From Vicinamibacterales bacterium (GTDB lineage: Bacteria > Acidobacteriota > Vicinamibacteria > Vicinamibacterales > UBA2999), in contig JAUXWO010000100.1 in NCBI GenBank assembly GCA_030680175.1, positions 1-33,509 of the forward strand: a DNA stretch of 33,509 nt. Direction: 5' to 3'. Made by a program: the position numbers and the translations under genes. Below are positions 1 through 33,509 of this stretch, piece by piece (the stretch's first letter is position 1; each line of letters starts with the position of its first letter). The notes beneath the pieces were generated by a model that saw only the letters and a program-made list of their open reading frames with translations, was not told the DNA's origin and searched no databases.

Positions 1-693
1 CGGCTTCCCCGCGACCAGCGAGTACCGCGTCAGCAGCGTCTCGAAGATCGGCGCGCGGATGCTCTCGCGCGCCATCGCGGCGCGGAGCGCCTGGTCGAGG
101 TCCGTGTCGCGGTCCTGGTCGAGCACCAGGATGATCACGACGCGGCGCTGGTCCGATGTGTCCGGCGTGCCGCCCGTCGACACGTGGTGGCCGACGTTCA
201 GCTTGCGGATCGGGATCGGCTTCGACACGGCCTCCCGCACCCACACGGCGATCTGCTCGGCGCGCCGCGCCGCGCGGCGTTCCTCGGCGAGGCGCCCGGC
301 CTCCGGCGACAGCCCGGCGGGCAGTTCCTCGGAGCTCGCGCCGATGCAGATGATCTCGCTCGCCTGATTGAGCACGGCCTTCATCTCGTCGGTGAACGCC
401 GGCCAGCCGCTGCCGCTCTCGAGCCGATCGAACGAGCTCAGGCGCCACCGGAACTCGTCGGTGAAGAGCAGGATCCGGAACGAGGCGCGGCGCCCCTGCG
501 CGTCCTCGGCGTGCCGGACGATGACGTCGCGGGTCACTTCGGGCGGGGTGGGGGCGGGCGCACGCAGCAGCTCGCCGGCGGTCACATAGACGAGGCCGGC
601 GCCGAAGGCCACCAGCCCGAGCGTGGACACCGTCCAGGCAGCGGCGGCGGTCCGCGAGCGCCAGCGGCGGCGCGGTTCACGAAGTGCGGTCAT
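1..693 (-). CDS. Membrane-anchored protein with OmpA-like C-terminal pattern (3' end outside window)
   Basis: An open frame of 231 codons runs from an ATG at 693 to the window edge without a stop, so the C-terminus is missing. The N-terminus has a basic stretch (about residues 5-14), then one hydrophobic segment (about 18-38), which suggests a single membrane anchor. The rest looks periplasmic. Around residues 110-180 the pattern IICIGASSEE, a charged Arg/Ala helix with RRAEQIAVWV, KLNVGHH and then TSDQRRVVIILVL resembles OmpA/MotB-type peptidoglycan-binding domains, where a helix rich in RA..V is followed by N.G and a final QRRV strand. That assignment rests on pattern only. A weak Shine-Dalgarno (GGGAGA) lies about 7 nt before the ATG. 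It is divergent from the amidohydrolase at 864, with a 170-bp spacer. No function is assigned. Confidence 0.7.
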   Translation of the reverse strand, partial: MTALREPRRRWRSRTAAAAWTVSTLGLVAFGAGLVYVTAGELLRAPAPTPPEVTRDVIVRHAEDAQGRRASFRILLFTDEFRWRLSSFDRLESGSGWPAFTDEMKAVLNQASEIICIGASSEELPAGLSPEAGRLAEERRAARRAEQIAVWVREAVSKPIPIRKLNVGHHVSTGGTPDTSDQRRVVIILVLDQDRDTDLDQALRAAMARESIRAPIFETLLTRYSLVAGKP

Positions 694-859
694 CGCGGCA
701 TCTCCCGCCACCCGCGTCTGCACGATCGCCGCCATCGACTGGCGGCCGTCCCATGTCCCTCCAGGCGCGCAACACCGTGCAGGCAGCGGACTCTGTGACC
801 GCACCCGCCAGCCGGAACGGGTGCTCCTGATTTCAGAAGTGTGATTGCCGGGACGGCGG

Positions 860-865
860 TAAGAT
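860..865 (+). promoter_or_regulatory. Candidate -10 box TAAGAT for the amidohydrolase
   Basis: TAAGAT fits TANNNT and ends 7 nt before the second in-frame ATG at 873. If it is used, the mRNA would be leaderless and translation would begin at 873, not 864. No clear -35 box is visible. Confidence 0.3.
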
Positions 866-2576
866 GCGCGGCATGTTGCGAGCTGCCTCCATCGCCAGGC
901 TTCGGTCCATCGGCGCAGTCGTCGTCGCGTTCACCGTGGTGGCGGCCTGGATGGTCCCGGCGGCGGGACGCGAGCAGGCGCCGGCGTTCGATCTCGTCAT
1001 CCGGAACGGGCGCGTGCTTGATGGCGCCGGCAATCCGTGGATCGCCGCGGATGTGGCCATCCATGAGGGCCGCATCGTGCGGGTGGGGCGCGTGGAGGGG
1101 CGCGGCGTGCGCGAGATCGACGCGGCGGGCCGCTACGTCTCGCCGGGCTTCATCGACATCATGGACCAGTCGGGCGCCGCGCTCCTGGTGAACGGCCTCG
1201 CCGAGAACAAGCTGCGCATGGGCGTGACGAGCGCCATCGGCGGGGAAGGGGGTACGCCGTCGCTGGCGGTGCTCACGGGCGGCGACGAGGCGCGGCGGGG
1301 CGCAAGCACGGACGAGATCCCGGAGTACTTCGCCACGCTCGAGCGGCAGGGCATCAGCATCAACTTCGGCACCTTCTACAGTCAGGCCCAGGCACGGCGC
1401 GCCGTCATCGGCATGGACCGGCGCGAGCCGACGGCCGCCGAACTCGACGCGATGCGTCAGCATATGGAGGAGGCGATGCGCGCCGGCGTGCTGGGCATGA
1501 CGACGGCGCTGATCTATCCGCCGAGCAGCTACGCGGGGACAGACGAGATCGTGGAGGTGGCGCGTGTGGCCGCGCGTTACGGCGGCATCTACGCGAGCCA
1601 CATCCGCGGTGAGGGCGCCGAACTGCTGGAGGCGGTGGGCGAGGCGATCGCCATCGGCGAGCGCGCGGGGATTCCGGTCGAGATCTTCCACCTGAAGGCG
1701 GCGCACGAACCGGGCTGGGGCACGCTGATGGCGGAGGCGGTCACGGCGATCGACGCGGCGCGCGGGCGCGGCGTCGAGGTCGCCGCCGATGTCTATCCGT
1801 ACACCGCGGGCGGATCGGGGCTCGAGGCGACGATTCCGTCGTGGGCGCACGAGGGCGGAGCGGAGCCGCTCTTCGCGCGGCTGCGCGATCCGGAGACGCG
1901 CGCGCGTCTCAAGCGCGAGGTCGCCACGGGCTCCCCCGGCTGGTGGAACATCGTCGAGGCGTCGGGCGGCTGGCACAACGTGGTGCTCGTCAACGCGCAG
2001 AATGCGGACAACGCGCGTTTCCACAGCCGGAGCATCGCGGACATCGCGAAGGAACTGGGGAGGGACCCGGCAGACACCGCCTGGGATCTCGTGCTCGAGG
2101 GCGGCGGGCGCCGCGTGATGGCGATCTACCACATGATGACCGAGCCGGATGTCGAGCTGGCGATGCGGCAGACGTGGACGAGCATCGGGAGCGATGCGGG
2201 CGCGGCGGTCGAGGCCGGCGCCGCGGATCTGCTCGGGCTCCCGCATCCGCGCAGCTACGGCACGTTCCCGCGCATCCTGGCCCGCTACGTGCGGGAGCGC
2301 GGCACGCTCACGCTCGAGGACGCGATCCGCAAGATGACGTCGTGGCCCGCGACGCGGATGCGCCTCGAGGGACGCGGGCTGATCAAGGAAGGCCTGTGGG
2401 CCGACGTCGTGATCTTCGACCTGGCGCGCGTTGAGGACCTGGCGACCTACGAGGAGCCGACGCGCTACCCCGAGGGCATCGACTACGTGATCGTGAACGG
2501 CGAGGTGGCGATCGACGGCGACCGCCACACGGGCGCGCGTGCGGGGAGGGTGCTGTACGGGCCGGCCCGGCGGTAG
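864..2576 (+). CDS. Secreted D-aminoacylase-like amidohydrolase with altered metal motif
   Basis: A 570-residue amidohydrolase-superfamily protein related to N-acyl-D-amino-acid deacylases, which remove acyl groups from D-amino acids. Residues 1-36 form a signal peptide ending near PAAGREQ, so it is probably exported. Family landmarks are FDLVIRNGRVLDGAG (42-56), SHIRGEG (245-251), IFHLK with His276, GSDAG with Asp444, HPRSYGTFPR (461-470) and MTSWPATR near the C-terminus. Oddly, the usual metal motif after the first strand (F[IV]D.H.H) reads FIDIMDQSG (97-104) with no histidine, and the GNCG cysteine position reads GGEGG with Glu128. The enzyme may use one metal, other ligands or a different reaction. 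The start could be ATG 864 or 873. It stands alone between divergent and downstream promoters. Superfamily assignment is firm; substrate is unknown. Confidence 0.85.
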   Translation: MRGMLRAASIARLRSIGAVVVAFTVVAAWMVPAAGREQAPAFDLVIRNGRVLDGAGNPWIAADVAIHEGRIVRVGRVEGRGVREIDAAGRYVSPGFIDIMDQSGAALLVNGLAENKLRMGVTSAIGGEGGTPSLAVLTGGDEARRGASTDEIPEYFATLERQGISINFGTFYSQAQARRAVIGMDRREPTAAELDAMRQHMEEAMRAGVLGMTTALIYPPSSYAGTDEIVEVARVAARYGGIYASHIRGEGAELLEAVGEAIAIGERAGIPVEIFHLKAAHEPGWGTLMAEAVTAIDAARGRGVEVAADVYPYTAGGSGLEATIPSWAHEGGAEPLFARLRDPETRARLKREVATGSPGWWNIVEASGGWHNVVLVNAQNADNARFHSRSIADIAKELGRDPADTAWDLVLEGGGRRVMAIYHMMTEPDVELAMRQTWTSIGSDAGAAVEAGAADLLGLPHPRSYGTFPRILARYVRERGTLTLEDAIRKMTSWPATRMRLEGRGLIKEGLWADVVIFDLARVEDLATYEEPTRYPEGIDYVIVNGEVAIDGDRHTGARAGRVLYGPARR

Positions 2577-2626
2577 GGCGCACCTCGCGACGACCCCAAG
2601 GCGGACACAAGCCGCCCCTGGTCCGT

Positions 2627-2632
2627 TATGAT
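2627..2632 (+). promoter_or_regulatory. Candidate -10 box TATGAT, leaderless start
   Basis: TATGAT ends 9 nt before the GTG at 2642 and there is no Shine-Dalgarno in between, which predicts a leaderless or nearly leaderless transcript. The upstream CGGACA at 2602-2607 is only a weak -35 candidate at 19-nt spacing. Confidence 0.4.
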
Positions 2633-2641
2633 GCCCCCTGC

Positions 2642-5362
2642 GTGTCGAACTATTGGGAGTTGTTCGCGGCCGCGGCCGCGCGTGCCGGGGAGCGCACCGC
2701 CATCGAGGTGCAGCGTGCCGCCGGCCTGGAGCAGGTCAGCTACACCGAGCTGAAGCGGCGGGCCGAGGCCATCGCGGCCTGGCTCGCCGGCCAGGGCATC
2801 GCGCCCGGCGATCGCTGCGCCATCCTCGCCGATAACGACGCGGCGTGGTGCGCCGCCTACCTCGGCATCTTCCGGCTCGGCGCCGTCGCCGTGCCGCTCG
2901 ACACCAACTACTCGGCCGCGCAGGTCGCGACCATCACCGCCGACGCCGGGGCCCGCGTCCTCTTCGCCGGGACGCGCCTGTGGGACACGGCACAGGCGGC
3001 CGTCGCCACGCTGGACCACGTGCGGCTCGTCGCCATCGCCGGGCCCTTCGACGCGGGGGCAACGGACGTGCCGCCGTGCCCGTCCACGTGGGCCGATCCC
3101 GCGGTCATCCTCTACACGTCCGGCACGACCGCGGATCCGAAGGGTGTCGTCCTGAGCCACGGCAACCTCGAGGCCGAACGCACCGCCACGTTCCAGGTGG
3201 TCGATGTGCACGAGGGCGACAGCGTGCTCGGCGTGCTGCCGCTCTTCCACGCCCTCGCGCAGATGGGGAACCTGCTCCTGCCGTTCGCCCTCGGCGCGCG
3301 CGTCGTGTTTCTCGAGACGCTGAACACGACCGAGCTCCTCCGCGCGCTGCGCGAGCGCGAGGTGTCGCTGCTCATCTGCGTGCCGCAGTTCTTCTACCTG
3401 ATCCACGAACGCGTCCGCGGGGAGGTCGCCAAGGCGGGCGTCGTCGCCGGCGCGCTGTTCTCCACGCTGCTGTCGCTGAACCGCATGGCGCGCAAGGTCG
3501 GGGTCAACCTCGGCCCGGCGTTCTTCCGGCGTGTCCACGCCGTGATGGGGCCGCGCATGCGCCTGCTCGTCACCGGCGGCTCGAAGTTCGACCCCGCCAT
3601 CGGCGGCGATCTCTACGCGCTCGGGTTCACCATCCTGCAGGCCTACGGTCTGACCGAAACGTCAGGCGCCGCCACGATCAACCGGCCCGACGAGGCCCAT
3701 CTCGACACCGTCGGCCGCGCGCTGCCGGGCGTCGAGATGCGCATCCTTCCGCCAGACGCGCCAGACGCCAACGGCGGAGGCGAGGCGCTCGACGGTGAGA
3801 TCGCGCTCCGCGGGCCGATCGTGATGCAGGGCTACTTCAACCGGCCGGATGCGACCGCCGAGGTCATGCGCGATGGCTGGTTCCGGACCGGCGATCTCGG
3901 CCGGCTGGACGCCGAGGGCCGTCTCACCATCACCGGACGCCGCAAGGAAGTCATCATCCTCGCGTCGGGGAAGAACCTCCACCCCGAGGAGATCGAGGCG
4001 CACTACCGCCGGTCCCGCTACATCAAGGAAGTGTGCGTCCTCGGCCTCACCGGCGGCGACGCCCATCACTCCGAGCGCCTGCACGCGGTCATCGTGCCCG
4101 ACCCCGACGCCTTGCGTGAGCGCAAGGTCGTGACCATCGGCGAGCTCCTGCGGTTCGAGATCGAAGGCCTCACGGCCGAGCTCCCCTCGACAAAGCGCAT
4201 CCTCGGCTACGACCTCTGGACGGAACCGCTGCCGAGAACGACGACGGGGAAGCTGAAGCGGCATGAGATCGCGCGCCGGCTCGCCGAGCACCAGGCCGCG
4301 CGGCAGGCCGAGGTCGAGCGGCCCCTCGATGACGAAGAGCGTGTGTGGCTGGAGGATCCGCGGCATGCGGCGATGGTCGGCGCCATCACGGCGCGTGCGC
4401 GTGGCGGCGCGCGCATCGTGCCAGGTGCGAGCCTCGATCTCGATCTGGGCCTCGACTCGATGGAGCGCGTCGAGCTCATCACCGAACTCGAACGCCGCTT
4501 CGGCGTACGCTTCGACACCGAGCGCGCGCACGAGGTGCTGACCGTGCGCGATCTCGTGGAGGCCCTCGCCGCGCAGGCCGGACCGGGCGAGGCCGCGCGC
4601 GTCGAGCAGCCGTGGGCCGCGATCCTCGGCGACCTGCCGCCGGCCACCGATCCCGACCTCGGCAGCCTGCTCGCCCCGCGCCCCCTGTTCGCGCCGTTTG
4701 CGTGGCTGGTCGTGCGCACGCTCAGGTTGATCCTGCCGCGCATCGAGGCCACGGGGCTCGAGCACCTGCCCGCGCGCGGGCCGTTCATCCTCGCCCCGAC
4801 CCATTCGAGCTACCTGGACCCGTTCGTGCTGGCGTGCGTGCTGCCGCACCGCATCATCAAGGACCTGTTCTTCGTCGGGGCAACCGAATATTTCTCGTCG
4901 CCGGTCATGCGCCGCGTCGCGCGCGCCATCAACCTCGTGCCGGTGGACCCCGACGCGAACCTCGTGCCCGCGATGAAGGCCGGCGCCTTCGGCCTCGCGC
5001 ACGGCAGGATCCTGATGATCTTCCCGGAGGGTGAGCGTTCGATCGATGGCACCGTGCGGAGGTTCAAGAAGGGCTCGCCCATCCTCGCGCAGCACCTCGG
5101 CGTCCCGATCGTGCCCGTGGCGCTCAACGGCATTTACGAGCTCTGGCCGCGGAACCAGGTGCTCCGCCGGCGCCTGCTCGCGCCGTGGAACGGCCACCGC
5201 CTCAAGGTCACGCTCGGCGCGCCGATGGCGTTCTCGCCCGAGGAGAGCGCGGCCGACGCCACAGCGCGCCTGCGCGAGACGGTGGCGGCGATGTGGGACA
5301 GGCAGCAGGCGGGGATGGGGTCCGGGGATGGGGCGGGGATGGGGTCAGGTCATGATTCATGA
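2642..5362 (+). CDS. Acyl-ACP/CoA ligase - acyl carrier - PlsC acyltransferase fusion
   Basis: A 906-residue three-domain lipid enzyme. Residues 1 to about 540 are an AMP-forming adenylation domain: ILYTSGTTADPKG near 157-169, LTETSG, GWFRTGDLG near 411, GRRKEVIILASGKN and the C-terminal TTTGKLKR lysine near 535. Residues about 570-650 are an acyl-carrier domain with the phosphopantetheine serine in LGLDSMERVE near 605. The rest is a PlsC/LPLAT acyltransferase with THSSYLD (HX4D) near 720, FPEGERS near 794 and VPVALNG. Inferred role: a fatty acid is activated, loaded on the carrier and moved to a lysophospholipid or glycerophosphate acceptor, functionally like E. coli Aas but with the reverse domain order and an internal carrier. 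GTG start. The last 16 or so residues (Gly/Met/Ser/Asp-rich) are encoded by a G-rich repeat and by the palindrome that supplies the stop codon. Confidence 0.9.
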   Translation: MSNYWELFAAAAARAGERTAIEVQRAAGLEQVSYTELKRRAEAIAAWLAGQGIAPGDRCAILADNDAAWCAAYLGIFRLGAVAVPLDTNYSAAQVATITADAGARVLFAGTRLWDTAQAAVATLDHVRLVAIAGPFDAGATDVPPCPSTWADPAVILYTSGTTADPKGVVLSHGNLEAERTATFQVVDVHEGDSVLGVLPLFHALAQMGNLLLPFALGARVVFLETLNTTELLRALREREVSLLICVPQFFYLIHERVRGEVAKAGVVAGALFSTLLSLNRMARKVGVNLGPAFFRRVHAVMGPRMRLLVTGGSKFDPAIGGDLYALGFTILQAYGLTETSGAATINRPDEAHLDTVGRALPGVEMRILPPDAPDANGGGEALDGEIALRGPIVMQGYFNRPDATAEVMRDGWFRTGDLGRLDAEGRLTITGRRKEVIILASGKNLHPEEIEAHYRRSRYIKEVCVLGLTGGDAHHSERLHAVIVPDPDALRERKVVTIGELLRFEIEGLTAELPSTKRILGYDLWTEPLPRTTTGKLKRHEIARRLAEHQAARQAEVERPLDDEERVWLEDPRHAAMVGAITARARGGARIVPGASLDLDLGLDSMERVELITELERRFGVRFDTERAHEVLTVRDLVEALAAQAGPGEAARVEQPWAAILGDLPPATDPDLGSLLAPRPLFAPFAWLVVRTLRLILPRIEATGLEHLPARGPFILAPTHSSYLDPFVLACVLPHRIIKDLFFVGATEYFSSPVMRRVARAINLVPVDPDANLVPAMKAGAFGLAHGRILMIFPEGERSIDGTVRRFKKGSPILAQHLGVPIVPVALNGIYELWPRNQVLRRRLLAPWNGHRLKVTLGAPMAFSPEESAADATARLRETVAAMWDRQQAGMGSGDGAGMGSGHDS
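5311..5345 (+). repeat. G-rich tandem repeat GGGGATGGGGYC, G-quadruplex motif
   Basis: Three imperfect copies of GGGGATGGGGYC lie within the last codons of the preceding CDS, giving six GGGG runs on the coding strand. This meets the usual sequence rule for a G-quadruplex. The repeat encodes a low-complexity Gly/Met/Ser tail and runs into the palindrome at 5341. Confidence 0.75.
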
Positions 5363-5371
5363 CCTGACCCC
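5341..5371. repeat. REP-like perfect palindrome, 15-bp arms
   Basis: GGGGTCAGGTCATGA at 5341-5355 and its exact reverse complement at 5357-5371 are separated by one T. The TGA stop of the ligase-acyltransferase gene (5360-5362) lies within the right arm. The small minus-strand ORF ends at 5375, so the element lies at a convergent junction and could end transcription from both sides. It resembles repetitive extragenic palindromes; no second full copy is in the window. Confidence 0.8.
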
Positions 5372-5374
5372 CTC

Positions 5375-5572
5375 TCAGGCGGTCACGTTGAGGCGCGACC
5401 CCACGATTGGCGGGTCATCGCCGCCCTCGGCCGGCTCCACCGGCGGCTCGGGCGGCGCGGGTTCGCGGCGGGGGTGGCGATGACGCGCGTGCTGGTCGCG
5501 CTCCCGCGCAGGGTCACGGTCCGGACGCGCCACGGGCGTCGGATGCGGCAACGACGTGATCTGATTCACCAT
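5375..5572 (-). CDS. Small Arg/Pro-rich hypothetical protein
   Basis: A 65-residue ORF with ATG at 5572 and an unusually good Shine-Dalgarno (GGGAGGGAGGGG, about 3 nt from the start at its nearest edge). It starts MVNQITSLPHP, continues with an Arg/Asp/His-rich middle, then a Pro/Glu stretch, and ends IVGSRLNVTA. No membrane segment or known domain is visible. It ends 4 bp from the palindrome at 5341-5371 and lies downstream of the lipoprotein amidohydrolase on the same strand, 114 bp away. The ribosome-binding site and the order of composition argue for a real gene, but the length and high GC leave a fair chance that it is spurious. I do not recognise a function. Confidence 0.45.
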   Translation of the reverse strand: MVNQITSLPHPTPVARPDRDPARERDQHARHRHPRREPAPPEPPVEPAEGGDDPPIVGSRLNVTA

Positions 5573-5638
5573 CAGCCCCTCCCTCCCGTGTCACTCCGTC
5601 CTCTCAATCGGCAGACACCCGGGCACACATGAATCCCC

Positions 5639-5659
5639 CGCGGCTCACGCGAAGCCGCG
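5639..5659 (-). terminator. Possible hairpin after the lipoprotein amidohydrolase
   Basis: CGCGGCT and AGCCGCG form a 7-bp GC stem with a 7-nt loop, 27 bp past the stop of the minus-strand gene ending at 5686. There is no U-tract, so intrinsic termination is uncertain. Confidence 0.3.
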
Positions 5660-5685
5660 ACGAGAATCCCACGCCGCCCGTGCCG

Positions 5686-6987
5686 CTATTCGGTGCCGCC
5701 CGCCGCCCAGCGCGAGCGCAGCGCCGCGCGATCCACCTCGGCGCCGCGCAGGTAGACCGACGCGATGCGGCGCGTGTGCGTGATGTCGTCGAGCGGGTTG
5801 GCGTCCAGCACCAGGAAGTCCGCGCTCTTGCCCGGGGCCAGCAGCCCGAGCTCGTCGATCTTCAGCAGGTCCGCGGCGTTCCGCGTCGCCGCCACGATCA
5901 CCTCGCCCGGTGTCATGCCGGCCGCCACCATGTCGGCCAGCTCCTGATGCGCCTGCCACCCGCCGTTGCTGTCGGTGCCGAAGGCGATGCGGATGCCGTT
6001 GTCGCGGAGCGTCACCAGGTTGCGCGCCTGCAGCTGGAACGACGCGCCCGCCGTCGGCGGCAGCTTCGCCTGGGCCTCGTGCATGCGCGCGATCTCGGCC
6101 GCGGGGACCGTATCGCCGATCCACGACATGTCCTCGGCGACGCCGCGCCCGGGCAGGTTCGGCACCAGCACCACGTGCGGCCGCTCCTTCCACAGCGCCA
6201 GCAGCTCCTCGTCGACCTCCGTGTCGCGCACGCCGTGCGCGAAGGCGTCGAGCCCCGCGCGCAGCAGGCCCTTGGCGTCGGAGAGGTTGAAGATGTGCGC
6301 GGTGACGCGGAGGCCGTGCTGGTGCGCCTCTTCGATGACCGGCGTCCACAGCTCCGGCGTCATCTTCTTGTACTGCCCGTTGCGGTCGTCCACCCACATC
6401 TTGATGATGTCAACCTGGTTCTTCGCCAGCTCCGCGGCCGCCGCGCGCGCCTCCTCCGGCGTCGTCACCCAGTAGGGCACTTCCGTGCGGCCGGGCTCCG
6501 GCGTCGTGATCCCGCGGCCCGCCGTGCGCAGCCGCGCCGCGTCGGCAATCACCTCGCCGCGCACCTGCCGCGCCAGCTCGATGTCGTCCATGCCGAGGCT
6601 CGCGACCGCCGCCACGCCCCAGTACGCCTGACGCTGCAGTTGATCGAGGAGCGGCTCGCGTTCCGCGGCGATGTGTGTGTGCGTGTCGATGAGCGCCGGC
6701 ATCACGGTCTTGCCGTTCAGATGCACGCGGGTGGCGCCGTTCGGCACCGCGACCTCACCCGCGCGTCCCACCTCGGTGATCCGGTCCCGCTGGATCACGA
6801 GGACCCCGTCGTCGATCACCGTGCCGTCACCGGTGATGAGGCGCGCGCCCTCGAACACCATCACGTCGGTGGCCAGGGGCGCCTCTTCGGGCGCCGACGA
6901 GCAGGCCGCGGCCAGCGTGGCCAGAGCCATCACCATCACACCACGCGCCAGCACGGCGCGGACCTGAGTGACGTTCAACGAGCGCAT
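5686..6987 (-). CDS. Lipoprotein metal-dependent amidohydrolase (imidazolonepropionase-like)
   Basis: A 433-residue amidohydrolase. The N-terminus is a lipoprotein signal with lipobox LAAAC (Cys29), so the mature enzyme is probably lipid-anchored outside the inner membrane. Metal ligands are intact: HTH (His103, His105), Lys196 in DIIKMW (a likely carboxylated bridging lysine), His231 in TAHIF, His251 in FAHGV and Asp339 in GTDSN. This set is typical of binuclear peptidase-like or prolidase-like amidohydrolases often annotated as imidazolonepropionase-related, whose true substrates tend to be N-acyl amino acids or dipeptides. The ATG at 6987 is supported by AGGAGG at 6993-6998 with a 5-nt spacer. 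It lies downstream of the alpha/beta hydrolase on the same strand, separated by a short-repeat array. Exact substrate unknown. Confidence 0.88.
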   Translation of the reverse strand: MRSLNVTQVRAVLARGVMVMALATLAAACSSAPEEAPLATDVMVFEGARLITGDGTVIDDGVLVIQRDRITEVGRAGEVAVPNGATRVHLNGKTVMPALIDTHTHIAAEREPLLDQLQRQAYWGVAAVASLGMDDIELARQVRGEVIADAARLRTAGRGITTPEPGRTEVPYWVTTPEEARAAAAELAKNQVDIIKMWVDDRNGQYKKMTPELWTPVIEEAHQHGLRVTAHIFNLSDAKGLLRAGLDAFAHGVRDTEVDEELLALWKERPHVVLVPNLPGRGVAEDMSWIGDTVPAAEIARMHEAQAKLPPTAGASFQLQARNLVTLRDNGIRIAFGTDSNGGWQAHQELADMVAAGMTPGEVIVAATRNAADLLKIDELGLLAPGKSADFLVLDANPLDDITHTRRIASVYLRGAEVDRAALRSRWAAGGTE

Positions 6988-7002
6988 CGCAACCTCCTGT
7001 TT

Positions 7003-7050
7003 GGGGATCGGGGATCGGGGACCAGGGCGAAAAGCGAAAAGCGAAAAGCG
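7003..7050. repeat. Heptamer arrays: GGGGATC x3 then GCGAAAA x3
   Basis: GGGGATC, GGGGATC, GGGGACC at 7003-7023, then three GCGAAAA units at 7027-7047. The array fills the whole spacer between the stop of the alpha/beta hydrolase (7055) and the ribosome-binding site of the amidohydrolase. The GGGGATC unit recurs at 19747-19838. Confidence 0.8.
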
Positions 7051-7054
7051 CTCC

Positions 7055-8746
7055 CTACCGCGCGCCCGTCATCGTCTTCGTCAGCCACAGGCCCAGGGCC
7101 GAGGTGACGCCGGTGGCCAGCTCGCGCCCGGCGAGCGTGCCGTACTCGCTCACTTCGCCGGTCGTGGCGATCACGAGCAGGTGATTCACCCCCGGCGCGA
7201 TCACGATGTCCACGCCGCCGTTGCGGCGCCGCGCGCGTGCGAGCTCGGCCAGGCGCTCGGCATGGGACGCCCTCACCTGCGTGTCGAGGGCGCCCTGCAG
7301 CACCAGGATCGGCTGGCGCACGTCCCGCATCACCCGCGCGGGGTCGAAGGCGAGGAAGCTCTGGAACCAGGCGTTGTCGGCCTGCTCCCGCACATCGTCG
7401 GGCACGCCCTCCCAGCTGCCGCCCTCGAGCACGGCCGCGTGAATCTGCTGCTGGAGCGCGACCTTCGCCGTCGCCTCGGCCTCCGGCGCCTTGGTGAGCG
7501 CCAGCACATGGGCCTGCTGTTCGAGGATGAGTTCGGCGCCCGTGGACGAGGCCCCGGCGAGCAGCGCGAGCGCGGCGATCCGCCGGTCGCGCGCGGCCGC
7601 CAGCATCCCGACCCAGGCGCCTTCGCTGTGGCCCACCACCGCGATGCGGCGGCGGTCCACCTCGCGCCGGCGCTGCCGGTCCAGGTAGGCGACGACGGCC
7701 CGCACGTCTTCGGCGTAGTCGGCGAGCGTGGCCGAATCCGGCCGCCCGCCGCTCTGGCCGACCCCCCGCTTATCGTAGCGGACGACGACGAAGCCGGCGG
7801 CAACGAGCTCGCGGGCGAGCAGGCCGAGGACGGGGATGCCGGCCGCAAAGCCGTCGCGATCGGTCGGGCCCGACCCGCCGACGATGACGACGGCGGGCAG
7901 CGGGCGGATGGGGCCGGGCGGGCGGGTGATCGTGCCGGCGAGATTGAAGCCGTTGCCGGGGATCCGGATCGCCTCGTCGCCCTCGATGGAGAACGACGTC
8001 GTCCGCGTGGCGGCCGAGGCGATGTCCTCGCGGGCCAGCTCGAGTCCCTGCGCCGGGACGCTCAGCCGCAGCAGGCGCCCCTCGGGGTCCGCCCAGACGC
8101 TGATCGCCAGCTCGCCGGCCGGGTTGTCGATGACGAGCGAGTAGCGCGTGGCGTCGATGGCGCGCTGCGGCGTGTCGATGCGCTCGGGCGCGAGCGCCGT
8201 GACGCGCATCGCGAGCTCCGCCTGCGGCGCGATGTAGCCGCGCAGTTCGGTGCCGACGGTGCTGCCGACGAGGCGGCGCGCCAGCGCCGCGTACGATCCG
8301 AAGAACGTGTTGGGGAGCGCAATGGCATCCGCGCTGACGTCGTCGATCTTCTCGGTGGTGGTCTCGCCGGTGGTGATGGCGTTGATGGCCTTGCCGTCCG
8401 CAAACGTCGTCTCGAGGCGGACGGCCGTGCCGCGGATCGACCCTTCGATCGAGAGCCGCGTGGGCCGCCAGGCGCGGTCGTACTCGATGCTGGCGCGGTC
8501 GGAGACGACGTCGATGGGCCTGCCCTGCCGGCTCGTGCCGCGCACCGCCCAGCCGTCGGGGAGCTGCACGACGGTGACGTCCTCGCGGCCGATCGGGTTC
8601 GCGCCGAGGAACACGATGTAGCTGGCGGCGTCGGTCGGCGGGGCGGCGGCGGCCGGTGCCGGCTGGGCCGCCAGCGGGGCCGCAAGGGCCGTCACGAGGG
8701 CCGTCACGAGGGCCAGAGCGCCGGGCAGTCTCTGAAGGCGTATCAT
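7055..8746 (-). CDS. Secreted alpha/beta hydrolase with N-terminal beta domain
   Basis: A 563-residue protein with a cleavable signal peptide (about 1-28, ending LAAQPA). Residues about 40-250 form a beta-rich domain of the kind that precedes several periplasmic hydrolases. Residues about 260-563 are an alpha/beta hydrolase: VVIVGGSGPTDRDG (287-299, oxyanion region), RYDKRGVGQS (323-332), nucleophile Ser374 in GHSEG, Asp488 in LQGALDTQV and His522 in GVNHLL complete the triad. Probably an exported esterase or peptidase of the dienelactone-hydrolase/S9-like group; substrate unknown. The signal peptide contains a 12-bp tandem duplication (two LVTA copies). The ATG at 8746 has a GAGG about 6 nt upstream. 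Its start is divergent from ygfZ, with a heptamer array in the spacer. Confidence 0.88.
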   Translation of the reverse strand: MIRLQRLPGALALVTALVTALAAPLAAQPAPAAAAPPTDAASYIVFLGANPIGREDVTVVQLPDGWAVRGTSRQGRPIDVVSDRASIEYDRAWRPTRLSIEGSIRGTAVRLETTFADGKAINAITTGETTTEKIDDVSADAIALPNTFFGSYAALARRLVGSTVGTELRGYIAPQAELAMRVTALAPERIDTPQRAIDATRYSLVIDNPAGELAISVWADPEGRLLRLSVPAQGLELAREDIASAATRTTSFSIEGDEAIRIPGNGFNLAGTITRPPGPIRPLPAVVIVGGSGPTDRDGFAAGIPVLGLLARELVAAGFVVVRYDKRGVGQSGGRPDSATLADYAEDVRAVVAYLDRQRRREVDRRRIAVVGHSEGAWVGMLAAARDRRIAALALLAGASSTGAELILEQQAHVLALTKAPEAEATAKVALQQQIHAAVLEGGSWEGVPDDVREQADNAWFQSFLAFDPARVMRDVRQPILVLQGALDTQVRASHAERLAELARARRRNGGVDIVIAPGVNHLLVIATTGEVSEYGTLAGRELATGVTSALGLWLTKTMTGAR

Positions 8747-8770
8747 GCGATCCTCAGCTTAACGGAGGTG

Positions 8771-8830
8771 AGCCGAAAGCTGATAACCGAGAGCTGACAG
8801 CCGAGAGCTGACAGCCGAGAGCCGAAAGCC
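8771..8830. repeat. Heptamer array AGCYGAN, eight units
   Basis: Eight consecutive 7-bp units (AGCCGAA, AGCTGAT, AACCGAG, AGCTGAC, AGCCGAG, AGCTGAC, AGCCGAG, AGCCGAA) plus a partial one fill the divergent spacer between the alpha/beta hydrolase and ygfZ. The same unit occurs at 9876-9903 in reverse orientation, at 9971-10005 and at 25170-25278. Confidence 0.85.
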
Positions 8831-8849
8831 CCCAGCGAAGTCCCCGTAT

Positions 8850-9857
8850 ATGTTCAGCGACGACGGCTACCGCGCCCTTCATGCTGCCGCCGGGCTGGTG
8901 CAGCCCGTCGACCGGAGCGTGATCCGCGTCGGCGGCGCCGACCGCGCCACCTGGCTGCAAGGCCTGCTCACCAATGACATCGCCGCGCTCGGGCCCGGCA
9001 CCGGCTGCTATGCGGCCTGGCTCACGCCGCAGGGCCGCATGATCACGGACATGCACGTGCTCGAGACGGGCGAGGCCCTCTGGCTGGACGTGCCCGCCGC
9101 GCTGGCGGCCGCGCTGGCCGCCCGGCTCGACGGGATGGTCTTCGCCGAGGACGTCTCGGTGGCCGATCTCGGCGGGAGCCTGGCCGCGATCGGCGTGCAT
9201 GGCCCGACGGCAGCCCCGGTGTTCGCCGCCGCGTGTGGCGGCGTGATCACGGCCGCTGAGCTTCAGGCGTGGCAGGCGTACCAGCATGCGGAGATCGCGC
9301 TCGAAGGCGGGCCTGTGCGCGTGGTGCACCTGGCGGCGTACGGCGTGCCCGGCTACGTCGTCTACGCGGACCCCGGCCGTCTCGCGACGCTGGTGGCGCG
9401 GCTCAGTGCCGCCGGGGCCGTGACCGTCCCCGAGGAGACGGCGGAGGTCGCGCGCATCGAGGCCGGCCGGCCGCGCTTTCTCGTGGACATGGACGAGCAC
9501 ACGATCCCGCTGGAGGCCGGCATCGAACACGAGGCCATCTCGTTCACCAAGGGGTGTTATGTCGGCCAGGAGGTCGTCATCCGCGTCATGCACCGCGGCG
9601 GCGGCCGCGTGGCGAAGAAGCTTGTCGGCCTGGCGTTCGCGGGGACTGCGGTGCCGAAGGCCGGCGCGGTCGTGCGTGCCGGCGGCCGCGACGTCGGCGC
9701 GCTGACGAGCGCCGCGCTGTCGCCGCGGCTCGGCCGTGCCGTTGCGCTGGCGTACGTGCACCGTGACTTCACCGAGCCCGGCACGGCCGTGGAGGTCGCC
9801 GCCGGCGACGCGCCCCTGGCCGCCGTCGTGCACCGGACGCCGTTCATGGGGACATGA
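8850..9857 (+). CDS. ygfZ: YgfZ-type folate-binding tRNA-modification/Fe-S protein
   Basis: A 335-residue member of the YgfZ/GcvT-like folate-binding family, which supports Fe-S enzymes such as the tRNA methylthiotransferase MiaB. The signature KGCYVGQEVV (234-243) with the conserved Cys236 is intact. The N-terminus shows the family pattern with WLQGLLTNDI (35-44) and a LTPQGRMITDM segment (58-68). Length matches the family. ATG at 8850; I see no Shine-Dalgarno. The gene is bracketed by inverted NGCYGAN heptamer arrays (8771-8830 and 9876-9903). The following gene is separated by 266 bp, so it is probably transcribed alone. Confidence 0.9.
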   Translation: MFSDDGYRALHAAAGLVQPVDRSVIRVGGADRATWLQGLLTNDIAALGPGTGCYAAWLTPQGRMITDMHVLETGEALWLDVPAALAAALAARLDGMVFAEDVSVADLGGSLAAIGVHGPTAAPVFAAACGGVITAAELQAWQAYQHAEIALEGGPVRVVHLAAYGVPGYVVYADPGRLATLVARLSAAGAVTVPEETAEVARIEAGRPRFLVDMDEHTIPLEAGIEHEAISFTKGCYVGQEVVIRVMHRGGGRVAKKLVGLAFAGTAVPKAGAVVRAGGRDVGALTSAALSPRLGRAVALAYVHRDFTEPGTAVEVAAGDAPLAAVVHRTPFMGT

Positions 9858-9875
9858 GCACGAGGCTCTCCGGCC

Positions 9876-9903
9876 TTCGGCTGTCAGCTCTTGGTTCTCG
9901 GCA
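9876..9903. repeat. Inverted heptamer array downstream of ygfZ
   Basis: Four 7-bp units of the NGCYGAN family read on the minus strand (AGCCGAA, AGCTGAC, AACCAAG, TGCCGAG order from the left), 19 bp after the ygfZ stop. It is in the opposite orientation to the array upstream of ygfZ. Confidence 0.65.
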
Positions 9904-9970
9904 CGTGTTGTCACGCCGGCTTGCGCCAGTAGCCGTGCGTGAGCAGGTGTTCAGTCGCTGTTGGCTGTTC

Positions 9971-10005
9971 GCCGATAGCCGATAGCCGATAGCCGATAGC
10001 CGAGA
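9971..10005. repeat. Heptamer array GCCGATA x4 plus GCCGAGA
   Basis: Five uninterrupted 7-bp units upstream of the first LecA-like gene. Same unit family as 8771-8830 and 25170-25278. The rest of the 9858-10123 spacer shows no convincing gene. Confidence 0.9.
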
Positions 10006-10123
10006 GTCCTGCCCCGTCCTGACGGAAGCCCGGCAGCACGAGGCCGGCGGCCGCGTGCGACCAGAATCGCGGCCGGTTGTGAGGGGTGGCCGCTGGTGTC
10101 GGGTTTGCATTTGAGAGAGCACC

Positions 10124-11029
10124 ATGGCTCTCATCCCATTCAGCGGCTCGTCGCACCTCCGCGTGGCGGCGTTCGCCCTCGTCCTCCTTGCACTGGTGAC
10201 CGGGGCGGCCGAGGCCCAGCGCCAGCGCGTCGGCATCCACGTCGGCACCGCGATCCTCGCCGGCGAGTTCGAGGATCTCCAGAGCGACACGATCTACCTT
10301 CGCGTGTCGCTCCACGACCAGCGGCGCATCCCGCTCGGCAACGTCTTCATGATGGACTTCACCGACGAGCGGCTCGCGCCGACACGCGAGGAAGTGGCCG
10401 AAGCCAACGACGGCCAGACCGGGGGCGCGCTTCGGTGGCACCTGCTGGTGCTGCGCTCGGGCGAGCGCGTCAAGGGGCGGCTCCTCGCCATCGAGGGCGG
10501 CCCGGGGTCGGCAAAGACCCAGGACCTGCGCATCGTCACATTCGGCGGGGCGGACGGCCACATCCGCCAGTACGAGGCCACCGACGTCGCGCGCGTCTAC
10601 ATGCGGGTGATCCAGTTCAGAGGGGACGCGTCTTCCCAGCCGGCCCCCGGCCCGGCTCGCGACGCCGGTATCGTCACCGCGCTGCCGCTCGGCGGCGACG
10701 TGCGGTGGGTCTCGACGGCGCTCATGGTGCGTCAGGGTGAGCCCGTCGAGTTCCTGGTCAAGGGTGAGGTGCAGTTGTCGCGGGAACGGAACGACCTGGC
10801 GGGGCCGGCCGGCTCGCTGCTCGGGGAGCGATCGTCCAGGGCCACGATGCCGGACGAACTCCTCGGCGCGCTCATCGGACGGATCGGGAGCGGCGAGCCG
10901 TTCGGGATCGGCAATCAGTCCCGCATCGTCATGCCGGAGTCGGGCGAGCTGTTTCTCGGCGTGAACGACGACGACCACGCCGACAACACCGGGCGCTTCA
11001 CCGTCGTCATCACGCGGCAGCCGCAGTAG
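10124..11029 (+). CDS. Secreted protein with LecA/PA-IL-like C-terminal domain (paralog 1)
   Basis: A 301-residue exported protein; signal peptide about 1-31 ends GAAEAQ. Two successive beta-type repeats follow: residues about 34-85 (G.ILAGEFEDL...IYLRVSLHDQRR) and about 106-165 (LRSGERVKGRLLAIEGGPGS). Residues about 190-298 resemble the PA-I galactophilic lectin fold: WVSTALMVRQGEPVEF, GPAGS, LLGALIGRIG, EPFGIG, then GELFLGVNDDDHADNTGRF, where an Asp/Asn-rich loop could bind calcium and sugar as in LecA. This is a pattern match only. ATG with GAGAG upstream. A paralog lies at 11521-12366 with the same layout, so this is a local duplication with a Nudix gene in between. Likely cell-surface or periplasmic; ligand unknown. 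Confidence 0.7.
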   Translation: MALIPFSGSSHLRVAAFALVLLALVTGAAEAQRQRVGIHVGTAILAGEFEDLQSDTIYLRVSLHDQRRIPLGNVFMMDFTDERLAPTREEVAEANDGQTGGALRWHLLVLRSGERVKGRLLAIEGGPGSAKTQDLRIVTFGGADGHIRQYEATDVARVYMRVIQFRGDASSQPAPGPARDAGIVTALPLGGDVRWVSTALMVRQGEPVEFLVKGEVQLSRERNDLAGPAGSLLGERSSRATMPDELLGALIGRIGSGEPFGIGNQSRIVMPESGELFLGVNDDDHADNTGRFTVVITRQPQ

Positions 11030-11049
11030 CCGCAGCGGAATCGACCGGG

Positions 11050-11055
11050 TACACT
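11050..11055 (+). promoter_or_regulatory. Candidate -10 box TACACT, leaderless start of Nudix gene
   Basis: TACACT ends 6 nt before the GTG at 11062. There is no Shine-Dalgarno in the 6 nt between them, so a leaderless transcript is likely if this box is used. Confidence 0.4.
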
Positions 11056-11061
11056 GGCGAC

Positions 11062-11445
11062 GTGCCCGCGCCCACCGTCGTTGTCGCTGCCGTCATCGAG
11101 CGCGACGGATGCTTCCTCGTTACGCTCCGCCAGGCCGGCTCGCACCTGGCGGACCACTGGGAGTTCCCGGGCGGGAAGGTGGATCCTGCGGAATCCCACG
11201 CCGAGGCGCTGCGCCGGGAGTTGCACGAGGAACTCGACATCGTGGCTGAGGTGGGGGGGCTGCTGCACTCGGTGACGCACGCGTACTCCGAGCGCACGGT
11301 CGAGCTGCACTTCTATCGGTGTGTGTTCGAGGGCGACGCCAAACCCATGATGGGACAGGAGATGCGGTGGGTATCGCGCGCCGATCTCGGCGGGCTGCCG
11401 TTCCCCGAGGCGGACCGGGACCTGATTGCCGTGCTGTCGAGCTGA
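11062..11445 (+). CDS. MutT-type Nudix hydrolase
   Basis: A 127-residue Nudix protein, the usual size for MutT/NudG-type nucleotide pyrophosphatases that remove oxidised or modified nucleoside triphosphates. The Nudix box is complete from GGKVDPAE through REL and HEEL (about 37-58): G5xE7xREUxEE; the usual final Gly is Asp. WEFPGGKVDP and the C-terminal MRWVSRADL match MutT-like enzymes. GTG start with TACACT 6 nt upstream. It sits between two LecA-like paralogs and close to a MutY-like gene on the opposite strand, so two 8-oxoguanine-type repair genes are neighbours. The TGA stop lies in a CTGACCCC repeat. Exact nucleotide specificity cannot be told. Confidence 0.88.
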   Translation: MPAPTVVVAAVIERDGCFLVTLRQAGSHLADHWEFPGGKVDPAESHAEALRRELHEELDIVAEVGGLLHSVTHAYSERTVELHFYRCVFEGDAKPMMGQEMRWVSRADLGGLPFPEADRDLIAVLSS

Positions 11446-11506
11446 CCCCGAGTGCACAGTCTGATTCACCCATTCGTGTCAGGATGGAATCTGACCCCCA
11501 GTGCAT
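11442..11506. repeat. Near-duplicate CTGACCCC-AGTGCA elements
   Basis: CTGACCCCGAGTGCAC at 11442-11457 and CTGACCCCCAGTGCAT at 11491-11506 are direct near-copies 49 bp apart. The first contains the Nudix stop codon. CTGACCCC is also the arm end of the palindrome at 5341-5371, so these may be decayed members of the same element family. Confidence 0.55.
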
Positions 11507-11507
11507 C

Positions 11508-11514
11508 AGGAGAG
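11508..11514 (+). promoter_or_regulatory. Ribosome-binding site AGGAGAG setting the GTG start at 11521
   Basis: AGGAGAG lies 6 nt before GTG 11521. It favours that codon over the in-frame ATG at 11452, which would place repeat sequence before the signal peptide, and over ATG 11530. Confidence 0.7.
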
Positions 11515-11520
11515 ATACAA

Positions 11521-12366
11521 GTGTTCAGAATGATTGCGGCCGCCCTCATCGTGGTGGCCTCGGCTGCTGTGCCCGCCCTCGCCCAGGACCGGGTCACCGT
11601 CGTCATGCGCGACGGCGAGCGGGTCTCGGGCCTCTTCGAAGACCGCGTCACCGAGACGTTCTACATTCGCGCCAGCCAGAACGACCAGCGGCGTCTGTCG
11701 ATCGCCCAGGTGGCCGTGATTGACGTCGGTGGCGATGGCCAGAACCTGCCCGCGGCGGAACTGGCGATGGCGGTCGGCGCCGACCACATCCTCGTGCCCC
11801 GCAACGGCGCCCCCGTGCGCGGCCGCTTCATGGACGTCGTGGGCGGCCCCGGATCGGCCCTGCCGAACCAGCCGCGCATCGTGCACTTCCGCGCCGCGAG
11901 CGGCGAGGAGCGCCGCCTGCCGATGGGCGAGGTGGCGCGGTTGTACCTCGGCAACGTTCCGAAGCCGGCAGACCCGACGGTCACGGCGCCGCTGGACCTG
12001 CCCGGCAACACCGTGCGCGTGGCGGGCAATGCCGACTGGGTCGCCACGGGCGTGACGGTGCGCCGCGGTGACCGGGTGACGTTCGGCGCGAAGGGCGAGA
12101 TCGGCCTCTCGGCCGCGGCCGACGATGTGGCCAGCCCGGACGGATCGCTGCAGGGCCGCCGGTCGCCGGCCACGGTCATGCCCGGTGTGCTGACGGGCGC
12201 GCTGATCGGCATGGTGGGCATGTCGCCCCCGTTCGCCATCGGCAGCCAGGGCACGCCGTTGCTGATGCCGGCCGACGGCCAGATCTTCCTGCGGGTGAAC
12301 GACGACAACGTCGCGGACAACCGCGGCGAGTTCGTCGTGACCATCACGCGCAGCGGCGGACGCTAG
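11521..12366 (+). CDS. Secreted protein with LecA/PA-IL-like C-terminal domain (paralog 2)
   Basis: A 281-residue exported protein (GTG start; signal peptide about 1-23, ending PALAQ). It repeats the architecture of 10124-11029: a first beta repeat (RDGERVSGLFEDR...FYIRASQNDQRR), a second (RNGAPVRGRFMDVVGGPGS) and a LecA-like domain (WVATGVTVRRGDRVTF, GSLQGRRS, LTGALIGMVG, PPFAIG, IFLRVNDDNVADNRGEF). The shared blocks DQRR, GGPGS, GALIG and VNDD..ADN.G.F show that the two are paralogs. Asp/Asn residues in the last loop are kept, so metal or sugar binding is possible. It converges on the MutY-like gene with a hairpin between the two stops. Function unknown. Confidence 0.72.
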   Translation: MFRMIAAALIVVASAAVPALAQDRVTVVMRDGERVSGLFEDRVTETFYIRASQNDQRRLSIAQVAVIDVGGDGQNLPAAELAMAVGADHILVPRNGAPVRGRFMDVVGGPGSALPNQPRIVHFRAASGEERRLPMGEVARLYLGNVPKPADPTVTAPLDLPGNTVRVAGNADWVATGVTVRRGDRVTFGAKGEIGLSAAADDVASPDGSLQGRRSPATVMPGVLTGALIGMVGMSPPFAIGSQGTPLLMPADGQIFLRVNDDNVADNRGEFVVTITRSGGR

Positions 12367-12384
12367 TCAACAGTGCGACGGCCT

Positions 12385-12418
12385 CGTAGGTCGCGTGGGG
12401 GTTCCCGCGCGGCCTACG
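12385..12418. terminator. Bidirectional terminator-like hairpin
   Basis: Arms 12385-12399 and 12404-12418 pair over 15 bp (two as G-U) around a GGTT loop. It lies between the converging LecA-like and MutY-like genes and overlaps the last codons of the latter (stop 12414-12416). There is no T-tract, so it may act as a bidirectional hairpin barrier. Confidence 0.55.
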
Positions 12419-13121
12419 GACGCCGCTTGCGCGCGACCGTCCTGCACATCCGGCGCATCGGGCAGGCGGGGCACCGCGGCGCGCGGGCGGTGCAGACGGT
12501 GGCGCCAAAATCCATCAGCGCCTGGTTGAAGTCGAAGGCGTGGCGGTGGGACACCATCACCTCCGAGATCGCCCACAGCCGTTTCGTCATCGCATGACTC
12601 TTCGGCTCCCCCTTCGCGACAAACACCCGGAACAGCACACGCACCACGTTGGTGTCGAGGATGGCCGCCCGCTGGCGGAAGGCGAAGCTGCGGATCGCGC
12701 CCGCGGTGTAGGCGCCGATCCCCTTGAACGACAGCAGCGTTTCCTGATCCGACGGCAGTTCGCCGCCGTACTTCTCCACGGCTTCGCGCGCGATTGAGTG
12801 CAGGCGCCGGGGCCGGATGTTGTACCCGAGCGGGTACCACGTCTCGGTGACCTCTTCGACGTCGGCGGAGGCGAGCGCCTCGAACGTCGGGTACTTGTCG
12901 AGCCACTCGTGGTACTTGGGCAGCACGCGGTCCACCTGCGTCTGCTGCAGCATGATCTCCGACACGAGGATGTGGTACGGGCTGTCGGTCGTCCGCCACG
13001 GCAGGTCGCGCCCGTGCCGGCGGTACCAGGCCAGCAGGTTGCGGCGGAAGCGCTGACGGGCAGCGGGCGGGGGCAGCGGGGGGGCGGCGGCCTTGCGGGT
13101 CCGCGCGCGCGTCGTGGGCAT
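12414..13121 (-). CDS. mutY: MutY/Nth-family adenine (or thymine) glycosylase lacking the C-terminal domain
   Basis: A 235-residue HhH-GPD DNA glycosylase. MutY features are SEIMLQQTQVD with catalytic Glu55, the helix-hairpin-helix FKGIGAYTAGAI (132-143), catalytic Asp156 in AILDTNVVRVL, FNQALMDFGATVC and the iron-sulfur cluster cysteines 210, 217, 220, 226 (C-x6-C-x2-C-x5-C). E. coli MutY is about 350 residues with a C-terminal Nudix-like domain that recognises 8-oxoguanine. Here that domain is absent and the protein ends soon after the cluster. It could be a short A:8-oxoG glycosylase or a mismatch glycosylase like archaeal Mig. The N-terminal 22 residues are Arg/Ala/Pro-rich. Its start is divergent from the adenosyltransferase gene, 40 bp apart. 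Fold certain, base specificity not. Confidence 0.85.
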   Translation of the reverse strand: MPTTRARTRKAAAPPLPPPAARQRFRRNLLAWYRRHGRDLPWRTTDSPYHILVSEIMLQQTQVDRVLPKYHEWLDKYPTFEALASADVEEVTETWYPLGYNIRPRRLHSIAREAVEKYGGELPSDQETLLSFKGIGAYTAGAIRSFAFRQRAAILDTNVVRVLFRVFVAKGEPKSHAMTKRLWAISEVMVSHRHAFDFNQALMDFGATVCTARAPRCPACPMRRMCRTVARKRRP

Positions 13122-13146
13122 CAGGAAGGGGACCGAGTCGAGCCGG

Positions 13147-13152
13147 TATAAT
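13147..13152 (+). promoter_or_regulatory. Perfect -10 box TATAAT, leaderless start
   Basis: A consensus TATAAT ends 9 nt before GTG 13162 with no Shine-Dalgarno between. Transcription would begin at or within a few bases of the start codon. It probably drives the adenosyltransferase-hpnCDE operon. No TTGACA-like -35 is seen at 16-18 nt. Confidence 0.55.
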
Positions 13153-13161
13153 TGCCGTCTG

Positions 13162-13701
13162 GTGAAAATCTACACGAAGACGGGCGACGAGGGTGAGACC
13201 AGTCTGTTTGACGGGACCCGCGTGGCCAAGACGCACCCGCGCGTGATGGCCTACGGCGAGGTCGACGAGCTCAACGCGTGCCTGGGCCTCGCCCGGGCAG
13301 CCGGGCTCGACGACGAGCTCACCGGCATGGTCGTGCACCTCCAGCGCGATCTGTTCGCGCTTGGCGCCCGGCTGGCCGATCCCCGCCACAAGATCGCCGA
13401 CCGCGTCGCCAAGGCCGTCATCGGCGACGAGGACATCACCCGGCTGGAGGGGTGGATCGACCACCTCGAGGCCGGGCTCGAGCCGCTCCGCCACTTCATC
13501 CTGGCCGGCGGGTCGCAGGGCGGCGCCACGCTGCACCTCGCGCGCACGGTGTCGCGGCGTGCCGAGCGCGCGGTGCTGCTGCTCGGTCCGGACGCGGTGG
13601 AGCCGGTCGTACGCATCTACCTGAACCGGCTGTCGGATCTCCTCTTCGTCATGGCACGCGCCGCCAATCACCGCGCTGGTGTGATCGACGCCGTGTGGTA
13701 G
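13162..13701 (+). CDS. PduO-type ATP:cob(I)alamin adenosyltransferase
   Basis: A 179-residue enzyme that adenosylates cob(I)alamin to form adenosylcobalamin. Signature blocks are present: YTKTGDEGETSLFDG (4-18) at the N-terminus, AYGEVDELNACLG (30-42), FILAGGSQGGATLHLART near 112-129, SRRAERAV, and YLNRLSDLLFVMAR toward the C-terminus; these form the ATP- and cobalamin-binding face of the trimeric PduO/MMAB family. GTG 13162 gives the family's usual N-terminus, and the upstream TATAAT supports it. Its last 7 nt overlap the hpnC start, so it is first in an operon with squalene genes. No cobalamin-dependent enzyme is in the window. Confidence 0.93.
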   Translation: MKIYTKTGDEGETSLFDGTRVAKTHPRVMAYGEVDELNACLGLARAAGLDDELTGMVVHLQRDLFALGARLADPRHKIADRVAKAVIGDEDITRLEGWIDHLEAGLEPLRHFILAGGSQGGATLHLARTVSRRAERAVLLLGPDAVEPVVRIYLNRLSDLLFVMARAANHRAGVIDAVW

Positions 13702-14609
13702 CGCCCCGCACGTCGCCGACGCTCGAGGAGTCGTACGCCGCGTGTGACGCGCTCGCGCGCGCCCACTACGAGAACTTCCCGGTCGCCTCACGCCTGCTGC
13801 CGGCCGGCCTGCGAAGACACGTCGCGGCCGTCTACGCCTTTGCGCGCATCGCCGACGACATCGCCGACGAACCCGGCCGGGAACCCGCAGAGCGCCTCGC
13901 CCTGCTCGACAACTGGCAGACCCGTCTCCACCACCCCTCGGCCCCCTCGGCCCCCTCGGACCTGCCGGACCCGTCGGACCTGCCGGACCTTTTTCCCGCC
14001 CTCCACGACACGATCGCCCGCTTCGATCTGCCGATCGCGCTCTTCGACGATCTGCTGAGCGCGTTTCGCCAGGACGTCACGACCACGCGCTACGAGACGT
14101 GGGACGACGTGCTGGACTACTGCCGGAGGTCGGCGAATCCGGTGGGGCGGCTCGTGCTGCGGCTGGCGCGTCAGCACGACGAGGCGAGGGATCGCTGGTC
14201 CGACGACATCTGCACGGCGCTGCAGTTGACGAACTTCTGGCAGGACCTGGCGATCGACTGGGCGCGTGGCCGGTTGTACCTCCCTGATGAAGCCTGGCTG
14301 TCGTCCGGTGCCTCGCTCGACGACCTGACGCGCGGCGCGTGGTCACCGGCGTGGGCGTCGGTGCTCGGCGCCGCGGCCCAGCGGACGCGGGCGCTGTTCG
14401 TGCGCGGCCGGCCCGTCTGCGACGCCGTGTCCGGCCGGCTGCGGTACGAGCTGCGCGCCACCTGGCACGGCGGCATGCGCATCCTCGAGCACCTCGATGC
14501 CACCGGCTACGACCCCTTCCGTCGCCGGCCCACGCTCGGCCGGGTCGACGCGGTGGTGATAGCGTGGAGGACCCTCGCCTGGACGGCTGGCCGTCCGGCC
14601 GTGGGCTGA
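13695..14609 (+). CDS. hpnC: HpnC, hydroxysqualene synthase
   Basis: A 304-residue trans-isoprenyl diphosphate synthase of the squalene/phytoene synthase family. It fits HpnC, which converts presqualene diphosphate to hydroxysqualene. Aspartate motifs are FARIADDIADEP (near residues 48-59) and LQLTNFWQDLAID, with GRLYLPDE following; ENFPVASRLLPA near the N-terminus is typical of HpnC. The next two genes are HpnD and HpnE, completing the pathway to squalene. GTG start overlaps the adenosyltransferase stop. An in-frame 54-bp repeat (13935-13988) inserts a Pro/Ser/Ala/Asp/Leu-rich loop after LHH in the region between the first motif and the PALHDTIARF helix; it is probably a surface loop that keeps activity. 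Confidence 0.93.
   Translation: MVAPRTSPTLEESYAACDALARAHYENFPVASRLLPAGLRRHVAAVYAFARIADDIADEPGREPAERLALLDNWQTRLHHPSAPSAPSDLPDPSDLPDLFPALHDTIARFDLPIALFDDLLSAFRQDVTTTRYETWDDVLDYCRRSANPVGRLVLRLARQHDEARDRWSDDICTALQLTNFWQDLAIDWARGRLYLPDEAWLSSGASLDDLTRGAWSPAWASVLGAAAQRTRALFVRGRPVCDAVSGRLRYELRATWHGGMRILEHLDATGYDPFRRRPTLGRVDAVVIAWRTLAWTAGRPAVG
13935..13988 (+). repeat. Six in-frame 9-bp repeats inside hpnC
   Basis: Six 9-bp units (CCCTCGGCC twice, CCCTCGGAC, CTGCCGGAC, CCGTCGGAC, CTGCCGGAC) encode PSA, PSA, PSD, LPD, PSD, LPD. A period divisible by three keeps the frame, unlike the 7-bp arrays between genes. Confidence 0.9.
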
Positions 14610-14614
14610 TCACC

Positions 14615-15475
14615 GTGGCGCGCGACACCTCCTTCTCCTACTCGTTCCTCGTCCTGCCCCCGAGCGGCCGTCGTGCGATCGGGGCCGTGTGGGACTTCTG
14701 CCGCGCGGTGGACGATGCGGTGGATGAAGCGGCGGGGGGCGCCGGGCCGCTGTCGGCGGAGGCGCAGGCGGTGGCCGGGCGCGAACTCGCGCTGTGGCGC
14801 GCCGAGGTGGCGCGGGCGTTCGAGGGCGGCACGCCCGAGACCCCGCAGGGGCGCGCGCTCGTGCCGCACATCCGGGCGTTCGGCCTGCCGCGGACGCCGT
14901 TCGAGGATCTGATCGACGGCGTCGAGATGGACCTCCACGCCCCGCGCTACGAGACCTTCGATGCGCTCGTGGAGTACTGCCGCCGAGTCGCTTCGGCGGT
15001 GGGCCTCATGTGCCTGCCGATCTTCGGCGCCCGCGAGCCGGGATCGCGCGACTACGCGCATCACCTGGGACTGGCGCTGCAGTTGACGAACATCATCCGG
15101 GACGTGGGTGTGGACCTCGCGCAGGGCCGGCTCTATCTGCCGCTCGAGGACCTGCGGCGCTTCGGCTGCACGGAGCCGATGCTCGCGGCCGGCCGCGTCA
15201 CGCCGGAGGTGCGGGCGCTGCTCGCGTTCCAGTGCCGGCGCGCGCGCGACTACTACACGCGGGCGGCCGCGGCGGCGCCTGCGGCGGATCGCCGCCGGCT
15301 GGTGGCGGCCGGCATCATGGGCGGCATCTACTTCGGCATCCTCGAGCGCATCGAGCGGGCCGGCTACGACGTGTTCACCGAGCGCATCCGCGTCCCGCGC
15401 CCGGCGCGCGCCCGCATCGCCCTGGCCGTCTGGATGCGCACCATGCTCGGCCTTCCCCCCCGCCCCCATGCCTGA
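14615..15475 (+). CDS. hpnD: HpnD, presqualene diphosphate synthase
   Basis: A squalene/phytoene synthase-family enzyme that joins two farnesyl diphosphates into presqualene diphosphate. Motifs are DTSFSYSFLVLPP at the start, FCRAVDDAVDEA (first Asp motif), GVEMDLHAPRYET, LQLTNIIRDVGVD (second Asp motif) and GRLYLPLEDL. The GTG at 14615 gives MARDTSFSYSF, the usual start for HpnD. An alternative GTG at 14564 would add 17 residues and overlap hpnC by 46 nt. At 286 residues it has normal family length. It sits 5 bp after hpnC and overlaps hpnE by 8 nt, so all three are one transcription unit. Confidence 0.93.
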   Translation: MARDTSFSYSFLVLPPSGRRAIGAVWDFCRAVDDAVDEAAGGAGPLSAEAQAVAGRELALWRAEVARAFEGGTPETPQGRALVPHIRAFGLPRTPFEDLIDGVEMDLHAPRYETFDALVEYCRRVASAVGLMCLPIFGAREPGSRDYAHHLGLALQLTNIIRDVGVDLAQGRLYLPLEDLRRFGCTEPMLAAGRVTPEVRALLAFQCRRARDYYTRAAAAAPAADRRRLVAAGIMGGIYFGILERIERAGYDVFTERIRVPRPARARIALAVWMRTMLGLPPRPHA

Positions 15476-16805
15476 CGTCCTCGTCATCGGCGCGGGGGTG
15501 GCGGGGTTGAGCGCCGCGGTCAGGCTGGCTGGCGCCGGCGCGCGCGTCCTCGTGCTCGAGGCGCGGCCCACCTCGGGCGGCCGAGCGGGCGCGTACCGCG
15601 ACCCGGCCACGGGGGAGGTGGTCGACAACGGGCAGCACGTGCTGCTCGGCTGTTATCACGAGACGCTCGCGTTCCTTCGGCAGATCGACGCGGCGAATCG
15701 GGTGCGCTGGCAGGCCGGCCTGGCCGTGACGATGATCGATCGCGGGGGCCGGCAGAGCACGCTCGCGTGCCCGCCGCTGCCGTCGCCCTGGCATCTGGTG
15801 GGCGGGGTGGTCGCGTGGGACGGCCTCGGCTTGGGAGAGCGGCTCTCGATCGCCGGAATCGCGGGCCCGCTGGCCCGGGCACAGCGCGCGCTCGCGCGCG
15901 GCGAGGATCCCGGGGCGGAGGCCCGTGGCGTGACCGTGCGCGCGTGGCTCGAGCGCCACGGGCAGGCGCCGCGGCTGTGCGAGATGCTGTGGGAGCCGCT
16001 GGCGCTTGCGGCGCTCAACCAGCCGATCGACCTGGCGGAGGCCTCGCATTTCCTGGGTGTGCTCGCCCGGATGTTCAGCCCCGAGCCGAGCGACGCGGCG
16101 CTGGTGGTGCCGGCGTGTCCCCTCGATGCGCTGTATGTCGAGCCGGCCGTGCGGTTCGTGCGCGCGCAGGGCGGCGAGGTGCGCACGCACGCGCCGGCGC
16201 GCCTCGTCATCGACAAGGGGCGCGTGACCGGCGTGCGCGTGCGCGACGAGCACCTCGCGGCGCCGATCGTGATCGCGGCGGTGCCGTGGTTCGGGCTGCG
16301 CGGGCTGTTCGACGAGGTGCCGGCCTCCATGGCGGCCATCGTGGACGGGGCGGCGCGGCGCGCGGCGTCGCCGATCGTCACCGTCAACCTGTGGTTCGAC
16401 CGGCCGGTGATGGAGGGGCCGATCGTCGGCCTGCCGGGCCGGGCGTTCCAGTGGGTGTTCGACAAGGCGCAGGTGTTTGCGGACGGGGCGCGCCACCTGT
16501 CGCTCGTCTCGAGCGGCGCCGCCGAGGTGGCGGCCATGACGAACGCGCGCATCATCGCCACGGCGGTCGCGGAGATCGGCGGCGCGCTGCCGGCGGCGCG
16601 GCGCGCGACGCTGCGCCGTGCCACGGCGGTGCGCGAGCGTCTGGCGACGTTCTCGCTGGCCGCGGGCGAGCCGCCGCGTCCGCCCACGCGGACGCCGGTG
16701 CCGGGCCTGCTGCTGGCGGGCGACTGGATCGAGACCGGGCTCCCGGCTACGATTGAGTCGGCGGTGGTCAGCGGCCACCGCGCCGCCGCCGAGGCCGGGC
16801 GGTAG
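15468..16805 (+). CDS. hpnE: HpnE, hydroxysqualene dehydroxylase (FAD)
   Basis: A 445-residue FAD-dependent amine-oxidase/phytoene-desaturase-type protein that reduces hydroxysqualene to squalene. The N-terminus MPDVLVIGAGVAGLSAA holds the GxGxxG dinucleotide site, followed by VLEARPTSGGRAG. DNGQHVLLGCYHE (about 48-60) and WEPLALAALNQP are HpnE-typical, and the C-terminal LLAGDWIETGLPATIESAV is the FAD-closing motif. ATG 15468 overlaps the hpnD stop. No squalene-hopene cyclase follows; the operon ends at the inverted-repeat element before thiI, so the cyclase must be elsewhere if hopanoids are made. Confidence 0.93.
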   Translation: MPDVLVIGAGVAGLSAAVRLAGAGARVLVLEARPTSGGRAGAYRDPATGEVVDNGQHVLLGCYHETLAFLRQIDAANRVRWQAGLAVTMIDRGGRQSTLACPPLPSPWHLVGGVVAWDGLGLGERLSIAGIAGPLARAQRALARGEDPGAEARGVTVRAWLERHGQAPRLCEMLWEPLALAALNQPIDLAEASHFLGVLARMFSPEPSDAALVVPACPLDALYVEPAVRFVRAQGGEVRTHAPARLVIDKGRVTGVRVRDEHLAAPIVIAAVPWFGLRGLFDEVPASMAAIVDGAARRAASPIVTVNLWFDRPVMEGPIVGLPGRAFQWVFDKAQVFADGARHLSLVSSGAAEVAAMTNARIIATAVAEIGGALPAARRATLRRATAVRERLATFSLAAGEPPRPPTRTPVPGLLLAGDWIETGLPATIESAVVSGHRAAAEAGR

Positions 16806-16840
16806 ATCGTCCACGACCGGCCGCGCCCCCGCTCCGTTGC

Positions 16841-16962
16841 AGTGGAGCGTCGTTGACGGTCCACTCCCGGGCCGCCCGTTGGGCGGCCCGGAGAACCGCG
16901 TTCACGCAGTGGCGCTGGTCGTCCCGCTTCAGTCGAGACACGCCACGAGTCCTTCAGTACCC
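16841..16962 (+). repeat. Left copy of 122-bp inverted repeat flanking thiI
   Basis: This segment matches the reverse complement of 18169-18290 at about 94 of 122 positions, with no gaps, by my hand alignment. Blocks AGTGGAGCGT, the hairpin core and GGCGCTGGTC are identical. The core is a perfect hairpin, GGGCCGCCC-GTT-GGGCGGCCC (16869-16889). The copy ends directly at the thiI start codon (16963), so it also forms the thiI leader or promoter region. Confidence 0.85.
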
Positions 16963-18177
16963 ATGCAGTCCGTCATCGCGCACTATCAGGAGATCGCGCT
17001 CAAGGGCAAGAACCGGCCCTGGTTCCTGCGCCGCCTGATCCACAACCTCGAGGCGGTGTTCGAGGACCTCGACGTGCGCAAGGTGCGCGCCCCGATGGGG
17101 CGCATCGAGATCGAGCTGGGCGCCGAGGCGTCGTGGGCCGAGATCCGCGCGCGCCTGCAGCGCGTCTTCGGCCTGGCCAACTTCGCCAGGGCCGGCCGCG
17201 CCGACCTCGACGTCGAGGCCATCGCGGCCGCCATCCTGCGCGACCTGCCGGACGAGCCGGTCGAGGCGTTCCGGATCATGGTGCGGCGGCCCGACAAGCG
17301 CTTCCCGATCCCCTCGCCCGTGCTCGAGCGGGAGATCGGGGCACGCGTGCAGGCGGCGCGCGGCTGGCCGGTGCGGCTCAAGCATCCGCCGCTCGTCATC
17401 TGGGTGGAGATCCTGCCGGGCGAGGCGTTCTACTACTTCGGCAAGGAGCCGGGGCCGGGCGGGATGCCGAGCGGCACGTCGGGGCGCGTGGCGGTGCTGC
17501 TGTCGGGCGGCATCGACTCGCCGGTGGCCGCGTGGCGGATGATGCGGCGCGGCTGCAAGGCGGTCTTCATCCACTTCCACTCCTATCCGTTCCTGTCGGT
17601 CACCTCGCAGGACAAGGCGCGCGAGCTGGCGCGCCTGCTGACGCGCTATCAGCTGCGATCGCAGCTGCATCTCGTGCCGTTCGGCGAGCTGCAGCGGCGC
17701 GTGACGCTCAGCGTGCCCGGGCCCATGCGCGTGGTCGTCTACCGGCGGCTCATGCTGCGGATTGCCGAGGCGATTGCGCACCGGACGCGCGCGCACGCGC
17801 TCGTGACGGGCGAGGTCGTGGGGCAGGTCGCGTCGCAGACGCTCGAGAACATGACGGTGATCGCGCAGGCGACCTCACTCGAGATCCTGCGTCCGCTCGT
17901 CGGCATGGACAAGGAGGAGATTACGGATGCGGCGCAGCGGCTCGGCTCGTATCCCATCTCGATCGTGCCCGACGAGGATTGCTGCACGCTCTTCACCCCG
18001 CGCCACCCGCTGACCCGCGCCCGGCTGGACGAGGTGCTGGCGGCCGAGGCGGCGCTGCCGATCGAGGAGATGGTCCGCGAGGCGCTCGACAGGACGGCCG
18101 TGGAGCGGTTCGCGTACCCGGTGGTAGAATCGACTGTTGCATCACCGCCTGACGTCGAGGCGGTCACCGGTATTTGA
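16963..18177 (+). CDS. thiI: ThiI, tRNA 4-thiouridine synthetase without rhodanese domain
   Basis: A 404-residue ThiI, which adenylates U8 of tRNA and inserts sulfur; it can also serve thiamine synthesis. An N-terminal ferredoxin-like region and a THUMP domain span about 1-165. The PP-loop SGGIDSP is at 181-187, followed by FIHFHSYPF, LVTGEVVGQVASQTLENM and PDEDCCTLFTPRHP with Cys340/Cys341, one of them probably the catalytic Cys344 counterpart of E. coli. The rhodanese domain of the 482-residue E. coli protein is missing, as in many bacteria, so a separate sulfur donor is needed. ATG 16963 gives the normal N-terminus. The gene is enclosed by the 122-bp inverted repeat, and its last codons extend into the right copy. 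Confidence 0.95.
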   Translation: MQSVIAHYQEIALKGKNRPWFLRRLIHNLEAVFEDLDVRKVRAPMGRIEIELGAEASWAEIRARLQRVFGLANFARAGRADLDVEAIAAAILRDLPDEPVEAFRIMVRRPDKRFPIPSPVLEREIGARVQAARGWPVRLKHPPLVIWVEILPGEAFYYFGKEPGPGGMPSGTSGRVAVLLSGGIDSPVAAWRMMRRGCKAVFIHFHSYPFLSVTSQDKARELARLLTRYQLRSQLHLVPFGELQRRVTLSVPGPMRVVVYRRLMLRIAEAIAHRTRAHALVTGEVVGQVASQTLENMTVIAQATSLEILRPLVGMDKEEITDAAQRLGSYPISIVPDEDCCTLFTPRHPLTRARLDEVLAAEAALPIEEMVREALDRTAVERFAYPVVESTVASPPDVEAVTGI

Positions 18178-18290
18178 TCCCCTGGTGGTGTGTCTCGAAT
18201 GAAGAGGTACGACCAGCGCCTCTCCTCAACCGCCATTCCGCGGGCCGCCCAACGGGCGGCCCGGTAGTAGATTGTCAACAACGCTCCACT
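18169..18290 (-). repeat. Right copy of 122-bp inverted repeat flanking thiI
   Basis: Reverse-oriented partner of 16841-16962, including the perfect hairpin core GGGCCGCCC-AAC-GGGCGGCCC (18242-18262). It overlaps the last nine bases of thiI and ends just before the Shine-Dalgarno (AGAGG, 18291-18295) of the aldolase gene. Within it, TAGATT (18268-18273) is a possible -10 for that gene. Confidence 0.85.
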
Positions 18291-18301
18291 AGAGGCTCGC
18301 C

Positions 18302-19747
18302 ATGGTGTTTGGATCCGTCCAGGAACTCGCCGACGCCCTTGCTCCGCACGCCGCGATCAGCGGCGAGCAGATTGCCGTGACCGGCGTGCCGGCCGAGGCG
18401 CTCGTCGACCGGCTCGCGCACACGGCGGCGTTCGGCGCCACGCCGGAGATCAAGGGCACGGCGCGCTGGGTGATTCTGCACCTGGCCGCGCATGCCGGCA
18501 TCCGCTTCGCCTCCGTGCACGACATGTACATGGCGATGGGCCGCGGCGAGGCCGGGGGCTTCACCGTGCCGGCCATCAACGTGCGCATGATGGCCTACGA
18601 CACCGGCCGCGCCGTCATGCGCGCCGCCAACCGCCTCGACGTCGGCGCGTTCATCATCGAGATCGCGCGCTCGGAGATCGGCTACACCGAGCAGCGCCCG
18701 CACGAGTACGCCGCCATCATCGCCGCCGCGGCGCTGCGCGAGGGCTTCCGTGGCCCGCTGTTCCTGCAGGGCGACCACGTCCAGGTGAACGCGAAGAAGT
18801 ACGCGAGCGACGACCGGGTCAAGGAGATCGAGACGCTCAAGGCCCTGATCCAGGAGGAGCTGTCCGCCGGCTTCTACAACATCGACATCGACACCTCGAC
18901 GCTCGTGGACCTCGACAAGCCGACGCTCGATGAGCAGCAGCTCGTCAACTGCGGCCTGGCCGCCGAGTTCACCGCGCACATCCGCGGCCTGGAGCCGGCC
19001 GGCATCACCGTCTCCGTGGGCGGCGAGATCGGCGAGGTGGGCGGCAAGAACTCCGACGTGCACGAACTGCACGCCTTCATGCGCGGCTACACGCACGCGC
19101 TCGAGACCAAGGGGCCAGGGCTCGTCGGCATCAGCAAGATCAGCGTCCAGACCGGCACGGCCCACGGCGGGTTCGTCGGCGCGGACGGCACGGTCCAGAG
19201 CGACGTGAAGCTCGACCTGCAGGCGCTCGAGGAGCTGTCGCGCGTGGCGCGCACCGACTACGGCCTCGCCGGGGCGGTGCAGCACGGGGCCTCCACGCTG
19301 AGCGCCGAGCTCTTCGACGCCTTCCCCCGCGTCGGCGCCTGCGAGATTCACCTCGCGACGAACTTCCAGAACATGGTCTACGACCACCCGGAGTTCCCCG
19401 CCGCGCTGAAGGACGAGATGTACGCGTGGATCCGCGAGCACGCCCAGGAAGAGAAGAAGGCCAAGGACACCGACGAGCAGTTCCTCTACAAGGCGCGCAA
19501 GAAGGCCATCGGGCCGTTCAAGCCGCAGCTCTGGAACCTGCCCGAGGCCGTGCGCGCCGCCATCGGCAAGACGCTCGAGGACCAGTTCTCGTTCCTGATG
19601 GGCAAGCTGAAGGTGAACGGCACGCGCGCGGTGGTCGAGCGCTTCATCACGACCTACGGCCCGCTGCTGTCACGCGCCGACTCCGAAGCCGCCGCGGCCG
19701 GCGTCATCACCGCGGCCGAGCGCAAGGCCGAGGGCCTCGCGGACTGA
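18302..19747 (+). CDS. Class II (zinc) ketose-bisphosphate aldolase
   Basis: A 481-residue class II aldolase; fructose-1,6-bisphosphate is the likely substrate (glycolysis/gluconeogenesis), though tagatose-bisphosphate or another ketose cannot be excluded. Family motifs: FTVPAINVR (87-95), LQGDHVQV with Asp158 and the zinc ligand His159, FYNIDIDTST (191-200), SVGGEIGEVGGKNSD with Glu residues 242/245, GTAHGG (His288) and VQHGAS (His328), then IHLATNFQN. It is longer than the 345-360 residues of standard FbaA, with about 80 extra N-terminal residues and a C-terminal helical tail. ATG 18302 has AGAGG 6 nt upstream. It converges with the Nudix gene at 19783, and its stop codon touches a GGGGATC array. 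Confidence 0.88.
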   Translation: MVFGSVQELADALAPHAAISGEQIAVTGVPAEALVDRLAHTAAFGATPEIKGTARWVILHLAAHAGIRFASVHDMYMAMGRGEAGGFTVPAINVRMMAYDTGRAVMRAANRLDVGAFIIEIARSEIGYTEQRPHEYAAIIAAAALREGFRGPLFLQGDHVQVNAKKYASDDRVKEIETLKALIQEELSAGFYNIDIDTSTLVDLDKPTLDEQQLVNCGLAAEFTAHIRGLEPAGITVSVGGEIGEVGGKNSDVHELHAFMRGYTHALETKGPGLVGISKISVQTGTAHGGFVGADGTVQSDVKLDLQALEELSRVARTDYGLAGAVQHGASTLSAELFDAFPRVGACEIHLATNFQNMVYDHPEFPAALKDEMYAWIREHAQEEKKAKDTDEQFLYKARKKAIGPFKPQLWNLPEAVRAAIGKTLEDQFSFLMGKLKVNGTRAVVERFITTYGPLLSRADSEAAAAGVITAAERKAEGLAD

Positions 19748-19840
19748 TCGGGGATCGGGGATCGGGGATCGGGGATCGGGGATCAGTTTCCGGTCCCGGG
19801 CTCCTGGCCCCCGATCCCCGATCCCTGATCCCCGATCCCT
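19747..19840. repeat. Inverted pair of GGGGATC arrays at a convergent junction
   Basis: Five ATCGGGG units (19747-19781) are followed by about 23 bp of spacer, then the same unit in reverse (about 19809-19840). The arms can pair over about 30 bp. Each strand carries four or more runs of three to five G with 3-4 nt loops, the sequence rule for a G-quadruplex. The aldolase stop overlaps the left edge and the Nudix stop (19783-19785) lies inside, so the array also encodes the Nudix C-terminus. Confidence 0.88.
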
Positions 19841-20355
19841 GCCAGGTAGTCCCGGAGCGCCTCTCGTGTGCTGCGGAACGCCAGGTCGTCCCAGGGCAGC
19901 GCGTCCACCTCGAACGCCCGTGCCTCGAGCCCCTCGTCATCGGTTTCGAGCTCGCCCGTGACCCACGTCGCGGCGTAGACGACGATGATCGGCGTGCGGC
20001 CGGCGTAGGAGTAGATGTCCACGAGGCGGTCGAGGCGCACTTCGACCCCTGCCTCCTCCCGCGCCTCGCGGATCGCCGCCATCTGGATTTCCTCGCCGCG
20101 GTCCACGTACCCGCCCGGGAACACCCACTTCCCATAGCCAGGCTCGATGGCCCGCCGCACGAGCAGGATCCGGGCGTCCGGCATCCGGATGATGGTGCCC
20201 ACCGCGATCTTCGGGTCGAGATAGAACACGAACCCGCACGCCTGGCTCGTGCACACCAGCCGCTTGGGCTCGGTCGTCTTGAGCACCCGCGGCTCGAGCG
20301 CGCTCCCGCAGACGGGGCAGAACCGGTACGGCGGTGTCGTGTCGTGGGAATGCAT
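19783..20355 (-). CDS. Zinc-ribbon Nudix hydrolase (NudC-like/ADP-ribose type)
   Basis: A 190-residue protein with an N-terminal zinc ribbon (FCPVCG at 12-17, then C35 and C40 in VCTSQACG) and a Nudix domain whose box GGYVDRGEE...REAREEAGVEV is complete. FCPVCG plus FYLDPKIAVGTII is typical of NADH pyrophosphatase/ADP-ribose Nudix proteins that act on NAD-like dinucleotides or nucleoside diphosphate derivatives. ATG 20355 is chosen; a TTG at 20376 would add 7 residues. The last 18 residues (Gly/Asp/Gln/Ser-rich, GIGDQGSGIGG) are encoded by the GGGGATC array and are probably not functional. Transcribed divergently from def through a shared promoter core. Confidence 0.85.
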   Translation of the reverse strand: MHSHDTTPPYRFCPVCGSALEPRVLKTTEPKRLVCTSQACGFVFYLDPKIAVGTIIRMPDARILLVRRAIEPGYGKWVFPGGYVDRGEEIQMAAIREAREEAGVEVRLDRLVDIYSYAGRTPIIVVYAATWVTGELETDDEGLEARAFEVDALPWDDLAFRSTREALRDYLAGIGDQGSGIGGQEPGTGN

Positions 20356-20398
20356 CAGAACCAGTGCATCGTTCAAAGTTCAGGGCTGGAACTTCGGA

Positions 20399-20409
20399 TT
20401 GTATAGAAT
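20399..20409. promoter_or_regulatory. Overlapping divergent -10 boxes for def and the Nudix gene
   Basis: The sequence ATTGTATAGAAT contains TAGAAT (20404-20409) for def, 6 nt before its ATG, and TACAAT on the minus strand (20404-20399) for the Nudix gene. The two boxes overlap, so the two transcripts may compete for polymerase. Confidence 0.4.
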
Positions 20410-20415
20410 TCCTGT

Positions 20416-20937
20416 ATGTCGATACTGAAAGTCGCCCGGATGGGCCATCCCGTGTTGCGCGAGAAGGCGCGGCCGGTCGAGAAGGCCGAGTTCAAGGACC
20501 CCGTCTTTCAGCGCCTCGTCGACGACATGATCGAGACGATGCACGAGTATGCCGGCGTGGGCCTTGCCGGGCCCCAGGTCCATGAAAGCCGGCGCCTCTT
20601 CGTCGCGCTGCTCGACGACGGCGAGGACGCCGTCGCCATCGTCAACCCCGTCATCACCGTGGTCGGCGACGAGGTGGTGGAGGGCTGGGAGGGGTGCCTG
20701 AGCATCCCCGAGATCCGCGGGCGCGTGCCGCGGGCGTTCCGCATCAAGGTGCAGGCCCAGGACCGGGACGGCAAGCGTCTCGAGCTCGAGGCCGAGGACT
20801 ACCCGGCCCGGGTGATTCAACACGAGACGGACCACCTCGACGGCGTCCTGTTTTTCGACCGGATGCGCGGCTTCGAGTCGCTGACCTACCTCGAGGAGTA
20901 CGGCCGCTACCACGCACGCCACGACGACGACGAGTAG
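20416..20937 (+). CDS. def: Peptide deformylase
   Basis: A 173-residue peptide deformylase, which removes the formyl group from nascent proteins. All three family motifs are intact: GVGLAGPQV (motif 1), WEGCLSIPE (motif 2, metal-binding Cys) and QHETDHLDG (motif 3, HExxH-type with catalytic Glu). Length is normal for type I/II enzymes. ATG 20416 has no Shine-Dalgarno but has TAGAAT 6 nt upstream, so it may be leaderless. It ends 7 bp before a GCACCCCG array. No fmt is adjacent, unlike the common def-fmt pair. Confidence 0.97.
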   Translation: MSILKVARMGHPVLREKARPVEKAEFKDPVFQRLVDDMIETMHEYAGVGLAGPQVHESRRLFVALLDDGEDAVAIVNPVITVVGDEVVEGWEGCLSIPEIRGRVPRAFRIKVQAQDRDGKRLELEAEDYPARVIQHETDHLDGVLFFDRMRGFESLTYLEEYGRYHARHDDDE

Positions 20938-20943
20938 GCTGAA

Positions 20944-20996
20944 GCACCCCGGCACCCCGGCACCCCGGCACCCGGCACTCCGGCACCCCGGCACCC
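20944..20996. repeat. Octamer array GCACCCCG in front of thyX
   Basis: Seven units, mostly GCACCCCG (one 7-bp GCACCCG, one GCACTCCG and a truncated last unit). The array starts 7 bp after the def stop and abuts the TATACT box of the next gene, so it occupies the place of a -35 element. Confidence 0.9.
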
Positions 20997-21002
20997 TATA
21001 CT
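20997..21002 (+). promoter_or_regulatory. Candidate -10 box TATACT, leaderless start
   Basis: TATACT ends 6 nt before ATG 21009, with no room for a Shine-Dalgarno. The upstream DNA is a C-rich octamer array with no -35 sequence. Confidence 0.5.
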
Positions 21003-21008
21003 TCCAAG

Positions 21009-22556
21009 ATGCCCGCCGTCTCGATCGACACCGCGCCCCCCCGCGTCACCCTGCGCACCGCGCCCACCGTCCCCTATGACGGCGCGATCGCGGCGGCGCG
21101 GACGTGCTACTCGCCGCGCGTGATCGCGCCGTCCGAGGTCACCGACAAGCAGCGCGACTCGATCGGGCCGCTCACGTTCGAGGGCGGCCATCACACCGTC
21201 TTCCAGCACGCCCACTTCGAGTTCGGCCTCGAGAACATCTCGCGGCAGTTCGTCTGGAGCGTGCTGCACGCCTACCCCTTCTACAACTCCGAGCAGTCGA
21301 GCCAGCGCTACGTGAAGCTGCGCGAGCCGCGCGCCTTCCTGCCGCCCCTCGACGGCGAGGCCCGCGACGTCTATGAGCGCGCCGTCCTCCGCGCGTGGGA
21401 CCGCTACGAGGAGCTCTCCGCGCTGCTCAAGGACGATGCGTGGGCGATCCTGAAGGAGCTGCGCTACCTGCGTCCGTCGAACTCGGCCGCGCGCCACGCG
21501 GCCGTCGAGCGTGAGGCGGAGAAGAAGGCCATCGAGACGGCCCGCTACGTCATCCCGATCGCGGCGTTCACCTCGATGGTGCACACCGTATCGGGGCTGG
21601 TGCTGCACCGGCTCCACCGCATGTTGAATGCGGGCGACACGCCGTACGAAGCCTCGATGGTGATCGGGGCGATGGTCGACCTCGTCAAGGAGGTCGACCC
21701 GTTGTTCTTCGAGAAGGTCGGGCTCGAGACGCTCGAGTCCGCCGGCCTTCCGGAGGCGGCGTTCCCGCGGCCGCTGGCGTCGGGCGACGCCTTCGCGCAC
21801 GCGTTCGACCAGCGGCTCGCCGGCCGCGTGTCGCATCTGCGCGACTGGTCGACGCACGCCGAGCCGGTGACGGCTGAAGCGGTCCGGTCGACCTTCGGGC
21901 TCACCGTCGATCAGCTGTCCGACGACGAGGCGATCGAGCGGGTGATGAATCCGGCGCGGAACCGGTACCGGCTCGACATGCTCAACGTGTCGTACCACTC
22001 GCCGATGATGCGCGCGCTGCATCACGCGAGCTACGTCTTCGAGAAGAAGCTGTCGCACACGGCCGATTCGCAGGACCAGCGCCATCGGATGGTGCCGGCC
22101 TCGCGCCCGCTGATGACGTTTGCGGACACCGCCGCGCCCGACTACGTCACGCCGCGCCTCATCCGCGGGAACGACCGCGCCGCCGCCGTGTTCCATCAGG
22201 CGATGGTGGAGGCGTGGGCGGCGAAGAACCGGCTGGTCGCGCTCGGGGTGCCGCTGGAGTTCGCGCTCTACGTGCTGCCGAACGCCGTGTCGCTGCGCAT
22301 GGTCGAATCGGGCTCCCTCATCGCACTCCAGCACAAGTGGACGCTCCGCACGTGCTTCAACGCGCAGGAGGAGATCTACCTGGCGTCGATGGACGAGATT
22401 GCGCAGGTGCGCGCCGTGCATCCGCGGCTCGCCCGCCACCTCGGGCCGCCGTGCGTGCTGCGCAACGGCATCGTCGCCCCCCGCTGCACCGAGGGTACGC
22501 ATTTCTGCGGCGTGCCGGTGTGGCTGAACTTCCCGCAGGCGGAACGGCGCCTCTGA
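21009..22556 (+). CDS. thyX: Two-domain ThyX-like flavin-dependent thymidylate synthase homolog
   Basis: At 515 residues this is twice the usual ThyX (220-250), which makes dTMP from dUMP with FAD and methylenetetrahydrofolate. Two ThyX-like units are visible. N-terminal: EGGHHTVFQH (58-67), SRQFVWSVL and NSEQSSQRY (93-101), then ARYVIP (178-183). C-terminal: FEKKLSHTADSQ, DQRHRMVPASRP (356-367), YVLPNAVSLR (421-430) and NAQEEI (451-456). The normal signature RHRxxSxNExSxRY appears split: the NExSxRY-like part is in the first unit, where RHR is replaced, and RHRxxxxSRP is in the second. Whether it makes dTMP is open. It is followed 2 bp later by pcs and preceded by a leaderless promoter. Family firm, activity less so. 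Confidence 0.8.
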   Translation: MPAVSIDTAPPRVTLRTAPTVPYDGAIAAARTCYSPRVIAPSEVTDKQRDSIGPLTFEGGHHTVFQHAHFEFGLENISRQFVWSVLHAYPFYNSEQSSQRYVKLREPRAFLPPLDGEARDVYERAVLRAWDRYEELSALLKDDAWAILKELRYLRPSNSAARHAAVEREAEKKAIETARYVIPIAAFTSMVHTVSGLVLHRLHRMLNAGDTPYEASMVIGAMVDLVKEVDPLFFEKVGLETLESAGLPEAAFPRPLASGDAFAHAFDQRLAGRVSHLRDWSTHAEPVTAEAVRSTFGLTVDQLSDDEAIERVMNPARNRYRLDMLNVSYHSPMMRALHHASYVFEKKLSHTADSQDQRHRMVPASRPLMTFADTAAPDYVTPRLIRGNDRAAAVFHQAMVEAWAAKNRLVALGVPLEFALYVLPNAVSLRMVESGSLIALQHKWTLRTCFNAQEEIYLASMDEIAQVRAVHPRLARHLGPPCVLRNGIVAPRCTEGTHFCGVPVWLNFPQAERRL

Positions 22557-22558
22557 CC

Positions 22559-23251
22559 GTGACCCCCTGGGCCGCGCACCTCTACACGGCGCTCGGCGCC
22601 GGCGCGGCGCTCGGCGCCACCCTGTCCGTCGTCGACGGCCGGTTTCGCGAGGCGTTCCTCTGGCTGACGCTGGCGGTCTTCATCGACGCGACCGACGGCT
22701 GGCTGGCCCGCACGCTCCGCGTCAAGGAGCGCCTGCCCGGCTTCGACGGCGCCCGCCTGGACGACATCGTCGACTACCTGACGTACGTGTTCGTGCCGGT
22801 CCTGCTGATGCGGCAGGCGGGGTTGCTGCCGGACGGCTGGGGCGCGGGCGTGGGCGTCGCGGTGCTGGTGGCGAGCGGCTACGGCTTCGCGCAGGCCGAC
22901 GCGAAGGTCGGCACCACGGAGTACTTCTTCACCGGTTTTCCGTCATACTGGAACATCGTCGCGTTGTACCTGTTCGTCTTGCGCCTCCCGCCCGCGGTCA
23001 ACGCCGCCGTGCTGCTGGTCCTGGCGGTGTTGGTGTTCGTGCCCATCCGGTACGTCTACCCGTCGCGCACCCGCACATGGCGGAGGGCGACGCTGACGCT
23101 CGGCGTGACGTGGGCGGCGCTCGTGCTGACGATGATCTGGCGGCTGCCAGCCGTCGACGGCCCGTGGCTGCCGCTCTCGCTGGTCTTCCCGGTGTACTAC
23201 GTCGCGCTCTCGCTAGGACTGCACTGGCGATCCCGTGACGGCAGGCAGTAA
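22559..23251 (+). CDS. pcs: Phosphatidylcholine synthase (CDP-alcohol phosphotransferase)
   Basis: A 230-residue membrane enzyme that joins CDP-diacylglycerol and choline to give phosphatidylcholine. The CDP-alcohol phosphotransferase motif DG..AR...G...D...D appears as DGWLAR (46-51) and then GFDGARLDDIVDYLTYVFVP (61-80); the LDDIVDYLTYV form is typical of Pcs. About eight hydrophobic segments follow, with FPSYWNI and PIRYVYPSRT between them, as in Rhizobium and Pseudomonas Pcs. GTG 22559 lies 2 bp after the thyX stop, so the two are co-transcribed. No choline transporter is in the window. Confidence 0.88.
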   Translation: MTPWAAHLYTALGAGAALGATLSVVDGRFREAFLWLTLAVFIDATDGWLARTLRVKERLPGFDGARLDDIVDYLTYVFVPVLLMRQAGLLPDGWGAGVGVAVLVASGYGFAQADAKVGTTEYFFTGFPSYWNIVALYLFVLRLPPAVNAAVLLVLAVLVFVPIRYVYPSRTRTWRRATLTLGVTWAALVLTMIWRLPAVDGPWLPLSLVFPVYYVALSLGLHWRSRDGRQ

Positions 23252-23269
23252 TCCATCGGCGCCGATCAG

Positions 23270-23480
23270 GTAATCACGAAGGTCACGAAGAACGACGAAG
23301 GTCACGAAGGTCAGAGACTCACAAGATCACGAAAGCACAAGATCAAGAGATCGCAGTTCAAGAGATCACAGATCACAGATCACAAGGTCTAGAGATCTCG
23401 AAATAGATTGTCGCATCGCCACATCGCGGATCGAAGATCGCCAGATCACCACGTCACCAGATCACCAGATCGCTTCATTT
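23270..23480. repeat. Degenerate CACGAAGG / AGATCAC repeat region
   Basis: About 210 bp between pcs and the MFS gene hold repeated TCACGAAGG units first, then AGATCAC units (several copies of GATCACA, GATCACC and GATCGC), ending in ATTTATCC. AT content is much higher than in the rest of the window. No ORF or RNA gene is evident. The CACGAAGG unit recurs at 29711-29848. Confidence 0.75.
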
Positions 23481-23490
23481 ATCCATCTAA

Positions 23491-24672
23491 GTGTCCCCTC
23501 TCGCCATCATCTTCGTCACGGTCTTCATCGACCTGATCGGCTTCGGCATCATCATCCCGCTGCTGCCGTTCTACGCCGAGTCTTACGGTGCGAGCGCGCT
23601 CGCCATCGGCCTGCTGGGCTCGGTGTTCTCGCTGATGCAGTTCGTGTTCTCGCCGATCTGGGGGCGCTGGTCGGACCGGATCGGGCGGCGGCCCATCATC
23701 CTGATGGGCCTCGTGGGATCCGCGGTGTCCTACCTGGCGCTGGCGCAGGCCGAGTCGCTGGCGCTGATCTTTCTGGCGCGCGTCATCGGCGGCATCGCCG
23801 GCGCCAACGTGCCGACGGCGCAAGCCTACATCGCCGACATCACGACGCCCGAGAACCGCGCCAAGGGTCTGGGCCTGGTCGGCGTCGCGTTCGGGCTGGG
23901 ATTCGTCTTCGGGCCGGCGATCGGGGGCGGGCTGAGCCACTTCGGGCCCGAGGCGCCGATGTACTTCGCGGCGGCGCTGTCGATCGCCAACTTCACGGCG
24001 GCCTGGTTCTTCCTGCCGGAGTCGCGCACCGGCCACGGCAAGGCCGCCGAGGTGGGCCGGATCGCCGCGCTGCGCCGCGCCCTCGCGCGTCCGCAGCTGG
24101 TGCTGCTGCTGTCGCTGTACTTCATCATCATGGCGGCGTTCTCCGGGTTCGAGGCCACGTTCGCGCTCTTCAGCGAGCGGCGGTTCGGGTTCACGGCCGC
24201 CACGATCGGGTACCTGTTCGCGTTCATCGGCGTGGTGCTCGCCGTGGTCCAGGGGTTGCTGGTCGGGCGGGCGGTGCGGCTCATCGGCGAGCACCGGGTG
24301 GTGCCGATCGCCGTGGCGGTGATTGCGCTCGGGCTGGGGCTGGTGCCGCTGGCCACGAGTGTGCCGCTGCTGCTCGTCGCGCTCGGGACGCTCGCCACCG
24401 GGATAGGCTTCAACGGACCGTCGCTGACCTCGATGGTGTCGCGGCTGTCGGACCCCAATGACCAGGGCGGCATCCTCGGTGTGGCGCAGTCGCTCGCCGC
24501 CCTCGGGCGCATCGTCGGACCCGCGTGGGGCGGCTTCCTGTTCGATCGGTACGGAATGACCATCCCGTATATCAGCTCGGCGGCCATCATGACGGTGGCG
24601 TTCGTCGTGGCGCTCGTCAGCCTGGCGCGGCATGTGCCAGCCGAGATGGCGCCGGTGGGAGCGCGTTCATGA
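23491..24672 (+). CDS. MFS drug/proton antiporter, TetA-like (DHA1)
   Basis: A 393-residue inner-membrane transporter with about 12 hydrophobic segments. DHA1 signatures: FIDLIGFGIIIPLLPFY in segment 1, motif A WGRWSDRIGRRPII between segments 2 and 3, RVIGGIAGANVPTAQAYIAD in segment 4, and motif C GLGFVFGPAIGG in segment 5, which marks antiporters. It is closest in pattern to TetA(A/B/C)-type exporters, but the substrate cannot be read from the sequence. GTG start. Its stop overlaps the thioesterase start (ATGA), so the two form an operon. Preceded by a long repeat region. Confidence 0.88.
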   Translation: MSPLAIIFVTVFIDLIGFGIIIPLLPFYAESYGASALAIGLLGSVFSLMQFVFSPIWGRWSDRIGRRPIILMGLVGSAVSYLALAQAESLALIFLARVIGGIAGANVPTAQAYIADITTPENRAKGLGLVGVAFGLGFVFGPAIGGGLSHFGPEAPMYFAAALSIANFTAAWFFLPESRTGHGKAAEVGRIAALRRALARPQLVLLLSLYFIIMAAFSGFEATFALFSERRFGFTAATIGYLFAFIGVVLAVVQGLLVGRAVRLIGEHRVVPIAVAVIALGLGLVPLATSVPLLLVALGTLATGIGFNGPSLTSMVSRLSDPNDQGGILGVAQSLAALGRIVGPAWGGFLFDRYGMTIPYISSAAIMTVAFVVALVSLARHVPAEMAPVGARS

Positions 24673-25088
24673 GCGAGTTCAGGTTTTCGAAGCGGATCGA
24701 GGTGCGGTTTCGGGACTGCGACCCGATGGGGCACGTCAACAATGCCGTGTACCTGACCTACCTCGAGGTGGCCCGCTTCGCCTACTGGCGTCACGTCTTC
24801 GCCGGCCACGACGCCGGGGGGCTCCAGTTCATCCTGGCCCGGATGGAGTGCGACTTCCGTGCGCAGGCGGCGATGGGCGAGGAACTCGACGTGCACGTAC
24901 GCGTGAGCCGCCTGGGCCGATCGAGCTTCGATTTCGACGCCGAGATCGTCCGCGTCGCTGACGATGTGCGCATCCTGGAATCGCGCGCGGTGATGGTGGT
25001 ATACGATTACGCGGCCCAGACCCCGGTGCCCATCCCCGAGGCGGCGCGCCGGCGGATCGAAGAGTTTGAAGGGGACGGGCGTGGGTAG
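24669..25088 (+). CDS. Hot-dog acyl-CoA thioesterase (YbgC/FadM-like)
   Basis: A 139-residue 4-hydroxybenzoyl-CoA-type thioesterase that hydrolyses acyl-CoA or acyl-ACP thioesters. The catalytic signature RFRDCDPMGHVNNAVYLTYL (residues 14-33) has the Asp and the GHVNN turn of the YbgC/FadM group, and HVRVSRLGRSSFDFD is the central hot-dog strand pair. ATG 24669 overlaps the MFS stop by 4 nt. The TAG stop (25086-25088) is made by the first unit of the RGGTAGT array, and the last residues (GDGRG) approach the repeat. Chain-length preference unknown. Confidence 0.88.
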   Translation: MSEFRFSKRIEVRFRDCDPMGHVNNAVYLTYLEVARFAYWRHVFAGHDAGGLQFILARMECDFRAQAAMGEELDVHVRVSRLGRSSFDFDAEIVRVADDVRILESRAVMVVYDYAAQTPVPIPEAARRRIEEFEGDGRG

Positions 25089-25145
25089 TAGGTAGTGGGT
25101 AGTGGGTAGTAGGTAGTGGGTAGTAGGTAGTAGGTAGTGGGTAGT
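25083..25145. repeat. Heptamer array RGGTAGT, nine units
   Basis: Nine uninterrupted 7-bp units, GGGTAGT or AGGTAGT, starting inside the thioesterase stop codon. Five GGG runs on the plus strand give a weak G-quadruplex potential. Confidence 0.95.
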
Positions 25146-25169
25146 GGAACGGCGGTCCGGCGAAGCGAA

Positions 25170-25278
25170 AGCTGATCGCCGAATGCTGAGAGCCGAGAGC
25201 CGATCGCCGAAGGCTGAGAGCCGATCGCCGATAGCCGATAGCCGACCGCTGACCGCCGATAGCAGATCGCTGACAGCC
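25170..25278. repeat. Heptamer array NGCYGAN, fifteen units
   Basis: Fifteen consecutive 7-bp units with consensus NGCYGAN (AGCTGAT, CGCCGAA, TGCTGAG, AGCCGAG, AGCCGAT and so on), ending 5 bp before the MBL-fold gene's ATG. Only one unit (AGCAGAT) breaks the C-Y positions. Same family as 8771-8830 and 9971-10005. Confidence 0.95.
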
Positions 25279-25283
25279 TCCCA

Positions 25284-26075
25284 ATGATCTTCTCCCCCCT
25301 TCACGCCGGCAATCCCGGCCCGATGACCGGTGCTGGCAACTGGACCTACCTGTTGCCGGGCGCGGTGCCCACCCTTGTGGATGCGGGCGTCGGCACGGCG
25401 GGGCACCTCGACGCCGTGGCGGCCGCCTGTGGCGGGCACCTGGCGCAGGTGCTCGTCACGCACGGGCACGGCGATCATGCGGGCGGTGCGCCCGCGCTGG
25501 CGGCCCGCTGGCCCGGCGCGCGCTTCGCCAAGATGCCGTGGACGGAACGCGACGCGGCGCATGCGGTGGCCTGGGCACCGCTGGCCGACGGCATGTCCGT
25601 CGAGGCGGGGGACACCCGGCTCGAGGTGATCCACACGCCGGGGCACTCGCCGGACCACCTGGCGTTCTGGCACGCCGGCTCGCGGACGCTCCTGGCCGGC
25701 GACCTGCTGATCCTCGGCACCACCGTCTTCATCCCCGCTTCGTCCGGCGGCAACCTGGTGGACTACCTGCATTCGCTGAAGCGTATCCTCGCGCTCGGCC
25801 CGCGCCGGGTGCTCCCGGCGCACGGACCGGTGATCGAGGACCCCGAGACGCTGCTCCACGCCTACCTCGAGCACCGGCACCACCGCGAGCACCAGGTGTT
25901 GACCGCACTCGAGAGCGCGCCGCGGACGATCGAGCAGATCGTGGCGCGCATCTACCCCGGCCTCACCCGCGAGATCATCCCGATGGCGATGGAGACCGTG
26001 CTGGCGCATCTGATGAAGCTCCTCCACGACGGACTCGCGGCCAGGGACGGCGAGCAGTGGTTCGAGGTTCAGTAA
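25284..26075 (+). CDS. Metallo-beta-lactamase-fold hydrolase with C-terminal winged helix (LACTB2-like)
   Basis: A 263-residue MBL-fold protein. Metal ligands: THGHGDHAGG (HxHxDH, about 53-62), HTPGHSPDHLAF (His), LLAGDLLI (Asp) and LPAHGPVI (His). The C-terminal 70 or so residues (EHRHHREHQVLTALES...IEQIVARIYP) match the winged-helix tail of the LACTB2/glyoxalase-II-related subgroup, which includes a single-strand RNA endonuclease in animals; bacterial roles are unclear. ATG 25284 directly follows the NGCYGAN array, with no clear Shine-Dalgarno. It is followed 39 bp later by the hybrid kinase, which has its own promoter. Confidence 0.88.
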   Translation: MIFSPLHAGNPGPMTGAGNWTYLLPGAVPTLVDAGVGTAGHLDAVAAACGGHLAQVLVTHGHGDHAGGAPALAARWPGARFAKMPWTERDAAHAVAWAPLADGMSVEAGDTRLEVIHTPGHSPDHLAFWHAGSRTLLAGDLLILGTTVFIPASSGGNLVDYLHSLKRILALGPRRVLPAHGPVIEDPETLLHAYLEHRHHREHQVLTALESAPRTIEQIVARIYPGLTREIIPMAMETVLAHLMKLLHDGLAARDGEQWFEVQ

Positions 26076-26100
26076 CGGCAGGATTTCCGGGGCTTCTCGC

Positions 26101-26106
26101 TATACT
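26101..26106 (+). promoter_or_regulatory. Candidate -10 box TATACT, leaderless start of kinase gene
   Basis: TATACT ends 8 nt before ATG 26115 with no Shine-Dalgarno between, predicting a leaderless transcript for the kinase and possibly the M20 gene behind it. Confidence 0.5.
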
Positions 26107-26114
26107 GATGCCGC

Positions 26115-28313
26115 ATGGCTGAGGTGCAGCCGGAATCCCCACCTGTCCGGTCGCTGGTTCGCGTGACGGCGCTCGCCGCGTCGGGATACCTCGCGCTCTA
26201 TGTGGCGGTGTCGCTCGCGACCGGCCAGCGCGTGGGGCTGCTCGGCGACCTGGCACAGCTCGTCCCGCCCCTCGCCTACCTCGGCCTCTCGCTGTCGGTG
26301 GCCGGCCGCAGCCGCGGGCAGGCGCGCGCGTTCTGGCAGCTGAACGCCGCCCATGCCGGCCTCTGGACCGTCGGGCAGGTCGTGTGGACCTACTATGCGG
26401 CCATCGACGGCGAGGTGCCCGTCATCTCGCCCACCGACCCGATCTTCTTCGCCGCGGCCATTCCGATGGCCGCCGCCCTCTACGGCCGGCCCGACCGCGA
26501 CCGGCCCCGCTGGCTCTTCGACATCGTCGTCCTCGACATCGTCCTGTTCGCGCTCTTCGCGGCGTTTCTCTACATCTACTTCGTGCTGGCCATCACGGTC
26601 ACGGATGGGTCGGACCAGGCCTACACCGCGCACCTGACGCAGCTCTTCAACGTGCGGAGCGGGCTGCTTGCGGGGTGGGCGGGGTACGTCTGGTGGACGA
26701 CGACGGACGCACGGTGGCGGCAGGTCCTCGGGATCGTCTTCGCCGGGCTCGTCGTGAGCCTGGCCGGTGGCGTGCTGTCGGACGTCGTGATCGAGCGCGG
26801 GTGGTACTCGACCGGCAGCCTGTGGGATCTGATGTGGATGGTGCCGTTCGCCGTGCTGCTGCTGGCGCCCGCGCGGGCCGTTGACGCCGGCCTGTTCGAG
26901 CCGGCCGAGCCGGCGCCGCCCTATGCGCGGCTGCCTATGGTCTCCCTCATTGCGGTCGGTCTCTTGGTGGCGATTCCGGTGACCGACGAGATCGCCCGGC
27001 GGCTGTTTCCGGCGCCGCCGCTCACCGAGTCCCTGCGCGCGCATCTCGCCCTCACGATGCTGATCCCCTTCGGCATCGTCGTCTTCCTGCGTGAGTTCCT
27101 GTCGCGGCGCGCGCTGATCCGCGCCGGCCGTGATCTCGTCCGGGCGCGCGAGCGGCTGGGCCAGCAGGAGAAGATGGCCGCCATCGGCCAGCTGGTGCAG
27201 GGCGTGGCGCACGAACTGAACAACCCGCTGCAGGGCGTGCTCGGGTACACCGAGCTGATGCTCGCGGCGAGGCCGAGCCAGGCGGACAACGAGGAACTCC
27301 ACGCCATCCGCGATTCGGCCACGCGGGCCGCCGGCATCGTCCGCCACCTGCTGACGTTCGCCGGGGAGGAAGCGCCGGCCAGGAGCTGGCGCCAGATGGG
27401 GCGCCTGGTGCACGAGGCCGTGGCCCGGCGCCGGCCGTACCTGGATCTGGCGGGCATCGACGTCCGGCTCGAGATCGTGGACCGCCTGCCGCTCGTGTAC
27501 GTGGATGGTGTTCGGATGGAGCAGGTGATCATCCAGCTCGTGCAGAATGCCGAGGCCGGCATCGAGGCCCGCCACGCCGGCGTCGCGCACGGCCCGCGTG
27601 TCCCGACAGGCGTCCGGGGCGAGATCGTCGTGCGCGTGTGGCGGGAACTGGTGCCAGACCGGCTGTTGTTTGAGGTGCTCGACAACGGATCGGGCCTGCG
27701 TGAGGCCGACCTGACCCGGGCGTTCGACCCGTTCTTCACGACCCGGCAGACGGGAGAGGGCACCGGGCTCGGCCTCTCCGTCTGCTACGGCGTCATCCGC
27801 GAGCACGGCGGACAGATCCGGCTGGCGAACCGCCCGGTGGGCGGCACGGCGGTGACGGTCGAGCTGCCGGTGGCCACCGATGCGTACGCCCCCCGGCAGG
27901 CCGCGGCGCCGGTGCCGAGCCAGCGTCCGCGCGCGCTCGTCGTGGACGATGAGGACTCGAATGCGGCGCTGGTGCGCCGTGTCCTGTCGAGCGCGGGCTA
28001 CGAGGTTGAAAGCACCACCCTGTCACGCCGGGCGCTGGTGATGCTGGAGCGTTCGTCGTACGATGTGGTGATTGCCGACGTGAAGATGCCCGAACTGAGC
28101 GGCGAAGAGCTGTACGATCGGGTGTGCACGATGCGTCCGGAGATGGCCAGCCGCTTCATCTTCATCACGGGCGACATCGACGGACAGGCGACGCGGACGT
28201 TTCTCGAGCGCACGCGTTGCGGATACTTCATGAAGCCGTTCAACCTCGAGCATCTCACGTCCGCCGCCGACCTGCTGGTCGGCCTCGACCGTGGGGCGGG
28301 CCCGAACGCCTGA
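26115..28313 (+). CDS. Membrane hybrid sensor histidine kinase with receiver domain
   Basis: A 732-residue hybrid kinase. Residues about 15-330 contain eight to ten hydrophobic segments with little extracellular loop, which resembles a membrane-embedded sensor and not a periplasmic one. A short coiled coil (RDLVRARERLGQQEKMAAIG) leads to the HisKA H-box VAHELNNPLQG near residue 365. The HATPase domain has LVQNAEAGIE, DNGSGL, FFTTRQTGEGTGLGLS. Residues about 608-725 are a receiver with VVDDEDSN, phospho-acceptor Asp near 655 in VIADVKMP and MKPF. No DNA-binding output or separate response regulator is adjacent, so the partner is unknown. The signal sensed cannot be told. Confidence 0.92.
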   Translation: MAEVQPESPPVRSLVRVTALAASGYLALYVAVSLATGQRVGLLGDLAQLVPPLAYLGLSLSVAGRSRGQARAFWQLNAAHAGLWTVGQVVWTYYAAIDGEVPVISPTDPIFFAAAIPMAAALYGRPDRDRPRWLFDIVVLDIVLFALFAAFLYIYFVLAITVTDGSDQAYTAHLTQLFNVRSGLLAGWAGYVWWTTTDARWRQVLGIVFAGLVVSLAGGVLSDVVIERGWYSTGSLWDLMWMVPFAVLLLAPARAVDAGLFEPAEPAPPYARLPMVSLIAVGLLVAIPVTDEIARRLFPAPPLTESLRAHLALTMLIPFGIVVFLREFLSRRALIRAGRDLVRARERLGQQEKMAAIGQLVQGVAHELNNPLQGVLGYTELMLAARPSQADNEELHAIRDSATRAAGIVRHLLTFAGEEAPARSWRQMGRLVHEAVARRRPYLDLAGIDVRLEIVDRLPLVYVDGVRMEQVIIQLVQNAEAGIEARHAGVAHGPRVPTGVRGEIVVRVWRELVPDRLLFEVLDNGSGLREADLTRAFDPFFTTRQTGEGTGLGLSVCYGVIREHGGQIRLANRPVGGTAVTVELPVATDAYAPRQAAAPVPSQRPRALVVDDEDSNAALVRRVLSSAGYEVESTTLSRRALVMLERSSYDVVIADVKMPELSGEELYDRVCTMRPEMASRFIFITGDIDGQATRTFLERTRCGYFMKPFNLEHLTSAADLLVGLDRGAGPNA

Positions 28314-28335
28314 ACGCCGCTGGGACACAGAGACC

Positions 28336-29703
28336 ATGGACAAGATCGTCGACTTCATCAACGTCAACCGCGACCGCTACGTCAGCGAGTTGAAGGACTA
28401 CCTCGCCATCCCGAGCATCAGCGCCCTGCCGCAGCACGCCGGTGACGTGCGCCAGTGCGCCGAGTGGACGGCGGCGCACATGCGCGGCATCGGCCTGAAC
28501 GACGTGCAGGTGTTCGAGACGCGCGGCAATCCCATCGTGTACGGCGAGTGGCTCGGCGCCGAGGGCGCGCCCACGATCCTCTTCTACGGGCACTACGATG
28601 TGCAGCCCGTGGACCCGGTGCACCTGTGGACGTCGCCGCCGTTCGAGGCGACCGTGCGCGACGGCGAGCTGTATGCGCGCGGATCGGCCGATGACAAGGG
28701 GCAGGTCTTCATGCACTTCAAGGCCATCGAGGCCCACATGAAGCAGCACGGCCGCCTGCCCGTGAACATGAAGGTGCTCATCGAGGGCGAGGAGGAGGTC
28801 GGCAGCGGCAACCTCGACGACTTCGTGCGCGAGCACCGCGATCGGCTCAAGGCCGACGTGGTCGTCATCTCGGACTCGCCGATGTTCGACCGCGGCGTGC
28901 CCTCGATCTGCTACGGCCTGCGCGGCCTGGCCTACTTCCAAATCGACGTGCGCGGCACGAAGAGCGACCTGCACTCCGGGTCGTTCGGCGGCGCCGTGGC
29001 CAACCCCGCGTTCGTGCTCGCCTCGATCCTCGCGCAGATGAAGGACAAGTCGGGCCGCATCAAGATCCCCGGCTATTACGACGACGTCGTGGAACTGCGG
29101 GAGGAGGAGCGGCAGGAGTTCGCGAAGCTGCCGTTCAACGAGCGCAAGTACCGCCAGGACCTCGGCGCGCCGAAGCTGCACGGCGAGCCGGGATACACGA
29201 CGCTCGAGCGCATCTGGGCGCGGCCGACCTTCGAGGTGAACGGCCTGCTGTCGGGCTTCACGGGCGAAGGCGCCAAGACCGTCATCCCCGCCGTGGCCAT
29301 GGCCAAGGTGAGCATGCGGCTCGTGCCGAACCAGGACCCGAAGAAGGTCGGCGACCTCTTCGAGGACTACCTGAAGAAGGTGGCGCCGAAGAGCGTCGAG
29401 GTGACGCTGACGCGGATGCACGGGGGCAAGCCGTGGATGACCGCGTTCGACAACCCCTACGTGCAGGCGGCCGGGCGGGCGATCGAGCGCGGCTTCGGAC
29501 AGAAGCCGGTCTTCAACCGCGAGGGCGGCTCGATTCCGGTGGTATCGACCTTCAGCGACGAGCTGGGCATTCCCTGTGTGCTGTTCGGTGTCGGCCTCCC
29601 CGACCAGAACGCCCACGCCCCCGACGAGAAGCTGGACCTCGGCAACTTCCACAACGGCGTGATCGCATCCGCGTACCTGTACGACGAGATCAGCCGCGGC
29701 TGA
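28336..29703 (+). CDS. M20-family zinc dipeptidase
   Basis: A 455-residue M20/M28 peptidase of the CNDP/PepV-like dipeptidase group, which cleaves dipeptides or related amide bonds in the cytosol. Metal and catalytic residues: FYGHYDVQPVD (His and Asp), RGSADDKG (bridging Asp), IEGEEEVGS (catalytic Glu and Glu ligand), ISDSPMF (Asp) and QNAHAPDEKL (His). TKSDLHSGSFGG lies in the dimerisation domain. ATG 28336 is 22 bp after the kinase stop, so the two may be co-transcribed, but no functional link is evident. It has no signal peptide. The gene is followed by the inverted CACGAAGG repeat. Confidence 0.93.
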   Translation: MDKIVDFINVNRDRYVSELKDYLAIPSISALPQHAGDVRQCAEWTAAHMRGIGLNDVQVFETRGNPIVYGEWLGAEGAPTILFYGHYDVQPVDPVHLWTSPPFEATVRDGELYARGSADDKGQVFMHFKAIEAHMKQHGRLPVNMKVLIEGEEEVGSGNLDDFVREHRDRLKADVVVISDSPMFDRGVPSICYGLRGLAYFQIDVRGTKSDLHSGSFGGAVANPAFVLASILAQMKDKSGRIKIPGYYDDVVELREEERQEFAKLPFNERKYRQDLGAPKLHGEPGYTTLERIWARPTFEVNGLLSGFTGEGAKTVIPAVAMAKVSMRLVPNQDPKKVGDLFEDYLKKVAPKSVEVTLTRMHGGKPWMTAFDNPYVQAAGRAIERGFGQKPVFNREGGSIPVVSTFSDELGIPCVLFGVGLPDQNAHAPDEKLDLGNFHNGVIASAYLYDEISRG

Positions 29704-29710
29704 GACGGAC

Positions 29711-29848
29711 GTACAAACACGAAGGACACGAAGGCCACGAAGGACGAAGAGGAATTCTCCAGTTCACGATCCCGTTCCGAACCGGATCGTTGATTGTGAA
29801 GTGCCGTCGTAACGTTCTTCGTGGCCTTCGTGTGCTTCGTGTTTGTAC
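29711..29848. repeat. Inverted CACGAAGG arrays with inner palindrome
   Basis: A 36-bp arm at 29711-29746 and its reverse complement at 29813-29848 match at 34 of 36 positions. Each arm holds three CACGAAG-type units. In the 66-nt loop, 29766-29790 is itself a near-perfect palindrome (ACGATCC...GGATCGT). It lies between two convergent genes and could terminate both transcripts or be a miniature element. Confidence 0.88.
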
Positions 29849-29850
29849 GT

Positions 29851-29884
29851 GTCAGCGCCGAATAGCGAATCGCGAATTGCGAAC
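29851..29884. repeat. Short heptamer array NGCGAAT
   Basis: Four 7-bp units (GCCGAAT, AGCGAAT, CGCGAAT, TGCGAAC), immediately downstream of the stop codon (29887-29889) of the minus-strand SirB1-like gene. Confidence 0.7.
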
Positions 29885-29886
29885 AG

Positions 29887-30771
29887 CTAGTTCAACGACG
29901 CGACACGTCGCTTGAGCGTCTTCACGTGCTCCCAGACCTGCTCGTTCTCCGCGCGCTGCTCGTCGTCGAGCTGGGCCTGGGGGGCGAGCTTCAGGAAGCG
30001 TTCGAGGTCGCGCAGCGCGGCCGTGAAGTCCTGCATGTGGTAGGCGAGCAGCCCGCGGTCGCGCAGCTCGATCAGCGACGAGGGGGTGAGGGCGAGGAGC
30101 AGGTCCGTCACCTGGCGCGCCTGCGGAAACGACCGCATCTGCACGTAGAGCCGCTTCAGGTTCAGCAGCATCCGGATGAGGATCGGCTTGCGCGTGGCCG
30201 CCGCCAGCAGCGACGGGTCGAACGCCGCCTCGTCGCCCAGGTGGCGGCGCAGCAGCGACCGGCAGTCCGCCTCCGAGAGGATGGCGCCGCCGTGGAACGG
30301 ATCGACGATGAACCCGTCCTCGGGGTCGTCGGTGTGCAGGTCGGGCCGCACCCGCACGAGGAAGTGCCCCGGGAAGTTGATGCCCTCGGCGCGGAGGCCG
30401 GCGCGGCGCGCCACCTCGATGTAGACGAGCGAGAGCGTGATGGGGATGCCGGTGCGCCGGTCGAGCACCTCGTTCAGGCAGCTGTTCCTCGGGTCGTCGT
30501 AGTGGTCGCGGTTGCCGAAGAAGCCGAGCTCGTTGAACAGGTAGCGGTTGAGCGCATCCACCCGCGCCGCGAGCGGGCCGTCGACGACGGCCTCGCGCGC
30601 CACCCGGTGCAGCGCGGCCTCGCCCATTTGATCCAGCCGGTCCAGATACGGGCCGGCGTCGAGGCGCGGATACTCCACGCGCGCGACGAGGAACGCCGGC
30701 GCGGCCAGGTCGGGGCCCGGCCGGTCGGCGGCCTTCACGAGCTGCGCGGTCAGTGTCGGCCCGGTCTTCAC
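29887..30771 (-). CDS. SirB1-like transglutaminase-fold/TPR protein
   Basis: A 294-residue member of the SirB1 family: transglutaminase-like core followed by tetratricopeptide-type helices. The core includes LGFFGNRDHYDDPRNSCLNE (Cys in the nucleophile position), RRTGIPITLSLVYIEVARR, INFPGHFLVRV (His) and GFIVDPFHGG (Asp), the usual Cys-His-Asp set. The C-terminal 110 residues hold TPR-like helices (LLNLKRLYVQM, LRDRGLLAYHMQDFTAALRDLERFLKL). The GTG at 30771 is preferred because it follows the HAD stop by 1 nt and has GAGG upstream; longer frames would overlap the HAD gene. Last gene of an operon with DUF1684 and HAD. Biological role unsettled. Confidence 0.82.
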   Translation of the reverse strand: MKTGPTLTAQLVKAADRPGPDLAAPAFLVARVEYPRLDAGPYLDRLDQMGEAALHRVAREAVVDGPLAARVDALNRYLFNELGFFGNRDHYDDPRNSCLNEVLDRRTGIPITLSLVYIEVARRAGLRAEGINFPGHFLVRVRPDLHTDDPEDGFIVDPFHGGAILSEADCRSLLRRHLGDEAAFDPSLLAAATRKPILIRMLLNLKRLYVQMRSFPQARQVTDLLLALTPSSLIELRDRGLLAYHMQDFTAALRDLERFLKLAPQAQLDDEQRAENEQVWEHVKTLKRRVASLN

Positions 30772-30772
30772 C

Positions 30773-31468
30773 TCATGCCTCGCAGAGACGGTCCAGCGTC
30801 TCGAGGTCGAGCGCGTGCAGTCCGGCGGCGATGATCTCAGCCGCCTCTTCGATCTCGCCGGCGGCATACGTGTTGGTGACGCCGACCGTGCGCAGGCCCG
30901 CCTCCCGCGCCGAGATCAGCCCCCACTTCGAGTCCTCGATCGCCACCGATCGCCGGGGGTCGAGCGCGCGGCCGCACGCCGACTGCAGCCGTGCGAAGGC
31001 CTCGAGATACGGATCCGGGTGCGGCTTGCTCCGCTCGGTCTGGTCGGCGCCGACGATCACCGGGAACAGCGGCCGCAGCCCGGCACGGTCGAGCACGTCC
31101 TCGATCTCGTGGGTGAGCGCACCCGAGGCGATCGCGACCGGCACGGCGGCGGCGGCGAGGCGGATGAAGTCCGCGGCGCCGGGGAAGAGCATCTCCCCCT
31201 GCGCGGCCAGTGCGTCGTAGCGTTCGCCCTTCCGGAGGAGGAGCGCCTGCAGGCGCGGCTCCGCCAGCGCCACCCCGTGGTCGCGCGCCAGCGTCTGCAG
31301 CACCCCGACATCGTCGTAGCCGAGGTAGCGGGCGTAGTACGCCTCGTCGGTGAGGGGCATCCCCTCGCCTTCGAGCACGTCCTGGTAGGCCCGCAGGTGC
31401 AGCCGTTCGCTGTCGGCGATCACGCCGTCGAAGTCGAAGATGATGGCCTGAAGCGCGCGTGTGGTCAT
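30773..31468 (-). CDS. HAD-superfamily phosphatase (beta-phosphoglucomutase-like)
   Basis: A 231-residue HAD hydrolase with a C1 cap. Motif I IFDFDGVIADSE (10-21) has the nucleophile Asp12 and acid/base Asp14; motif II ASGA, motif III with Lys in ERSKPHPDPYLEAF and motif IV SVAIEDSKWGLISA are all present. This pattern is shared by phosphoglycolate phosphatase, beta-phosphoglucomutase and other sugar-phosphate phosphatases; the cap shows no residue that decides between them. ATG 31468 overlaps the DUF1684 stop in an ATGA arrangement, and the gene is 1 nt from the SirB1-like gene, so translation is coupled across the operon. Confidence 0.9.
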   Translation of the reverse strand: MTTRALQAIIFDFDGVIADSERLHLRAYQDVLEGEGMPLTDEAYYARYLGYDDVGVLQTLARDHGVALAEPRLQALLLRKGERYDALAAQGEMLFPGAADFIRLAAAAVPVAIASGALTHEIEDVLDRAGLRPLFPVIVGADQTERSKPHPDPYLEAFARLQSACGRALDPRRSVAIEDSKWGLISAREAGLRTVGVTNTYAAGEIEEAAEIIAAGLHALDLETLDRLCEA

Positions 31469-32133
31469 GGAACGGACAGCGGTTCTTCGGGAGGGCCGAG
31501 CTTCTCGCCGGCCCGGACGGCAATCGGCAGCCGGTTCTCGGGCGGCGGAAACGGGCAGTCGTAGTCCGGATTGAAGTAGCAGTACGGGTGGTACGCCACG
31601 TTGAAGTCGACGATGTAGATGCCGGTGGGCGTGGGGGTGAGGTCCATGTAGCGGCCCGCCGAGTACGTCTCGCTGCCGCTCGTCTGGTCGGAGAACGGGA
31701 CGAACAGGCGCGTGATCTGCCGGGTGCCGGCATCGGCAAACGCCGCGAGCTTGAGCGGCGTGCCCTGCAGCGTGAACTCGAGCGCGCCGATACGCTCCAT
31801 CTCGCGCATCTTCCCGGTCGAGGTGGGCATCACCACGGGCTCGCGCTGGTCGGCCATGGCCAGCTGCGCCGGCACCGCGTAGCCGAGGTCGATGTCGTAG
31901 TAGGAGAGCGGCAGGTAGCGGTCGCGCACCGCCTCCGGCATCGGGGAGTCGGGGCCGCTGCGGAAGAACTGGTCCTTGACGGCCCGCTCGGCCGCGATCA
32001 TCCGGACGTGTTCCTCGTCGGGCGTGAGCCCGCCACACGCCGCGACGAGGAGCAGCGCGGCGAGCGGCGCGAGGCGCGCCAGCCGGCGCGGGACGCGGAT
32101 GAGCAGGAACCGGGGACTGAAGACACGCGCCAC
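31465..32133 (-). CDS. DUF1684 lipoprotein
   Basis: A 222-residue lipoprotein with lipobox LVAAC (Cys33 from the start chosen), then a DUF1684 domain: YYDIDLGYAVPAQL, PTSTGKMREMERIG, FVPFSDQTSGSETYSAGRYM and the highly conserved GIYIVDFNVAYHPYCYFNPD followed by DCPFPPPENRLP. Function of DUF1684 is not established. GTG 32133 puts a normal 33-residue signal before the lipobox; GTG 32151 is a second choice. The longer frame from 32352 would overlap the helicase leader and is unlikely. First gene of the operon with HAD and SirB1; its promoter region is shared with the divergent helicase gene. Confidence 0.85.
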   Translation of the reverse strand: MARVFSPRFLLIRVPRRLARLAPLAALLLVAACGGLTPDEEHVRMIAAERAVKDQFFRSGPDSPMPEAVRDRYLPLSYYDIDLGYAVPAQLAMADQREPVVMPTSTGKMREMERIGALEFTLQGTPLKLAAFADAGTRQITRLFVPFSDQTSGSETYSAGRYMDLTPTPTGIYIVDFNVAYHPYCYFNPDYDCPFPPPENRLPIAVRAGEKLGPPEEPLSVP

Positions 32134-32183
32134 GGCACCAATATGCCACACCCGGCCCCCGCGGGTCATGGCGGGCGATGCGC

Positions 32184-32189
32184 TATACT
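32184..32189 (+). promoter_or_regulatory. Candidate -10 box TATACT with a 115-nt leader
   Basis: TATACT lies 122 nt before the helicase ATG, unlike the other TATACT boxes here, which are 6-8 nt from the start. The resulting 5' leader has a CTCTGCAGAG palindrome (32272-32281) and a U-rich stretch before the ribosome-binding site, so it may fold and regulate. Confidence 0.4.
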
Positions 32190-32311
32190 GGAAGGGTTTG
32201 CGGCCGGTTGCGCCGGTGCGCCCCGCCGCCCCTCCTCTGTCGATTGCTGCTTTCCCGAACGAGCATCCTTCTCTGCAGAGGCACGTTTTCGTTCCTCTGA
32301 AAGAAGGACAT

Positions 32312-33509
32312 ATGCCGTTTTCCGCACTCGGCCTCGGGCCGAACATCACCAAAGCTCTGCTCGAACAGGGCTACACGGAACCCACGCCGATCCAGGCGAA
32401 GGCCGTGCCGCTCATCCTGACCGGCCGCGACGTCATCGGCGTGGCGCAGACGGGCACGGGCAAGACCGCCGCGTTCGTGCTGCCGCTGCTGCAGCGCCTG
32501 TCGTCCGAACCGCGCCGCCCCGGCGGCCTGCGCGCGCTGATCGTGGCGCCCACGCGCGAGCTCGTGGTGCAGATCGACGAGAACATCCGCCAGTACGCGC
32601 GGCACCTCGACATCAGCTGCACGACCATCTACGGGGGCGTCGGGGAGCGGCCGCAGATCGCCGCACTTCGCCGCGGCGTGGACATCGTGGTGGCGACGCC
32701 TGGCCGGCTGCTCGACCTGATGCAGCAGCGCCACGTGGACTTCCGGCAGGTGTCCACCGTGGTGCTCGATGAGGCCGACCGGATGCTCGACATGGGCTTC
32801 CTGCCGGGGATCCGGAAGATCGTCGCCGCGCTGCCGGCCTCGCGCCAGACGCTCCTGTTCTCGGCGACGCTCTCGAAGGAGATCGAGGCGGTGTCGAAGG
32901 CCTTCCTGAAGGATCCGGCCACCGCGCAGATCGGCGCACGCAGCACGGCGGCCGAGGCCGTCACGCAGGTCGTCATCGAGGTGGCGCCCTCGCGCAAGAT
33001 CGACACGCTCGTGCACCTGCTGCTCGACGCCAAGCTCGAGATGGTGCTCGTGTTCTCGCGGACCAAGCACGGCGCCGACAAGCTGGCGAAGAAGCTGGAG
33101 TCGGCCGGCGTGCGCACGGCGACGCTCCACTCGAATCGCACGCAGGGGCAGCGCCTGCAGGCGCTCGAGCGCTTCCGATCGGGCGAGGTGCGGGTGCTCG
33201 TCGCCACCGACATCGCCGCGCGCGGCATCGACGTGGACGGCATCTCGCACGTCGTCAACTTCGACTTCCCGCCGCAGCCCGAGGACTACGTGCACCGCAT
33301 CGGCCGCACGGGCCGCGCGGCCGCCATCGGCGATGCGGTGAGCTTCGTCACGCCGGACGATCGCGACAACCTGCGGAAGCTCGAGCGGTTCCTCGGCCGC
33401 GGCCTGACGCGCCACACCATCGAGGGCGTGGTGGCGGTGCTGCCGGCGGGGCCGCCGTCGACGCGGCCCCAGGGCCGCCCCGGCCAGGGCCGCCCGCGCG
33501 GCGCCGCCC
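32312..33509 (+). CDS. rhlE: RhlE-like DEAD-box RNA helicase (3' end outside window)
   Basis: At least 399 codons open to the window edge. It begins MPFSALGLGPNI, as in RhlE, and carries the full helicase core: Q motif GYTEPTPIQ, Walker A AQTGTGKT, PTRELVVQ, GG, TPGRLLD, DEAD, SAT, LVFSRTKHG, ATDIAARGID and HRIGRTGRA. After GLTRHTIEGV it enters a Gly/Pro/Arg/Gln-rich tail (about 372 onward) typical of RNA-binding extensions. AGAAGGA at 32302-32308 supports ATG 32312. The likely role is RNA unwinding in ribosome assembly or RNA decay. The long leader could mediate cold or autogenous control. Confidence 0.95.
   Translation, partial: MPFSALGLGPNITKALLEQGYTEPTPIQAKAVPLILTGRDVIGVAQTGTGKTAAFVLPLLQRLSSEPRRPGGLRALIVAPTRELVVQIDENIRQYARHLDISCTTIYGGVGERPQIAALRRGVDIVVATPGRLLDLMQQRHVDFRQVSTVVLDEADRMLDMGFLPGIRKIVAALPASRQTLLFSATLSKEIEAVSKAFLKDPATAQIGARSTAAEAVTQVVIEVAPSRKIDTLVHLLLDAKLEMVLVFSRTKHGADKLAKKLESAGVRTATLHSNRTQGQRLQALERFRSGEVRVLVATDIAARGIDVDGISHVVNFDFPPQPEDYVHRIGRTGRAAAIGDAVSFVTPDDRDNLRKLERFLGRGLTRHTIEGVVAVLPAGPPSTRPQGRPGQGRPRGAA

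Follow-up and report, generated by a model that had tools for sequence, protein, structure and literature searches.

A nested hairpin between two convergent genes

The window analysed here is the whole 33,509-nt stretch of contig JAUXWO010000100.1 (assembly GCA_030680175.1) from a Vicinamibacterales bacterium. It encodes an M20 peptidase (PF01546, PF07687) at positions 28336-29703 of the plus strand and a protein with a transglutaminase-like core and TPR (PF13369, PF13371) at 29887-30771 of the minus strand, the two gene ends, at 29703 and 29887, converging on a spacer that contains a hairpin-forming element of 142 nt (29709-29850). BLAST, a survey of copies and the conservation of its ends identify the element as a gene-less copy of a dispersed family. 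Its left arm (29709-29746, plus strand), delimited by arm pairing, TRF and an alignment of 31 copies, consists of a conserved end, ACGTACAAA, and three 9-nt units CACGAAGGN, TRF reporting a period of 9 at 29717-29745. The right arm (29813-29850, minus strand), defined by pairing and alignment, is the left arm inverted and terminates in GTTTGTACGT. Each arm is 38 nt long, 36/38 positions are paired (95% complementary), and the 66 nt between them hold an inner near-palindrome (29766-29790) with 12-nt arms that are 92% complementary and 1 nt apart; by pairing and core search this is the element's own variant of the family core GGATCCGGTTCNGAACCGGATC.

A preliminary description of the window had proposed a nested inverted repeat with a 66-nt loop, a second near-palindrome of 25 bp inside that loop and a placement between convergent genes, and the measured arms, core and gene ends bear it out in each part. 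It had also pointed to a repeat unit common to the spacer at 23270-23320, where we find a one-sided array of CACGAAGGN units (23274-23313, plus strand, by TRF) that lacks a second arm, lies in a tandem spacer and begins 23 nt past the stop of gene 22559-23251.

The folding energy of the element corresponds to z = -11.4 as RNA and z = -12.6 as DNA, and in either case it was equalled by none of 200 shuffles. Across the whole window no Rfam family matches at gathering score. The stem is not followed by a U tract; the TTTGT found there is itself paired, and the element is not among the predicted U-tract terminators. Other short-period arrays in the window lie at 8770-8830, 9971-10003, 19746-19839 and 25081-25278, and one at 29859-29889 was seen by eye.

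A dispersed family behind stop codons

With at most one mismatch allowed, the tandem unit CACGAAGGNCACGAAGG gives 221 + 210 matches in the 4.98-Mb genome, compared with 1 + 0 for the reversed pattern. BLAST with the element returned at least 112 genome matches (E ≤10; 40 of 178 candidates scored), a count in which palindromic copies show up on both strands. Our genome survey covered 783 kb of the 4.98 Mb, namely the window and 40 stretches, 10 of them contiguous from the start of contig C11 and the other 30 picked for containing matches. When two substitutions are allowed in each end, this sample holds 52 two-armed copies, which supports the earlier suggestion of a folded miniature element and shows that the site does not stand alone in the genome. 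The copies share the ends ACGKACAAAC...GTTTGTMCGT, with conservation falling off outside on both sides: the outward end has the consensus ACGK, beyond which no base exceeds a frequency of 0.5. Because these copies had been selected by their ends, we also searched with the core only, leaving the arms unused; this yielded 20 places, of which 19 have arm units to the left and right and one has them on a single side, and 0 places for the reversed control.

An alignment of 31 copies (30 from the set of 52, plus L094) shows arms that are 93% alike and interiors that are 52% alike, the interior being more alike than the arms in 0 of 465 copy pairs. RNAalifold finds little covariation in the arms (1/21 pairs), and among their three variable positions N1 covaries, in contrast to K and N2 (33 of the 52 copies usable). 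The two halves of the interior nevertheless pair better within copies than between them (permutation p 0.0006, 38 of the 52 copies); folded alone, 22 of 49 interiors reach z below -2 and the remaining 27 do not. Target-site duplications, which the preliminary description had suggested looking for, were not detected at any boundary tested (52 copies, k 3-10, offsets 0-24).

The family also occurs in compound forms. At L098:9695-10132 the element's left parts are repeated in tandem every ~100 nt, closing with one complete copy. A second palindromic repeat of 76 nt, CCCGCCTCCGCTCGCC...GCCGTAGCGGCC...GAGGCGGA, lies exactly between CCTT and CGTG of the arm unit in six copies (L084:12700-12899, L077:18692-18883, L085:10011-10268, L089:2374-2585, L089:18604-18844 and L092:18285-18467), and in L084 a copy with it and a copy without it share one spacer. 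This looks like a site-specific insertion without target duplication, and since the 76-nt repeat contains GTAG it might be a GTAG-type REP.

As to location, a simple codon-usage gene caller was used and spacers of at least 60 nt were counted. In the 783 kb a copy is held by 26/55 convergent, 24/227 tandem and 1/83 divergent spacers, and none of the 52 copies lies inside a called gene; C11:1-200000, taken whole, gives 4/10, 1/55 and 0/17, respectively. For copies in tandem spacers the median distances are 12 nt from the upstream stop and 61.5 nt from the following start (n=24, p 0.0017). In a relative of the same family, G024, units lie 0-7 nt from a stop in 9 of 12 unit-holding spacers (convergent 4/5, tandem 5/10, divergent 3/6; 2 clusters lie outside called spacers). 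The units of Dokdonella, sampled in 20 match-selected stretches with rough gene calls (coding fraction 0.75), show no preference for convergent spacers or stops (tandem 13/63, divergent 3/21, convergent 1/19; 4 outside called spacers).

Two simple accounts of this arrangement were considered and dropped. The idea that the element supplies the stop codon through its TGATCACG end fits 10 of 69 gene ends (TGA 5-6 nt from ACAAAC), and the weak conservation of the outer positions of that end was counted against it. The inverted layout might also have been a by-product of sense-oriented arrays behind each gene; however, the inward orientation of the pairs is seen in tandem spacers as well.

The preference for convergent over divergent spacers and the short distance to the upstream stop speak for a different explanation, in which the hairpins have no present mobility and are kept for a function at transcript ends, as a two-way terminator or a 3'-end shield between convergent genes. 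It also draws on the matching of interior halves within copies, on the folding of the first 150 nt past the stop in convergent spacers (median z -8.1 with the element, n=26, vs -1.5 without, n=29) and on the U-tract terminators, which are not enriched (5 vs 4.8 expected in 20 kb). Yet there is no U tract behind the stem, the arms keep their sequence and covary little, and the exact terminal pattern CGKACAAACACGAAGGNCACGAAGG has 0 matches among the GTDB contigs, a set that may not include the genome itself.

The orthologous spacers also argue against such a function. The transglutaminase-like gene is present in 29/36 genomes, our own included, and the convergent peptidase is kept at 16 of the 29 loci examined (30 matches), 15 belonging to relatives. 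In three of these the two genes are separated by 17, 25 and -4 nt and no hairpin is present; the site can therefore do without it. In a fourth, G001, the spacer measures 67 nt and contains a degenerate unit hairpin, equally compatible with an old site and with a recent gain, and the remaining relatives with the gene pair have different sequence or an extra stretch of up to 1340 nt. The same synteny test at a cytochrome-oxidase-like gene recovered the pair in our own genome alone (1/24 loci), and a transporter-like gene has matches in 4 relatives besides our own genome; the labels SirB1-like, CoxB/cytochrome-oxidase-like and transporter-like for the genes used here are ones we assume to apply. 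On balance we regard conservation for a transcript-end function as unlikely.

GxxExxY genes framed by matching arrays

The preliminary description had missed a variant of the element that carries a gene. In this variant, at L089:15441-16022 (contig C22:45441-46022), the family's arms form no closed hairpin but bracket a GxxExxY gene (PF13366/TIGR04256). The gene product matches its protein family well above the cut-off (124 bits vs 35), and no other PF13366 match was found in the genome. The stop codon is 5 nt away from the left arm, and the right arm is split by a second repeat. Among 23 GxxExxY proteins E21, E70 and K72 are invariant and D60 is conserved in at least 90%; we take the conserved E, D, E and K to be a PD-(D/E)XK site. 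By sequence the protein has no relative in the PDB and no match in PADLOC or PHROGs, and no relative was confirmed in viral contigs and phages.

Bacterial MITEs are small and non-autonomous and have inverted ends, and the element is like them in all three respects, being short and palindromic with common ends and a high copy number. A classical MITE of an insertion sequence with a DDE transposase nonetheless seems the wrong description, and we give it very little credence: the element has no target duplication at any boundary tested in the 52 copies, its arms are tandem 9-nt arrays whose spelling depends on the genome, and no parent insertion sequence with the same ends and a transposase was found in 783 kb of the 4.98 Mb. 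Among the lone arms in these 783 kb, the sole gene-enclosing pair that is convincing by eye holds PF13366 and not a transposase.

PF13366 occurs at 29 places across 19 of the 36 genomes. A tblastn match with our own protein at 1e-8 retains 24 loci (L250, L251, L256, L259 and L261 dropped out), to which L107 of G024 was added for a set of 25 from our own genome and its relatives. Unit pairs stand on both sides of the GxxExxY gene at 10/25 loci and on at least one side at 17/25. The corresponding control counts are 0 and 1 of 29 for the transglutaminase-like gene, 0 and 1 of 24 for the cytochrome-oxidase-like gene, and 3/603 and 82/603 for called genes of our own genome. A reversed motif brackets 5/25 GxxExxY loci (0/29, 0/24 and 1/603 in the controls), which may be explained by the reversed motif being readable from such arrays themselves; the opposite unit layout is seen on both sides at 1 GxxExxY locus and on either side at 2.

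The bracketing is also evident from a score that knows nothing of the unit, in which the 200 nt upstream of the gene are compared with the reverse-complemented 200 nt downstream (threshold 18; L260 was left out because its flank is too short). A score of at least 18 is reached at 19/24 GxxExxY loci vs 2/27, 6/24 and, for random genes of our own genome, 52/200 in the controls (p = 1.9e-6, 2.6e-5 and 1.1e-8). Flanks match within a locus in 19/24 cases vs 108/552 across loci at the same threshold; 5 of the 24 loci score under 18, and L239 and L258 among the 19 are long loose alignments. Units agree within a locus and differ between loci (CACCGAG in L238, CGCGAAG in L241, CACAGAG in L244), and in G024 the GxxExxY gene lies between arms in that genome's own dialect.

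The 52 of 200 random genes that also score at least 18 would suit an account in which slippage and template switching grow arrays and palindromes and GxxExxY genes merely gather in the same flexible spacers. Short-period arrays are indeed abundant, the 783 kb containing 216 with periods of 6-9 (101 of 9, 90 of 7, 24 of 8 and 1 of 6), and heptamer arrays in the same facing layout occur in several convergent spacers without the nonamer. Against this, matched arms are more frequent at GxxExxY loci than in any of the three control sets, two of which were drawn from the same relatives, and copies at unrelated sites have ends and core in common, so that we regard slippage as an improbable source of the family.

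GxxExxY homologues were also found on 8 plasmid records. In Gemmatirosa kalamazoonensis the gene, with a broken frame, is flanked on either side by a complete mini-hairpin, both of one family (L262:1274-1356 and 1860-1943; flank score 60 vs a maximum of 28 in 200 shuffles), and this mini-hairpin matches at least 40 and at least 39 places on the organism's two megaplasmids, counts in which a palindrome may appear on both strands. On a Bacteroides finegoldii plasmid the gene is preceded at 28 nt and followed at 9 nt by CACAGAGGA-type arms (score 24 vs a maximum of 17 in 200 shuffles), and Bernardetia is marginal (score 22, with 200 shuffles reaching 24). Arms are absent at the gene in 5/8 records, those of Persicobacter, Sphingomonas, Treponema, Fusobacteria ZRK30 and Prevotella. 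In Sphingomonas parapaucimobilis (L264:1468-1896) the armless gene is set tightly between fabD and fabG.

Repeat dialects, known systems and a candidate role for the GxxExxY protein

A looser two-arm pattern matches 24 stretches from organisms of several phyla. The unit triple CRCRRAGRN is present in 16/36 genomes, our own included, with one match in all for the control, and an exact double unit occurs in 38/297 genomes of the phylum. Among the matches listed, the spelling of the unit varies by genome, being CACAGAGGACGCAGAG in G047 and CACGGAGGGCGCGAAG in G036. A mini-element from a Phycisphaerales MAG gave no match by blastn to plasmids and phages, and CACGAAGGACACGAAGG and further strings were not found in the papers searched. 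Nested forms are seen elsewhere: in a Verrucomicrobia MAG (L126, L130, L131, L137, L138) and Methylobacter marinus A45 (L142, L147) a nonamer hairpin lies, by eye, within a longer inverted repeat, and at Dokdonella L193:5062-5242 a CACGGAG-type hairpin is nested in a CACGAAG-type hairpin, both with TGAAACAC ends.

REPINs, as described by Bertels and Rainey (2011, PMC3116915), have conserved inverted ends and a variable spacer that pairs, are extragenic, are spelled in a genome-specific way and are accompanied by a framed RAYT gene. The element resembles them in its two conserved inverted ends that form a hairpin, in its variable pairing spacer, in its many extragenic copies and in being accompanied by a separate gene, at another place in the genome, that is bordered by these repeats. 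It differs in that its ends are tandem 9-nt arrays and not a 16-mer REP, and in that the framed gene is PF13366 GxxExxY and not the Y1 HUH transposase of the REPIN system (PMC3116915). REPs of the GTAG/CGTC kind, characterised in PMC3733652 as palindromic, 20-40 bp long and tagged GTAG or CGTC, are likewise found mainly in convergent and unidirectional spacers downstream of coding regions; by comparison with that account, our element is ~140 nt long with ACGKACAAAC ends. Neither tetranucleotide stands at the element's end, where the consensus is ACGK.

It could be asked whether the family consists of REPINs moved by a RAYT (a Y1_Tnp HUH transposase). The general anatomy is REPIN-like, our own genome has three Y1_Tnp genes, and Y1_Tnp and unit counts across the 36 genomes are weakly correlated (Spearman 0.32, p 0.056), almost as well as PF13366 and units (Spearman 0.34, p 0.044). 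But there is no exact CACGAAGG within 1.5 kb of any of the three genes, other flanking repeats are apparent at the one Y1_Tnp gene that was read, neither GTAG nor CGTC is consistently present at the ends, and two genomes have unit triples without a Y1_Tnp match. We therefore hold a RAYT to be a very unlikely agent here.

For PF13366, presence is weakly associated with that of unit triples (36 genomes; table 12, 7, 4, 13; Fisher p 0.023). The correspondence is incomplete: G014 and G047 lack a PF13366 match despite 26 and 66 unit triples (assemblies 92 and 86% complete), G006 and G044 have 1 and 2 and no match, and G021 has 51 with only a PF13366 fragment below the cut-off. Since co-occurrence does not decide between the two partners, the case for the GxxExxY protein rests on the flanks of its gene. 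In the literature searched by name (GxxExxY, PF13366, PDDEXK_3, TIGR04256) no role in repeats was found for this family; PMC8934634 places a GxxExxY annotation next to a reverse transcriptase.

On this basis we propose, with a probability of roughly 0.55, that the element at 29709-29850 is a gene-less copy of a REPIN-like palindromic interspersed repeat, and that the GxxExxY protein likely spreads such copies in trans via the arms. The ends of the element are formed by inverted arrays of the 9-nt unit CACGAAGGN, closed by ACGKACAAAC, and in this genome the full form of the family has one GxxExxY (PF13366, PD-(D/E)XK-like) gene between the same arms. The protein may recognise or cut the arms or the arm hairpin and so let gene-less copies spread, much as RAYT transposases are supposed to do for REPINs, GxxExxY thereby taking the RAYT's place within a REPIN-like system. 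We further infer that copies would persist where they are least harmful, directly behind stop codons, and that there they may provide transcript ends with a long hairpin.

Beyond this genome, and at somewhat less than even odds in our estimation, the loci may belong to a widespread and so far undescribed class of mobile elements, in which genes for GxxExxY PD-(D/E)XK nucleases, set between inverted arrays of 8-10-nt units (often CRCRRAGRN), yield gene-less intergenic hairpins. Such a class, a nuclease counterpart of RAYT/REPIN, would be represented in the lineage of the window and in Gemmatimonadota, and in Bacteroidota at least by framed genes. If the GxxExxY protein does drive these repeats, a protein family so far named for its motif would gain a function, and a second enzyme class, unrelated to the RAYTs, would be seen to maintain palindromic repeats in bacterial genomes; the 9-nt unit arrays found in many phyla would then be explained as well.
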